Source: Planctomyces sp. SH-PL62 (GTDB taxonomy: Bacteria > Planctomycetota > Planctomycetia > Planctomycetales > Planctomycetaceae). Taken from it: DNA of 51,450 nucleotides. Numbering within the stretch: position 1 is the stretch's first letter; the number at the start of each line of letters is the position of its first letter. The notes beneath the pieces were generated by a model. The model was not told the origin of the DNA, did not search any database, and saw nothing but the letters and a program-made list of their open reading frames with translations. Below are positions 1 to 51,450 of the stretch, in pieces. The position numbers and the translations under genes are program-made. The stretch is taken from positions 1 through 51,450 of the forward strand of contig CAMDPX010000021.1 in NCBI GenBank assembly GCA_945905295.1. Direction: 5' to 3'.

Positions 1-486
1 CACGCTCAGAATCACCCGAAACCCCCGCGTTACCGTGCTTGACCATGCCAGAATGACCTCCGTGAGGAAATCTGACAGCTACGCGCAAACCCCATGCCGT
101 GGTCCGGACAATTCCAACGCAAAATCAAAGTCAGCACCATTGGGCGTCAGCCCCTCGGTGAATTCACCGGGGGGCTGACGCCACCTCGCTCGCCTGTTTC
201 ATTCCAGACACGTGCGGCGTTCGCTTCGTGATCTCGGAGCAGAGACCTCGCCCCAGTCGTGTGGCTCACACTCTCTGCAAAGCCTTAACGATCACGCGAA
301 CCTCTTCGATTCGGCGAAGTCTGCGTCCTCCCGAAACAACTGCGGAGGCTCCGTAGCCCGCAAGGTCGCAACGCGGGTTTCATCCGACTGTCACGATCTT
401 GTCGATGGCATCAATTGTTCGCGGGCCTCTCGACGAATTCGTAGTGCGGTGCTTCCAGCAAGACTCCACACCGCTAGATCGTCAGG
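1..486. other. Non-coding region upstream of the phosphodiesterase gene
   Basis: No convincing gene was found in this stretch. An open frame at 212-508 (+) has no recognisable motif, a composition unlike the neighbouring genes, and overlaps the start of the lipoprotein gene at 487, so it is not called. The only visible structure is a GC-rich palindrome at 143-182, listed separately. The promoter of the downstream gene should lie here, but I see no clear -35/-10 pair. Confidence 0.5.
143..194. repeat. Palindromic element, GAGC family A (degenerate copy)
   Basis: The arms GGCGTCAGCCCC and GGGGCTGACGCC face each other around a GGTGAATTCACC centre. The right flank continues into CTCGCTCGCC, the outer part of family A, while the left flank has lost it. 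Better copies lie at 22284-22362, 50239-50310 and 51391-51450. This looks like a decayed member of the same dispersed family. Confidence 0.8.
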
Positions 487-3400
487 ATGGCAGGGATGCC
501 GGTCGTGAATCGGAACTCGACAAGATTGACCATCGTTTCACGTAGCCACGGCTGGCTCGCGCTGTGCCTGTGCGCGCCGCTGGCACTGCTGGGTTGCACG
601 CACACGGCGTCCTCAACCGGCCATGCCTTCACGAACAGCGCCACAGAGACCAACGGGACCGCCGTCACCGTCCCCGGTACCGTCGGCTGGGTGGACACCG
701 GCCTGCAAGTTGTCGATGGCGAACCGCTCTCGATCACGGCCAGTGGTCGCGTCGTCGTGCGGCAATCCGACCGTTTCGGCCAGAAGTTCGAGGCGACCGT
801 CAGCCCTGAAGGAACCTTCATGGTCCACGACGGCATTCAAGACCAGAGCTTCCCGCTCCCCAGCGGAAATCACGGACCTGCTCCCTGCTTCTGCTTGATG
901 GGCCGCATCGGCGAAAACGGCAAACCATTCTTCGTCGGCAAGCGCAAAAGTTGGCAAGCTTCGAGCAGCGGCCGCTTGCAACTCGCGGTCAACGACTTCG
1001 ATCCCAGCGACAGCGAGGGAGCGTTTCACGCGGAAGTCTCGCGGCCGAAGCTCGTGCAACCGATGAGCTACGAGGAGGTCGTCCCGGGGAACTCGGCCGA
1101 CGGCAAGCCCTTGCCGAATTGCCACGCGGTCGTCTTCTATGTCGATGGCCTGCGCCCCGACGTCGTCCGCGAAATGGCCGCGATGGGACATCTGCCGAAC
1201 ATCAAATCGCTGTTCCTCGACAATGGCTGCTGGATGTCCAACTGCTTCACCGCTTTCCCGTCCGACACGATCACCTCCAACGGCACGATGTGGACCGGCT
1301 GCTTCTCGGACCGGCACGGACTGAAAGGGCAGGTGCGGTTCTGCCGAGAACGGCTCGTCTCGGAATCGTACCTCGATCCGCTCGGCCCCAGCCGCAGTTC
1401 ACGCATGTTGTCGCCACAAGGAGTCGATCGCGCGCTGGTCGATGGCCAATCGACCGTCCGCAAATGGATCTACGGTCACAAAGACGGCCACGCCTGGAAG
1501 CATTCACTCACCAGCGACATCGCGCCGATCTACGAAATCCTGCGCAGCGAAGGCCGCGACTGGTCCACCGGAGTCTTGCCCGTGATGACCGACACGCCTC
1601 CTCCTCTCTGGAGCCGCAGCCTCGCGCGGACCGTGCCGAACCTCAACTCTCATGACGCTTGGAAATACATCGACGACGCGAACGCTAACTACGCCGTCAG
1701 ACAACTGATCCCGCGCGAACAACCGGTGACGATCGTCTGGTTGCCCGAAACCGATTCCGTCAGCCACAAAGAATGCCGCGGCCAATTCGGAGCAACACGC
1801 CGAACGATCGCCCGTGCCGATGAACTCATCGGCCAGATGGTCGCCGAGTTCAAAGCTCAGAATCGACTGCACTCGACCTACTTCTGCCTCGTCAGCGATC
1901 ACGGTCATCACGGCGGACGCACCGGACACCTCTCGCTATTCGACGTTGCCCACGAGTTGTTCTACCGGCCGCGCGAACTCGACGCCGACGGCCGCTGGGT
2001 TGGCGGAGGACTCGGCGTCACCGTGCGGCAACACCGCGAACGAGCTCATCACGACGGCGACGGCTTGCGTCAGTTCGTCTTCATCGACGGTGACTCCGAC
2101 GGAGTCGCCCGCGTCTTCTTTCCCAGAGGGCACTACCGCAGCAACAACTGGACGGGACCGAACCGTGCCGCCGACTTGCTGACCTATCGACTCGCCAAGC
2201 ACTTGCCGCCGATCAATCTCCCCGAGTTCATCGCCCGCGCCGAGTTCAACAACCCCGACGGACAACAGCAGGAACGCGGACGGGACGAACCCGCTCGCTT
2301 GTTTGAGGCCGCCGCGTCTCCGTCACGGCAACGAGCGATTGATCTCGTGCTGATGAAGCTCACCGAGAACTCCCTGTTGATCACGACCGCCGATCGCGGC
2401 TCCGCAGTCATCGAACGACAGCCGCTGGAACGGACATCAACCGACACGATCCGCTGGCAACTGCGGTACTCCGTCGTGACCGATGTGAAGCCGACCGCCG
2501 ACAGACAAGTCACTTACAACGTCGTCGAGCATCCGTTGCGCGACCCGCTCGGCCTCACACAACTCGTCGATGCCAGCTACCTCCGCGAATGGCACAACGA
2601 ACGCGAGTGGCTCGAAACGCAGACCCCCAGCCTGTACCCCGATTCCGTCGTGACCCTCTCGCGGCACATGCTGTGGCAAGAAAACATCGTTCCGCAAGAA
2701 GTCGATGCCGCTCCTGATCTCGTCATCACGGCACGACCCGGCTGGTACTTCGGCAGCGAGAGTTCCCCCGGCACGATGCACGGCTACCCGTTGGCCGATG
2801 CCATGCGAGCCAGCATGTTCGTCGCCGGCCCCAACGTCCGCCGCGGTGCCCGCATCGACTCACCTTGCCGGCTCGTGGACTTGACTCCCACTCTGCTCGA
2901 CATGGTGGGCAGCGGCGTTCCAATGGATCATTTCGACGGTCAACCGATCCGTGCGATCTATCAACCCGATATCCCGCACTTGCCGACCCCGATGTTCTCT
3001 CAACACATCCAACAAAGTCAGTTTCCGATCCAGCTCGCTTCAGCCGATGACTCCAATGGCCTCTCTTCAAAGATCGCGGCTCGCAGCCCCGCCGGCGACA
3101 TCACGTTGACCTCCGGGCAAGTCATGCGCGCCGTCTTTTGGGATTCGGTCGATCTGAAGGCGTGGCAACCGGTCAGCTACCAACCCGTCCCCGAATACCC
3201 GGACCAGCCCCTGACCATCAATCATCCCGCCAGCCCGTATGACCTCAACAACGTCATGTACAACGCGCTGCTGTTCACCGAACTGAGCGTGTTCCGCATC
3301 ATGGACGACGTGATCTCACCGCTGACGCGCGGCCGCCACCCCTTCATCACCGCGACCGACCGCGTCGATCTGGCACTTCGGCACCATCGCAGCGAGTGGG

Positions 3401-3759
3401 TTTCCGAAAGCGCGAACGTCGTCGACCTCACCAACGCGACGATCTGGGATTACCAGATTACCTCGCAAACCAACCTCCGCCGCATCAACGCCGCCGTGGA
3501 TTACGTACAGCGCCGCGAGCAAGACATCGAAGAAAACCTCGGCGATGTCACCGGCCAATCACCACTCCCCACGTCGAAGCTGCTGCACCGCTCTGTCGAT
3601 GCCACCCAACTCGGCTTCTGGAATCTCTACGGTTTCGGCCAACGCACGCTCGTGCAACTGCTCGACGAAACGCTGATCCAAGGCATCGAAAACTCAACCG
3701 ACAGAACGCTCAACGCCGCCCGCCCCATGCCCGCAGAGATTCGAGCGTCCCACAAGTAG
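487..3759 (+). CDS. Lipoprotein phosphodiesterase/phosphatase of the alkaline phosphatase superfamily with N-terminal LecA-like domain
   Basis: This 1090-residue protein begins with a lipoprotein signal whose lipobox LALLGC places the acylated Cys near residue 37, so it should sit on a membrane facing the periplasm. Residues about 60-185 resemble the PA-IL/LecA galactose-binding fold (start WVDTGLQVVDGEPLSI, end LQLAVNDF). From about 214 on, it has the metal-site order of type I phosphodiesterases/nucleotide pyrophosphatases: FYVDGLRPDV (Asp about 220), FPSDTITSNGTMWTG with the likely Ser/Thr nucleophile (about 257-271), ETDSVSH (about 421), SDHGHHGG (about 470), and a C-terminal core LVDLTPTLLDMVG (about 795-808). 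About 250 further C-terminal residues are unassigned. The substrate is unknown. A second ATG at 496 is an alternative start. The TAG stop falls inside the GTAG head of the repeat at 3756. The catalytic superfamily call is solid; the lectin-like call is less so. Confidence 0.8.
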   Translation: MAGMPVVNRNSTRLTIVSRSHGWLALCLCAPLALLGCTHTASSTGHAFTNSATETNGTAVTVPGTVGWVDTGLQVVDGEPLSITASGRVVVRQSDRFGQKFEATVSPEGTFMVHDGIQDQSFPLPSGNHGPAPCFCLMGRIGENGKPFFVGKRKSWQASSSGRLQLAVNDFDPSDSEGAFHAEVSRPKLVQPMSYEEVVPGNSADGKPLPNCHAVVFYVDGLRPDVVREMAAMGHLPNIKSLFLDNGCWMSNCFTAFPSDTITSNGTMWTGCFSDRHGLKGQVRFCRERLVSESYLDPLGPSRSSRMLSPQGVDRALVDGQSTVRKWIYGHKDGHAWKHSLTSDIAPIYEILRSEGRDWSTGVLPVMTDTPPPLWSRSLARTVPNLNSHDAWKYIDDANANYAVRQLIPREQPVTIVWLPETDSVSHKECRGQFGATRRTIARADELIGQMVAEFKAQNRLHSTYFCLVSDHGHHGGRTGHLSLFDVAHELFYRPRELDADGRWVGGGLGVTVRQHRERAHHDGDGLRQFVFIDGDSDGVARVFFPRGHYRSNNWTGPNRAADLLTYRLAKHLPPINLPEFIARAEFNNPDGQQQERGRDEPARLFEAAASPSRQRAIDLVLMKLTENSLLITTADRGSAVIERQPLERTSTDTIRWQLRYSVVTDVKPTADRQVTYNVVEHPLRDPLGLTQLVDASYLREWHNEREWLETQTPSLYPDSVVTLSRHMLWQENIVPQEVDAAPDLVITARPGWYFGSESSPGTMHGYPLADAMRASMFVAGPNVRRGARIDSPCRLVDLTPTLLDMVGSGVPMDHFDGQPIRAIYQPDIPHLPTPMFSQHIQQSQFPIQLASADDSNGLSSKIAARSPAGDITLTSGQVMRAVFWDSVDLKAWQPVSYQPVPEYPDQPLTINHPASPYDLNNVMYNALLFTELSVFRIMDDVISPLTRGRHPFITATDRVDLALRHHRSEWVSESANVVDLTNATIWDYQITSQTNLRRINAAVDYVQRREQDIEENLGDVTGQSPLPTSKLLHRSVDATQLGFWNLYGFGQRTLVQLLDETLIQGIENSTDRTLNAARPMPAEIRASHK

Positions 3760-3779
3760 GTCAGGCTTTCCAGCCTGAC
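3756..3779 (+). repeat. Single REP-like hairpin unit, GTAG family B
   Basis: A GTAG tetranucleotide is followed by an 8-bp hairpin, stem GTCAGGCT with loop TTCC and closing arm AGCCTGAC. The same unit occurs twice, facing each other, at 28724-28803. The TAG of the head is the stop codon of the upstream phosphodiesterase gene. The hairpin may also affect transcript ends between this gene and the convergent cobA-hemD gene. Confidence 0.85.
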
Positions 3780-3832
3780 ACGAACGCTCACCAGCGCACC
3801 GACTCCGGTTCACCCAGCCCGAAAACGCAAAC

Positions 3833-5359
3833 CTACTTCGCGGACTCCACCTGCTGAATCGCCGCCAACATCCCATCCCAAGTGTGCTCCGTCGCTTCAG
3901 CCGACACCGGCAAGCCAACCTCCCGGCAAGCAGCCGAGGTCACGGGACTAATACTCGCGATCCGAATGCACTGTCCTAGCTGCGCTCGCGCCTGCTCCGG
4001 CATCAACCGCGCGACATTGCGAGCAATCGCTGGGCTGCTGACACCGATCCAATCGAGTTGCCCCGCGATCAACCGCTGATTGACGTCATCGGACCAGGCC
4101 GCCACATCATGATGCTGATAGACAACGGCCTCTTCGAGTTGAGCACCTGCCGCCGTCAATTCCGTTCGCAGTACGTACCGCACGCGATTGGCCCGCGCCC
4201 ACAACACTCTTTGCCCGGCCATCTGCGGGCACAACGCAGCAGCCAGATGCTCCGCCCGATAAGTCTCGGGCACGACATCCGCTCGCAATTGAAACTCACG
4301 CAGCGCCGCCGCCGTAGACGGACCGATGGTCGCCAGTCGCGCCTTGCCAAGCTTCCGCGAGTCGCCCCCCAATTCCCAAAGGCGACCCAACAACGCTCGC
4401 ACGCCGTTCGCACTCGTAAAAACAATCCAGTCGAACTCGCCGATCCGCCGCAGAACCTCATCCACCGCATCCCATGTCTCTGGAGGCTCAATCTCCAACG
4501 TCGGCATCAACACAGCCTCCGCTCCCAACTCAAAGATGCGGTCGATCTGTGCGTCCGCTTGTTCGTCCGCGCGTGTCACACCAATCCGTCGCCCGAACAA
4601 CGGCCGCTTCTCGAACCACGCGAGCTGTTCGCGTTGCAGCACACACTCACCAATCACAATCAACGAAGGGGGACGCAGACCAGCAGACGCGACGTGTTCC
4701 GCAATTGCTCCCAGCGGTGCCGTCACTGTTTGCTGCGACGGCAAACTCGCGTGGCTGATAACCGCCACCGGCGTCGCCGCATTCTTGCCCGCCGCGATCA
4801 ACGCTTCTGCGATCTGCGACAGACGATGCCAACCCATGTAGAACACCAGCGTCCCCGGAAACGCGGCGAGCACTCGGTAATCCAAACTCGGCGAGTCCTT
4901 CGCCGGGTCTTCATGCCCGGTGATGAACGCCACCGCCGACGCATGATCGCGGTGTGTCACCGAGAACCCCGCATACTCTCCCGCCGCGACCGCCGCGGTC
5001 ACACCCGGCACAACCTCGAACGGAATCCCCGCCGCTGCCAACGCCGCCGCCTCTTCGCTGCCTCGGCCGAACACGAACGGATCGCCCCCCTTCAACCGAA
5101 CCACCGTCTTCCCGGCTTGCGCCGCCGCGATCAGTCGCCGATTGATCTCCTCCTGATCCAGCCGACGCTCACGACCATCCGAGACCCGACATGTTCGCTC
5201 CGCACGGGCCTTCGAATGCCGCAACAAAATTGGATTCACCAAGCCGTCGTACAACACGACATCCGCTCGGCGCAGACACTCCAATCCGCGCAGCGTCAGC
5301 AACCCCGGATCTCCCGGCCCCGCACCCACCAAATAGACCGTGCCGATCGACGCTGACAA
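3833..5359 (-). CDS. Uroporphyrinogen-III C-methyltransferase / uroporphyrinogen-III synthase fusion (CobA-HemD)
   Basis: A 508-residue fusion protein of tetrapyrrole biosynthesis. Residues about 1-250 are a SAM-dependent uroporphyrinogen-III methyltransferase with the signature VYLVGAGPGDPGLLTLRG at the N-terminus, VRLKGGDPFVFGRG near residue 90, and THRDHASAVAFITGHE later in the domain. Residues about 255-505 match uroporphyrinogen-III synthase in size and pattern (GRRIGVTRADEQA start, VFTSANGVRALL, ATIGPSTAAAL). The protein would cyclise hydroxymethylbilane to uroporphyrinogen III and methylate it towards precorrin-2, feeding sirohaem or cobalamin. The start is TTG at 5359, chosen because GAAGGAGG lies a few bases upstream. 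The rplQ terminator separates it from the ribosomal cluster, so it probably has its own promoter between 5360 and 5420. Comparable fusions are known in several bacterial groups. Confidence 0.93.
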   Translation of the reverse strand: MSASIGTVYLVGAGPGDPGLLTLRGLECLRRADVVLYDGLVNPILLRHSKARAERTCRVSDGRERRLDQEEINRRLIAAAQAGKTVVRLKGGDPFVFGRGSEEAAALAAAGIPFEVVPGVTAAVAAGEYAGFSVTHRDHASAVAFITGHEDPAKDSPSLDYRVLAAFPGTLVFYMGWHRLSQIAEALIAAGKNAATPVAVISHASLPSQQTVTAPLGAIAEHVASAGLRPPSLIVIGECVLQREQLAWFEKRPLFGRRIGVTRADEQADAQIDRIFELGAEAVLMPTLEIEPPETWDAVDEVLRRIGEFDWIVFTSANGVRALLGRLWELGGDSRKLGKARLATIGPSTAAALREFQLRADVVPETYRAEHLAAALCPQMAGQRVLWARANRVRYVLRTELTAAGAQLEEAVVYQHHDVAAWSDDVNQRLIAGQLDWIGVSSPAIARNVARLMPEQARAQLGQCIRIASISPVTSAACREVGLPVSAEATEHTWDGMLAAIQQVESAK

Positions 5360-5423
5360 AGGAAGCCTCCTTCACATCGCGACTCGATTCGCGTCACTGA
5401 GCGTATCGGTGACTCCACCAACG

Positions 5424-5456
5424 AAAAAGCCCGGCGACTTTGCAGCCACCGGGCTT
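5424..5456 (-). terminator. Rho-independent terminator of the ribosomal cluster
   Basis: Read on the minus strand just after the rplQ stop at 5476, an 8-bp stem AAGCCCGG/CCGGGCTT closes a 14-base loop, and its 3' arm runs into a TTTTT tract. Position, stem and T-run fit an intrinsic terminator ending the rpsJ-to-rplQ transcript. Confidence 0.85.
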
Positions 5457-5475
5457 GAATGAATTCCGAGTCGCG

Positions 5476-6018
5476 CTAGCTCTTGCTCTCGACCGTCAAT
5501 CGAGTCGGCTCACCAACGAACTCGATGTATGCCAAGTAGGCTCCGTCCGCCAAACGACGTTTCGCGATCTTCGCCACCCGGGTGTATCCGCCTGGACGAT
5601 CTTCAAAACGCGGGGCAATTTGCTCAATCAACAGGATCACGGCCTTCTTGCTGCGGAGAACATCAAACAGTTGGCGGCGACGTTGAATATATTTGCCCTG
5701 CTCCTTCAACCACGCCTGCCCGGCATCGGTCGCTCGCCACTTCTTGTGGTCGTCACTCCCACGTTCATGCGGGCTCTTAATCTTATTTGCGATGTCGAGA
5801 CACTTCTTCGCCTTCACGGCAGTCGTCACCAACTTCTCAACAAACGGCCGGACTTCCTTCGCCTTCGCCAAGGTCGTGCGAATCCGACCACTGGCCTTCG
5901 CCGCTCCTGCCACTTCTTGATCGAGTGTCAAAATCAGCGCGCGAGTCAAATTGCGCATCAACGCCCGACGATGCGTACCCGTTCGCCCGAGATGCCGGCC
6001 TTTAAGTCTGTGACGCAT
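5476..6018 (-). CDS. rplQ: Large-subunit ribosomal protein bL17
   Basis: Lies at the polypeptide-exit side of the large subunit. The N-terminus MRHRLKGRHLGRTGTHR is the family signature, and the C-terminal half carries the conserved RFEDRPGGYTRVAKI and AYLAYIEFVG segments. The start is ATG at 6018; a TTG two codons upstream is not needed because L17 proteins begin MRHR. At 180 residues it is clearly longer than the roughly 125 of Escherichia coli. The extra 40 or so residues form a charged insertion (about 68-112, containing HERGSDDHKKWRATDAG) before the conserved C-terminal region. It is the last gene of the cluster, 93 bases after rpoA, and is followed directly by the terminator. Confidence 0.97.
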   Translation of the reverse strand: MRHRLKGRHLGRTGTHRRALMRNLTRALILTLDQEVAGAAKASGRIRTTLAKAKEVRPFVEKLVTTAVKAKKCLDIANKIKSPHERGSDDHKKWRATDAGQAWLKEQGKYIQRRRQLFDVLRSKKAVILLIEQIAPRFEDRPGGYTRVAKIAKRRLADGAYLAYIEFVGEPTRLTVESKS

Positions 6019-6111
6019 GATCAATCACCCAACTCTTTCTTCGTCTCTCTTCGTTCGTCGCAAATCCGCGTTGAGGTTCAGTCTCTCGACCAATCCCACA
6101 ACCCAACCAAC

Positions 6112-7131
6112 CTATGATCTCGCCGCCATCGAACGAGACACCTTCATGCCCAATCGCAGACCGATCAGGCTTAAACGCTCGCGAACTTCGACCAAAGTCG
6201 TCTCACCAAAGTTCCGCACCTGCAACAACTGATCTTCGCTGCGAGTCACCAAATCGCGGATCGTGTTGATCCCTTCCGACTCCAGGCAGTTGGTCGCTCG
6301 CACGGACAAGTTCAGCTCGGCCAAACTTTGATTGAGCTTCTCTTCCAATTCCAAATCCACCGGCGAGTATCCGGTCGCGTCCATCATGCCACGCAGACCG
6401 CCTTCTGGACTGATCTCCGCGCCAGCTTCCCGGAACGAAACGAATGGCGTGAGGTGCTTCCGAAGAATCTTGGCCGCCTCGACGACAGCCATTTCCGGAG
6501 AAATGGTCCCGTTGGTCCAGACTTCCAGAATCAATTTGTCGTAGTTCGTGCGTTGACCGACACGGCAATCTTCAATCTTGTAACGCACACGGACAACCGG
6601 CGAAAAAATTGCGTCGAGCAACAGTAAGCCGGGTTCTTCATCGTGCGCGGCATGATACTCGGACGACGGAATGTATCCGCGTCCGTTTTCAACGGTCAGT
6701 TCCATGTTGAACGGCACGTCATCGGTCATCGTGGCGATGATCATGCTCTTGTTGAGCACTTCGACCTGATCGCTGCAAATGATGTCGCCAGCCGTGACAA
6801 CGCCGCGTTGATGCCGCTCGATCCGCAAAATCTTCTGCGTTGAACTGTGGTTCTTGACGACGGCCGACTTGACGTTCAAGCAAATGTCGGTGACATCCTC
6901 AACGACCCCAGGCACGGTCGTGAATTCGTGCTGCACACCTTGAATCCGCACCTTGGTGATTGAACTACCTTCCAAGCTGGTCAACATAATCCGCCGCAAG
7001 CTATTGCCAATCGTCGCACCAAAACCACGTTCGAATGGTTCGGCGACGAACATGCCGTAAGTCGGAGTGGCTGTTGTGGGTAGCAACTGCACTTTGCTCG
7101 GAAGTTCCAGACCTCGCCAACGAATTCGCAT
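6112..7131 (-). CDS. rpoA: DNA-directed RNA polymerase subunit alpha
   Basis: Assembly platform of RNA polymerase. The N-terminal domain (about 1-230) holds [20 protein letters not shown], which dimerises alpha. The C-terminal domain (about 265-335) holds the helix-hairpin-helix segment [19 protein letters not shown] and [15 protein letters not shown], which contacts UP elements and activators. The open frame extends 12 codons upstream, but the start is placed at 7131 because GGGAGGT lies just before that ATG and the family begins MRIRWRG. Length is 339 residues, close to normal. The usual upstream neighbour rpsD is absent: rpsK precedes it directly. Confidence 0.98.
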
Positions 7132-7196
7132 CGCAAACCTCCCTAGAAAACCGCACTCTGATTCCAAGACAAACGTCTGTCAGCCGCCGTTACAAA

Positions 7197-7574
<378 letters not shown>

Positions 7575-7615
7575 TGTTCCGCCCCTCTATTGGAGTTCAG
7601 CCGTTAGGCTCGAGC

Positions 7616-8002
7616 CTAGTGCTTCATGTCCTTGACGCCCTTCTTACCGGCGACTGTCTTCTTCACACCTTTGCGTGTGCGAGCATTCGTTCGTGTTCGC
7701 TGGCCGCGAACCGGCAAGTTGCGGCGATGCCGCATTCCGCGATAACTCTTGATGTCCTTCAACCGGCCGATGTCCTGCTGAATCGCCCGACGCAACTGAC
7801 CTTCGGCCAACACCTCTTTGTCGAGGTATGTGTTGATCTTGGCGACATTGTCGTCAGTCAGTTGGCCGGCCTTCATGCACGGATCGATGCCCATCTGATG
7901 GCACAACCGCAGCGCGACCTTCTGTCCCACGCCGTACAAGTACGACAGCGAAATATACACGAACTTGTCGTTCGGAATATCGACACCCTGAATACGTGGC
8001 AT
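7616..8002 (-). CDS. rpsM: Small-subunit ribosomal protein uS13
   Basis: 30S head protein contacting the 50S subunit and P-site tRNA. 128 residues: MPRIQGVDIPNDKFVYISL at the start, YGVGQKVALRLC helix-turn motif, YRGMRHRRNLPVRGQRT loop and a lysine-rich tail KKTVAGKKGVKD. A GGGAGAGG ribosome binding site lies just before the ATG and overlaps the end of rpmJ. Length is normal. Confidence 0.98.
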   Translation of the reverse strand: MPRIQGVDIPNDKFVYISLSYLYGVGQKVALRLCHQMGIDPCMKAGQLTDDNVAKINTYLDKEVLAEGQLRRAIQQDIGRLKDIKSYRGMRHRRNLPVRGQRTRTNARTRKGVKKTVAGKKGVKDMKH

Positions 8003-8013
8003 CGTTCCTCTCC

Positions 8014-8130
8014 CTAACCTTGGCGTTGCTTGTGGCGTGGATCAAGACGGCAGACAACGTACATGCGACCGCGACGCCGCACGATTTTGCAGCCCTCACA
8101 GATTCGCCGAATGCTCGACCGAACTTTCAT
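8014..8130 (-). CDS. rpmJ: Large-subunit ribosomal protein bL36, zinc-binding form
   Basis: A 38-residue gene starting [19 protein letters not shown] and ending RHKQRQG. The Cys-X2-Cys pair at 11 and 14, with Cys27 and His33, forms the single zinc site of the classical (C+) bL36. It lies 18 bases after secY and just before rpsM, as in the Escherichia coli spc arrangement; adk, map and infA, often found here, are absent. Confidence 0.97.
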
Positions 8131-8148
8131 GACAACCTCGAATCTTTT

Positions 8149-9489
8149 CTAACCTTCGGTCAGGCCCGCCTGATTCCGCACCAGCAGATGGCTGTCAATG
8201 CGTTGAATCAAGTCGATCGACACTGACACGACAATCAACAAACCGGTACCACCGTAAAAACCGGCGATCAACGGATTCACGTTAATGACCTTCCCCACAA
8301 TGCTGGGGGAAATCGCTAACAAACTCAAGAAGGCCGCCCCGACAAACGTGACCCGGACAATAACTTGCTCCAGGTACTTTGAGGTGCGTTCACCCGGACG
8401 ATATCCCGGAATGAAGCTGCCATAGTCTTTAAGATTCTGGGCAATCTCTTTCGGATTGAACGTGACCGCCGCCCAAAAATACGAGAAGAAGAAAATCAGC
8501 CCGGCATAACTGAGGTAGTAAACGGCAGGCAGAGCAAAGAACTCATTGAGATAGGGGACGCTCCAATTCTCAATCAACTGATGATACAGGTAACTGGGAA
8601 TCATCAGCAGGCTTGAGGCGAAAATGATCGGCATGACTCCCGACTGATTCAACTTCAGTGGCAAGAAGTGCTCTGCCCCACCAAACATGCGACGTCCACG
8701 GACATGCTTCGCGCTCTGAATTGGAATTCTTCGTTGAGCCTGTGTGACGAAAACCACACCTAACACGATCGCCACGAACAACCCCGCCAACAGCAGGATT
8801 CGGTCAATGCCACTATCAGAACCAATCGACACGCCCTGTGTGAGCACCGGTTTGAACAATTCAAAGACGGCGCTCGGCATTTGAGCCATGATGCCCGCCA
8901 TAATCAGCAAACTAATCCCGTTGCCGATTCCGAACGCATCAATTTGCTCGCCAATCCACATTAAAAACATCGTCCCAGCGGTCATCATCAGAGCCGTAGA
9001 AATAATATCAAAAGGCCCGCCACAACCATCTAAAACCAGGCTGCTGCCGGTTAATGACCCGCGTGACATCGTCATCACCCAACCGACGCTTTGCACAAAC
9101 GCGACGGGAACTGTGATCTGCCGGGTCAATTCATTGATGCGACGACGACCGGACTCGCCTTCCTTTTGAAGGCGTTCCAACGGCGGATAAACCGTGGCTA
9201 AAAGCTGAAACACGATCGAGCACGAAATGTAGGGCATGATCCCCAGACCAAAGATCGTGCTGTAGCCCACCTGGCTGGCAGAGAACAGCGATGCCGTTTG
9301 CAGAATCTGACCTAACGCTCCGCCCTGGCCTTGAGCGACATTCGCAATCGTCTCTTTCAAGCGGGCTTGGTTGACGATCGGCAGCGGCACCCAAAATCCC
9401 AAGCGATACACCGCCAGCAACACTGCCGTTAGGAGCAGTTTGCGGCGGAGATCAGGGATTGCCAGAATGGCCACTAACTTCTGGATCAT
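8149..9489 (-). CDS. secY: Protein translocase subunit SecY
   Basis: Channel-forming subunit of the Sec translocon in the cytoplasmic membrane. 446 residues with about ten hydrophobic segments. Visible landmarks are the N-terminal LRRKLLLTAVLLAVYRLGFW, the plug/TM2 region GYSTIFGLGIMPYISCSIVF, the cytoplasmic loop LERLQKEGESGRRRINELTRQ, and late segments FYGGTGLLIVVSVSIDLIQR. The ATG at 9489 is preferred over the adjoining GTG at 9490-9492. It is in its normal place, after rplO. Confidence 0.98.
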   Translation of the reverse strand: MIQKLVAILAIPDLRRKLLLTAVLLAVYRLGFWVPLPIVNQARLKETIANVAQGQGGALGQILQTASLFSASQVGYSTIFGLGIMPYISCSIVFQLLATVYPPLERLQKEGESGRRRINELTRQITVPVAFVQSVGWVMTMSRGSLTGSSLVLDGCGGPFDIISTALMMTAGTMFLMWIGEQIDAFGIGNGISLLIMAGIMAQMPSAVFELFKPVLTQGVSIGSDSGIDRILLLAGLFVAIVLGVVFVTQAQRRIPIQSAKHVRGRRMFGGAEHFLPLKLNQSGVMPIIFASSLLMIPSYLYHQLIENWSVPYLNEFFALPAVYYLSYAGLIFFFSYFWAAVTFNPKEIAQNLKDYGSFIPGYRPGERTSKYLEQVIVRVTFVGAAFLSLLAISPSIVGKVINVNPLIAGFYGGTGLLIVVSVSIDLIQRIDSHLLVRNQAGLTEG

Positions 9490-9559
9490 CACTCACTCAG
9501 AGGGACTCAGCCCTCAATACGAACACCGTGGGTTGGTTTGGCGAACTCTTACGGGGAGT

Positions 9560-10012
9560 CTAGTACAAGACCACCTTGCCGCCCGCTGCTTCAATCTTCT
9601 GCGCCGCACTGCGCGACACATGATCGGCCTGGACCGTCAATGCTCTCGTCAGGTCGCCGCCACCCAGCACTCGAACCACTTGGCTTCGGCGAGGAATCAA
9701 TCCCGCCGCCATCAACGCCTCAGCATCCACGACCGAAACCGCAGCGTCCAACTTTGCCAACGCTCCGACGTTTACAATCGCGATCTTCTTTTGAGCTGAA
9801 TAGTCGCCAGCCGAGAAACCGCGCTTCGCCACTTTGCGAAACATCGGCATCTGGCCACCTTCTTTGAACAAGTATCCTTTGGAACCGGAACGCGAGCCTT
9901 CGCCCTTGTGGCCGCGACCGGAGGTCTTGCCGTGACTGCCGATACCGCGGCCGATGCGCTTGCGATTCGGACCTAAGCGGCCAGCAACAGCGGTGATTTC
10001 GTGAATGTGCAT
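9560..10012 (-). CDS. rplO: Large-subunit ribosomal protein uL15
   Basis: 50S protein with a long N-terminal extension reaching into 23S rRNA. 150 residues; the glycine/arginine-rich stretch [20 protein letters not shown] is diagnostic, followed by FRKVAKRGF and a C-terminal globular part ending AAGGKVVLY. It follows rpsE by 28 bases, too little room for rpmD (L30), which usually lies between them. Confidence 0.97.
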
Positions 10013-10040
10013 TTCAAAATTCTTCCAGAAACTGATGCTT

Positions 10041-10541
10041 CTACAACTGCACGCCGCGCAACCGAGCCACTTCTTCGCGAGTACGCAACGACTTGAGAGC
10101 CTCGAACACCGCCTTGACCAACGTCAGTGGGCAGTTTGAACCAAAGCTCTTTGTTAAGACGTCGGTGATACCAACCGCGTTCATGATCGACCGAACCGAA
10201 CCGCCGGCGATGATGCCCGTTCCAGGACTGGCCGGAATCAAAACGATGCGAGACGCTCCAAAACGGCCCTCGACTCGGTGCGGAACTGTTTGATGAACGA
10301 CCTGCACTTTAATGCGAGTCCGCTCGGCCGCACGAGTCGCCTTCTCAACGGCGATCGGGACTTCCGGCCCTTTGCCGTAGCCCCAGCCAACCGTGCCGCG
10401 ACCGTCACCGACCACGACCAAGCCTGCGAAGCTGAAACGGCGACCGCCCTTCACCACGCAAGCACATCGCCGAATTTGCAATGTGTGTTCGACGCTGTCA
10501 GAGCGGTTTTCGGAACGGTTATCTGATCGTTTTTCTGCCAC
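10041..10541 (-). CDS. rpsE: Small-subunit ribosomal protein uS5
   Basis: 30S protein at the mRNA entry site. 166 residues; double-stranded RNA-binding-like N-terminal domain with [20 protein letters not shown] and [15 protein letters not shown], then the C-terminal fold with [21 protein letters not shown]. The start is GTG at 10541 with GAGGGGAAC upstream. The first 20 or so residues are polar and rich in Arg, Ser and Asp. Confidence 0.97.
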
Positions 10542-10564
10542 AGTTCCCCTCGCGATTCACTCGA

Positions 10565-10936
10565 CTAAAACTGCAAACCCGCCGCACGAGCACCGTCGGC
10601 CAACGCCGCGACACGCCCGTGATACCTGTATTGCCCGCGATCGAACACCACCTCGGTGATTCCCTTTGAAGCACAACGTCCGCCGAGCGTCTTACCCACA
10701 ACCGTGGCAGCGTCGACGTTGCCGCCGTTCTTCAACTGCCCGCGCAAATCCTTCTCCGTGCTGCTGGCAGACGCGACCGTCTGACCAGACGCGTCGTCGA
10801 TGACCTGCGCGGAGATGTGCTTGTTGCTGCGGAACACCGACAAACGCAATCGACCACTCGCTGAGCGGCGCACTTGATTGCGCACACGCCACGTTCGGCG
10901 TTGACGACTGCGTTGAAGAGATTTTGTGATCGACAT
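10565..10936 (-). CDS. rplR: Large-subunit ribosomal protein uL18
   Basis: Binds 5S rRNA in the central protuberance. 123 residues: basic N-terminal arm, [20 protein letters not shown] core strand, a segment with ASASS, and the typical end [20 protein letters not shown]. It lies between rplF and rpsE as in other bacteria; length is normal. Confidence 0.97.
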
Positions 10937-10993
10937 GACCGCACTTCGTTGAGATCTGGCATCCTGACGACGCCGAATTTGTGTTGTTCAAAC

Positions 10994-11542
10994 TTACTTG
11001 GCACCCGCGCCAAACGCTTTGCCTGCCTTACGACGGATGAACTCGCCCGCGTACTTGACCCCCTTGGCCTTGTACGGATCGGGAACTCGCGACGCACGCA
11101 CCTTCGCGGCAAACTGACCGACCGCCTGCTTGTCGACTCCCGCCACCACCAAGTGCGTGTTGTCCGGAAGAGTCACTGTGATACCAGCGGGAACTTCAAA
11201 CACCACCGGCTTCGAGTAACCGACCGACAGTTCCAAACTCTTTCCCTTGAGCTGAACCTGATAACCAACGCCGTTGAGTTCCAATCGCTTTTCAAAACCC
11301 GTGTGAACTCCGACCACCGCGTTGTTCACCAGCGACCGAAACAGCCCGTGCAACGATCGCTCGCTGCGGCCTGTCCCGTTCACCGAGACATTCAGAGTCG
11401 TCCCGTCCTTCGCGACGATGACCGCCGGATGCAGAGCGACCGACAGCTTTCCTTTGGGGCCGCTGGCACTGACCTGTCCCGCAGCCACGTCAACAGTGAC
11501 GCCGCTCGGCACAACTACAGACATTTTTCCAACTCGGGACAT
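10994..11542 (-). CDS. rplF: Large-subunit ribosomal protein uL6
   Basis: Sits near the factor-binding site of the 50S subunit. 182 residues in two similar alpha/beta repeats: MSRVGKMSVVVPSGVTVDV at the start and the family signature PDPYKAKGVKYAGEFIRRK near the C-terminus. A GGGTGG site precedes the ATG. An 89-base spacer with a strong palindrome (11566-11622) separates it from rpsH, unusually large for this cluster. Confidence 0.97.
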   Translation of the reverse strand: MSRVGKMSVVVPSGVTVDVAAGQVSASGPKGKLSVALHPAVIVAKDGTTLNVSVNGTGRSERSLHGLFRSLVNNAVVGVHTGFEKRLELNGVGYQVQLKGKSLELSVGYSKPVVFEVPAGITVTLPDNTHLVVAGVDKQAVGQFAAKVRASRVPDPYKAKGVKYAGEFIRRKAGKAFGAGAK

Positions 11543-11565
11543 TTCGCCACCCGAACTATTTTCTT

Positions 11566-11622
11566 GTGGGGCAAGTTTTCAACCTGCCAAACTATTTCAC
11601 TGGCAGGTTGAAAACCTGCCCC
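11566..11622. repeat. Paired REP-like palindrome, GTGG family G, inside the ribosomal cluster
   Basis: Two facing 22-base arms (11568-11589 and 11601-11622) differ by one base. Each arm is itself a hairpin with stem GGCAGGTT (GGCAAGTT on the left), loop TTC and closing AACCTGCC. The left unit has a GTGG head. It lies between rpsH and rplF on the transcribed strand, so the mRNA can fold here; partial attenuation or mRNA processing is possible but not shown. Confidence 0.85.
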
Positions 11623-11631
11623 GCTGACTTG

Positions 11632-12033
11632 TTACCAAATCTCCAGCAGCGCCTCACCGCCGATTCCTCGGTCCTTCGCTTCACGATTGCTGAGCACACC
11701 CTGATTCGTCGAAAGAACCAGCACACCCATGCCACCGAGAACCTTCGGCATGTTTTCGCAACCGTAGTAAATCCGACGTCCCGGTTTGCTGACGCGTTTG
11801 ATGCTCCGCACCACACGCTCGCCACTAGGACCGTACTTCAAATTGATCCGCAGAGTGCCACCCGGAGCGCCTTCGTTTTCATGCGACTCAAAGTCCCAAA
11901 TGAAGCCTTCGCGCTGCATCGCAGCCGCGACTTGCACCTTCAAGATCGAAGTCGGCACGTCCACATGCGTGGCCTCGTTTTGCAGGCCGTTGCGAATGCG
12001 GGTCGCCATATCACTAATTGGGTCGGTCATCAT
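11632..12033 (-). CDS. rpsH: Small-subunit ribosomal protein uS8
   Basis: Primary 16S rRNA-binding protein of the central domain and, in Escherichia coli, the autogenous repressor of the spc operon. 133 residues: MTDPISDMATRIRNGLQNEA at the start, GMGVLVLSTNQGVLSNREAKDR near the end, closing with GGEALLEIW. Two adjoining ATG codons could start it. The order rpsN-rpsH-rplF is conserved. Confidence 0.97.
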   Translation of the reverse strand: MMTDPISDMATRIRNGLQNEATHVDVPTSILKVQVAAAMQREGFIWDFESHENEGAPGGTLRINLKYGPSGERVVRSIKRVSKPGRRIYYGCENMPKVLGGMGVLVLSTNQGVLSNREAKDRGIGGEALLEIW

Positions 12034-12048
12034 AATGAGTTTGCCTGC

Positions 12049-12234
12049 TTACCAGCTCGCCTTTGTCACACCGGGGATCATGCCGTCCAGAGCCAAGTTG
12101 CGGAAACAGATGCGGCACAATCGAAACTTCTGATAGACCGCACGCTGGCGGCCACACACCTGGCATCGACTCTCGCGACGCGAGCTGAATTTCGGAGTTC
12201 GTTTCGCTTTCGCGATATGTGCTTTCGTTGCCAT
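12049..12234 (-). CDS. rpsN: Small-subunit ribosomal protein uS14, zinc type
   Basis: A short 61-residue S14 of the 30S head. [20 protein letters not shown] gives the Cys-X2-Cys...Cys-X2-Cys zinc site of the C+ form, and [18 protein letters not shown] is the family C-terminus. It lies 23 bases after rplE and 15 before rpsH. The long zinc-free form would be about 100 residues. Confidence 0.98.
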
Positions 12235-12257
12235 AACTCACTGACCTTGAAGACTGA

Positions 12258-12800
12258 TTACTTGTTGCTGAACGGGATCCCCAACTCGATGAGCAGTGCT
12301 CGTCCGTGCTCGTCCGTGCGAGCGGTCGTCACGAACGTGATGTTCATGCCTTGAGTGAACGCCACTTTGTCCGCCGGAATTTCCGGGAACACCATTTGTT
12401 CGGTCAGACCCGTCGAGTAATTGCCACGGCCATCGAACGACTTCGGGTTGAGCCCTCGGAAATCGCGCACGCGAGGCAACGCCAACAGGATAAACCGATC
12501 CAGAAACTCGTACATCCGCTGTCCACGCAGCGTCACTGCACAGCCGATTTCCATGTTCTCACGAAGACGGAAAGCGGAAACAGCGATGCGAGACTTCTTA
12601 ATGCTCGGCCTCTGGCCCGTGATCATTCCCAAGTGTGTCACGGCCTCTTCAAGCCGCTTGCGATCCTGGGTCGCTTTGCCGACCCCCATGCTGACGACAA
12701 TCTTCGTCAATCGCGGAACCGCATGGCGATTCCCGATCCCGAGCTTATCGGAAAGCACTGGAATGAGCGTCTCGTTATAGATTTTTTGCAAACGGGCCAT
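12258..12800 (-). CDS. rplE: Large-subunit ribosomal protein uL5
   Basis: Carries 5S rRNA into the central protuberance and touches P-site tRNA. 180 residues with PRLTKIVVSMGVGKA, the loop ITGQRPSIKKSRIAVSAFRL, FRGLNPKSFDGRGNYS and the C-terminal helix RALLIELGIPF. Length and neighbours (rplX, rpsN) are normal. Confidence 0.98.
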   Translation of the reverse strand: MARLQKIYNETLIPVLSDKLGIGNRHAVPRLTKIVVSMGVGKATQDRKRLEEAVTHLGMITGQRPSIKKSRIAVSAFRLRENMEIGCAVTLRGQRMYEFLDRFILLALPRVRDFRGLNPKSFDGRGNYSTGLTEQMVFPEIPADKVAFTQGMNITFVTTARTDEHGRALLIELGIPFSNK

Positions 12801-12818
12801 GACGACTTACCGCATCAA

Positions 12819-13130
12819 CTAGAGGGACTTCTTGCACTTGCCACATACACGCCGCTTCGCACCATCGATCATTTGACTCTGTACTCGCACACCTCGATTG
12901 CAACTTGGACAGTGCAACGCCAAGTTGGTGACATCAATCGGCACCGGGATCGTCACGCGACCCCCTTGTGGGCTTTTAGGATGTCCGCGCTTCACATGCT
13001 TGAGGGCACTGTTGATTCCTTCGACGATCGCTCGTTTTGAGTTACGGTCGATCGAAACAATCTTCGCGGGACCTTGACCCCGGAAGTTGCCACTCAGCAC
13101 CATCACCATATCTTCGCGCCGCAGTTTCAT
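12819..13130 (-). CDS. rplX: Large-subunit ribosomal protein uL24
   Basis: Early 50S assembly protein. 103 residues with a KOW motif near the N-terminus (VMVLSGNFRGQGPAKIVSID), then VKRGHPKSPQGGRV. Cys pairs CPSC and CGKC in the C-terminal part form a probable zinc site, found in many but not all L24. The ATG is two bases after the rplN stop, so the genes are probably translationally coupled. Confidence 0.97.
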   Translation of the reverse strand: MKLRREDMVMVLSGNFRGQGPAKIVSIDRNSKRAIVEGINSALKHVKRGHPKSPQGGRVTIPVPIDVTNLALHCPSCNRGVRVQSQMIDGAKRRVCGKCKKSL

Positions 13131-13132
13131 GA

Positions 13133-13501
13133 CTACACCACTTCCACAGCCAAGCTGACGATCTTCATGAACTTCTTATCTCGCAGTTCGCGAGCCACCG
13201 CACCGAAGATGCGAGTGCCGCGAGGATTATTGTCCGCATCCACCAACACCGCAGCGTTGCTGTCGAAGCTGACGTATCCGCCGTCTTCACGTCGCACTTT
13301 CTTCTTCGTGCGAACGATCACCGCTTTCACAACCTGGCCCGATTTTACCGCTCCGCCTGGCAGAGCCTTCTGGATACTGGCGACCACGACGTCGCCGATG
13401 CCGGCCGTGCGACGATGAGTTCCGCCGAGCACTTTGATCGTCCGCACCGTCTTTGCGCCGGTGTTGTCGGCGATGTCCAGCATTGTCTGCATTTGAATCA
13501 T
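13133..13501 (-). CDS. rplN: Large-subunit ribosomal protein uL14
   Basis: 50S interface protein that forms an intersubunit bridge. 122 residues, normal length: [19 protein letters not shown] start, the signature around [17 protein letters not shown], then [19 protein letters not shown] and the end [11 protein letters not shown]. Ends two bases before the rplX start. Confidence 0.98.
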
Positions 13502-13552
13502 AAGAAACTCACTTCAATCTCGACTGGTAGGCCGTCGGAATAGTGCGATCGA

Positions 13553-13798
13553 CTACTTAGCGCCGCGAGACACCACTCCCACCAATTCCCAGCGCTTGAG
13601 CTTCGATAACGGACGGGATTCAACCAATTCGACCACGTCGGACATATTGGCTTCTTCCTTCTCGTCGTGAGCCAGGCAGACCGTTTCGCGATTGAGAAAC
13701 TTGCCCGTCACAACGTCCTTCACGCGTCGAGGAATCGACACGCGAATCGTCTTTTGCATCTTGTCCGAGGTGACTCGTCCGGTGACTCGCCGCTTCAT
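13553..13798 (-). CDS. rpsQ: Small-subunit ribosomal protein uS17
   Basis: 16S rRNA-binding protein with an OB fold. 81 residues: RRVTGRVTSDKMQKTIRVSI at the N-terminus, a HDEKEEANMSDVVELVESRP middle segment where most homologues have HDE.N...GD.V.I.E.RPLSK, and RPLSKLKRWELVG after it. Placed between rpmC and rplN as usual. Confidence 0.96.
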   Translation of the reverse strand: MKRRVTGRVTSDKMQKTIRVSIPRRVKDVVTGKFLNRETVCLAHDEKEEANMSDVVELVESRPLSKLKRWELVGVVSRGAK

Positions 13799-13819
13799 TG
13801 TCGTCCGCCCCTTGCTCGC

Positions 13820-13999
13820 CTACTTCTGATTCAACAACGTCAACACGCGCGCCAAGTCCTTACGGATTTCGCGGCGATGCTTCGCTTCCCCAGCATTGGC
13901 CGCCACACTCGCGACGTGATGCAACAAGTCCGATTCCAGCACACTTTTCGTCTGCTGCAATTGTTCTGTCGTCTGAACTCTAAGTTCTTTCGCTCGCAT
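13820..13999 (-). CDS. rpmC: Large-subunit ribosomal protein uL29
   Basis: Small two-helix protein near the exit tunnel that helps dock trigger factor and SRP. 59 residues starting MRAKELRVQTTEQLQQ and ending IRKDLARVLTLLNQK. The frame is open further upstream, but the ATG at 13999 is chosen because AGGTGAG lies at the right distance and L29 proteins start this way. It begins 11 bases after the rplP stop. Confidence 0.95.
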   Translation of the reverse strand: MRAKELRVQTTEQLQQTKSVLESDLLHHVASVAANAGEAKHRREIRKDLARVLTLLNQK

Positions 14000-14010
14000 C
14001 TGACACTCAC

Positions 14011-14427
14011 CTATCTCGCATGACGTGCAACTAACGCCACTCGCAGGGGAAGCTTGTGAGCAACCCGTGCGAAACAATCACGAGCCGCGTCATGAGACAC
14101 GCCCGCCAACTCGAACAGTATCGTTCCAGGCCTGATAACCGCGACCCAGTGGTCGGGCTCGCCCTTCCCTTTTCCCATTCGAGTTTCCAACGGCCGCGCC
14201 GTCACCGATTTATTCGGGAAGATGCGGATATACAACTTGCCTTCACCGCGTATATATTGGTTCGCAGCGATTCGGCAAGCCTCGATGGTGGTCGCGGCAA
14301 TGTGGCCCGCGTCCAAAGACTGAAGACCCCAATCACCAAAAGCGACCGTCGCACCGCGGCTAGCGTCACCTCTTATGCGACCTCTTTGGCTTTTGCGGTG
14401 CTTGACTCGCTTCGGCATTAACGCCAT
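14011..14427 (-). CDS. rplP: Large-subunit ribosomal protein uL16
   Basis: Binds at the A-site tRNA elbow in the 50S subunit. 138 residues: MPKRVKHRKSQRGRIRG start motif, WGLQSLDAGHIAATTIEACR, KSVTARPLETRMGKGKGEPD. A GGAG site spaced about eight bases favours the ATG at 14427 over the one at 14418. Either way the start lies inside the 3' end of rpsC, overlapping by 62 (or 53) bases, an unusually long overlap for this pair. Confidence 0.97.
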   Translation of the reverse strand: MALMPKRVKHRKSQRGRIRGDASRGATVAFGDWGLQSLDAGHIAATTIEACRIAANQYIRGEGKLYIRIFPNKSVTARPLETRMGKGKGEPDHWVAVIRPGTILFELAGVSHDAARDCFARVAHKLPLRVALVARHAR

Positions 14428-15067
14428 GTGTACTCACTCCGTCTACAAACGGTCCGTTATCGATCCAAACCTTGCAACCAATCGTACCCTGCGCCGTCTT
14501 CGCAACCGCGAAGCCGTAATCAATGTTTCTCAAAATCGTGGACAGCGGAATCGAGCCGCGAATCGCCTTCTCAGTGCGTGACATTTCTGCCCCACCCAAG
14601 CGACCCGACAACTGAACTTTCACGCCGAATGCACCGGACTCCATGACCGTATCCATCGACTTCTTGATGGCTCGGCGAAAACTCGTTCGCTTCAACAACT
14701 GCTGAGCGATTTCCTCGGCGATCAGGATCGCATTGCGAGCCGGTTGAGCGACTTCAACGATCTTCAAATCCATACGCCGGCCGGTGAACTCTTCCAACTC
14801 CGCCTTCAGCTTGTCTACTTCTTGCCCCTTACGGCCGATGATGATTCCCGGGCGAGCCGTGTGCAGATGCACGATCACTTGATCGCGAGTCCGCTCGATC
14901 TCGATCCGCGGGATTCCCGAATACTGGTACTTGTTGAGAATGTACTTCCGCAGCCGCAGGTCTTCGCCCAACAGCGTGCTGAATTCCTTCTTCGCCGCAT
15001 ACCACTTGCTCTTCCACGTTTCGGTGATACCGAGCCGGAATCCAGTAGGTCGAACTTTTTGTCCCAT
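14366..15067 (-). CDS. rpsC: Small-subunit ribosomal protein uS3
   Basis: 30S protein at the mRNA entry channel. 233 residues: MGQKVRPTGFRLGITETWKS start, KH domain with the GXXG-type loop PGIIIGRKGQEVDKL (about 75-90), and the C-terminal S3 domain with GRLGGAEMSRTE and IDYGFAVAKTAQGTIGCKVW. The last 20 or so residues (ending KPKRSHKR) lie over the start of rplP. Confidence 0.98.
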   Translation of the reverse strand: MGQKVRPTGFRLGITETWKSKWYAAKKEFSTLLGEDLRLRKYILNKYQYSGIPRIEIERTRDQVIVHLHTARPGIIIGRKGQEVDKLKAELEEFTGRRMDLKIVEVAQPARNAILIAEEIAQQLLKRTSFRRAIKKSMDTVMESGAFGVKVQLSGRLGGAEMSRTEKAIRGSIPLSTILRNIDYGFAVAKTAQGTIGCKVWIDNGPFVDGVSTHGVNAEASQAPQKPKRSHKR

Positions 15068-15137
15068 AACTTGTCACTCACTGCGACTGAGTCCGCCAAA
15101 CTCATCCGAGTTCAGCCTGTGAAACCACCAAACTCGA

Positions 15138-15482
15138 CTACGACAATTCCGGTACGTCCACCGCCATGAAGATGTGCGCCAAACGCTTCCGAATCACGAA
15201 CGCCTGGCCGCGCGACATCGGACGAATCCGACGCATGATCGGGCCAGTTCCAATCTCAACTTTCGTGAGCACCAAGTTGTCCGCGTTGCGAACACCTCGG
15301 TCTTCCGCATTCGCCACGAGTGACGCCAAACACTTTCGCAGAAGCTTCGCAGCACGATTCGGCAAGAACTCCAGCGATTGCTGAGCCGAGCGAATCTGCT
15401 TGCCACGAATCAAGTCCGCAGTCGGTTTCAGCTTACTCGATGAAACTCGAACGAATTTCGATTCACTACGAATTTGAGCCAT
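15138..15482 (-). CDS. rplV: Large-subunit ribosomal protein uL22
   Basis: Lines the peptide exit tunnel with its beta-hairpin. 114 residues: KFVRVSSSKLKPTADLIRGK at the N-terminus, NRAAKLLRKCLASLVANAED helix and the tunnel hairpin with PIMRRIRPMSRGQAFVIRKR. Sits between rpsS and rpsC as expected. Confidence 0.97.
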   Translation of the reverse strand: MAQIRSESKFVRVSSSKLKPTADLIRGKQIRSAQQSLEFLPNRAAKLLRKCLASLVANAEDRGVRNADNLVLTKVEIGTGPIMRRIRPMSRGQAFVIRKRLAHIFMAVDVPELS

Positions 15483-15530
15483 AAAGATCGCCTCAAGACT
15501 CTACCGGCATTTGCCAGCAGATTCACTTCG

Positions 15531-15800
15531 TTATTTCTTGCCCCGCGCGCCGTGTCCACGAAACGTTCGAGTGGGCGAAAACTCACCCAACTTATGTCCG
15601 ACCATTTCGTCCGAGACATACACCGAGATATGCACCTTGCCGTTATGTACGAGGAACGTGTGCCCGATGAAATCCGGAGAAATCGTCGAACGCCGCGCCC
15701 AAGTCTTGATCGGTTCTTTCCTGCCCGTCGCGTCGAGCCGCTCCAGCCGCTTCAGCAGCTTCGCGTCAACATACGGGCCCTTCTTTGCGGAACGACTCAT
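15531..15800 (-). CDS. rpsS: Small-subunit ribosomal protein uS19
   Basis: 30S head protein partnered with S13. 89 residues: [20 protein letters not shown] start, [19 protein letters not shown], and the C-terminus [20 protein letters not shown]. The ATG at 15800 is used; the GTG codon immediately upstream is unnecessary, and GAGGTGG is well spaced for the ATG. Confidence 0.97.
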
Positions 15801-15816
15801 CACACCACCTCATGAC

Positions 15817-15850
15817 TTCAAATCTCAAATTTGAAATCTCAATTTCAAAT
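15817..15850. repeat. AT-rich inverted repeat of the AAATCTCAAATTT type
   Basis: A run built from TCAAATCTC, AAATTTGAAATCTC and its reverse lies between rplB and rpsS, far more AT-rich than the surroundings. The same words recur inside the DUF1553 gene at 26518-26568. Both look like members of a dispersed low-complexity family. Confidence 0.7.
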
Positions 15851-15865
15851 CAGTTTTCCCAACGA

Positions 15866-16723
15866 CTACAGAACTTGCTGACCATACCGCCGCGAACTAC
15901 GCCGACGCAGGATCGCCGACTTTGACGGCTTACGAGGCTTTCGGGTCTTGCCACCCTTGGCCAGCACTCCTGACGGACTACAGGGATGACCACCGCCAGA
16001 TCTGCGACCTTCACCGCCACCCATCGGGTGAGAAATCGGATTCATCGCCGAGCCGCGCACTGTAGGCCGAATGCCCTTCCAGCGATTGCGTCCGGCTTTG
16101 CCGATCTTCTCCATGTTGTGTTCGATATTTCCGACGCGGCCGATGGTCGCCTTGCAACCAACCGGCACGCGACGCACTTCGCCGGACGGCAAAGTGATCT
16201 GCGCCCAAGCCTTCTCGCGAGCGTTCAGAACCGCGCCCGTGCCGGCTGCCCGACACATTTTGGCTCCGCCACCGGGCACCATCTCAATGTTGTGAATCGT
16301 CATGCCGAGCGGAATCTTTTCGAGAGTCATGCTCGTGCCGACAACCGGCTCCGAGCCCACTCCCGTGTAGATTTTCTGCCCGACCTTCATACCTACGGCA
16401 GCTAAAATAAACGTCTTCTCGCCACTTGCGTACTCCAGCAATGCCAAACGAGCCGAGCGGCATGGATCATATTGAATCGAGAGGATCGTCGCGTCTTGAC
16501 CGTCTTTGTTGCTTCGATAGCTATCGACGATGCGGTACATCTGCTTGTGGCCGCCACCGCGATGCCGAACGGTAATGCGACCGTGATGATTTCGTCCGCC
16601 GCGCTTCTTCTGGCGAACGAGCAACGCCTTGGGAGCCTTCGCACCCTTCGTCAGATCATCACAGATAATGACCTGGCCGGCTCGTCGCCCAGCACTCGTC
16701 GGTTTGTATTGCCGAATCGCCAT
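15866..16723 (-). CDS. rplB: Large-subunit ribosomal protein uL2
   Basis: Peptidyl-transferase-centre protein. 285 residues: MAIRQYKPTSAGRRAGQVI start, RHRGGGHKQMYRIVDSYR, IHNIEMVPGGGAKMCRAAG, and the loop reaching the catalytic centre around RPTVRGSAMNPISHPMGGGE. The C-terminal tail is strongly basic. Length is normal. Confidence 0.98.
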   Translation of the reverse strand: MAIRQYKPTSAGRRAGQVIICDDLTKGAKAPKALLVRQKKRGGRNHHGRITVRHRGGGHKQMYRIVDSYRSNKDGQDATILSIQYDPCRSARLALLEYASGEKTFILAAVGMKVGQKIYTGVGSEPVVGTSMTLEKIPLGMTIHNIEMVPGGGAKMCRAAGTGAVLNAREKAWAQITLPSGEVRRVPVGCKATIGRVGNIEHNMEKIGKAGRNRWKGIRPTVRGSAMNPISHPMGGGEGRRSGGGHPCSPSGVLAKGGKTRKPRKPSKSAILRRRSSRRYGQQVL

Positions 16724-16767
16724 CGCGTTTCCTTTGACTCACTCAACTGCTTGCATTCGCTCGCCAA

Positions 16768-17070
16768 CTAAACCGGCAGCGTCTGTTCCTTATGAATCGT
16801 GACAATCGCCTTTTTCCACTCGGCTGTGAAGCCTTTATGGAAGCGATACCGCGCCGCGAGTTCTTTGTATCGCTGAGTCGCCACCGAGATAACTTTGACC
16901 CCAAAGGCGTCTTGCACCGCTTTGCGGATCTGAGTCTTCGTTGCCGCAACCGGCACACGGAACGTGAATTTGTTCAGAGGAGCCGTCCGATGATACGTGG
17001 ACTTCTCCGTCACCAAAGTGCTCATCAGCACTTGGTAGGTTTCCAACATCTCACTGGCCGCATTCATCAT
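16768..17070 (-). CDS. rplW: Large-subunit ribosomal protein uL23
   Basis: Exit-tunnel protein that docks trigger factor and SRP. About 100 residues: LETYQVLMSTLVTEKSTYH, NKFTFRVPVAATKTQIRKAV and DAFGVKVISVATQRYKELAA. The frame extends 14 codons further upstream into rplD, but two tandem ATG codons at 17065-17070 behind GGTGAG are the likely start, 17 bases after the rplD stop. Confidence 0.95.
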   Translation of the reverse strand: MMNAASEMLETYQVLMSTLVTEKSTYHRTAPLNKFTFRVPVAATKTQIRKAVQDAFGVKVISVATQRYKELAARYRFHKGFTAEWKKAIVTIHKEQTLPV

Positions 17071-17087
17071 CGCGAATCTCACCGTTC

Positions 17088-17717
17088 TCAGGCCGTAAAT
17101 CGAGCCACACAAGTACCAAATGCTTCGCGAGTCATCACGACCGCACGATGCTTCAACAGATCATGCGAATTCAGCCAAGCCGCCGTCGTCAGACTCAGAC
17201 GTGGAATGTTGCGAGTCGAGAGCCACAACGTCTTGTCGTAGTCTCCGACCACAATCAGACAGCTCTTACCTGCGATCGACAACGCCTTGAGAAGCTCAGC
17301 AACCTCTCTGGTCTTCGGCTTTTCCTGCTTGAACTCATCAACGACGATGATTTCGCCGTCCTTCAATTTGCCAACCAACGCCATTCGAGTTGCCACCCGC
17401 AGCGCCTTCTTGGGCAGCCGATACGACCAATCTTTCGGCTGCTTACCGAACGCATTGCCGCCACCAACTCGAACCGGAGTCCGCTTCTGCCCCATACGAG
17501 CATTACCGGTCCCTTTTTGCCGAAACAGCTTCTTTTTACTGCCGGAAATCTCGCCCTTGGTCTTGATCTTGACCGTCCCCTGTCGCTGACAGGTTTCGTA
17601 CATGATATAGGCATCGCGCAACAGACGCGGGGTCACCTTCGATTCGAGCAATGCCGAATCAAATTCGACCGTTCCGGCCGCCGCACCACCTGCGTTTTTC
17701 ACTTCCACCGACGCCAT
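17088..17717 (-). CDS. rplD: Large-subunit ribosomal protein uL4
   Basis: Lines the exit tunnel; in Escherichia coli it also represses the S10 operon. 209 residues from the ATG at 17717, which has GGGTGAC upstream (a TTG four codons earlier is rejected). Landmarks are SKKKLFRQKGTGNARMGQKR in the extended tunnel loop, the RLPKKALRVATRMAL segment, and NIPRLSLTTAAWLNSHDLL near the end. Confidence 0.97.
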   Translation of the reverse strand: MASVEVKNAGGAAAGTVEFDSALLESKVTPRLLRDAYIMYETCQRQGTVKIKTKGEISGSKKKLFRQKGTGNARMGQKRTPVRVGGGNAFGKQPKDWSYRLPKKALRVATRMALVGKLKDGEIIVVDEFKQEKPKTREVAELLKALSIAGKSCLIVVGDYDKTLWLSTRNIPRLSLTTAAWLNSHDLLKHRAVVMTREAFGTCVARFTA

Positions 17718-17763
17718 GTTGTCACCCAACCGAAGAGACCAAATCCTAAACCCCGATATTCAA

Positions 17764-18459
17764 TTAGACCTGCGACCGCGGCGGCTCTTTCGGGAAGCGA
17801 ACCATCACGAGACCACCATTCGGCCCCGGAATCGCCCCGCGAATGAGCAGCAAATTCTTGTCTTTGTCGATCGAGAACAACTTCAGGTTCCGCACTGTGA
17901 CCCGATCAACACCAAGCCGTCCGGCCATTTTCTGGCCCGGATGAACTCGGCCAGGGTATGTGTTCTGGCCAACCGATCCAAGCGCACGATGGCATTTCTT
18001 TACGCCGTGCGACGCTCGCTGACCGTGAAAGTTGTGACGCTTCATCGCACCAGCAAAACCACGACCCTTGGTCGTCCCAATCACATCTACAAATTTCTTA
18101 CCGTCGAACAACTCCACTGTCAGAATTCCGCCAACTTCATGGCCAGAAGGCTCGACCTGGAATCGAATCTCACGAACGACTCGGCTCGGCTCGCCGCCAA
18201 CTTTCACCCCAGCCGGCTTCTTTGACTTTTGCGAGGACGCCGATCGCTCCAAACCCGCCACCTGACCTCGCTCTGCACGCGACGCCAAGCGACGAGGCTT
18301 TTCTTCAAAACCGATCTGCAGAGCGTGATAGCCGTCCGACAGCAGCGACTTGACTCGCAGCACTCGACACGGCCCCGCCTGGACCAGCGTGACAGGCACG
18401 GCGCGACCATTCGCGTCCGCGACCTGCGTCATTCCGACTTTACGACCCAGCAAAAACAT
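17764..18459 (-). CDS. rplC: Large-subunit ribosomal protein uL3
   Basis: Early 50S assembly protein reaching the peptidyl-transferase centre. 231 residues: MFLLGRKVGMTQVADANGRA start, central DVIGTTKGRGFAGAMKRHNF, and GRLGVDRVTVRNLKLFSID. The open frame runs 17 codons further upstream, but the family start MFLLGRKVGMT fixes 18459. Confidence 0.97.
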   Translation of the reverse strand: MFLLGRKVGMTQVADANGRAVPVTLVQAGPCRVLRVKSLLSDGYHALQIGFEEKPRRLASRAERGQVAGLERSASSQKSKKPAGVKVGGEPSRVVREIRFQVEPSGHEVGGILTVELFDGKKFVDVIGTTKGRGFAGAMKRHNFHGQRASHGVKKCHRALGSVGQNTYPGRVHPGQKMAGRLGVDRVTVRNLKLFSIDKDKNLLLIRGAIPGPNGGLVMVRFPKEPPRSQV

Positions 18460-18535
18460 TTTCCCCTCGCAGTCAGCACTAAAGGCTGCGATCCGACGAG
18501 GCACAAGCACTCAGCCGGAGAAAGGCGCACCAAAA

Positions 18536-18859
18536 TTAACCATGCAGCGAAGAGGCTTTGATCTTGATATCTACGCCAGCCGGCAGCGACAGACGATTCA
18601 GAGCGTCAATCGTCTTGCCCGTTGGTTGCACAATATCGATCAGCCGCTTGTGCGTTCTGATTTCGAATTGCTCACGAGACTTCTTGTCGATATGCGGACT
18701 ACGAAGCACCGTGTAGCGTTCAATACGTGTCGGAAGTGGAATTGGACCGCGAACATCGGCTCCGGTGCGTTTGGCGGTATCGACGATTTCCGTCGCCGAC
18801 ACATCCAAGACGGAGTGATCGTAGGCTTCCATGCGGATGCGAATACGCTCTTGACTCAT
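18536..18859 (-). CDS. rpsJ: Small-subunit ribosomal protein uS10
   Basis: 30S head protein, also the NusE antitermination factor. 107 residues: [60 protein letters not shown]. First gene of the cluster, with the predicted promoter about 100 bases upstream; tuf and fusA, often placed just before it, are absent and folC is divergent. Confidence 0.98.
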
Positions 18860-18961
18860 ACCTTTGGCCGTTCCTGATGCGTCCTAAACTCCAACCCTGA
18901 CACAAGTTTTTCCAATTCGACTCCGCGTTCGTAAACGGGGGACGAGGTAGGAAGGGGGCGA

Positions 18962-18990
18962 AAGATACTGGTGGCTATTTTCTTTGTCAA
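18962..18990 (-). promoter_or_regulatory. Predicted sigma70-type promoter of the S10-spc-alpha cluster
   Basis: On the minus strand, TTGACA (18990-18985) and TATCTT (18967-18962) are separated by exactly 17 bases, a near-consensus pair. Transcription would start around 18955, giving a leader of roughly 95 bases before rpsJ. The leader was not searched for an L4-type attenuator fold. The call rests on sequence match and position only. Confidence 0.7.
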
Positions 18991-19135
18991 ACGACCTGAC
19001 GCCCTGAAGCCACAATATCTTGGGATCAGAAACGCCCGTAGCCCCGCATCCAGGAATCGCCCACATGAGACCTCGCCTTGGCGGGTCGTTACAACACTTC
19101 AACCAAGTTTTCGCGGAACCCTTTCCAATCGAACT

Positions 19136-20551
19136 ATGATCGAACCAGCGCAAACCTACGAACAGGCGATCGGCTTTCTGTTCGACCGCACGAACTTTGA
19201 GCGGACCCCAGCGTTCAGCAAGCAAGACTTCAAGCTGGACCGAATGCGGCGACTGCTAGAATTGCTCGACAATCCACAGAGCCGGCTGCCCTGCGTCCAC
19301 ATCGCTGGGACTAAGGGGAAAGGTTCCACCGCCATCATGCTGGCGGAGATGCTCTCGGCGGCCGGACATCGAGTCGGCCTCTACACATCCCCGCACATCG
19401 AAGCCTTTGAAGAGCGGATGCAGGTTGCCGGCCAGCGACCAACGCCGGACGAAATCGTGGACCTTGTCCGCCGCGTGCAGGTCGCGGTCCGGCAATGCGA
19501 GTCTGATCCCCAGCCGTTCAACCCCACTTTTTTCGAGGTCACGACGGCTCTCGCGTGGTTGTTCTTCGAGTCTCAGCAAGCAGAGATCGTCGTCTTGGAG
19601 GTTGGCCTGGGCGGGCGACTCGACTCCACAAATGTTTGCTCGCCGCTCGCCTGCGTGCTGACGACGATCAGCCGAGATCACACGCAGTTGCTAGGCAGCA
19701 CGCTGTCTCAGATCGCCGCCGAGAAGGCCGGGATTGTGAAACCGCAAGTTCCGGTCATCAGCGGGGTCATCGGCAATGAAGCTCAAGCCGTGATAGAAGA
19801 AACTTGTCGCCAGCAGCAGTCAGAAATCTGGCAACTCGGCCGTGAGTTCTCGTATGAATACGCCTCCTCGTCGCCGAATTCGGAATGCGGCATCTTTGGC
19901 TCCGTGTCTGTCACGACTCCCCATCAACACTGGCCGGCAATGCCGTTGACTCTGGCGGGTGAGCATCAAGCCCACAATGCGGCGGTCGCTCTGGCGACGA
20001 TTGATCGGCTGCGGCAATTGAATTGGGACGTTTCGTCAGACATCGCTCGGCGAGGACTTGACCAAGTCCGCTGGCCGATGCGAATCGAAGTAGTCGCCCG
20101 CAGGCCGACGGTGATTGTCGATGCGGGGCACAATTGGGAATCGATTTCCGCTCTGGGCCGCACGCTCGACGAGTCATTCTGCACCTCGCCGTCTGGCCAG
20201 ACCAACTCGCGCCGCGTGCTGATCTTCGCGGCGACCAAAGACAAAGACGTGCTCGGCCTCGCGAGGCAACTGCTTCCGCGATTCGACAGCATCGTCCTGA
20301 CGCAGTACCTCCACAATCCACGTTCCGTTCCCGCCGAGTCTTTGCGGCGATTGATTCAATCGGTCAGTGACGTGCCGTGTCATGTCGCACCCACACCGGC
20401 CGAGGCTTGGCGGATCGCCCGGCGAATCGCGACGCCGAACGATCTAATCTGCGTCACCGGCTCGTTCTTCATCGCCGCCGAAATGCGCGAGTTGATTTTC
20501 ACGTTGGGTCTGACACGTCAGAATTCAAAATTGGCCGACGAGCAACGTTGA
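19136..20551 (+). CDS. folC: Folylpolyglutamate synthase / dihydrofolate synthase
   Basis: Mur-ligase-family enzyme that adds glutamate to dihydropteroate and folates with ATP. 471 residues: P-loop HIAGTKGKGSTAIMLAEML (about 60-78), YTSPHIEAFEERMQ, VVLEVGLGGRLDSTN with metal-binding residues, TTISRDHTQLLGST, and the C-terminal ligase domain with VDAGHNWESISALG and ATKDKDVLG. The frame is open for 55 codons upstream, but the ATG at 19136 starts where family similarity does; the upstream part overlaps the rpsJ promoter. Divergent from the ribosomal cluster. Confidence 0.92.
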   Translation: MIEPAQTYEQAIGFLFDRTNFERTPAFSKQDFKLDRMRRLLELLDNPQSRLPCVHIAGTKGKGSTAIMLAEMLSAAGHRVGLYTSPHIEAFEERMQVAGQRPTPDEIVDLVRRVQVAVRQCESDPQPFNPTFFEVTTALAWLFFESQQAEIVVLEVGLGGRLDSTNVCSPLACVLTTISRDHTQLLGSTLSQIAAEKAGIVKPQVPVISGVIGNEAQAVIEETCRQQQSEIWQLGREFSYEYASSSPNSECGIFGSVSVTTPHQHWPAMPLTLAGEHQAHNAAVALATIDRLRQLNWDVSSDIARRGLDQVRWPMRIEVVARRPTVIVDAGHNWESISALGRTLDESFCTSPSGQTNSRRVLIFAATKDKDVLGLARQLLPRFDSIVLTQYLHNPRSVPAESLRRLIQSVSDVPCHVAPTPAEAWRIARRIATPNDLICVTGSFFIAAEMRELIFTLGLTRQNSKLADEQR

Positions 20552-20657
20552 AATCCTCTCGGCTCGCCAGTCGGCCAATTGTGAATTGTGACGTGCCTGA
20601 CCCAGATGTGGCGTGACTTGGGCCGTTCTGGGTCGCCGAGCGTTTCGCCGACGGAGT

Positions 20658-21029
20658 TCAATTCAGCGTGAGGACATCCACGTTGCCGTCTTGAGTGGGT
20701 GGTTCGCCCCAAAAGAACCAGTGGCTGAACGACTCCAGCAGATTGATCGCGCGTTGCCAGTAAGCACCGTCTGGGCGATCGAAGTCCTCTTGTTGGGTCC
20801 AGGCGCGGATGAACGCGGGAACGTAGAAGTAACCGTGAGCCATCCAGCGGTCGAGTTGTTCTTCTTCCGCGCAGCGAACGCAGCCGTCGCGCATGGCTTC
20901 GATCAACTCGCGGAAGGCGTCTGGATCCCAACGGAATTCCCCTTGGGCGATCGCGAGGAAGCTGCCGTCATCCGCGTCAAACTCGCGTCGCAAAACTTCC
21001 CGCCAATCATTCAATGAGTAAGCCATCAT
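20658..21029 (-). CDS. Hypothetical small acidic, Trp-rich protein
   Basis: 123 residues, not recognised. It is acidic and rich in aromatic residues, with a conserved-looking pair GCVRCAEEEQLDRWMAHG and LLESFSHWFFWGEPP, no signal peptide and no membrane segment, so probably cytosolic. It starts 13 bases downstream of the aminotransferase stop on the same strand and probably shares its mRNA. Two tandem ATG codons (21029 and 21026) are possible starts. No function is proposed. Confidence 0.65.
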   Translation of the reverse strand: MMAYSLNDWREVLRREFDADDGSFLAIAQGEFRWDPDAFRELIEAMRDGCVRCAEEEQLDRWMAHGYFYVPAFIRAWTQQEDFDRPDGAYWQRAINLLESFSHWFFWGEPPTQDGNVDVLTLN

Positions 21030-21041
21030 CGCTTTCGCTAC

Positions 21042-22154
21042 TTAGGGCCGTTTCGCGAGCCGTTTGAGAACTTCGGCACCGCGTTCTAGCGTTCGGTTGT
21101 CGGTGGCATAGGAGATCCGAAAATGCGTGTCCTGTGAACTGAACACATTGCCGGGAATCATGAGCAAGTCGTGTCGGATCGCTTCGGTCACGAATTCCGT
21201 GCCCGTTCCGTAGGGAGCTTTCAGAAACAAATAAAACGCTCCGCCGGCCGGAGCGATTTCATAGAGCGGACTCAACTCCCCGATCAAATAGTTGCGCTTT
21301 TGGCGGTAGTCAGCCACCGAGAGCGAAATGTCCACATCGAGTGCGGACAATCCCGCCCATTGGAATGGATGCGGCGCGCACACAAACGAGAACTGTTGCA
21401 GCTTAATCATCTGCTGCAGGATCTTTTCCGGGCCGTGCATCCAGCCGAGCCGCCAGCCGGTCATCGAATGCGATTTGCTGAATCCGTCGATCACGATCGT
21501 CTGGGGATTGAATGTCGCCGGGCTGACGAACGGGCCGTCGTAACAGAAGGCGCGATAGATTTCGTCGCTGATGAGCGCGATGTCGTGCTCGGCCGCCAGT
21601 TCGGCGAGGGCGCGTAATTCGGATTCGCTGGCAACGTAGCCGGTTGGGTTGCACGGGCTGTTGCAGAGGATGACTTTCGTGCGTGGCGTGATCGCCGCTC
21701 GGACTTTGGCCACATCCAGTCGAAAGTCGGGATAAGTGCTGATCGGTACGATCTTGCCGCCGGCCACCGTCGTCAGGTGCTTGTACATGACGAAGTACGG
21801 ATCGAAGGTGATGACCTCGTCCCCCGGATTGACGAGCGTCAGCAAAGCGAGCATCAAGGCACCGCTGGTGCCGCTGGTCACGAACACCTTGCGATCCGAA
21901 TGTTTGAACTCAGCATCGATCTGAGCTTGCAGCTTTTGAATCAGCGGCGCGATGCCTTGCGTCTGGCTGTAGGCGTTTTTGCCTGAGTTCACCGCCGCGA
22001 AGAGCGCCTCTTTGATCGGTGTCGGCGTGTCGAAGTGCGGCTGCCCGATGCTGAGGTTGATCGGGTCTTTCATGCTCGCCGCGAGGTCAAACACTTTCCG
22101 AATTCCCGACGCATCGATCAGGTGCATTCGGTCGGCGATCCAGCGTTCGGACAT
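21042..22154 (-). CDS. Class I/II PLP-dependent aminotransferase
   Basis: 370-residue fold-type I aminotransferase of the aspartate-aminotransferase group. Visible are NLSIGQPHFDTPTPIKEAL, NAYSQTQGIAPL, NSPCNPTGYV with the substrate-side Asn, ISDEIYRAFCYDG with the PLP-binding Asp and Tyr, and the Schiff-base Lys in DGFSKSHSMTGWRLGW; the C-terminal Arg is in HFRISYATDN. The substrate cannot be told. The frame stays open for 70 codons upstream, but that part is palindrome 22284-22362; AGGAG before the ATG at 22154 sets the start. Confidence 0.92.
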   Translation of the reverse strand: MSERWIADRMHLIDASGIRKVFDLAASMKDPINLSIGQPHFDTPTPIKEALFAAVNSGKNAYSQTQGIAPLIQKLQAQIDAEFKHSDRKVFVTSGTSGALMLALLTLVNPGDEVITFDPYFVMYKHLTTVAGGKIVPISTYPDFRLDVAKVRAAITPRTKVILCNSPCNPTGYVASESELRALAELAAEHDIALISDEIYRAFCYDGPFVSPATFNPQTIVIDGFSKSHSMTGWRLGWMHGPEKILQQMIKLQQFSFVCAPHPFQWAGLSALDVDISLSVADYRQKRNYLIGELSPLYEIAPAGGAFYLFLKAPYGTGTEFVTEAIRHDLLMIPGNVFSSQDTHFRISYATDNRTLERGAEVLKRLAKRP

Positions 22155-22283
22155 TCGGAAAACTCCTGGCAAAGAGGCAAAACGAAACCTCTGCCATCGT
22201 AAGGGGAAGGAGTCGTTTTGCCCACGGAACTCCCGTCTTGTTGTGCTTTCGGGGATGTGGGATAACGCCGCGCCCACCAATTC

Positions 22284-22362
22284 GGCGAGCGGGGCGGCGT
22301 CAGCCCCCCGGTGAGGCGTGCGTTTCGCAAAAAACCGGGGGGCTGATGCCGCCCCGTTCGCC
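22284..22362. repeat. Paired palindromic element, GAGC family A
   Basis: Two facing 29-base arms (22284-22312 and 22334-22362) with two mismatches. Each arm reads GGC, head GAGC, then a GC hairpin GGGGCGGC with loop GTCA and closing GCCCCCC. It lies in the divergent gap between the aminotransferase and the degenerate kinase, and its right arm ends 24 bases before the kinase GTG. Confidence 0.9.
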
Positions 22363-22385
22363 AAGATTCGTTCAAGGATGTCCGA

Positions 22386-24692
22386 GTGCTTGAGCCGCCC
22401 TCCACTTCGTTGCTGAAAACGCTATCGTCGTTGCGGCTTTGCTCGCCGCGCGATCTGAGGCGTTGTCGCGGCTATGTCCGGCGGCTGACTCATGACCTGC
22501 CCGCGTTCGATTCCATTTGGATCGACGCGCTGGTGCAGTCGCAGCGACTGACCGCCTTTCAAGGACAGTGTTTGGAAGCGTCGCAAGGCGAGCGTCTGCA
22601 AGTCGGTCCCTGTCTGTTGCTGGAGCGATTGGGAGGCACCGCGACCGCCGTGACGTTTCTGGCTCGGCGGCGCGATGCTGAAGAGGTCTGTGTGTTGAAG
22701 CTGACGGCCGCTGCTCCCGAACAGCTTCGGCCGCAGAGCGAGCGATTAGCGAAGTTGGTCTCGGTCGCGGCCGGTGTGAATCATCCGGCCATCGTGTTGC
22801 CGCAGGCGACTCAAATTGTCGAGTGGCCCGCCCCAGGCGATTGGCAACAGGTCACGATCAGTCCGCATGTGCGTGGACCGCATCTTGCCGAGTTGATCGT
22901 TCGACGCGGTCGCTTTCCGATTTCGACCGTTGTGGAGATTGGCCGGCAGTTGCTCGATGGTCTCGCGGCGTTGGAAGCGCGCGGCCTCGTTCACGGCGAC
23001 GTCTCTTTGACGAACGTCCGCATCACTCCGTACGGGCAGGCCGTGCTGGTGGATGGTGGATTGGTCTCGGAACTGCGGCCGCAGTTCACGTTTCACACGA
23101 TCCGCGCGGCGGATCGCTGCGACGGGTTGGCTCCGGAGCGCATCTCCGCGGGACTGCCTCCTTCTAGCGTGAGCGACTTGTACGCATTGGGTTGCTTGCT
23201 GTGGCATCTGCTTGCAGGACGACCTCCGTTCGCGGCGGGAGACGCGCTCGCCAAGGTGGCGGCTCATCAAACGCAACCGATCAACGACGTGCGCGAATGG
23301 GTGCCTGACGCGCCGGACTGGCTGGCGGAAACTCTGCTGCGCTGGACGGCGATCAATCCCGCCGCTCGACCGCGCACCCTGCGCGAGGCCGCCTCGGATT
23401 TTGGCAGGCCGACTCGCTCGGGGCGGCGGCGTCTCGCCGTGTTTCGAGGGGAATTTGATCGTTCGACTCCGCGTCGTCAGACGGTGGAATCCGGGTCGCG
23501 CTGGCCGTTGGCGGTCGCCGTGATCTTTGTGCTGACGGGAGCCGCACTGTCGATGGTCGATCAAGGCGCACGCACTTTCGTGCTGTCGCTCGCGCAGCCG
23601 CGTGCGAACGTCACGACTGACATCACGGCTCGCGAAGTTCATCGCGAATTACAGTTCGTTGAACCTCAGCCGCTGCCGGCCCCCGATGCGGCTGGTCGCA
23701 TCGTGCTCGCGCCGGGTGGTCGCTATCTCGCGGAAGAAATCGCCGGAAGTGACACGTTGCAAATCGTCGGCGATGCGACCGATCCGGCCGAGATCGTCAT
23801 CACGCAGCAAGCGTTGTCGCTGTGGGCCGAGCGAATCCAGTTGAGTCACGTGCGTCTCGTGCGACAGTCTTCCGCCGTGGATCGCCCGCCGCCATTGCTG
23901 ATCGCGGATTGCCAACAGTTGGAGATTATTCACAGCCGCTTTGAACAAGGTGACGTCGAGGTCTCCGGCACGCATCGCTTAGGAGCCGCGATTGCTTGGC
24001 GACCCAATGAAACCAGCCAACCGCGCGAGACTCGCGTCGTGCTGCGCGACGTCGTACTGACCGGAGCCGGACCCGCGGTCTATCTGCAAGTCCCTCCCCA
24101 AAAGCTCGCGGCTGAGAATGTGCTAAAAGTCGGTGGCGGCGATTTCCTCCAAGTCTCCGATGCTGGTCGTTCCGAATGGTTCTGCGACCTGCGCCGCGTC
24201 ACTCTGAGAGAGACCGGTCCACTGCTTCGCTGCTGGCCAGTTTCCGAGAACGCACCGCTCAGCCGGCTAACGCTGACGGCGACGGGGTGTGTCGTGGATC
24301 TTGCTCGTGTTGCGAAAGGATCTTCAGCGGAAGCCGCTCGCCCGGCGCTGATTGCCTGGATGACCGGGCGACTTCCGCCGAATTGGCTCTCCGCGATCGA
24401 CTGGCAGTTGACGGGAATACTCGTCCCGCCGGACATCGACGTGATTGTTCGAGTCGATCCGGCCAACGGTCGGCGGACGCCTGTGGACGAGTCTCGACTC
24501 GACATTGATGGCCTCGTCGCAGGTTCGTTTGAGTTCAACGCCCCGGCGTCGCCACGTCCCCACGATTCGCTGCTGCGATCGTGCGACGCGCCGTTGCCGA
24601 CCGCAACGCAGATGGGGATCGACGCCAACGTGTTGCCCGGCGCTAGTAGTGACCCCATTCATGGGGTCGAACGCGCGATCCCAACCCGATGA
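22386..24692 (+). CDS. Membrane-anchored degenerate Ser/Thr kinase-like protein
   Basis: 768 residues from a GTG start with an AAGGA site. Residues about 75-345 have a kinase fold: VCVLKLTAA (VAIK-type Lys), LVHGDVSLTN in place of HRDLKPxN, VLVDGGLV in place of DFG, GLAPERIS (APE), then DLYALGCLLWHLLAGRPPF. The catalytic Asp is kept, but the adjacent Lys is replaced (S), so activity is uncertain. One membrane helix (about 377-396, LAVAVIFVLTGAALSMV) is followed by about 370 residues with a repetitive beta pattern (ADPAEIVI-like strands) that may be a beta-helix outside the cytoplasm. The last 16 residues and the stop come from repeat 24646-24705. Probably a sensor or pseudokinase. Confidence 0.78.
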   Translation: MLEPPSTSLLKTLSSLRLCSPRDLRRCRGYVRRLTHDLPAFDSIWIDALVQSQRLTAFQGQCLEASQGERLQVGPCLLLERLGGTATAVTFLARRRDAEEVCVLKLTAAAPEQLRPQSERLAKLVSVAAGVNHPAIVLPQATQIVEWPAPGDWQQVTISPHVRGPHLAELIVRRGRFPISTVVEIGRQLLDGLAALEARGLVHGDVSLTNVRITPYGQAVLVDGGLVSELRPQFTFHTIRAADRCDGLAPERISAGLPPSSVSDLYALGCLLWHLLAGRPPFAAGDALAKVAAHQTQPINDVREWVPDAPDWLAETLLRWTAINPAARPRTLREAASDFGRPTRSGRRRLAVFRGEFDRSTPRRQTVESGSRWPLAVAVIFVLTGAALSMVDQGARTFVLSLAQPRANVTTDITAREVHRELQFVEPQPLPAPDAAGRIVLAPGGRYLAEEIAGSDTLQIVGDATDPAEIVITQQALSLWAERIQLSHVRLVRQSSAVDRPPPLLIADCQQLEIIHSRFEQGDVEVSGTHRLGAAIAWRPNETSQPRETRVVLRDVVLTGAGPAVYLQVPPQKLAAENVLKVGGGDFLQVSDAGRSEWFCDLRRVTLRETGPLLRCWPVSENAPLSRLTLTATGCVVDLARVAKGSSAEAARPALIAWMTGRLPPNWLSAIDWQLTGILVPPDIDVIVRVDPANGRRTPVDESRLDIDGLVAGSFEFNAPASPRPHDSLLRSCDAPLPTATQMGIDANVLPGASSDPIHGVERAIPTR

Positions 24693-24705
24693 ATCGGGTC
24701 ACGAC
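24646..24705. repeat. Paired REP-like palindrome, GTAG family with ATTCAT centre
   Basis: A GTAG head and T are followed by the perfect 8-bp hairpin GACCCCAT / TC / ATGGGGTC; a facing unit (684-705) has the hairpin ACCCGAT / TC / ATCGGGT and a GTCG head. It overlaps the end of the kinase-like gene and supplies its last codons and TGA stop. Confidence 0.8.
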
Positions 24706-24809
24706 CAGCGGCTTGACAATGTGCGCACGCGACGACTGAAATGCCGCCGTCATCTCCCTGCTCGGCCGCTGCCGAGACACTTCTCTTCGCGACCGGAGCG
24801 ATCTCGCGC

Positions 24810-25757
24810 ATGTACGACCATCTGACGCTGATCAGCGGGCGAGCACACAGCCAACTCGCACAAGAGATCGCCGATTATCTTGGCCTCACGTTAGGGCCGT
24901 GCTCGATCTCGAACTTTCCGGACGGCGAGATCTTCGTGCAACTGGAGCACAACATCCGCGGCCGAGACGTCTTCTTGATCGAGCCGACCGGCCCACCAGC
25001 CAACGACAACTTGATGGAGTTGCTGATCCTGATCGACGCTTGCCTGCGAGCCAGCGCCGAACGGATCACCGCCGTCATTCCGTATTTCGGCTACGCTCGG
25101 CAGGATCGCAAAGATGCCGGCCGAGTCCCGATCACCTCCAAGCTGGTCGCCAACCTGCTGACCAAGGCCGGAGCCGACCGTGTGCTCTGTGTCGATCTGC
25201 ACGCCGCGCAGATTCAGGGATTCTTCGATTGTCCCGTCGATCACCTGTATGCCGCCAAGACGCTCGATGCGTACTTTCAGTCGCTGAAGATTCCGCAGGA
25301 CAAGCTGGTCATCATCAGCCCGGACGAAGGGAGCATCAAACGCTCGTTGCAGCACCAGGAGAACATCGGCGGCTCGTTGGCGATCGTCGATAAGCGCCGC
25401 TACAGCGCGACCGAGACGAAGCAAGCCAACCTGATCGGCGGCCCGATCGACGGCAAAGTCGCATTGATCTTCGACGACATGATCACCACCGCCGGCTCGA
25501 TTGTCGGCGCGGCCAACGTCGTGAAGGCGCACGGTGCCGCGGAGATTTACATCGGAGCGACTCATGCCGTGTTGTGCGGCCCCGCCGTCAGTCGTTTGCG
25601 GGAGGCTCCGGTCAAAGAGATCGTCGTCACTAACACCTTGCCGATCTCCGACGAAAAACGGCTGCCCAACCTTCGACAAGTCTCCGTGGCCCCGCTCCTC
25701 GGCGAAGCCATCCGCCGCATCCATCGCAACGAATCGGTCAGCGGGTTGTTTGATTAG
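24810..25757 (+). CDS. prs: Ribose-phosphate pyrophosphokinase
   Basis: Makes PRPP from ribose 5-phosphate and ATP for nucleotide, His and Trp synthesis. 315 residues, the normal length. Motifs: FPDGEIFVQLEHNIRGRDVF, PYFGYARQDRKDAGRVPITS, the signature DLHAAQIQGFFDCPVDHL, and the PRPP loop LIFDDMITTAGSIVGAAN. The frame extends 23 codons upstream, but MYDHLTLISGRAHSQ at 24810 matches where family proteins start. Convergent with the DUF1553 gene, with palindrome 25774-25833 between. Confidence 0.95.
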   Translation: MYDHLTLISGRAHSQLAQEIADYLGLTLGPCSISNFPDGEIFVQLEHNIRGRDVFLIEPTGPPANDNLMELLILIDACLRASAERITAVIPYFGYARQDRKDAGRVPITSKLVANLLTKAGADRVLCVDLHAAQIQGFFDCPVDHLYAAKTLDAYFQSLKIPQDKLVIISPDEGSIKRSLQHQENIGGSLAIVDKRRYSATETKQANLIGGPIDGKVALIFDDMITTAGSIVGAANVVKAHGAAEIYIGATHAVLCGPAVSRLREAPVKEIVVTNTLPISDEKRLPNLRQVSVAPLLGEAIRRIHRNESVSGLFD

Positions 25758-25773
25758 GAACGGAGTCGCATAT

Positions 25774-25833
25774 GAGCCGCAGGGCGCTAGCCCCGGTTCG
25801 GATCAACAAACCGGGGCTAGCGCCCTGCGGCTG
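25774..25833. repeat. Paired palindromic element, GAGC family C, between convergent genes
   Basis: Perfect 24-base facing arms (25775-25798 and 25809-25832). Each holds the short hairpin GGGC / GCTA / GCCC after a GAGC (left) or CAGC (right) head. Located between prs and the convergent DUF1549/DUF1553 gene, so it could act as a two-way terminator, though no T-tract is evident. Confidence 0.9.
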
Positions 25834-25850
25834 ATCGGGAAGATTCGTTT

Positions 25851-28709
25851 CTATTCCACGTACAAAAACCCGTTCGACGAAAGCAGCATCTGGCAGAAGT
25901 CGGTCCAGGCACGCGGCGAAGCATTCTCCGCCGGCTCATACGCGCGGGTTTGCTCTTCAATGAACGCCAGCGACGCCCGCAACTCAACGTCCGAAGGCGC
26001 GTGTCCGGTTGCGAGTTCAAACGCCAATCGAGCACGGAGACGGGGATTGGGCGGAGCTTCACGCTCCAAACGCCGCGCGAAGTTGGACGCACGAGCCAAC
26101 GCGAACTCGGAATTCAATTGGCTGAGCGATTGCAGCGGCATTGTCGTCGTCGGCCGTTGCACACAGTTAAACGTCACGGCCGGAGCATCGAACAGATTCA
26201 ACATGCTCAGCGTCTGCGTGCGTCGCTGTTGCAAGTAGACCGAACGCCGATGAGCACCGGGATGGCCGTCATTCACAACCACTTCGGCCGCGCTGCTGCG
26301 TTGTGTCGGCACATACGGCCCGCCGAGTCTCCGTTCGAGCGAACCGCTGACGAACAGCATCCCGTCTCGAATCGACTCAGCATCCAATCGTCGCACCGGC
26401 TGCCGCCAAAGCAGTCGATTGTCCGGATCGACCGCGAACGCGGCGTCGTTGAGTTGGCTTGATTGCCGGTACGTGCCCGACTGCAGGATCGCGCGATGCA
26501 GGCGTTTGATTGATTGGGAATTTGAAATTTGAGATTTGAGATTTGAAATCTCCGATTTGAAATCTGAGAACTCTGCCGCCAGCCATTCCAATAACTCAGG
26601 ATGCGACGGAGCCGCGCTGCTGACTCCCAGATTGTCGAGCGTCGTCACGATCCCGCGACCGAAGTGACGCTCCCAAAGTCGATTCACCTGTACGCGAGCC
26701 ATCAGCGCCGAGGCGGGCGAATCACGTCGCGTTAGCCATTCGGCCAGAGCGGTGCGGCGTCGCGAAGTCGAATCAGACGTCCCTGCAATCACGCGCAACG
26801 GAGCAGGCTGCACGAACTCACCCGGAGTCGTCACGTTGCCGCGCAACAAGATCGGCACGTTGGGTGGTTCGGCCGCGACGTCGCTGGCCCAAGCGATCTT
26901 GCCAGGGCGTGCGGTCTGACGCTTCTGAACTTCGGCGACCGCATCGGCCAGCGTCTTGCGTCGCGATTCGTATTCGGTGCGAAACGTTTTCAATGCCGCT
27001 TGAGCCGCTTCGTCCTGTGTGCTGCCGGTTGAGGATTCGACGGTGACGTTGTCGACGATAAAGCTACGGTTGCAGCAGAACTCGAAGCCGAAACCGCCGT
27101 CAGGCAAGTCTTCGGCCGTCAGATCCAGCGTTCGTTCTTCCGGCAGCCAATCGACGAGTTGTTCGAGTTTGAATTTCTTTCCGTCGAGATTTGTGACCCG
27201 CACGCCGAAGTTGCGTCCTGGCTCGTAACCGCTTTTGCCGATCACGCCGCGATGCGTTTGATCGGTTCCGGGATAATCGAGATGCACTGCTGCTCCGCCC
27301 GCCGGATTGCCGTCGATCAAAATGTTTCCGCCAGCGGTCGAGCTGTTGTCGTTGAAGTCGTGCAGCGCGACGAAGAATGCGATTCTCTCGGCGGGCTTGT
27401 CATCAGAGCTGACTTTGTTGTCGATCAGATCGAACGTCGCCTGAATCCATTCGCCCGGTTGATTCGGTGTCCAATCGAAAGCCCGTTGGGTTGAGACCCA
27501 TTTGTCGCCGGATGGTCCTCCTTCGATGATCCGCAGCGTGCCGTTCGCGCGGACGGCGGCGGGGGTTGGCGGCACCGGCGAGGACGCCGGTGCTACGGCG
27601 AGCGTCACGACTCCCGTTCCACCCGGAGCGTCATCGCCGGGAGCGGTGTTCGACCAGTTCGCGAGGAAGGTTGCTTCCGGGCCATCGAAGTCATCGGCGA
27701 ACAAGACCCCGGCGACGGGCCGATGCTCGCGCAGCCAGCGGGTGAACTCGGTTCGCAGCGAGGCGACGCGAGCCTCCGCTTCACGCTGCTGAGCCTCCCA
27801 TGCTTCGACCTCACCGGGGAGCGCTGCGTGCGTGAAACGCTCGTTCGGCTTGAGCCACTTCTGCATGTTGAAGACGGGATGCAGGTACGCTTGCAGTTGA
27901 TAGAACTCGCGCTGCGTGATCGGCTCGAACTTGTGGTCGTGGCACTTCGAGCACTGAATCGTCAGGCCGAGCAACGACGACGAAAGAATCTGCTGCGCCC
28001 CTTCGAGCGCGAAGTAGCGGTCGATCATGACCTCTTCCGGATTGCCGTCGCTCTCCCCCGAACCGTCTGGGCTGTTGCGGAGGAAGTGCGTCGCTTCGAG
28101 CAGGTCGATCATCTCCGGCGTCGCGTGCCGTTCATGCTGCTTGGGATCGAAGCCGCTGAGTTCGTCGCCGGCGATTTGCTCGCGGATGAACTGATCGAAC
28201 GGCTTGTCGGCGTTCATCGCACGAATCACATAGTCGCGATAGCGGTACGCCAGCGGGCGATCCGAGTCGGCGTTGAAATAGCCGTTCGAGTCGGCATAGC
28301 CGGCGACATCCAGCCACCACTTGCCCCACCGCTCGCCGTAATGCGGCGAGGCGAGGTAACGCTCGATCATTCGTTCGTAAGCGTCGGGCGATTGGTCGGA
28401 CACAAACTCCACAAGATCGCTCGGTGTCGGCGGCAGGCCGGTCAGATCGAAGGCGACTCGGCGAATCAGCGTTGGCTTGTCTGCTTCCGGGTTGAGAGAC
28501 AAACCTTGCTCTTCGAGTTTCGCCAACACGAAGCGATCGACGGGAGAGCGAACTCGCGCGACCTCTTTCACCACCGGCAGTGTCGGTGCTCGCAACGCTT
28601 GAAAGGCCCAATGGCTCGACTTCTCTTTTGGCGCGGGTTCCTCGGCGAACGTGGCGGCGAATGCTGCGAACAGCAAAACACTCACGATCGTGATGCGGCG
28701 TGTCGGCAT
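25851..28709 (-). CDS. Secreted planctomycete protein with DUF1549 and DUF1553 domains
   Basis: 952 residues from ATG 28709 (signal peptide MPTRRITIVSVLLFAAFAAT). DUF1549 (about 30-300) shows FDLTGLPPTPSDL, HYGERWGKWWLDVAGYADS and the CSKCHDHKFEPI motif near 253, a haem-like CXXCH site. A beta-rich insert at about 336-558 (FADDFDG ... FEFCCNRSFIVDNVTVESS) resembles a LamG/concanavalin-type jelly roll. DUF1553 (about 616-936) shows RVQVNRLWERHFGRGIV and WRQPVRRLDAESIRDGML. Function unknown; proteins of this kind often accompany DUF1501 proteins, here found 12 kb away at 41110. Two repeats lie in frame: 27573-27596 and 26518-26568. It is 105 bases downstream of the ECF sigma gene, with palindrome 28724-28803 in between. 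Confidence 0.9.
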   Translation of the reverse strand: MPTRRITIVSVLLFAAFAATFAEEPAPKEKSSHWAFQALRAPTLPVVKEVARVRSPVDRFVLAKLEEQGLSLNPEADKPTLIRRVAFDLTGLPPTPSDLVEFVSDQSPDAYERMIERYLASPHYGERWGKWWLDVAGYADSNGYFNADSDRPLAYRYRDYVIRAMNADKPFDQFIREQIAGDELSGFDPKQHERHATPEMIDLLEATHFLRNSPDGSGESDGNPEEVMIDRYFALEGAQQILSSSLLGLTIQCSKCHDHKFEPITQREFYQLQAYLHPVFNMQKWLKPNERFTHAALPGEVEAWEAQQREAEARVASLRTEFTRWLREHRPVAGVLFADDFDGPEATFLANWSNTAPGDDAPGGTGVVTLAVAPASSPVPPTPAAVRANGTLRIIEGGPSGDKWVSTQRAFDWTPNQPGEWIQATFDLIDNKVSSDDKPAERIAFFVALHDFNDNSSTAGGNILIDGNPAGGAAVHLDYPGTDQTHRGVIGKSGYEPGRNFGVRVTNLDGKKFKLEQLVDWLPEERTLDLTAEDLPDGGFGFEFCCNRSFIVDNVTVESSTGSTQDEAAQAALKTFRTEYESRRKTLADAVAEVQKRQTARPGKIAWASDVAAEPPNVPILLRGNVTTPGEFVQPAPLRVIAGTSDSTSRRRTALAEWLTRRDSPASALMARVQVNRLWERHFGRGIVTTLDNLGVSSAAPSHPELLEWLAAEFSDFKSEISNLKSQISNSQSIKRLHRAILQSGTYRQSSQLNDAAFAVDPDNRLLWRQPVRRLDAESIRDGMLFVSGSLERRLGGPYVPTQRSSAAEVVVNDGHPGAHRRSVYLQQRRTQTLSMLNLFDAPAVTFNCVQRPTTTMPLQSLSQLNSEFALARASNFARRLEREAPPNPRLRARLAFELATGHAPSDVELRASLAFIEEQTRAYEPAENASPRAWTDFCQMLLSSNGFLYVE
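26518..26568. repeat. AT-rich ATTTGAGATTTGA-type repeat inside the DUF1553 gene
   Basis: A run of ATTTGAAATTTGAG, ATTTGAGATTTG and AAATCTCCGATTTG is much more AT-rich than its surroundings. Read through the gene it encodes FKSEISNLKSQISNSQ, directly before SIKRLHRAI, where DUF1553 proteins normally have a short linker and GWSIK-LHR. Shares words with 15817-15850. Confidence 0.8.
27573..27596 (-). repeat. Single REP-like hairpin, GTAG head, inside the DUF1549/DUF1553 gene
   Basis: On the minus strand a GTAG head precedes the perfect 8-bp hairpin CACCGGCG / TCCT / CGCCGGTG. It is in frame and encodes VAPASSPVPPT in a loop of the inserted beta domain. Same architecture as family B but unrelated sequence. 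Confidence 0.85.
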
Positions 28710-28723
28710 TTGCGCAGTCCGGC

Positions 28724-28803
28724 GTAGGTCAGCCTTTCCAGGCTGACCCGATGAGCGTTCGACGTCATTGGCCATTCGGGTCAGGCTGGAAAGCCTGACC
28801 TAC
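28724..28803. repeat. Paired REP-like palindrome, GTAG family B
   Basis: Facing 28-base arms (28724-28751 and 28776-28803). Each is a GTAG head plus hairpin: stem GTCAGCCT / TTCC / AGGCTGAC on the left, GTCAGGCT / TTCC / AGCCTGAC on the right read outward-in. The two differences between arms are compensatory within each hairpin, so both small hairpins stay perfectly paired. It separates the ECF sigma gene from the DUF1549/DUF1553 gene. Confidence 0.9.
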
Positions 28804-28814
28804 GGGGCGGCAAT

Positions 28815-29447
28815 CTATCGCGAGCCGGCGCGAGGGTCCACGAGTTCCTGGCCGCAGGCTTCGCGTAGCGCGGCCAACGCTCGGACCCACAACATGCGAA
28901 CGGCACCGGCCGAGCGGTTCATTCGCGTGGCGATCTCTTCGTGAGACAAGTTTTCGAGATGCCGAAAAATCAGCACGTCGCGATAGTCGCCCGGCAGGCG
29001 TGCGAGGACATCGGCCAGCAGCACATCCAGCTCGCGTCGTGCGGCTTGTTGACTGGGAGATGGGCCTGATTCGGCAAACATGGCACCGAGTCGTTGTGAC
29101 GACTGTGCGAGCGCCGCATCCAGCGACACCTCTTGCGAGATGTCCCGTTTCGCCGTGCCGTGATAGCGGCGAATTTCATGAGCTAACGCGTGAGCCAGAA
29201 TCTGTCGCAGCCATGCGGTCAGTTCCGCTTCGGTCGAACCTCGAAATTGAGGGAACGCTTTGATCGCTTCGAGCAGTGTTTGTTGCACGACATCCGACGC
29301 ATCGAATTTGGCGGCGAAGCGGCTTTCGAGTTGCACGCGCGCGAGCAACAACAGCCACGGCTCGAAGCGGCGCAGCAAATCTCCTTGCGCGGGAGACTCG
29401 CCGCGCCGTGCTTGATTCAGCAGCGACTCAAACGAAGTGTCAGCCAT
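28815..29447 (-). CDS. ECF-type RNA polymerase sigma factor
   Basis: 210 residues from ATG 29447. Region 2 (about 15-100) shows FDASDVVQQTLLEAIKAFPQ and GSTEAELTAWLRQILAHALA; region 4 (about 145-205) shows LARLPGDYRDVLIFRHLENL and HEEIATRMNRSAGAVRMLW, the DNA-binding helix-turn-helix. It should direct polymerase to a specific promoter set. It overlaps the end of the kinase gene by eight bases (ATGGCTGA holds both start and kinase stop), so it is translationally coupled to the kinase that probably controls it. Such ECF-kinase pairs are described for planctomycetes. The frame is open 57 codons upstream inside the kinase gene, but that start is unnecessary. Confidence 0.93.
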   Translation of the reverse strand: MADTSFESLLNQARRGESPAQGDLLRRFEPWLLLLARVQLESRFAAKFDASDVVQQTLLEAIKAFPQFRGSTEAELTAWLRQILAHALAHEIRRYHGTAKRDISQEVSLDAALAQSSQRLGAMFAESGPSPSQQAARRELDVLLADVLARLPGDYRDVLIFRHLENLSHEEIATRMNRSAGAVRMLWVRALAALREACGQELVDPRAGSR

Positions 29448-32400
29448 GCCGAGCGAGTTTCCTCCGACTGAAGTTCCACAGTTTGGAGACGTGCGGACCG
29501 ATGCCTCGCCAGACCAGCAGCATTGCTCCAACCGCGAAGGCTCCGAAGAACAGGATGAACCACCAGCCGTGCAATGAGTAGTGTTGTTCGGGAGACAACG
29601 AAGCTGACTCAGTCGCAAGCAGGATCACTGCCAGCGCAATCGCAGCGAGCACCGAGCCGCCCAGTAGCCAACGGACTCGTCGCCATTCGGCACGGAATAC
29701 GCTTTTCAGAAACTCGGTCGGCCACGCGAGAATCGGCAACGCGACGAACGCCATCGCGAGCTGTGCGCCCCAAGGCATGTCCCGCACCCCCGATCGTGAC
29801 GAGAGAGAAACCACCGAGCCCACACTCAGCGTGGCGACCGTCAAACCAGCGCAGATCAGCGCGCCGCGCCACCAGCCAAATTCACGGCGGCACACGCCAG
29901 CGCGGATCAGCCAGAACGGAATCAGCACGACGAAGAGCGACAACAGGATTGCTCGCGAGAGCTGCATCAGCACCAAGATCCAGTACGACGACGACCATCC
30001 GCTGGGAGTGGGCACCCACGGAAGTTGTCGAATCAGCCGCGGGTCGTCTCCCGCGCTGTGGCCGGTCTCCGACCGAGCCACCTTGGCCGACCGTAGGTCT
30101 CCTTGTCGGTTCGGGAGACCTTCGGTCGGGGCGGCGGCGGGGTCGGAGACCCGCGCCGAGCGCTGCTGGTAGCGTCCGTTCTCATCGGTCGGAAGCACGG
30201 CTCGCGAGACGACGTGGTTCAGAGCCTGCGGTCCGTCGCCGACGCGGGTCAGGAGTCGCGAGTTCTCAAACGGCGTCGCGATGTTCGCGTGATTGAGGTC
30301 GATGAGACGATTGTTTTCGTGAAGTGACGTATTCGTGCTCTTCCAACTGCGGCCGAGCGGTTTTCCGGTGGGGCCATCGAGCAGCGTCAGCGAATCACCG
30401 CTGGCGGTGACCACGATCGTGCGACCCTCGGCGGTTCGGTCAAAGCGTGTGACGTGGACATAATCGAACGACGGCGGCGACCATGTCCAGAGCACGTCGT
30501 GCAGACCGCGAGTCGCTGTGAGCTTGTTACCCACATACCTCAGCAATTCCTCGCCGCCGTCGCCGTCGAGATCGTGCGACCAGAGTTGATTCGTCGGATA
30601 CGGCCCGCGTTCGATGACTTTGCCAGTGTGGTCGAGCACCACGAGTTCCCATTGCGAGCCAGTTTCGTTGAACGCGACGGCGACGCAACGCTGTGTAGGT
30701 TGGGACTCCGTCCCGACCGCTCGATCAGATGGAGCGACACGGTCAGGGTCGGGACGGAGTCCCAACCTACTTGCCACGACCGTGATTCCCGGCGCGGCGT
30801 AGTGCTGGGGTTGCGAGCCTTGCCACGTCCACAGCGGTTCGCCGTTGTCGCCGCGGAGAACTGTGACTTGCGGTTGCTTCGACGGCATCAGCACGATTTC
30901 GGGGCGGCCGTCGCCGTCCAAGTCACTGATGATCGGCGGGTTGAAATCGTTGTTGTTGAAGCTCGCCCCTTCGAGCGGCTTCGGGCCCCACAGCACTTTT
31001 CCGTCGCGACCGTTCTGAACTTGCAGACTCACCGACCACGAGCCTTGTGGAGATTGTTGCGGCACGGTCAGCACAAGATCGCGCGTGCCGTCGCCGTTGA
31101 GATCGGTCGAGGCGTCGATGCGCAGGTAGTCCAGGCCGGGCGAGTGGCTGCCGGCGGTGATCTCAGCAATCGGTTCCAGCCAGCGCAGCGTTCCCGCGCG
31201 GCCGTCGATCAGCGCCACGAACGGTTGCTGATGTTCGCTGGCCGAACCGCCGACCTGTTCGGACCGGCGATAGCCGACCAGTCGCAAGGCTTGCAGCACT
31301 TCGGGCCGACCGTCGCCATCGAGGTCCACGGCCTGCGTCGAGACTGGTTGCAGCCGTCCGTTTCGCGATTGCTTCCATTCCTCGGAATTCTCGTCGGCAT
31401 TCGTCGGTCGCAACCAATCGGGCAACGGGAGCGGAACTCCGCCCCAGATTCGCTTTCCCGACTTGCTGGAGATCGTTTGCATCAACAGCGGAGCCTGTCC
31501 CGTTTTGACGAGCGGCACACGCTCGAAGTCCCAGTTGTACCCTTCGCGTAAGACCAGCAAGTCCGCGAGTCCATCGCCATCGAAGTCACCCAGCGGCAAC
31601 GGGAACGATTGCACGTCGCCGACTGTGTAGCTGTGCGGTGTCTCGGGCCATTCCGTTTTCCACTTCGACAGAATGCGGCCATCGCGTCCCGATGCAATCT
31701 GAATCGCATAGTCGCCGTGGCCGTGATACTTCTGTGACAACTCAGCGATGCCGTCGCCATCGAAGTCTTGCTCCTCGGCCCAGCGATCCAGCCGCCGAAA
31801 CGCTTCCGGTGGCGAGCCGCGCAGCACGACGAATTTGCCGCTCGTCGGGTCAGGGTGCGAGTGAGCATGCGCGAACCGTTGCGGATCGTCGGGCGCGAAC
31901 ACCGCGAGATCGTCCAACCCATCGTTGTTCCAATCGACGATCTGCGGGAACGCAAGATCTTCGGCGAGATGCTCGACTCGACCGGTCTCGGCCGACAACA
32001 CGAACAGCAATCGGGCTCCCGCATTGCCGATCCCATCGCCTCCCTGATCCGCATGACGCCGCACCGGCAGCACGAGCTTTAAGCCGTTGAATGAATCTTT
32101 TGGCGAGCCGGAGGGCGTTAGCCCCCGGACTTTCCCCGTCGCTCCGTCCGTCCGGGGGCTAACGCCCTCCGGCTCGCCGAGTGTTCCACGACCACCCCAC
32201 CACAGCGGCGCTTCCGGCGTCCCCGTCCACGTCGAGAACTCTGACATCCCGAACGGAATGCGCTGCCACCACACGCTCTTGCCGTCGCGGCCGGAGAAGC
32301 AGTCGACGTACAGAAAATACTGCTCGCGTTGATAGCCGACGCTCTGATGAGCGACCTGCATTTGTAATTCGCGACGCACCGTCACCATCACCAATTCCGA

Positions 32401-35286
32401 ATGCCCATCTCCATTGAGGTCCGGGCCAACCGCGAATTGCTCGGGCACGTGATGCGAGAATCCGGCACGTCGCGGAAATCGCCGAGTCCATCGCGGCTCG
32501 CCGGTCATGCCGTCCAACGCTCGGCAGCCGTCCGCCACGATCGAGCCTGATTCACGAACGCCCGGCAGGATCACTTCCAACTTGTTGTCGCCATTCAGAT
32601 CGGCGAGCAGCGGCCAACTGTGTCGCGCTTCGTTTTGATGCCAGGCTCCCACCTCGAAGCTGGACGGCACCTCCCACAGCATCTTGTTCTGAGTCACCGA
32701 GAACGCCATGTCTCGAATGCCTCGATCGCTGCTCATCACAGTGAGCAACACTTCGTTCGTGCCATCACCGTCGAGATCCCCAAACCGCGCATCGAGAATC
32801 GGTTCGTTCTCTCGCAGCAACTGCTGATTCGAGTTGTCTGTGCCTGATGTGCTCGGAGAGCGAAAACCCGGTCGCGGAGTCCCGGTCTGAAGATCCAGCA
32901 CGAGCAGTTTCGTTCCTCCGACCACAAACACTTCGCTGACTCCCCCCGAAGTCGTCAGAGGTGAAATCCAAACCGACGACTGCGGCGTAACGGCGATCCG
33001 TTCCGTTCGCCAACGCGATTCTCCGGAAAGAGCATCGACACTCTCGACCCAAACTTCTCCCGTTCCGGTCGAACGCAACGCCATCACCAGCAACGAACCA
33101 CACACCACCGGCGGACTCAGCAAGCGGCTCGCGTTTCCCTCCGCGTCCTGAGGCCGGAACCACCACAGAGGCTTGCCATCCTTGCCCGACGCCGCCATCA
33201 ACACCGCCGCCTTCGGAGTCAACGGCCCCGCACCAAAGTTCGTGCTGAAGGGATTGAGCTGACGAGGTGCCGCCCAAATCACATCCTCAACCCCGTCATC
33301 ATTCAGATCCCGCGCGGGGAAGATGATCTGCGGCGGTGCCCCATTCCGAAACCACCACGGATCAAACCACGACAACATCTGCTGCCAGGCAGAGACATCC
33401 CACTGAGCCGGCAACACCTTCCATGCCTCGCGGTCTTCGGGCAGCTTCAAGAACGAAATGATGTCGGGTGATTCGACACTCCAATTCGCCTCCCACAACG
33501 GCGCGACCTCTTTGCCTCGCGAGCCATCCGAATTCGCACTCGGCTGCGAGTTCGGGGAGTAACACCGCAACGTCGGCTTGCCACTGTCCTGAGGCCCGAT
33601 GAAGAGTCGCGGCTCGACCGCACTGAGCGGCACGGCGCTAGCCGCCGGTGATTCGTATCCACCGGCGGCTAGCGCCGTGCCGCTCACTTCCGCTCCCACC
33701 GGAGAGCGCAACGCGATTGGATAACCCACCGTCTCGTTCGCCAACCCGACTTCATGCGTCTGCTGCGATCCCGCTGCCACGTCGAACAAATACGTCTGAC
33801 TGACCTTCCCCGGCGCAGTGAGCCGCAGCCGATATGCTCCTTCTGGTAGCGCAACCGGCTCCTTCGTCGGCAACGTGAACGGTGATCCGACCGGCTCATC
33901 GTTGAGCGACAGCACTTCGGCGACCTCAGCCCGCTGATCGCCCTCACGCGGCGTGTTGAGCGTCACGTATCCGAGCTTCGCCTGCCCGTGTATCTGCCAC
34001 GCGATCAAACTTCCGACCACAACAAAAATCGTCGCCGCGACCGCCGCCGCCGCGATGCCGACGCTTCTCTTCTGCTGCTTGAACCAGCGAGCCGCCTGCT
34101 CCACCAACGTCGAACGCCGAGCTTTGATCGCTCGCCCTTCGACGAACGCTCGCAAGTCATCGGCCAACGCTTGAGCCGTCGCGTATCGCCGCTCCGGTTC
34201 CTTCGCGAGACATTTCAAAATGATCGTCTCAAAGTCGCGATGCAGGTTCGGGCGGACGACACGCGGAGTGGGTGGCTCAGCCGTAAGAATCTGCGTGATG
34301 ACCGCGTGCGGAGAATCGCCTTCAAACAACGGCCGACCGGTCGCGAGTTCGTACAGCGTTGCTCCGAGGCTGTAGATATCCGTTCGATGATCGACAGGGT
34401 TCTTCGACGCGGCCGCCTGTTCGGGACTCATGTATCGCGGCGTGCCGAGGATCGCACCCGCCATGCTCAGCGAGACATCATCCATCCGCTTGGCGAGTCC
34501 GAAGTCCGTCAGCCAAATTCGGCCGTCAGGATCGAGAATCAAATTCGACGGCTTGATGTCGCGGTGGATCACACCGCGATGGTGCGCATGCGCGAGCGCT
34601 TCGGCGGCTTGTAGTCCCCAGTTGGCGATTGCGCTGGTTCCGACCTGCGGCTGCCTTTGGTCCTTTGAGTCCTTTTTGTCCTTTGGAAATGACGAAAAGG
34701 ACTCAAAGGACGAAAGGGAGGTGCATTCCGCGAGGCTCCGTCCTTCGATGAACTGCATCGCGTAATAATTCACGCCGTTCTCGCAGCCGATGGCGAAGAT
34801 CGGGACGATGTTCGTGTGATGCAGTGTCGCGACGGTCTCCGCCTCGCGCTGGAAGCGCTGCATCGCTTCGCTGTCAGCCGCCGCTCCGTAGCGCAGCACT
34901 TTTAGCGCGATGCGGCGTTTGAGTGAGACTTGTTCGGCCTCGTAGACAACTCCCATGCCGCCGCGACCGACTTCGCGAATGATGCGGAAGTCCCCCAACT
35001 GCCCCAAGGATTCGGACGACGGGCGCACGACCGAGGCTCGATGAATGAACTCGATCCCGGACAAGCACTGCTCAAGCTGCGCCGCGAGTTCGGGATGCTC
35101 GGCCAACAGTTGTTGGCGATCCGGTCTCCGTCCCGCTTGAAGCTCGGCGAGGTAGGCGTCGAGCAGCGTCACCAATTTTGAAGAGGGCTCGTCCGGCAGC
35201 AGCGCTTGAGTCGGCGCGACAGCCAACTCCTCGCGGCTTGGCGTGTGGGGTGGCACTTCAGAGCGATTCGATTCGGACGCTGACAT
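29440..35286 (-). CDS. Large transmembrane Ser/Thr protein kinase with FG-GAP repeats and C-terminal membrane domain
   Basis: About 1,948 residues from ATG 35286 (CGGAG upstream; another start at 35334 is possible). Kinase domain about 100-385: GRGGMGVVYEAEQ, ALKVL with Lys129, VIHRDIKPSNLI (Asp243), DFG at 261-263, MSPEQ near 288. One membrane helix at about 409-432, a PEGA-like domain to about 510, then a long extracytoplasmic part with about eleven FG-GAP-type calcium loops (such as DLNDDGVED, DLDGDGTNE, DFDGDGLAD, DLNGDGTRD) spread over about 660-1580. The C-terminus has about five hydrophobic segments (about 1756-1940). Five palindromic repeats lie in frame. A signalling receptor coupled to the ECF sigma factor by gene overlap; the ligand is unknown. 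Confidence 0.93.
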   Translation of the reverse strand: MSASESNRSEVPPHTPSREELAVAPTQALLPDEPSSKLVTLLDAYLAELQAGRRPDRQQLLAEHPELAAQLEQCLSGIEFIHRASVVRPSSESLGQLGDFRIIREVGRGGMGVVYEAEQVSLKRRIALKVLRYGAAADSEAMQRFQREAETVATLHHTNIVPIFAIGCENGVNYYAMQFIEGRSLAECTSLSSFESFSSFPKDKKDSKDQRQPQVGTSAIANWGLQAAEALAHAHHRGVIHRDIKPSNLILDPDGRIWLTDFGLAKRMDDVSLSMAGAILGTPRYMSPEQAAASKNPVDHRTDIYSLGATLYELATGRPLFEGDSPHAVITQILTAEPPTPRVVRPNLHRDFETIILKCLAKEPERRYATAQALADDLRAFVEGRAIKARRSTLVEQAARWFKQQKRSVGIAAAAVAATIFVVVGSLIAWQIHGQAKLGYVTLNTPREGDQRAEVAEVLSLNDEPVGSPFTLPTKEPVALPEGAYRLRLTAPGKVSQTYLFDVAAGSQQTHEVGLANETVGYPIALRSPVGAEVSGTALAAGGYESPAASAVPLSAVEPRLFIGPQDSGKPTLRCYSPNSQPSANSDGSRGKEVAPLWEANWSVESPDIISFLKLPEDREAWKVLPAQWDVSAWQQMLSWFDPWWFRNGAPPQIIFPARDLNDDGVEDVIWAAPRQLNPFSTNFGAGPLTPKAAVLMAASGKDGKPLWWFRPQDAEGNASRLLSPPVVCGSLLVMALRSTGTGEVWVESVDALSGESRWRTERIAVTPQSSVWISPLTTSGGVSEVFVVGGTKLLVLDLQTGTPRPGFRSPSTSGTDNSNQQLLRENEPILDARFGDLDGDGTNEVLLTVMSSDRGIRDMAFSVTQNKMLWEVPSSFEVGAWHQNEARHSWPLLADLNGDNKLEVILPGVRESGSIVADGCRALDGMTGEPRWTRRFPRRAGFSHHVPEQFAVGPDLNGDGHSELVMVTVRRELQMQVAHQSVGYQREQYFLYVDCFSGRDGKSVWWQRIPFGMSEFSTWTGTPEAPLWWGGRGTLGEPEGVSPRTDGATGKVRGLTPSGSPKDSFNGLKLVLPVRRHADQGGDGIGNAGARLLFVLSAETGRVEHLAEDLAFPQIVDWNNDGLDDLAVFAPDDPQRFAHAHSHPDPTSGKFVVLRGSPPEAFRRLDRWAEEQDFDGDGIAELSQKYHGHGDYAIQIASGRDGRILSKWKTEWPETPHSYTVGDVQSFPLPLGDFDGDGLADLLVLREGYNWDFERVPLVKTGQAPLLMQTISSKSGKRIWGGVPLPLPDWLRPTNADENSEEWKQSRNGRLQPVSTQAVDLDGDGRPEVLQALRLVGYRRSEQVGGSASEHQQPFVALIDGRAGTLRWLEPIAEITAGSHSPGLDYLRIDASTDLNGDGTRDLVLTVPQQSPQGSWSVSLQVQNGRDGKVLWGPKPLEGASFNNNDFNPPIISDLDGDGRPEIVLMPSKQPQVTVLRGDNGEPLWTWQGSQPQHYAAPGITVVASRLGLRPDPDRVAPSDRAVGTESQPTQRCVAVAFNETGSQWELVVLDHTGKVIERGPYPTNQLWSHDLDGDGGEELLRYVGNKLTATRGLHDVLWTWSPPSFDYVHVTRFDRTAEGRTIVVTASGDSLTLLDGPTGKPLGRSWKSTNTSLHENNRLIDLNHANIATPFENSRLLTRVGDGPQALNHVVSRAVLPTDENGRYQQRSARVSDPAAAPTEGLPNRQGDLRSAKVARSETGHSAGDDPRLIRQLPWVPTPSGWSSSYWILVLMQLSRAILLSLFVVLIPFWLIRAGVCRREFGWWRGALICAGLTVATLSVGSVVSLSSRSGVRDMPWGAQLAMAFVALPILAWPTEFLKSVFRAEWRRVRWLLGGSVLAAIALAVILLATESASLSPEQHYSLHGWWFILFFGAFAVGAMLLVWRGIGPHVSKLWNFSRRKLARHG
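30050..30160. repeat. Compound palindrome with GTAG unit inside the kinase gene (GGTCTCC type)
   Basis: The hairpin words GGTC / TCC / GACC at 30064-30074 and GGTCGGAGACC at 30141-30151 face each other, and a GTAG-headed unit (30093-30096) follows with GTCTCC paired to GGGAGAC. It looks like several TCC-loop units piled up. In frame, it encodes a Pro/Ser/Arg-rich stretch (about residues 1709-1746) just before the C-terminal membrane segments. Confidence 0.7.
30695..30770. repeat. Paired REP-like palindrome, GTAG family F, inside the kinase gene
   Basis: Perfect 24-base facing arms (30695-30718 and 30747-30770). Each is a GTAG head plus a hairpin with stem GTTGGGAC, loop TCC and closing GTCCCGAC (one G-T pair). 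In frame, it encodes a segment with SRLGLRPDPDRVAPSDRAVG and ESQPTQ between FG-GAP blocks. Confidence 0.93.
32102..32178. repeat. Paired palindromic element, GAGC family D, inside the kinase gene
   Basis: Perfect 28-base facing arms (32102-32129 and 32151-32178). Each has GGC, head GAGC, then a hairpin CCGGAGGGC / GTTA / GCCCCCGG. In frame, it encodes GEPEGVSPR ... RGLTPSGSPK as a loop in the propeller region, about residues 1037-1062. Confidence 0.93.
33624..33686. repeat. Paired palindromic element, GAGC family E, inside the kinase gene
   Basis: Perfect 27-base facing arms (33624-33650 and 33660-33686) carrying GAGC and a hairpin GGC / GCTA / GCC with GC-rich flanks. In frame, it encodes SGTALAAGGYESPAASAVPL (about residues 535-554) between the PEGA-like part and the propeller. 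Confidence 0.93.
34655..34716. repeat. Pyrimidine/purine-tract palindrome inside the kinase catalytic domain
   Basis: Facing 26-base arms (34655-34680, 34691-34716), 24 of 26 bases paired, built from CCTTTGAGTCCTTT and its complement. In frame, it encodes SSFESFSSFPKDKKDSKDQR at about residues 190-211, between IEGRSLAE and the WGLQAAEALAHAH helix of the kinase fold. Confidence 0.88.
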
Positions 35287-35380
35287 GGCGCGACTCCGCG
35301 ATTGAGGATGTCCTACCAGGAAAGGGCCGCTCACTCACGCTTTGTCACGCGGATTTTCCAAATCAGGACCATCCGCCACG

Positions 35381-36427
35381 TCAACGACCTGCGATCGACT
35401 TCAAGGCCTCGGCCAGACGGTAGCCCGCCAGCGTGACTCGTCGGCGGGCGAGTTGCTGCGACTGGGCGGCCTGTTGCTCGGACAGCGCGGGAACTTCGTC
35501 GGCCGAAACCTTGCGAGACTCAACGTCCACGTACCGCACCAGCGGGAATTGGCCGTCGCGGTAGACGTGAGTCTTTGCCAATAGATAACTCTCGGCCGCC
35601 CAGTCACGGACCTGTCGATGCTGAGCCAACTCCGGAAATTTCTCCGGCACGAGCGACGGATCGTGTGTCAGCTCGTCCGCCAATCGGCAAACGGCATCGA
35701 ACCTCGAATCGGAACTCAACATGCCGTCCCAGCAGGCGTGCAGCCGCATCGGCTTGTCGGACTGGGAACGGCGAATCGCCAACAGGTTGCCCCCCTGATC
35801 GCCGTGATCTCCTTCCGGGAAGAGTTTCGGATCGACCAGCGCGGCGGCGTGCAGTGGCTGATGCAGATCGCCGATCAAATGAAACAGCCAGCAGAATCGC
35901 ACGGCGTCATTGGCCTCGGCCGATAGACCGGCAACCGCTCCGGGATCGTGCTTGGTTTTGCCGCGCAGCACATCGAGACTCTGTTCAATCTGCGCGACGA
36001 TGTTGGTTTCGTTCGGCAACGCTTCGCGAGGCAGCTCAGATTCTTTCTGCCCGGCGTGGTACGGAAAATTGACGTAGTGCCACACCCCACGATGAAACTT
36101 GTGACGCGCGTGCTCGGCGACATTTTCCTTCGAGTACGACTTCGGTGGCCGGATGTAATCGGACCAGGTGGAGCCTCGCAGGAAGGCCCACTCGGCGTCC
36201 GTCGCGTTCTCCGGCCGATTGGAAATCAGAGACGTCTCGAAATGCGGATGCGACTTCATCCGCGCGAAGACCGCTTGCCGTTGCGACTCCGTCAAACGCA
36301 GCCAGGCGATCCGAGCGACGACCATGTGCCCAGCGTCATTCCAAGCCGGCGCGGGTTCGCTCAGCACGATCAGCAATGCGGCTCCGGCTGACAACAACAC
36401 GAAGCGTCTTTGCCAAGAACGAAACAT
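35381..36427 (-). CDS. Secreted S1/P1-type nuclease
   Basis: 348 residues; trinuclear-zinc nuclease cleaving single-stranded nucleic acids. Signal peptide to about residue 28 (FVLLSAGAALLIVLSEPAPA), so that mature Trp in WNDAGHMVVARIAW is the N-terminal zinc ligand as in the family. Other ligands lie in HYVNFPY, LFHLIGDLHQPLHA, GDHGDQGGN and LHACWDG. The start is ATG 36427 behind a strong GAGGAGG; the upstream 46 codons are palindrome. Divergent from the C45-type gene. Confidence 0.93.
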   Translation of the reverse strand: MFRSWQRRFVLLSAGAALLIVLSEPAPAWNDAGHMVVARIAWLRLTESQRQAVFARMKSHPHFETSLISNRPENATDAEWAFLRGSTWSDYIRPPKSYSKENVAEHARHKFHRGVWHYVNFPYHAGQKESELPREALPNETNIVAQIEQSLDVLRGKTKHDPGAVAGLSAEANDAVRFCWLFHLIGDLHQPLHAAALVDPKLFPEGDHGDQGGNLLAIRRSQSDKPMRLHACWDGMLSSDSRFDAVCRLADELTHDPSLVPEKFPELAQHRQVRDWAAESYLLAKTHVYRDGQFPLVRYVDVESRKVSADEVPALSEQQAAQSQQLARRRVTLAGYRLAEALKSIAGR

Positions 36428-36459
36428 CGAAACCTCCTCGAACAGAAGTCCGGCCGAAT

Positions 36460-36553
36460 GCCGATCGCCGTTGGCCGACAGCCGTGATACCGTTTTCGAG
36501 ACCGACGAAAAAACGGTATCACGGCCATCGGCTTTCGGCGGACGGCGATCGGC
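36460..36553. repeat. Long imperfect palindrome in a divergent promoter region
   Basis: Core arms GCCGTGATACCGTTTT (36481-36496) and its complement (36510-36525) are flanked by GCCGATCGCCG (36460-36470) and CGGCGATCGGC (36543-36553), with an indel between them. It lies between the start of the S1/P1 nuclease gene and the divergent C45-type gene, so it could affect either promoter. Confidence 0.85.
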
Positions 36554-36608
36554 CGGAGAAAACATTCTCGGCGGACTCTATACTCCGCTGCCTCACTCAG
36601 GAATCAAA

Positions 36609-37667
36609 ATGTCTCAGCAATATCCGTTCTTTGAAGTTCACGGCGAACCACGCGAACTTGGTCGGCAACACGGCGAACAGGCGGCCGAGCAAATTCGTGG
36701 CTATCTGGATTTCCTCGCTGCGTCGCTGCGAGTCTCTCGCGAGCAACTACGGCTGCGAGCGTTGCGCTTCCATCCGCTGTTCGAGAAGTTCTGTCCCGAA
36801 CAGTTGGTTGAGGCGAGCGGACTCGCGGAAGGCGCGAAGCTGACCTTGGCCGATTCGTTGGTCGCTCAATTGCGGGGCGAGTTGACTCAGGTGAGCGATG
36901 GGGCCTGTACCACATTTGCCATCGGCCCACGCGGCACGGCCACCAAGACAACGTTCGTCGGACAGACCAGCGACAATCCGCCGGAGTTGGAGTCGTTCGG
37001 CTATGTGCTCAAACTCCGGCCAACGAACAAGCCGGCAATGCTGATGTGGACGTTCGGCGGAATGCTCGGCTATCACGGCATCAACGAACATGGCGTCGCG
37101 CACTTCGCGAACGCGCTCGGCGGCGGCCCGGCCTGGAAGTTCGCGTTGTCGCATTACCCGCTCAAGCGGCTGATCCTCGAACAGACGTCGCTGCGCGGCG
37201 TCATGCAATTGATGCGTGAGTTCCCCGTTTGCTCAAACGGCAACTACATGCTGGCGGATGGCAGCGGAGCGATCCTCGACGTCGAACTCACCAGCGACGG
37301 GCCGTTCGTTCCGGAGTTGCAGGACCGGTTTCTGGTTCACTCGAATCACTATCTCTGTTCCGAGCACGCTTGCGACGCGAATTTTCAGCTCAGCTTGGCC
37401 GATTCGTTTCCGCGTCTGGATCGGATGCGAACGCTGATCGACACCCAGTTCGGTTCGATTGAATTGAAGGACGTGCAACGTTTCCTCGCCGATCACGACG
37501 GGCTTCCCGTCAGCATCTGTCGGCATTCTCACGAGGGTCCGGCGGGCCCGATGCTTGGCCCGTCCGGCAAGACGGTCGCCGCGTTGATCGCCGAGCCGAA
37601 GCAGCGTCGCCTGCACGTCTCGCTTGGCAATCCGTGTGAGAATCGGTTCGTGACGTATTCGTTGTGA
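36609..37667 (+). CDS. Peptidase C45 / acyl-CoA:6-aminopenicillanate acyltransferase-like Ntn hydrolase
   Basis: 352 residues starting MSQQYPFFEVHGEPRELGRQ. The segment DGACTTFAIGPRGTATKTTF near residue 100 holds the Cys that in this family becomes the N-terminal nucleophile after self-cleavage; VGQTSDNPPE, GMLGYHGINEHGVAHFANAL and the VHSNHYLC segment follow the family pattern. It probably acts on amide bonds of small acyl compounds; the real substrate is unknown. No signal peptide is seen. AGGA precedes the ATG at 36609. The stop overlaps the GTG start of the next gene (GTGA). Confidence 0.83.
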   Translation: MSQQYPFFEVHGEPRELGRQHGEQAAEQIRGYLDFLAASLRVSREQLRLRALRFHPLFEKFCPEQLVEASGLAEGAKLTLADSLVAQLRGELTQVSDGACTTFAIGPRGTATKTTFVGQTSDNPPELESFGYVLKLRPTNKPAMLMWTFGGMLGYHGINEHGVAHFANALGGGPAWKFALSHYPLKRLILEQTSLRGVMQLMREFPVCSNGNYMLADGSGAILDVELTSDGPFVPELQDRFLVHSNHYLCSEHACDANFQLSLADSFPRLDRMRTLIDTQFGSIELKDVQRFLADHDGLPVSICRHSHEGPAGPMLGPSGKTVAALIAEPKQRRLHVSLGNPCENRFVTYSL

Positions 37668-39445
37668 ACGCGAAGGGGTCGGGAGTCTTTTTCATGCCGC
37701 CATCTGTCACTCAATCGTCCGTCATCGAGAACGGCGGCATGAAAAAGACTCCCGACCCCGTCCCTCGCGCACCTCGTTGGGCAACCATCGCCATCGCGTT
37801 GATGCTCACTGGCCAAGCGGTCGTGATGACGCTGACGGCCGCTCGGCTGACGCTGACGCATGACGAATACTGGCACATCCCGGTCGGACTGTTGAATTGG
37901 AAAACCGGCCGCTTCGATTTCGAGCCGAGCAACCCGCCGCTGTTGCGGATGTGGGCGACCTGGCCGTTGCTCTTCACGTCCGCCGAGTCGCCGCGCACGG
38001 AACCGACCACGGACTTGAATCGCTTCGGCGACGAATTCTTGGCCGCGAACAATTCCAACATCGACCGATACGTCGTGATCGCGCGGCTGCCGATCATTCT
38101 GCTGACGATCGCCTCCAGCGCGTTGCTCGCACGCTGGGCGTGGGAGTGGCACGGGCCTTGGGCCGCATGTCTGGTGACGTACCTGTGGGCAGGCGATCCG
38201 ACGGCGCTCGCGCACGGATCGCTCGTGACTACCGATGCCGGAGGTGCGACGTTTTGGATCGCAACGCTGTTCACCGCGTGGCGATTTGCCAATCGGCCGA
38301 CGATGCAAAACGGAGTGGTGACGGGTGTGGTGCTGGGACTGGCTCAAGCGGCGAAGTTCACGAACGTGTTGCTCGTGCCGTTGATTGTCGGGTTGTGGTG
38401 TGTCGAACGCTGGCGGAACGAATCGGCTGATCCGCTGGATCGTCGCGACCTGCTGAAACGCTGGGGCATCTTGCTGCTGGCGGCATGGTTGTGCCTCAAC
38501 ACGTCGTACTTGTTTCGTGGCATCGGGACGCCGCTCAAAGAGTTCGCGTTCGCGAGTCAGTCGGCTCGCGCTTGGCAGCAGCGATTGGGACCGCTCGCCG
38601 CGCTGCCCGTGCCGCTGCCTCGTGATTACGTCGCAGGAATCGACCGCCAGAAGTCGGCGATGGAATCGGACCACGCGGTGTACCTCGACGGCGAACTGAA
38701 CACGAAAGGGTTCGCGAGCTATTACCTGATGGCCTTGCTCTACAAGTGGCCGCACTGGAGCCAGGTTCTCTTACTGTGGGCGACGATTCGCTGCCTCTGG
38801 TCGCGAAACGCCACCGATTGGCGACGTCGAGCGTGGCTGCTGATGCCCGCGGCATTGGTGCTTGTCGTGGCTAGCTCGTCCGGGATGCAACTCGGCATCC
38901 GGTACATCCTGCCGGCGATCCCGCTGCTGTTGCTGTTCGCCAGCGAAGTCGCTTCCGATTGGTCTTGGCCGAAGACTCGTCACCGAATGATCGCGGTGGC
39001 GCTCTTGCTGTCGCCCGGTCTCGGGTATTTGCATCCAGAATACTTGGCGTACTTCAACGAGTTCTCTGGAGGCATGGCGGCGGGACGCTTTCACCTGCTC
39101 GACTCAAACCTCGACTGGGGCCAAGACCTCCACGAACTCAAGCGATTCTTGGCCAAGCATCCGGAAGTCGAACCGCTGAGCCTCGCGTACTTCGGGACGC
39201 TGCCGCCCGAATCGCTCGGCCTGCGTTACGAGAATCCACCGACCAAACAACCGCGACCTGGCTGGCACGCGGTCAGCGTGAACTTCGTGATGGGCCGACC
39301 GCATTGGACTCGCGATGGGCACGGTGGCATCCGTGCGGTCTATCCCGGCGACGACTTTTCTTACTTCCGATTTTTTGAGCCCAAACATCGCATCGGAGCG
39401 TCGATCGACTTGTATTACCTGACCGATGCGGACCTGCGGCGTTGA
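37664..39445 (+). CDS. Family 39-type (PMT/ArnT-like) membrane glycosyltransferase
   Basis: 593 residues with about ten hydrophobic segments. The first periplasmic loop has LTHDEYWHIPVG, where the DE pair is the catalytic/metal site of GT-C enzymes, and LLRMWATWPLL; further segments such as GMQLGIRYILPAIPLLLLFA and the soluble C-terminal part ending YYLTDADLRR agree. It would move a sugar from a polyprenyl carrier to a protein or lipid on the outer face. If GTG 37664 is the start, residues about 4-32 are encoded by palindrome 37675-37759; the ATG at 37739, inside the right arm, is the alternative. Confidence 0.82.
   Translation: MNAKGSGVFFMPPSVTQSSVIENGGMKKTPDPVPRAPRWATIAIALMLTGQAVVMTLTAARLTLTHDEYWHIPVGLLNWKTGRFDFEPSNPPLLRMWATWPLLFTSAESPRTEPTTDLNRFGDEFLAANNSNIDRYVVIARLPIILLTIASSALLARWAWEWHGPWAACLVTYLWAGDPTALAHGSLVTTDAGGATFWIATLFTAWRFANRPTMQNGVVTGVVLGLAQAAKFTNVLLVPLIVGLWCVERWRNESADPLDRRDLLKRWGILLLAAWLCLNTSYLFRGIGTPLKEFAFASQSARAWQQRLGPLAALPVPLPRDYVAGIDRQKSAMESDHAVYLDGELNTKGFASYYLMALLYKWPHWSQVLLLWATIRCLWSRNATDWRRRAWLLMPAALVLVVASSSGMQLGIRYILPAIPLLLLFASEVASDWSWPKTRHRMIAVALLLSPGLGYLHPEYLAYFNEFSGGMAAGRFHLLDSNLDWGQDLHELKRFLAKHPEVEPLSLAYFGTLPPESLGLRYENPPTKQPRPGWHAVSVNFVMGRPHWTRDGHGGIRAVYPGDDFSYFRFFEPKHRIGASIDLYYLTDADLRR
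37675..37759. repeat. Palindromic element, GGGGTC family I, at the start of the glycosyltransferase gene
   Basis: Perfect 27-base facing arms (37675-37701 and 37733-37759) with 31 bases between; each begins GGGGTCGGGAGTCTTTTTC. Outer GGGGTC(A/G)GG is shared with 39457-39555 and 47115-47176. It sits at the N-terminal end of the glycosyltransferase frame. Confidence 0.93.
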
Positions 39446-39456
39446 GTTCACAATCA

Positions 39457-39555
39457 GGGGTCGGGTGTTCGGTTTTTCGAAATTGGCGGGTAGAACGCTT
39501 GGATTGCAGACGACACGCAGTCCCGCCAATTCCGAAAAACCGAACACCCGACCCC
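39457..39555. repeat. Palindromic element, GGGGTC family J
   Basis: Facing 34-base arms (39457-39490 and 39522-39555), 33 of 34 paired, starting GGGGTCGGGTGTTCGG. It lies between the convergent glycosyltransferase and second aminotransferase genes. Confidence 0.93.
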
Positions 39556-39576
39556 GCGCTCTCCGACCCCGCTCGC

Positions 39577-40866
39577 TCAAAGAAATCTGCGCACCGCTTG
39601 GCTCAGCCGCCGCATCCCTTCGCGGAGTCCCTCGGGCGATTGAACCCCGAAGCTGAGCCGCATGTGGTTGCATTGCCGCTGCTCGCGCGGGCCGCCGAAG
39701 CACAGTTCGCCGGGAACGTACATCACTTGCTCGACATCGACCGCTCGGCGAAAGAGCGGTGAATCGAAACCGGTCACGATGTGCGGCGGCAGAGTCATCC
39801 AGACATACAAGCCGCCGTGCGGATGGACCCACGAGACGCCCGGCAGATCGGCGAAGAACTCGTCGGCCGCGGCCAACATCGCGTCTCGCTTGATCCGATA
39901 CGCCGCGCGAACTTGCTCCGCGTGGATGGCGAAGCGACCTGAGCCGAGCAAATCCGCCAGCAAGTGCTGATTGAAATTGGCCGAGCCGAAATCTTGGTTG
40001 CCTTTCAAATCGTTGACTGCGTCGCGCAGCTCGCGAGGCATCAGGCCGAAGCCGACTCGTAGGCCGGGCGAGAAACTCTTGGAAAACGTCCCGGCATGGA
40101 TGACCGTGTCACCAGCGGTATCGAACGACCAGACGCTGGGTGGCGGTGGAGCGTCATAATGCAGCTCGCGATAGGCGGCGTCTTCGAGCACATAGATCTT
40201 CTCGCCGCGCCGCGTTGACCATGTCTTCGCGATCTCGACCAACTGGCCCCGGCGTTCCAGCGAGAGACTGATGCCGGTCGGGTTCTCGAATTCACTGACA
40301 ACGTAGATCAGCTTCACACGCGACAGTTCGCCGGCTGTTTCAAGTCGTTGTAGTTCGCCTTCGAGTGCCTCCATTCGCAGCCCATGCTCATCCGCCGGCA
40401 GCGCGATCGTGCGTGCCCCGACACCTTCGAGCACTCCCAGAAACACAAAATAGGTCGGCGCGGCGACGAGGCAGATGTCGCCCGGATCAAACAGCGCGTC
40501 GGCCAACAGCGCGAGCAATTGCTGTGAACCGGTCGTGCAGACAATTTCGTCGGCGACAGCAACGCGATGCGCCGCCGGTGCGGAAGTCTGTTCGATCCGG
40601 GTCTGATAGTCCGCAAGATGCTGTCGCAGTCGCAGCTCACCTTGCGTCGTGCCGTACTGCAACGCTGACTGCCCTCTCACTTCTTCGGCGAGGACTTCTC
40701 TCGCCGCTTCGATCGCTTCGGTCACGGGCAGCGAAGCGGCATCGACCAGTCCCGCTCCGAGCGACAAGACATGCGGATGCTCGACCCCTTGTTGCATGAG
40801 AAAACTGATGGCTTGATCGGCCGCCCAGCGGCGACGTTGGCTGAAGTTCGTGAGCGAATGGTTCAT
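39577..40866 (-). CDS. PLP-dependent aminotransferase, 2-aminoadipate/valine-pyruvate-like class I
   Basis: 429 residues. Landmarks: LQYGTTQGELRLRQHLADY, CTTGSQQLLALLADALFDPG, VVSEFENPTGISLS (substrate Asn), VLEDAAYRELHYD (PLP Asp), Schiff-base Lys in HAGTFSKSFSPGLRVGF, and the terminal Arg in HMRLSFGVQSPEG. It resembles the catalytic half of MocR-like proteins and the LysN type, without a DNA-binding domain. The substrate is not known. It is unrelated in detail to the aminotransferase at 21042. Confidence 0.9.
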   Translation of the reverse strand: MNHSLTNFSQRRRWAADQAISFLMQQGVEHPHVLSLGAGLVDAASLPVTEAIEAAREVLAEEVRGQSALQYGTTQGELRLRQHLADYQTRIEQTSAPAAHRVAVADEIVCTTGSQQLLALLADALFDPGDICLVAAPTYFVFLGVLEGVGARTIALPADEHGLRMEALEGELQRLETAGELSRVKLIYVVSEFENPTGISLSLERRGQLVEIAKTWSTRRGEKIYVLEDAAYRELHYDAPPPPSVWSFDTAGDTVIHAGTFSKSFSPGLRVGFGLMPRELRDAVNDLKGNQDFGSANFNQHLLADLLGSGRFAIHAEQVRAAYRIKRDAMLAAADEFFADLPGVSWVHPHGGLYVWMTLPPHIVTGFDSPLFRRAVDVEQVMYVPGELCFGGPREQRQCNHMRLSFGVQSPEGLREGMRRLSQAVRRFL

Positions 40867-40915
40867 GGCTGGTTTGTAATCGAGGGAGTGCGACTCTCCA
40901 TAGCGGACGGAGGAA

Positions 40916-41002
40916 GTGCCCGACGAATCGAAGGAGACGACGAATCATGCGGACCATTCGTCGTCTCCTTCCATTCGTCGTCTCCTTCCATTCGTCGGGC
41001 AC
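40916..41002. repeat. Palindromic element with extra arm copy (ATTCGTCGTCTCCTT type)
   Basis: Facing 30-base arms (40916-40945 and 40973-41002) with one mismatch, plus a third partial copy of ATTCGTCGTCTCCTTCC at 40956-40972. It lies between the divergent aminotransferase and DUF1501 genes. Confidence 0.9.
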
Positions 41003-41109
41003 TTTTCAAATCTCGCCCTCTCCCTTCGACAATGCCTTTCGCACCTGCGGTTCAAGGCGTTATTTTGTCGATGTTTGGGAGACGCTTCTCCTGCAATTTG
41101 AGGTGTTCC

Positions 41110-42447
41110 ATGCTCCGCTATTTCTCGAATCCCGGTCAAAGCACTCGCTTCTGCGACGGCGTGTCACGTCGCAACTTTTTGCAGATCGGCTCGCTGGCCT
41201 TCGGCGGTTTGACGCTGCCGAGCCTGTTGCGGGCGGAACAATCCGGATCGGCCGCCGCATCGAACAAGTCCGTCATCGTCGTCTATTTGTCCGGAGGAAT
41301 TTCGCATCAGGACACCGTCGATTTGAAGCCCGACGCGCCGGACGAAATTCGTGGCGAGTTCAAACCGATCGACACGAAAGTGCCGGGAATTCAGCTCGGC
41401 GAACTGCTGCCGAAGCTGGCGAACTGCACCGACAAGCTGGCGATCATTCGCAGCGTGGTCGGGCAGGTCGATGAGCACAGCAGCTTTCAAAGCCTGACCG
41501 GCCGAACGATGGATACGGCTAATCGCGAGGGTTGGCCAAATTTCGGATCGGCGGTTTCGAACATCCAGGGGGCAAAGGATGCGATGACTCCGGCGTTCGT
41601 GGACTTGTTCCCGACGATGCAGCATCGCCCCTACAACAGCCCGTCACCGGGAATGCTCGGCCCGTCGTTCCGCGGAGTGCGTGCGGACGGCGAAGACCTC
41701 GACAGCATGAAGCTGCGGTTTGTCGATGCGTCCCGATTCGGAACTCGCCGAGACCTGCTGGCGTCGATCGACGGCATCAAACGGGACATCGAAAGCTTGT
41801 CGCTGGCCGGCATGGATTCGAGCTATCAGAAAGCGTTTGACGTGCTCACCTCAAGCCGGCTCGTCGATGCGCTCGACGTCGAGAAGGAAGCTCCCGCCGT
41901 GCGTGAGCGTTATGGCAAAGGCTCCGCGAAACATCTCGGCGACGGCGCTCCGATGTGGAACGATCAGCTCTTGCAGGCGCGACGATTGGTCGAAGCCGGC
42001 GTCCGCTGCGTCACAGTGGCTTACGGGTTTTGGGACACGCACGGCCAGAATTTCAAACACCTCAAGCAGCACCTGCCGCTGTTCGACACCGGCATCTCGG
42101 CGTTGATCGAGGACATTTACGCTCGCGGCCTGGATCGCGACGTGACGGTCTGCGTCATTGGCGAGTTCGGTCGCACTCCGAAGATCAACAAGGACGCCGG
42201 CCGCGACCATTGGGCTCGCGTCAACAGCGCGATCCTCGCTGGCGGCGGCATGCGCGTCGGCCGAGTGCTCGGCGCGACAGACAAGTTCGGCGACTCGGCC
42301 ATCGACCGCCCGATTCATTACCAAGATGTGCTCGCCACGCTGTATCACAACCTCGGCATCGGCGAAGACCCGACGGTCACGACCGTCGCCGGTGCTCGCA
42401 TCCGAGTCCTGCCAACGAGCGCGCGAGTTGTGAGTGAATTGATTTGA
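41110..42447 (+). CDS. Tat-exported DUF1501 protein
   Basis: 445 residues. The N-terminus has a twin-arginine signal (SRRNFLQIGSLAFGGLTLPS). Core motifs of DUF1501, a member of the alkaline-phosphatase-like fold: VVYLSGGISHQDTVDLKPDA, RSVVGQVDEHSSFQSLTGRT, CVIGEFGRTPKINKDAGRDHW and HYQDVLATLYHNLGI. Function unknown. The ATG at 41110 is preceded by GAGGTG; the frame continues upstream through the palindrome. DUF1501 genes commonly stand next to DUF1549/DUF1553 genes, but here the nearest is 12 kb away. Confidence 0.9.
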   Translation: MLRYFSNPGQSTRFCDGVSRRNFLQIGSLAFGGLTLPSLLRAEQSGSAAASNKSVIVVYLSGGISHQDTVDLKPDAPDEIRGEFKPIDTKVPGIQLGELLPKLANCTDKLAIIRSVVGQVDEHSSFQSLTGRTMDTANREGWPNFGSAVSNIQGAKDAMTPAFVDLFPTMQHRPYNSPSPGMLGPSFRGVRADGEDLDSMKLRFVDASRFGTRRDLLASIDGIKRDIESLSLAGMDSSYQKAFDVLTSSRLVDALDVEKEAPAVRERYGKGSAKHLGDGAPMWNDQLLQARRLVEAGVRCVTVAYGFWDTHGQNFKHLKQHLPLFDTGISALIEDIYARGLDRDVTVCVIGEFGRTPKINKDAGRDHWARVNSAILAGGGMRVGRVLGATDKFGDSAIDRPIHYQDVLATLYHNLGIGEDPTVTTVAGARIRVLPTSARVVSELI

Positions 42448-42476
42448 GATTCTTTGGTGATTTGGAGTAAGGAAGC

Positions 42477-42755
42477 ATGACGACGACCGTCGAACTCAAT
42501 GACCTGGAACTTCGCGAATTGTGCGAAGTCACGCATCAACCGGATGCGGCGACCGCCGTCCGCGCTGCGATGACTGAATACCTCCAGTCGGCGCGCCTTC
42601 GATCACGCGACGTGACCGGCTCCACGAACGCGTCCGCTGGAATGCAACAGGTGCCACAAGTCGCTTGGAAGTTGGCCACCTTCTCCGTACCTCCTGACGC
42701 GCCGATCATTCCGGAAGATCGAGTCGCTCAGATTTTGGCGGAAGAAGGGCCATGA
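42477..42755 (+). CDS. VapB-type antitoxin
   Basis: 92 residues. The N-terminus MTTTVELNDLELRELCEVTH followed by AATAVRAAMTEYLQ is a ribbon-helix-helix-like pattern of VapB antitoxins; the C-terminal half is probably the toxin-binding tail. It is just before a PIN-domain gene with which it shares ATGA, the classical toxin-antitoxin arrangement. GTAAGGA precedes the ATG. Confidence 0.75.
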   Translation: MTTTVELNDLELRELCEVTHQPDAATAVRAAMTEYLQSARLRSRDVTGSTNASAGMQQVPQVAWKLATFSVPPDAPIIPEDRVAQILAEEGP

Positions 42756-43180
42756 GCATCGCATTGCTGGATGTGAATGTTTTACTCGCTCTGGCATGGC
42801 CCAATCACATGCACCATGCGGCCTCGAAGGTCTGGTTCGATCGTGAAGCGCCAAACGGCTGGGCAACCTGCGCGCTGACTCAACTGAGTTTCGTGCGGTT
42901 GTCGGCGAATCCCGCGTTCACTCCAAACGCCGTGAGTCCCGAAGAGGCCGCACAGATTCTGAAACATAATCTGACGCATCCGAATCATGTGTTTTGGGAG
43001 GCGGTTCCCGCCTGCGAGCCCGAGTTTTTTCAGCACGCACGAGGTCATCAACAAGTGACGGATGCCTGGCTGGTTGAGGTGGCTCGACAGAATGGCGGTT
43101 ACTTGGCAACGTTGGATCGTCGTCTGAAGGTTCTCGATCCGACCGGCAAGATCGTCGAAGTGATCAGTCCAACGTTCTAA
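42752..43180 (+). CDS. VapC-type PIN-domain ribonuclease toxin
   Basis: 142 residues. PIN-domain acidic residues are visible: LLDVNVLLALAWPNH (first Asp), an FVRLSANPAF helix, and VTDAWLVEVARQNGGYLATL with a later conserved Asp, then LDRRLKVL. VapC toxins cleave tRNA or rRNA unless bound by the antitoxin. The start overlaps the antitoxin stop by four bases. Confidence 0.9.
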   Translation: MSIALLDVNVLLALAWPNHMHHAASKVWFDREAPNGWATCALTQLSFVRLSANPAFTPNAVSPEEAAQILKHNLTHPNHVFWEAVPACEPEFFQHARGHQQVTDAWLVEVARQNGGYLATLDRRLKVLDPTGKIVEVISPTF

Positions 43181-43222
43181 TTCCAACTACTCACGACTCA
43201 TCAATTGAGGTCATCGTTCATC

Positions 43223-44059
43223 ATGCGCTTTACCAAAATGCACGGAGCCGGCAACGACTACGTTTACGTCAACTGCTTTGAAGAAAAATTCCCGGCGGAC
43301 GTCGCGAAGCTGGCGATTGAGATCAGCGATCGGCACTTCGGCGTCGGCGGCGACGGCCTGGTTTTGATTTGCCCGTCGGAAATGGCCGACGCGCGGATGA
43401 GGATGTTTAACGCGGACGGCAGTGAGGCGGAGATGTGTGGCAACGCCGTTCGCTGCGTGGCGAAATATCTGTTCGATCACGGCATTGCTCGGCGAGAAAC
43501 GCTGCGGATTGAGACTGGCCGCGGCGTGCTGACTCTGCAATGCGACGTCGACGGCGGCCGAGTTCGACAAGTCCGCGTGAACATGGGCCCGCCAATCCTG
43601 AACAGCGCGGAGATCCCGACGACGTTGCTCGGTGACCCGCCGATTCGCCAGAAGCTGACTGCGGGTGACAAGACATTTGATGTCACCTGCGTCTCGATGG
43701 GCAACCCGCACTGCGTGACCTTCGTGGATGAGATCACTGACGACTGGGTGCTGCGTATCGGCCCGCTGGTCGAGCATCACTCCGCGTTCCCGCGCCGCGT
43801 CAACGCCGAGTTCATCCAAGTGCTCACGCCGAGCGAGTTCAATATGCGCGTCTGGGAACGCGGTTCCGGCGAAACGTGGGCGTGCGGGACGGGAGCGTGC
43901 GCGTCGGCCGTTGCGGGAGTGCTCGCCGGATTGACCGAACGCAAAGTGACGGCCCACCTGCGTGGCGGCGACTTGCAGCTCGAATGGGCCGAGACCGGCG
44001 AAGTCTACATGACCGGCCCGGCCGTCGAAGTCTGCAGCGGTGTCTATGAGCCGAGGTGA
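43223..44059 (+). CDS. dapF: Diaminopimelate epimerase
   Basis: Turns LL- into meso-diaminopimelate for lysine and cell-wall synthesis. 278 residues: [19 protein letters not shown] start, [20 protein letters not shown] with the first catalytic Cys, [12 protein letters not shown], and [20 protein letters not shown] with the second. The frame is open six codons further, but family members begin MRFTKMHG. The GAGGT site upstream is rather distant. Confidence 0.95.
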
Positions 44060-44107
44060 ATCGTCGGTGACGCAACGCACTTCACACCGAGGCTGTGAAT
44101 AAATGAC

Positions 44108-44170
44108 GTGGGGCACGTTTTCAACGTGCCCAATCAGCCTATTTTCGAGCACGTTGAAAACGTGCTCCAC
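44108..44170. repeat. Paired REP-like palindrome, GTGG family H
   Basis: Facing 23-base arms (44108-44130 and 44148-44170) with two mismatches. Each has a GTGG head (GTGG and GTGG read inward, one arm GTGGAGC) and a hairpin GGCACGTT / TTC / AACGTGCC. It matches family G at 11566 in architecture and loop. Lies between convergent dapF and the PD40 gene. Confidence 0.9.
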
Positions 44171-44223
44171 GAAAACTTCACAGCCTCTCCGTTTGGATCA
44201 TGGCCCGGCGGTGTGAGCATCGT

Positions 44224-47067
44224 TCAGCGCGTTGTTGGAGTCGTTTCGATCAGTTCGGCTGGCACGGTCTCACGAACTCGTCGCGGCAACGACGGCCGAG
44301 ACGACACGGTCGATGGCTCAGTGGTCACAGGCCAGGCGTTCGCGGCGTTCGCGGCTCGCGCCAGCCACGGCACAAATTGCCTGGATGGTTGCAGGGGGAC
44401 CGATGTCGCGGGGCTGCCCGAATCTGCGCGAGGCAATGCCGGCAACGGCGCGGACGTCAGCAATTCGACCAGCATCGATGCTGAGGTCAGCAGGATCGCC
44501 GGGGCCGCGGTCCCCATTCCGCTCGCGAGATCAACGGCCGCGATCGACACGGTGGCGGGGACGAGTGTTTCGCGCCGCGCGAATGTCGTCGTCTTTGTCG
44601 TGAGGAAGGCGATCTCCGCAGCATCGAGCCGGGCGGTCGTTCGCAATCTTGCCAGTTCCGCGCGAGTCGTCGCGAGGCCATTCGTGGTGGCTGACAGTGT
44701 CGGCTGCGGTCCGCTGATCTCTCCACGCAACAACGCGACCGAGGGAGAGAGAGCATTCGTCTCGACGACCGAGGTCTTCGATGCGGGAACAGCGACCTCC
44801 TCGGTCAGCGCGACCACCTTGGGCGCGCCTGGCGATTTGCTGGGGAGCCGCGAGTGATCCACGTTGTTCGCGAGACGGGCGACTTCGGCCGGGAGCGCGG
44901 GACTTCGGTCCTGCACAGCAATCGGTAGCGCGCGACGAACGGACGGCAGCGAGCTGTTGAGTTGTGTCGGTTGGCTGACAAGCACGGATTCCGTCCGGGA
45001 CAGGCTGACCTCCCGCGCTGGCAACGGTGTTTCGACCGTAGCGGCGGCCTTGTTCGCCCCGATCAACGCCTCTGGCTCGGCCAAGCCGATGGGAAGGGCG
45101 CTTCGCGTCGCCGCGGCGTTGCGCGCGAGCGAATTTCTGCGCGAGTCGCTGAGCGTTGGGGGAATTGACGGCAAGAGTTGATCAGGACGCGCGACCGGAG
45201 CACGCAGCGCCGCTTGATTCGCGGCGACGGGTTTCATCGCCGTGCGATCGGCAGAAGGTGGGTCGAACACTTGTTTGATGGTGATCACCGGCGCGAGGTT
45301 GTGCGGCTTCTCGACGGTCTCCACGGCGACAGCCAATGTGACTTCCTCGCCGGGCCGCTCGGTGGGGCGAGTCAGTGTTGCTGGTAATGGTTGTCTCGCG
45401 AGAAGGGGGGCTTTCTTCATGCTCAGCAACCGCTGATCGACGTCGTCCACGCGGGCCAGTTCCGATCGCTGCCGCACGGTGACTCGGTCGGCTGGCCAGC
45501 GTGCGCCGGGTCGCAGTGCGACCACGTGCGACGGCGGGGCAATCGACTGCGGTGCATCGGCTCGCGCCGTGTCCGTGCGATCGAGCTTCGGGAACTCTTC
45601 GGCACGCGGCGGCGCGACGTCAGAGAACTGTGCGAACTCGGACCACAATTCGTTGATCGCGGTCGAAGGATTCGAGGTGGTTTGATCGGTCCGGTCCGTC
45701 CGCAGCACAACGAACGCGACAGACGCAGCGACCAGCACCGCGAGCGCCGCCCAACGACGTCTCCGTGACGGTGAAACATCGGCCGGAACCGAGACCGGTT
45801 GGCTGGTCGTGATCGGTTTGGGAATCTTCGGCACGGTCAAAGGATTCACGGCCGGGGCCGACGGTGGAACCTGTTCGAGTGGCGTGGCGGTCCAACTCTG
45901 CAACGGATTCTTCGGCGGCTCACTGCGCCGCAACGGCGCTGCGATCGTGGCAACCTTCGGGGCTTCTACAGCGACGACTGGCAGCGCTCGGCGCGACCAT
46001 CTCCACACGAGGATCAATACCAGCGTGGCCAGGATCGGCAGCATCCACTCTCTGGGACCGAACGGGGCGAGATGCTCTGTGCTGATGGTCAGCCGAGGCA
46101 CAACGAATTCGCCGCGTGAGAGGAAGATCTGCTTGGCTCCCTCGCGCTTGCTGGCAAACACCAGCGACTGGCTATTGGGCGCGAAGGTGGCATCGACATC
46201 GTCTGTGTCGGATGCGATGCCATCGCGCAGCCGCTCGGCCACGCCGACGTGCCCGTCTCGCAGTGGCGCGCGGAACAGATCGAACGGCGCGGACTCACCG
46301 GCTCGATCGCCGCGATTCGAGGCGAACAGCAGCCAGCTTCCGTCCGGCGATACGGCGGGGCTGCGCTCGTGGTATTCCGGCGAGTTGATCGTTTCGGCGA
46401 GTTCCGGGGATGACCACGCGGAGCCGAGTTTCTCTCGTCGTGTGACGAAGATGTCGGCGCTGGCGCCGGGCACGACGCGGACGAAGTACATCGTCAAGCC
46501 GTCCGGTGTGAGCGCCGGATCGAACTCTTCGGCCTCGGTGTTGATCGCGGGACCGGCGTTACGCGGCCGCGACCAGCGTTCGTTGGATTGCGCGGACTCG
46601 TAGATGTCGAAGCCGCCGTGTCCTCCGGATCGGTTCGAGGCCAACGCCACCAGGCCGCCATCTCCCGACAACGTCAAGCGGCGGTCGTCGTCGACGCTGT
46701 TGAGCTCCCGCACCAATTCCGGTTTGGACCAACGTTCGTCCGTGAACGTCGAGCGGACAATGTCCGCACGCTGTCCCGGCCGCGCCCGCGAGAAGTACAG
46801 CGTCTGCCCGTCGTCGGCGAAGCAGGGGCCGGAGAGTTCGGTTTCATCGGCGAGCGTCCCTTGACCGGACAGCTCTGCCAATCGCGCGGCGGTACGGAAT
46901 GCGAGTCGTCCGCGCGGCGAGTTGCCGTCGGACTCCACGACGACATCTTGCCACAGCGGCCTCGGCAATGACCAAGCCAGCGCGGCGAATGCGATCAAGA
47001 CGATGAGCAAACGGCTGCGCCGAGGTCGGCTGAGTTTCACGGACGTGTCGGTCGAAGGCATCTTCAT
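44224..47067 (-). CDS. Membrane protein with PD40/WD40-like beta-propeller and long disordered region
   Basis: 947 residues. An N-terminal hydrophobic segment (about 18-36, LLIVLIAFAALAWSLP) is a signal or anchor. Residues about 70-330 carry PD40 repeats of the TolB-like kind: FADDGQTLYFSRARPGQRAD, FDPALTPDGLTMYFVRVVPG, SPAVSPDGSWLLFASNRGDR, TFAPNSQSLVFASKR. Two further hydrophobic segments follow (ILATLVLILVWRW near 345 and AALAVLVAASVAFVVL near 440). The remaining ~500 residues are Ala/Ser/Pro/Arg-rich and low complexity, probably disordered. The propeller may bind ligands or partners outside the membrane; no enzyme function is visible. Confidence 0.8.
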   Translation of the reverse strand: MKMPSTDTSVKLSRPRRSRLLIVLIAFAALAWSLPRPLWQDVVVESDGNSPRGRLAFRTAARLAELSGQGTLADETELSGPCFADDGQTLYFSRARPGQRADIVRSTFTDERWSKPELVRELNSVDDDRRLTLSGDGGLVALASNRSGGHGGFDIYESAQSNERWSRPRNAGPAINTEAEEFDPALTPDGLTMYFVRVVPGASADIFVTRREKLGSAWSSPELAETINSPEYHERSPAVSPDGSWLLFASNRGDRAGESAPFDLFRAPLRDGHVGVAERLRDGIASDTDDVDATFAPNSQSLVFASKREGAKQIFLSRGEFVVPRLTISTEHLAPFGPREWMLPILATLVLILVWRWSRRALPVVAVEAPKVATIAAPLRRSEPPKNPLQSWTATPLEQVPPSAPAVNPLTVPKIPKPITTSQPVSVPADVSPSRRRRWAALAVLVAASVAFVVLRTDRTDQTTSNPSTAINELWSEFAQFSDVAPPRAEEFPKLDRTDTARADAPQSIAPPSHVVALRPGARWPADRVTVRQRSELARVDDVDQRLLSMKKAPLLARQPLPATLTRPTERPGEEVTLAVAVETVEKPHNLAPVITIKQVFDPPSADRTAMKPVAANQAALRAPVARPDQLLPSIPPTLSDSRRNSLARNAAATRSALPIGLAEPEALIGANKAAATVETPLPAREVSLSRTESVLVSQPTQLNSSLPSVRRALPIAVQDRSPALPAEVARLANNVDHSRLPSKSPGAPKVVALTEEVAVPASKTSVVETNALSPSVALLRGEISGPQPTLSATTNGLATTRAELARLRTTARLDAAEIAFLTTKTTTFARRETLVPATVSIAAVDLASGMGTAAPAILLTSASMLVELLTSAPLPALPRADSGSPATSVPLQPSRQFVPWLARAANAANAWPVTTEPSTVSSRPSLPRRVRETVPAELIETTPTTR

Positions 47068-47114
47068 GTCGGCATTGAAGACACTGCCGACACGATCGGC
47101 AAGCCGGTGAATCA

Positions 47115-47201
47115 GGGGTCAGGTCTTCAAATTTCAAAATTGCCTCGGCATTTTTGAAATTTGAAGACCTGACCCCGGCTCCGAAGACCTGACCCCGGCT
47201 C
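47115..47201. repeat. Palindromic element, GGGGTC family K, with a tandem 19-base duplication
   Basis: Perfect 25-base facing arms (47115-47139 and 47152-47176) beginning GGGGTCAGGTCTTC. The right end is duplicated: GAAGACCTGACCCCGGCTC occurs at 47163-47181 and again at 47183-47201. It lies between divergent genes. Confidence 0.93.
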
Positions 47202-47341
47202 ACTCGCACACGCCAACTCGCGCGGAAAACCTCCGTCTTGACCCTGTTGCGAAAATCTGGGACAAGCCCGCCCCCCTCCGACTGGTCTTGGATGACCGGT
47301 CACTCTCCTCTCGTGTTCCTATCTTTGCCACGGATGGCAAT

Positions 47342-49249
47342 ATGCGTGGTTCTAACAGTGTCTCGCGTCGCCGCGGATCGTGTGTCGTGCGGTTGGCGTT
47401 GTGTCTGGGCTGGCTCGGCTTCGCTGGCTGCGCGAATGTCGTGGAGACGCGCACCATCGCCCAATTCACGAAGGCGATGGAAAGCGGCAACCTCGAACAG
47501 CTCAAGCAAGCGACCTCGTCGGATTTCGAGTCGCGAGCGTTGCGGCAAGACGCCGCGCTGGACGATCTCAAGCTGCTGCGGCTGCCGACCGGCGATTTGG
47601 AAATCGACAAGGTCGAGGAGATCTCACCGACCGTGAAGCGTGTCACGGCGATGGTCGGAACCACCAAGCAGAAGCTGAAGTATCAATTGAAGCTGGACCC
47701 GCAAAGCAAGAAGTGGGTCGTGGATGACATCTATCTCAAGCAGAAGAAGGACGGCGTGACCGCGACGAAATCGGTCACCGAGCAAATGGATCTGTTGCTG
47801 TCGGTTCGCGAGTTTCTCGCGGCCTGGAAAGAGGGGAATCGCGAGAGCGTATTGCGGACGGCGACTCCCGAATTCGCCGCTGTGCTGCGGCCGTTGCCTC
47901 CGGCGTATCTCAACCGGTTGACTCAGCAGGTGGTCGGCAAGCAAAAGACCGGCAACAAACTGCAACCGCGAGCACAACTCGATGAGAACACGGCTCACGT
48001 CCGCCTGCCAATCGCGGTCGGCGAATTGTGGCTGACGGCGAAACGGATCGACGGAACCTGGCTGATCGATGAAGTCGAAGTCAACTCGCGTGAAGAGTCC
48101 GATGCGGTCCCTTCGACGCGGCAACTGGCGCAAGTCACTCATGCCGCGACGGCATTTCTCGCCGCGTATCACGAGGAAGACAAAACCGAACTGCAATCGC
48201 TCTGCACCCCCAAGTTCTTCAGCGGCAGTCTGGCCCCCGCGAATCTGTCGCAGGTTCCGCTTCCCAGCGGTGACGTGCCGCCGGACAGCGTGCAGGTGCA
48301 TGTCGCCTGGCAAGGTGGCTCGAACAACGATCCGCAGATGCAGCAACTTCAAGGGAAGCATTCGGACTTTGTGGTCGAAAGTGCGAACGAAGTCATCAAG
48401 CTCAGTCTGGTCCGCGAAGACGGCGACGATTCTAACCACTCGGCGAAGTATCTCATCGAAGACGTGACGCTGTACGAACTCGACAGCCGGCAAGAGAAAC
48501 GACTCTCCGCGCTGTTCACGGCTCAGGCGTTGGTGCAGATCTATGCGGAGGCTCTGGCCTCACGCGATCTGGAAGTTTTGTTTCACAATGCCTCGCCCGA
48601 TTTCCAACGCCGAGTCTGGAAGCGGACACATGCGGGGACATTGCAGAACATGCCGCTGAATGAGATTGAGGACGAGGCACCCAAGATTCGATCCACCGTC
48701 TTTGCCGGATCGCTGACCGAGGTCACGGTCACGCAAGGCTCGCGAGCGCTGACTTACGTGCTGCAAGACCGGCAAGGGACGTTGCTGGTCGATGACGTCC
48801 TGATGCCGACGCTGGGCCGACCCAGCTCATTGAAGGCCACGATGGAACTGATGCTGCCGGTGCTCGACTTCGCCGCCGGCCTGCGACTGGGTCAACTCGA
48901 CACACTTCAACGCCAGTCGTCGCGTGATTTCAATCGGCTCGTCTGGCAGCAAACCTCCAAGCTGCCCAACCTGAGCCAAGACGTCGTCCAGCACCTGCAC
49001 ACGTCCCTGGTCGCCGTCGAACAGACGGAAGACCGCGCGACGTTGGTGCTGGGCGACGATAAGTTTGGAGCTCACGTGACGCTCGTGCGTGAGTCCGGTC
49101 AATTCGTCGTCGACGACGTGCTGCTGATCTCCGGCACGATGCCCCGCGATCATGTCGAGTTGAAGCGAGTGCTCCGCATGCACATCGCCACGTTCGGCGT
49201 CGGCAAACAAGGACGAAGCGAAATCAAACCGGCGAGCGGAGCCCGTTAA
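47342..49249 (+). CDS. Lipoprotein of five tandem NTF2-like-sized modules
   Basis: 635 residues starting MRGSNSVSRRRGS with a lipobox LGFAGC. The rest consists of about five similar modules of 100-130 residues, each starting with a helix pair such as FTKAMESGNLEQLKQATSSD or AEALASRDLEVLFHNASPDF and ending in a strand like WVVDDIYLKQ, LIDEVEV, LIEDVTLYE, LVDDVLMP, VVDDVLLISG. This resembles tandem NTF2/DUF4878-like folds. No catalytic residues are apparent. The ATG at 47342 sits before a proper lipoprotein signal. Confidence 0.78.
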   Translation: MRGSNSVSRRRGSCVVRLALCLGWLGFAGCANVVETRTIAQFTKAMESGNLEQLKQATSSDFESRALRQDAALDDLKLLRLPTGDLEIDKVEEISPTVKRVTAMVGTTKQKLKYQLKLDPQSKKWVVDDIYLKQKKDGVTATKSVTEQMDLLLSVREFLAAWKEGNRESVLRTATPEFAAVLRPLPPAYLNRLTQQVVGKQKTGNKLQPRAQLDENTAHVRLPIAVGELWLTAKRIDGTWLIDEVEVNSREESDAVPSTRQLAQVTHAATAFLAAYHEEDKTELQSLCTPKFFSGSLAPANLSQVPLPSGDVPPDSVQVHVAWQGGSNNDPQMQQLQGKHSDFVVESANEVIKLSLVREDGDDSNHSAKYLIEDVTLYELDSRQEKRLSALFTAQALVQIYAEALASRDLEVLFHNASPDFQRRVWKRTHAGTLQNMPLNEIEDEAPKIRSTVFAGSLTEVTVTQGSRALTYVLQDRQGTLLVDDVLMPTLGRPSSLKATMELMLPVLDFAAGLRLGQLDTLQRQSSRDFNRLVWQQTSKLPNLSQDVVQHLHTSLVAVEQTEDRATLVLGDDKFGAHVTLVRESGQFVVDDVLLISGTMPRDHVELKRVLRMHIATFGVGKQGRSEIKPASGAR

Positions 49250-49290
49250 TTCTGCGGTGCCTGCCCCCTCGCTTCTGAAGGATCGAAACG

Positions 49291-50229
49291 ATGGATGACT
49301 CATCGCCCACGTTGACCACCCGCTGCCGACGGCGATGGCTGCTGGCCCTGTGTCTGGTCAGTCTCGGTTTCGCGGCGCACCAACTCGAAGCGGCGGAGGC
49401 GGAGCAGGAGGCGGTGCGGCTGATCTACAAGTTTCAGCCGAACGAATCGCTGCATCTCGAATACAAGCAAAACATGACGATGGACATTCGCCATGCCGAA
49501 CTCAAACGCAAGATGCTCAGCCAGACGATTGCAGAGAAGCACCTGCGTGTGATCTCTGTGGATGCTGACGGAAACGCTCTGGTCGAGCCGGTCATCGACC
49601 GCACACGCATGACCAGCCGGCAAGACGAAGATGCGGAATCAAAATTCGATTCGGCCGAAGGGCTCGACAACTGCCCCGCCGAGTATCGGCCGTTGCTGGC
49701 CACGATTGGCAAACCGCTGGTCCGGATCAAGTTCGCCCCGAACGGCAAGCTGCTGCAAGCCAACGGCGTCAATGGGGGAGCGGCCGCCGCCAAAGACATC
49801 GAGCACGATCCCACGTTGAACTTCTTGATTGTCTTTCCCGAACAGCCGGTCCAAGTCGGCGAGACTTGGAAGGACGAGTTTGAAGCCACCGTTCAACTCG
49901 ACCGATCGCTCAAGCAAGGAGTCAAACTCCGACGCGAATATCGGCTGCTCAAACTGGCTGGCTCGCGGGCGGAGATTGAACTCAAGACGGTCTGCCTGAC
50001 GCCGCTCCGCGATCCGAAACTCGAAATGCAAATCACCAGTCGATTGCTCAACGGCACCATCGTCTTCGATCACCAGCTTGGCCAAATCGTCTCGCGAGAG
50101 ATGCGTGTCGAGAGCCAGGTCATCAACGGCATCGGGCCGAACACGATGGTCAGCACCGTGATGACTCAGTCCGAACGAACGGTTCCCAACCCAAAACTCG
50201 CCAAGCGCGACAAATCAACAACTCCCTAA
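49291..50229 (+). CDS. Secreted protein of unknown function
   Basis: 312 residues with a signal peptide (WLLALCLVSLGFAAH, cleavage after about residue 36). The mature part is a beta-rich domain with LHLEYKQNMTMDIRHAEL, VDADGNALVEPVIDRTRM and a middle IVFPEQPVQVGETWKDEF that looks like a short conserved box; it is not assigned to a family. It follows the five-module lipoprotein gene by 41 bases on the same strand, so the two are probably transcribed together. GAAGGA precedes the ATG. Confidence 0.72.
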   Translation: MDDSSPTLTTRCRRRWLLALCLVSLGFAAHQLEAAEAEQEAVRLIYKFQPNESLHLEYKQNMTMDIRHAELKRKMLSQTIAEKHLRVISVDADGNALVEPVIDRTRMTSRQDEDAESKFDSAEGLDNCPAEYRPLLATIGKPLVRIKFAPNGKLLQANGVNGGAAAAKDIEHDPTLNFLIVFPEQPVQVGETWKDEFEATVQLDRSLKQGVKLRREYRLLKLAGSRAEIELKTVCLTPLRDPKLEMQITSRLLNGTIVFDHQLGQIVSREMRVESQVINGIGPNTMVSTVMTQSERTVPNPKLAKRDKSTTP

Positions 50230-50238
50230 CGTATTTTT

Positions 50239-50310
50239 GGCGAGCGGGGCGGCGTCAGCCCCCCGGTGGTCTCGATGTCAAACCGGGGGGCTGACGCCGC
50301 CCCGCTCGCC
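50239..50310. repeat. Paired palindromic element, GAGC family A (perfect copy)
   Basis: Perfect 29-base facing arms (50239-50267 and 50282-50310), the cleanest copy of family A in the window. It lies between a gene stop at 50229 and the diadenylate cyclase ATG at 50341, so it may end the upstream transcript or form a leader structure for the next gene. Confidence 0.95.
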
Positions 50311-50340
50311 TAGGTCATTTTTGGTAGGAATCTCCTCCGC

Positions 50341-51279
50341 ATGATTAAGCGGTACGACATCTCTCGGCAGTCGGAAAGCCTGTTGGCCGCCGCGCGCAAG
50401 GTCGCGGAGGACAACGAGGCCGCCGCGATCGTGATGCTGGCCGAGGTGCCGTACAACTTTTCCGAGATTCGTGACTCGCTCAAAAAAGTCCGGCTGATCG
50501 TCACCTCGGACAAGGCCGACGTGCAGCAAGCGGCGAAGGATGATGAAATCGCCGTCGTCGCATTGCAGGATGAACCGCAAACGCGGCAGTACCAGGTCAG
50601 CCAAGCATTGCTCGAAGCCATCAGCGACGAACTGCTCGGCAGCGGCGACGCGGTCGTGGCCGTCTACGCCGGGTTCGAGAAGGAAACGCTCGACACGCTG
50701 ACCTTCATTCGGTTGGGCGAACATCTCACCTCATTGACCTCGCGCGACTTGCAGAAGCTGGAAACACAAGTGCCGCTGGAAACGCTGCGGCAAGTCACCG
50801 ACATCGCGATCGAGATCGGCCGCGAGGGCCGCGAAGGGAAACCAGTCGGAGCGTTATTCGTCGTCGGCCAGCATCGCAAGGTGCTGGAACTGTCGCACGA
50901 ACAAGTCCACGATCCGTTCCGCGGCTATGCTCGCAAAGAGCGTTTGATTCGTTCGCCGCGCGTGCGTGAGAGTGTGAAGGAACTCGCGCAGATCGACGGC
51001 GCATTCGTGATCTCGGCGGATGGCGTCGTGATCTCGGCGGGACGCATTCTGGATGTCCCCGCCAGTGACGTCACGCTGTCGAAGGGTCTGGGCGCTCGGC
51101 ACTGGGCCGCGGCCGCGATCTCGAAGGTCACCAAAGCCATCGCGATCGCCGTCTCGCAATCGACCGGCACGGTCCGGCTCTTCCAAAACGGTCGAGTCGT
51201 GTTGCGCATCGAGCCAATGGACCGCACCGCCATGCGGTGGCACGACGTCACCACCGAACCGCCGCCGATGACCGATTGA
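50341..51279 (+). CDS. Diadenylate cyclase (c-di-AMP synthase), DacZ-like
   Basis: 312 residues. The C-terminal half is a DAC domain: IDGAFVISADGVVISAGRIL carries the DGA motif, and LSKGLGARHWAAAAIS corresponds to the RHR motif, with a Trp at its third position. The N-terminal half (about 1-130, SLLAAARKVAEDNEAAAIVM) resembles the pyruvate-kinase-like domain of the archaeal DacZ type, rather than the membrane helices of CdaA or the helical domain of DisA. It would make c-di-AMP from two ATP in the cytosol. Confidence 0.87.
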   Translation: MIKRYDISRQSESLLAAARKVAEDNEAAAIVMLAEVPYNFSEIRDSLKKVRLIVTSDKADVQQAAKDDEIAVVALQDEPQTRQYQVSQALLEAISDELLGSGDAVVAVYAGFEKETLDTLTFIRLGEHLTSLTSRDLQKLETQVPLETLRQVTDIAIEIGREGREGKPVGALFVVGQHRKVLELSHEQVHDPFRGYARKERLIRSPRVRESVKELAQIDGAFVISADGVVISAGRILDVPASDVTLSKGLGARHWAAAAISKVTKAIAIAVSQSTGTVRLFQNGRVVLRIEPMDRTAMRWHDVTTEPPPMTD

Positions 51280-51390
51280 TCCACAGCGTCGTCATCACCC
51301 TGCACTCGGTCTGCGTCAGCCAGTATCCTCCGCCCACGTTGCGGCCGGTCTACAAGCCGAGCTTTACTTCGCATGGCCATGAATAAGACA

Positions 51391-51450
51391 GGCGAGCGGG
51401 GCGGCGTCAGCCCCCCGGTTCATCGGCGAATGCACCGGGGGGCTGACGCC
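51391..51450. repeat. Palindromic element, GAGC family A (cut by window end)
   Basis: Left arm at 51391-51419, right arm from 51434 to the window edge; all visible bases match family A. Nothing else is seen in 51280-51390. Confidence 0.9.

Follow-up and report, generated by a model that had tools for sequence, protein, structure and literature searches.

REPINs are doublets of REP sequences that form hairpins and occur together with RAYT transposases (PMC3116915). REPs tagged with GTAG/CGTC include intragenic copies, and dimers within genes encode 20 to 30 amino acids; Planctomycetes are among the hosts, genes with two REP insertions are reported from O. terrae, and recB of X. campestris and of X. 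oryzae carries different REPs at about the same site (PMC3733652). Rickettsia palindromic elements are in-frame palindromes in conserved proteins (PMC3767692, PMC2229807). Orthologous genes carry different groups among RPE-4/6/7 at shared insertion sites, which lie in solvent-exposed parts of the proteins, and the authors of that report favoured a common origin of RPE-4/6/7 and left hotspots open (PMC3767692).

We analyzed a stretch of 51,450 nucleotides (the window) from Planctomyces sp. SH-PL62, whose genome is called G000 here. On the minus strand (29440..35334) the window carries a gene, delimited by its open reading frame, Pfam domains, and orthologues, for a Ser/Thr protein kinase with an FG-GAP/PQQ-like propeller and a hydrophobic C-terminal part. 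Counted from the GTG at 35334 the product has 1,964 amino acids, and the ATG at 35286 is the likely start. A preliminary description of this DNA held that the frame stays open across five palindromes and that kinase and FG-GAP motifs are present. Both points were borne out: the frame has no stop from GTG 35334 down to 29440, and Pfam finds a protein kinase at residues 117-392 plus FG-GAP repeats. The kinase catalytic motifs are present in a phmmer alignment to solved bacterial kinases.

Orthologues in two congeners (G002 and G010) identify the gene as genuine. The G010 orthologue is full length (2,025 amino acids, approximately 66% identity), that of G002 is split into three contig pieces, and a more distant one in another genus (G019) has 1,730 amino acids and 34% identity. 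The non-kinase part of the gene has matches at E ≤ 0.001 in 6 of the 12 genomes of the genus, with long matches only in G000, G010, and G002 among those 6; the matches listed for G005, G006, and G007 are short stretches fitting the translated segment of two of the palindromes (E3 or E1, described below), some of them within other long open frames. Two of the contig ends in G002 (the last 150 bases of L003 and the first 165 bases of L032, from contigs C461 and C362) lie inside the right arm of a third palindrome, E2. These ends show inverted termini and a repeated stretch, with the E2 right arm continuing into other sequence. It looks as though an insertion sequence entered the E2 right arm in G002, and the kinase gene of this species may be broken.

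The five palindromes, all given for the minus strand, differ in their construction. E1 (about 30050-30160) is a composite REP-type palindrome with outer arms of 22 nt (30061-30082/30133-30154; 82% complementary) around an inner pair of 16-nt arms (about 30087-30102/30114-30129). Read by eye, its left part resembles a G002 element at the site matching window position 26768, its right arm represents another GGTCTCC-type family, and the whole reads as a composite of two related families. E2 (GTAGGTTGGGACTCCGTCCCGACC; 30695-30770), E3 (GGCGAGCCGGAGGGCGTTAGCCCCCGGAC; 32102-32178), and E4 (TGAGCGGCACGGCGCTAGCCGCCGGTG; 33624-33686) are REP doublets whose arms pair at 100%, with 24-nt arms and a 28-nt loop in E2, 29-nt arms and a 19-nt loop in E3, and 27-nt arms and a 9-nt loop in E4. 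The predicted translation of E2 contains the peptide SRLGLRPD..VGTESQPT, and that of E3 also fits places in other long open frames. E5 (34646-34725) is an imperfect palindrome with 39-nt arms (85%) in the kinase alphaD-alphaE region; in the structure model it appears as a low-confidence loop between helices D and E (residues 207-229, pLDDT under 50).

At one mismatch or fewer, the E2 core has 227 matches genome-wide and the E3 core has 95. In a 400-kb sample, the E1-type core and the E4 core have 7 matches each. E1 (as a composite), E2, E3, and E4 can thus be assigned by their recurrence to dispersed repeat families. The E5 core has 4 genome-wide matches at two mismatches or fewer, of which 2 are E5 itself, and with almost no other copies E5 was rejected as a repeat family. 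The five families proposed in the preliminary description therefore do not stand, since E5 lacks a demonstrated multicopy family.

The likeness to the REPIN/RAYT system as described (PMC3116915) lies in an inverted REP pair with a spacer, a hairpin for each REP, many copies, and a transposase gene adjoining family members. Two inverted REPs with a short spacer were found in E2, E3, and E4 (24- to 29-nt arms, 9 to 28 nt apart), and the inverted arms of E1 and E5 are imperfect. Many copies per genome were found for E2, E3, E4, and the E1 type, and not for E5. The GTAG tag occurs in E2 and in many of the elements that occupy the corresponding sites in relatives; it is absent from the E3 and E4 arms. 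Within a family, arms are constant and loops are variable. An uninterrupted stem of at least 5 bp within the arm itself is present in 213 of 514 distinct arms, compared with 47 of 400 shuffled arms; the other 301 lack one. Differences between the two arms of an element inside such stems comprise 49 compensated pair changes, 19 G-T changes, and 29 breaking changes, and this stem compensation over 514 arm pairs indicates that each REP is itself a hairpin. Because single arms contain stems and changes within them are compensated, the constrained unit is the single REP, and the palindrome is a REP doublet. Together, these data show that the elements are pairs of inverted REP hairpins of the REPIN type around a free loop, often tagged with GTAG.

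Thirteen Y1_Tnp (RAYT-type transposase) genes score above the Pfam cut-off in G000. Two of them, L134 (1417-2229) and L135 (135-947), are Pfam-confirmed genes of 271 amino acids with E2-family palindromes on both sides, the right-hand one of L134 lying 435 bases away, and the REP-encoded peptide VGTESQPT occurs near the N terminus of both open frames. The E2 family thus has a RAYT gene flanked by its own REPs. L130 lies directly between two GGGGTCGGGAGTCTTTTTC palindromes, and L131, L132, L133, and L136 have one palindrome type at or within both ends of the open frame. The remaining six of the 13 genes have no same-type palindrome pair at both ends: L128 and L129 have no palindrome within 500 bases, L125, L126, and L127 adjoin palindromes with 0 to 1 copies in the sample, and L124 has a palindrome on one side only. 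The L127 frame, as read on the stated strand, is unlike a transposase. No element of the E1, E3, or E4 family was seen beside any of the 13 genes, and none was found with E5 around it. The pattern of palindromes around these transposase genes fits the RAYT-REPIN relation as published (PMC3116915, PMC3733652), and we infer that the REPINs are mobilized by RAYT/Y1-type transposases. As far as genome sequences allow, the REP-doublet anatomy, the dispersed families (E5 aside), and the transposase genes beside some of them are demonstrated. Another small element, in which GAGGCTGTGAA-like ends enclose a GTGGGGCACGTTTTC palindrome, was seen by eye at L047 14381-14445 (against G010), L038 19767-19831 (against G010 and G002), and window 44107-44171 (against G010). 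By eye, the L047 copy lies inside a REP hairpin that is intact in G010, the L038 copy lies inside a hairpin that is nearly whole in relatives, and a short repeated stretch marks the ends of the small element.

Palindromes scoring at least 16 number 142 in 451,450 bases (20 contig stretches plus the window) and 0 in five 20-kb stretches (100 kb) of a base-shuffled control that preserves base composition only; chance does not account for them. Likely coding frames hold 33 of the 142, 4 of them in the kinase gene, and four other frames (L038, L047, L049, and L052) hold two palindromes each, one member of the L052 pair being a simple-sequence repeat. The kinase gene is therefore an extreme but not the sole palindrome-carrying frame. 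Palindromes are rarer in coding DNA than its share of the sequence would lead one to expect: coding positions account for 27 of 140 palindromes compared with 1771 of 2379 grid points in G010, and for 15 of 104 compared with 1097 of 1521 in G002. These counts require flank identity above 76%, so that some kinase-gene sites fall out, and they come from stretches picked partly for orthology to G000 stretches, which would if anything over-represent coding palindromes. Coding status was called from open frames and from codon usage trained on six window frames, the kinase gene among them, and is wrong at some sites (window 40914, L044 14929, L050 18004, and L054 10071), where net changes are not multiples of 3.

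Comparison with orthologous sequence shows how these palindromes sit in genes. The net length change is divisible by 3 in 34 of 42 coding comparisons and in 36 of 94 others; these comparisons require flank identity above 72%, so that some kinase-gene sites fall out. Some of the 8 coding comparisons that are not multiples of 3 reflect a miscalled coding status or misanchoring, the comparison of window 32102 with G002 being misanchored. Among coding length changes of at least 30 nt, 14 of 23 (10 distinct places) involve a palindrome, a count that excludes 12 of 35 coding events, all from one tandem-repeat alignment in L037, and that includes one row out of frame (L044 14870, net −206). A further palindrome, outside this count, lies in G010 at L040 7160. 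The L037 alignment concerns an apparent tandem array at about 700-4200, which lies in an open frame, repeats at close to 309 bases, and shows up as a length difference recurring twelve times against a single G010 stretch.

Element-free orthologues of conserved genes have flanks that are 83 to 94% identical. These include a phosphoglucomutase-domain gene (L042 5567; net 60 nt; empty in G002 and G010), HypF (L044 11772; net 57 nt; empty in G010), and an ArgZ-like gene (L051 17950; net 90 nt; empty in G002 and G010); at L038 16503 (net 81 nt), a 27-nt segment is present in all 8 of the other congeners compared. Conversely, two likely coding positions of the window are element-free in G000 and occupied in relatives with net changes that are multiples of three: 40140-40156, with palindromes in G002 and G010, and 26768-26784, with a palindrome in G002. 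No constant target duplication was evident by eye at REPIN insertions in the orthologue alignments. By alignment, in-frame insertion with empty orthologous sites can be regarded as demonstrated, and we infer that the inserts are translated.

These results uphold the part of the preliminary description that proposed repeated palindrome insertion into protein-coding DNA: several families lie in frame in one gene, and orthologues of other genes (L042, L044, L051, and L038) show comparable sites without the element. That the insertions were selected, as it also proposed, is not supported, since palindromes are depleted in coding DNA and 34 of 42 coding comparisons keep the frame; depletion together with frame-keeping among retained elements is what tolerance plus purging predicts. 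As for its comparison with Rickettsia palindromic elements, the in-frame inserts in conserved genes, with an open frame and 34 of 42 net changes in multiples of three, make a fair analogy, and RAYT-linked REPs and REPINs are the better match.

Orthologues sharing the five kinase-gene segments as conserved protein without nucleotide palindromes would have spoken against insertion; instead, palindromes occupy all five sites in G002 and G010 (E2 in G002 being interrupted by contig ends). In the distant G019, none was found at these five sites, and only a weak 8-nt match occurs at E5. E2 and E4 are common to G000, G010, and G002, in the case of E2 in G002 as far as the contig ends allow, and E4 in G002 and G010 is the same element with a diverged loop. 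Their arms are 153/156 identical, compared with 458/600 for the flanks, in the only three anchored comparisons (E2 with G010; E4 with G010 and G002). At the E1, E3, and E5 sites, each congener carries a palindrome unlike that of G000. The E1 site holds a GTAGCC..CGCTCCGCG..-type element in both G002 and G010, the two resembling each other, and neither has a further copy at two mismatches or fewer in samples of 276 kb and 435 kb. Other families occupy the E3 site in G002 and G010, two other palindromes occupy the E5 site, and the swapped-in E3 and E5 cores recur in samples of the same species (3 to 10 matches). These alignments show that an in-gene site can stay occupied while the family of its insert changes, a feature that the preliminary description had missed.

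Turnover of this kind extends to other genes. The 42 coding comparisons comprise 11 with a different element, 10 with the same element, 13 empty, and 8 other; the corresponding numbers for 94 noncoding comparisons are 35, 26, 24, and 9. Four of the 11 different coding comparisons fall in frames that are probably not coding, and 7 fall at five sites (E3, E5, L038 17606, L039 781, and L040 6869). Besides the kinase gene, four genes show a change of occupant: a DUF1553 gene, L039, a P-ATPase gene, and a FadB-like gene. Swapped-in cores in these other genes have 4 to 21 matches in samples of the same species, with the site's own arms included.

The DUF1553 gene (L038, by Pfam) is informative about order. 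One element, with shared junctions and similar following bases, is present in G002, G007, G006, and G009; a second is common to G000 and G010 and shows by eye no remnant of the other family; a third is in G005. G003 has a weak palindrome only, G011 has an 87-nt segment without a detected palindrome, and none of the 9 species is empty. A two-gene tree (iqtree; 1,747 columns) separates G000, G010, G002, and G007 from G005, G003, G006, G011, and G009 with support of 100; support within the clades is 45 to 83, too low to order G000, G010, G002, and G007 among themselves. Forcing G002, G007, G006, and G009 into one clade is rejected (AU P = 4 × 10−38). The presence of the element with shared junctions on both sides of this split makes it look older than the split, and a shared element at such a coding site is to that extent ancestral-looking.

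In L039, for which Pfam gives only a cytochrome c domain (an assignment as a HEAT-type protein was rejected on this ground), a segment of 13 to 14 residues is element-free in G008, G004, G001, G009, and G003, the five other congeners recovered, and holds three different families in G000, G010, and G002. The E1-E2 ATPase gene (P-ATPase; L040) has two such sites. At site 1, G006, G001, and G008 lack an element, G000 and G007 have the same one, and G010 has a different one. At site 2, G000 carries a single REP, G010 and G006 carry two other palindromes, the G007 and G008 segments by eye resemble one decayed palindrome, and G001 has yet another segment. In the FadB-like gene (L036; 3HCDH and ECH domains), 8 of 10 species have a 20-residue linker, G000 has a REPIN, and G007 has a segment that by eye is half of an element from another family. 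At P-ATPase site 2 and at the FadB-like site, G007, G008, and G001 carry occupants that are not palindromes by score and were read by eye. The sequences compared show that related species can hold different families at a single coding site. One nested pair, a GTAG element lying within a GGCGAGC element, was found in G010 (site of window 22284), and all nesting seen was extragenic.

These observations are best explained if REPINs, moved by RAYT/Y1-type transposases, land mostly between genes, and if insertions within genes survive only when they are in frame, free of stops, and placed in loops or linkers. A REPIN of an unrelated family could later take over such an occupied site with the frame kept, perhaps by a route in which the new element nests in the old one and the old arms are then lost. 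Taken as a whole, with REP doublets, in-frame survival in tolerant loops, and reoccupation of a site by an unrelated family, we consider this explanation probable; it is based on comparison of draft genomes, in which no movement was observed.

A rather unlikely alternative is that elements entered a few tolerant loops independently, 20 to 40 extra residues being allowed in few places, so that sites merely look swapped. In its favor, E5 coincides with the break in the phmmer alignment to solved bacterial kinases, long variable inserts occur in this region in other kinases of the clade, the model gives it a pLDDT under 50, and the FadB-like linker is changed in two species and unchanged in the other eight. 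The L039 segment, however, is similar and element-free in five recovered congeners and so is not a readily filled loop, and chance coincidence within 60 nt would be approximately 0.005 per site before allowing for tolerant loops, given a coding density in G010 of approximately 0.08 palindromes per kb (27 in roughly 354 kb). At the DUF1553 site, one element is present in both clades and other inserts now stand in G000/G010 and G005; because of this history, independent insertion from an empty state is unlikely there. It is also unlikely that an ancestor had several tandem or nested REPINs at one site and that lineages kept different ones. The nested element of G010 (site of window 22284), the composite E1, and the two arms with different stems in the G010 element at the E3 site would agree with such stacking, but no two whole REPINs stand side by side at the coding sites read base by base, and the lack, by eye, of any remnant of the other family in the G000/G010 DUF1553 insert argues against it. 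At individual sites, either stacking or independent insertion may still have operated.

Two further readings invoke the insert itself. A selected function of the hairpin or peptide (translation pausing, a linker, or mRNA stability), for which any palindrome would serve and losses would be replaced, would account for the sites that remain occupied and for arms that are 527/550 identical, compared with 1705/2000 for the flanks, in shared coding elements. Arm conservation is equal outside genes (1392/1448), however, and owes something to the way shared elements were detected, which weakens any selection read from it; with empty orthologues in 13 of 42 coding comparisons and palindromes depleted in coding DNA, we regard this reading as improbable. 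Very improbable as a general account is divergence in place, the course proposed for RPE-4/6/7 in Rickettsia (PMC3767692), by which the arms of one old insert drifted apart. It was rejected for most sites because the occupants at E3, E5, L039, DUF1553, and P-ATPase are dissimilar and have cores found again within the same species; it was not rejected for E1, where a GTAGCC..CGCTCCGCG..GCCGAA framework is common to the G002 and G010 occupants, which differ by stem changes and have cores not found again in the samples. Beyond the preferred explanation, a resident REPIN may be a favored landing place for REPINs of other families, with DNA structure and not sequence as the guide, which would serially rewrite surface loops in many proteins; we offer this idea tentatively and think it possible but on balance doubtful.

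REPs within genes, genes hit twice, and recB genes with different REPs at roughly one site have been published before (PMC3733652). Our elements share with those GTAG REPs the in-gene dimers, the doubly hit genes, the different REPs at one site, and, in E2 and many of the swapped-in elements, the tag; they differ from them, as described there, in five sites within one gene, in the involvement of several genes and sites, and in having shared junctions and a tree on which the replacement could be placed (PMC3733652). The REPIN/RAYT system is described for extragenic space (PMC3116915); here, a single genome contains many families, part of the copies sit in frame within genes, and the family at a coding site can change from one species to the next. 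The Rickettsia elements are alike in being in-frame palindromes in conserved proteins with differing groups at one site (PMC3767692, PMC2229807); in contrast to the account given for them, the occupants here are dissimilar and belong to dispersed families, some beside a transposase gene (PMC3767692). Family-for-family replacement at coding sites on a tree was not found in the open-licence literature searched; as far as that literature shows, the novelty lies in placing on a tree the exchange of one dispersed family for another at fixed coding sites.

The choice between hotspots and divergence of one insert, left open for Rickettsia in the report cited (PMC3767692), is directly testable in this genus, which offers several sites, several sequenced species, and recognizable families, some of which adjoin transposase genes of their own. 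Were replacement general, new loop sequences in proteins would keep arising from mobile hairpins.
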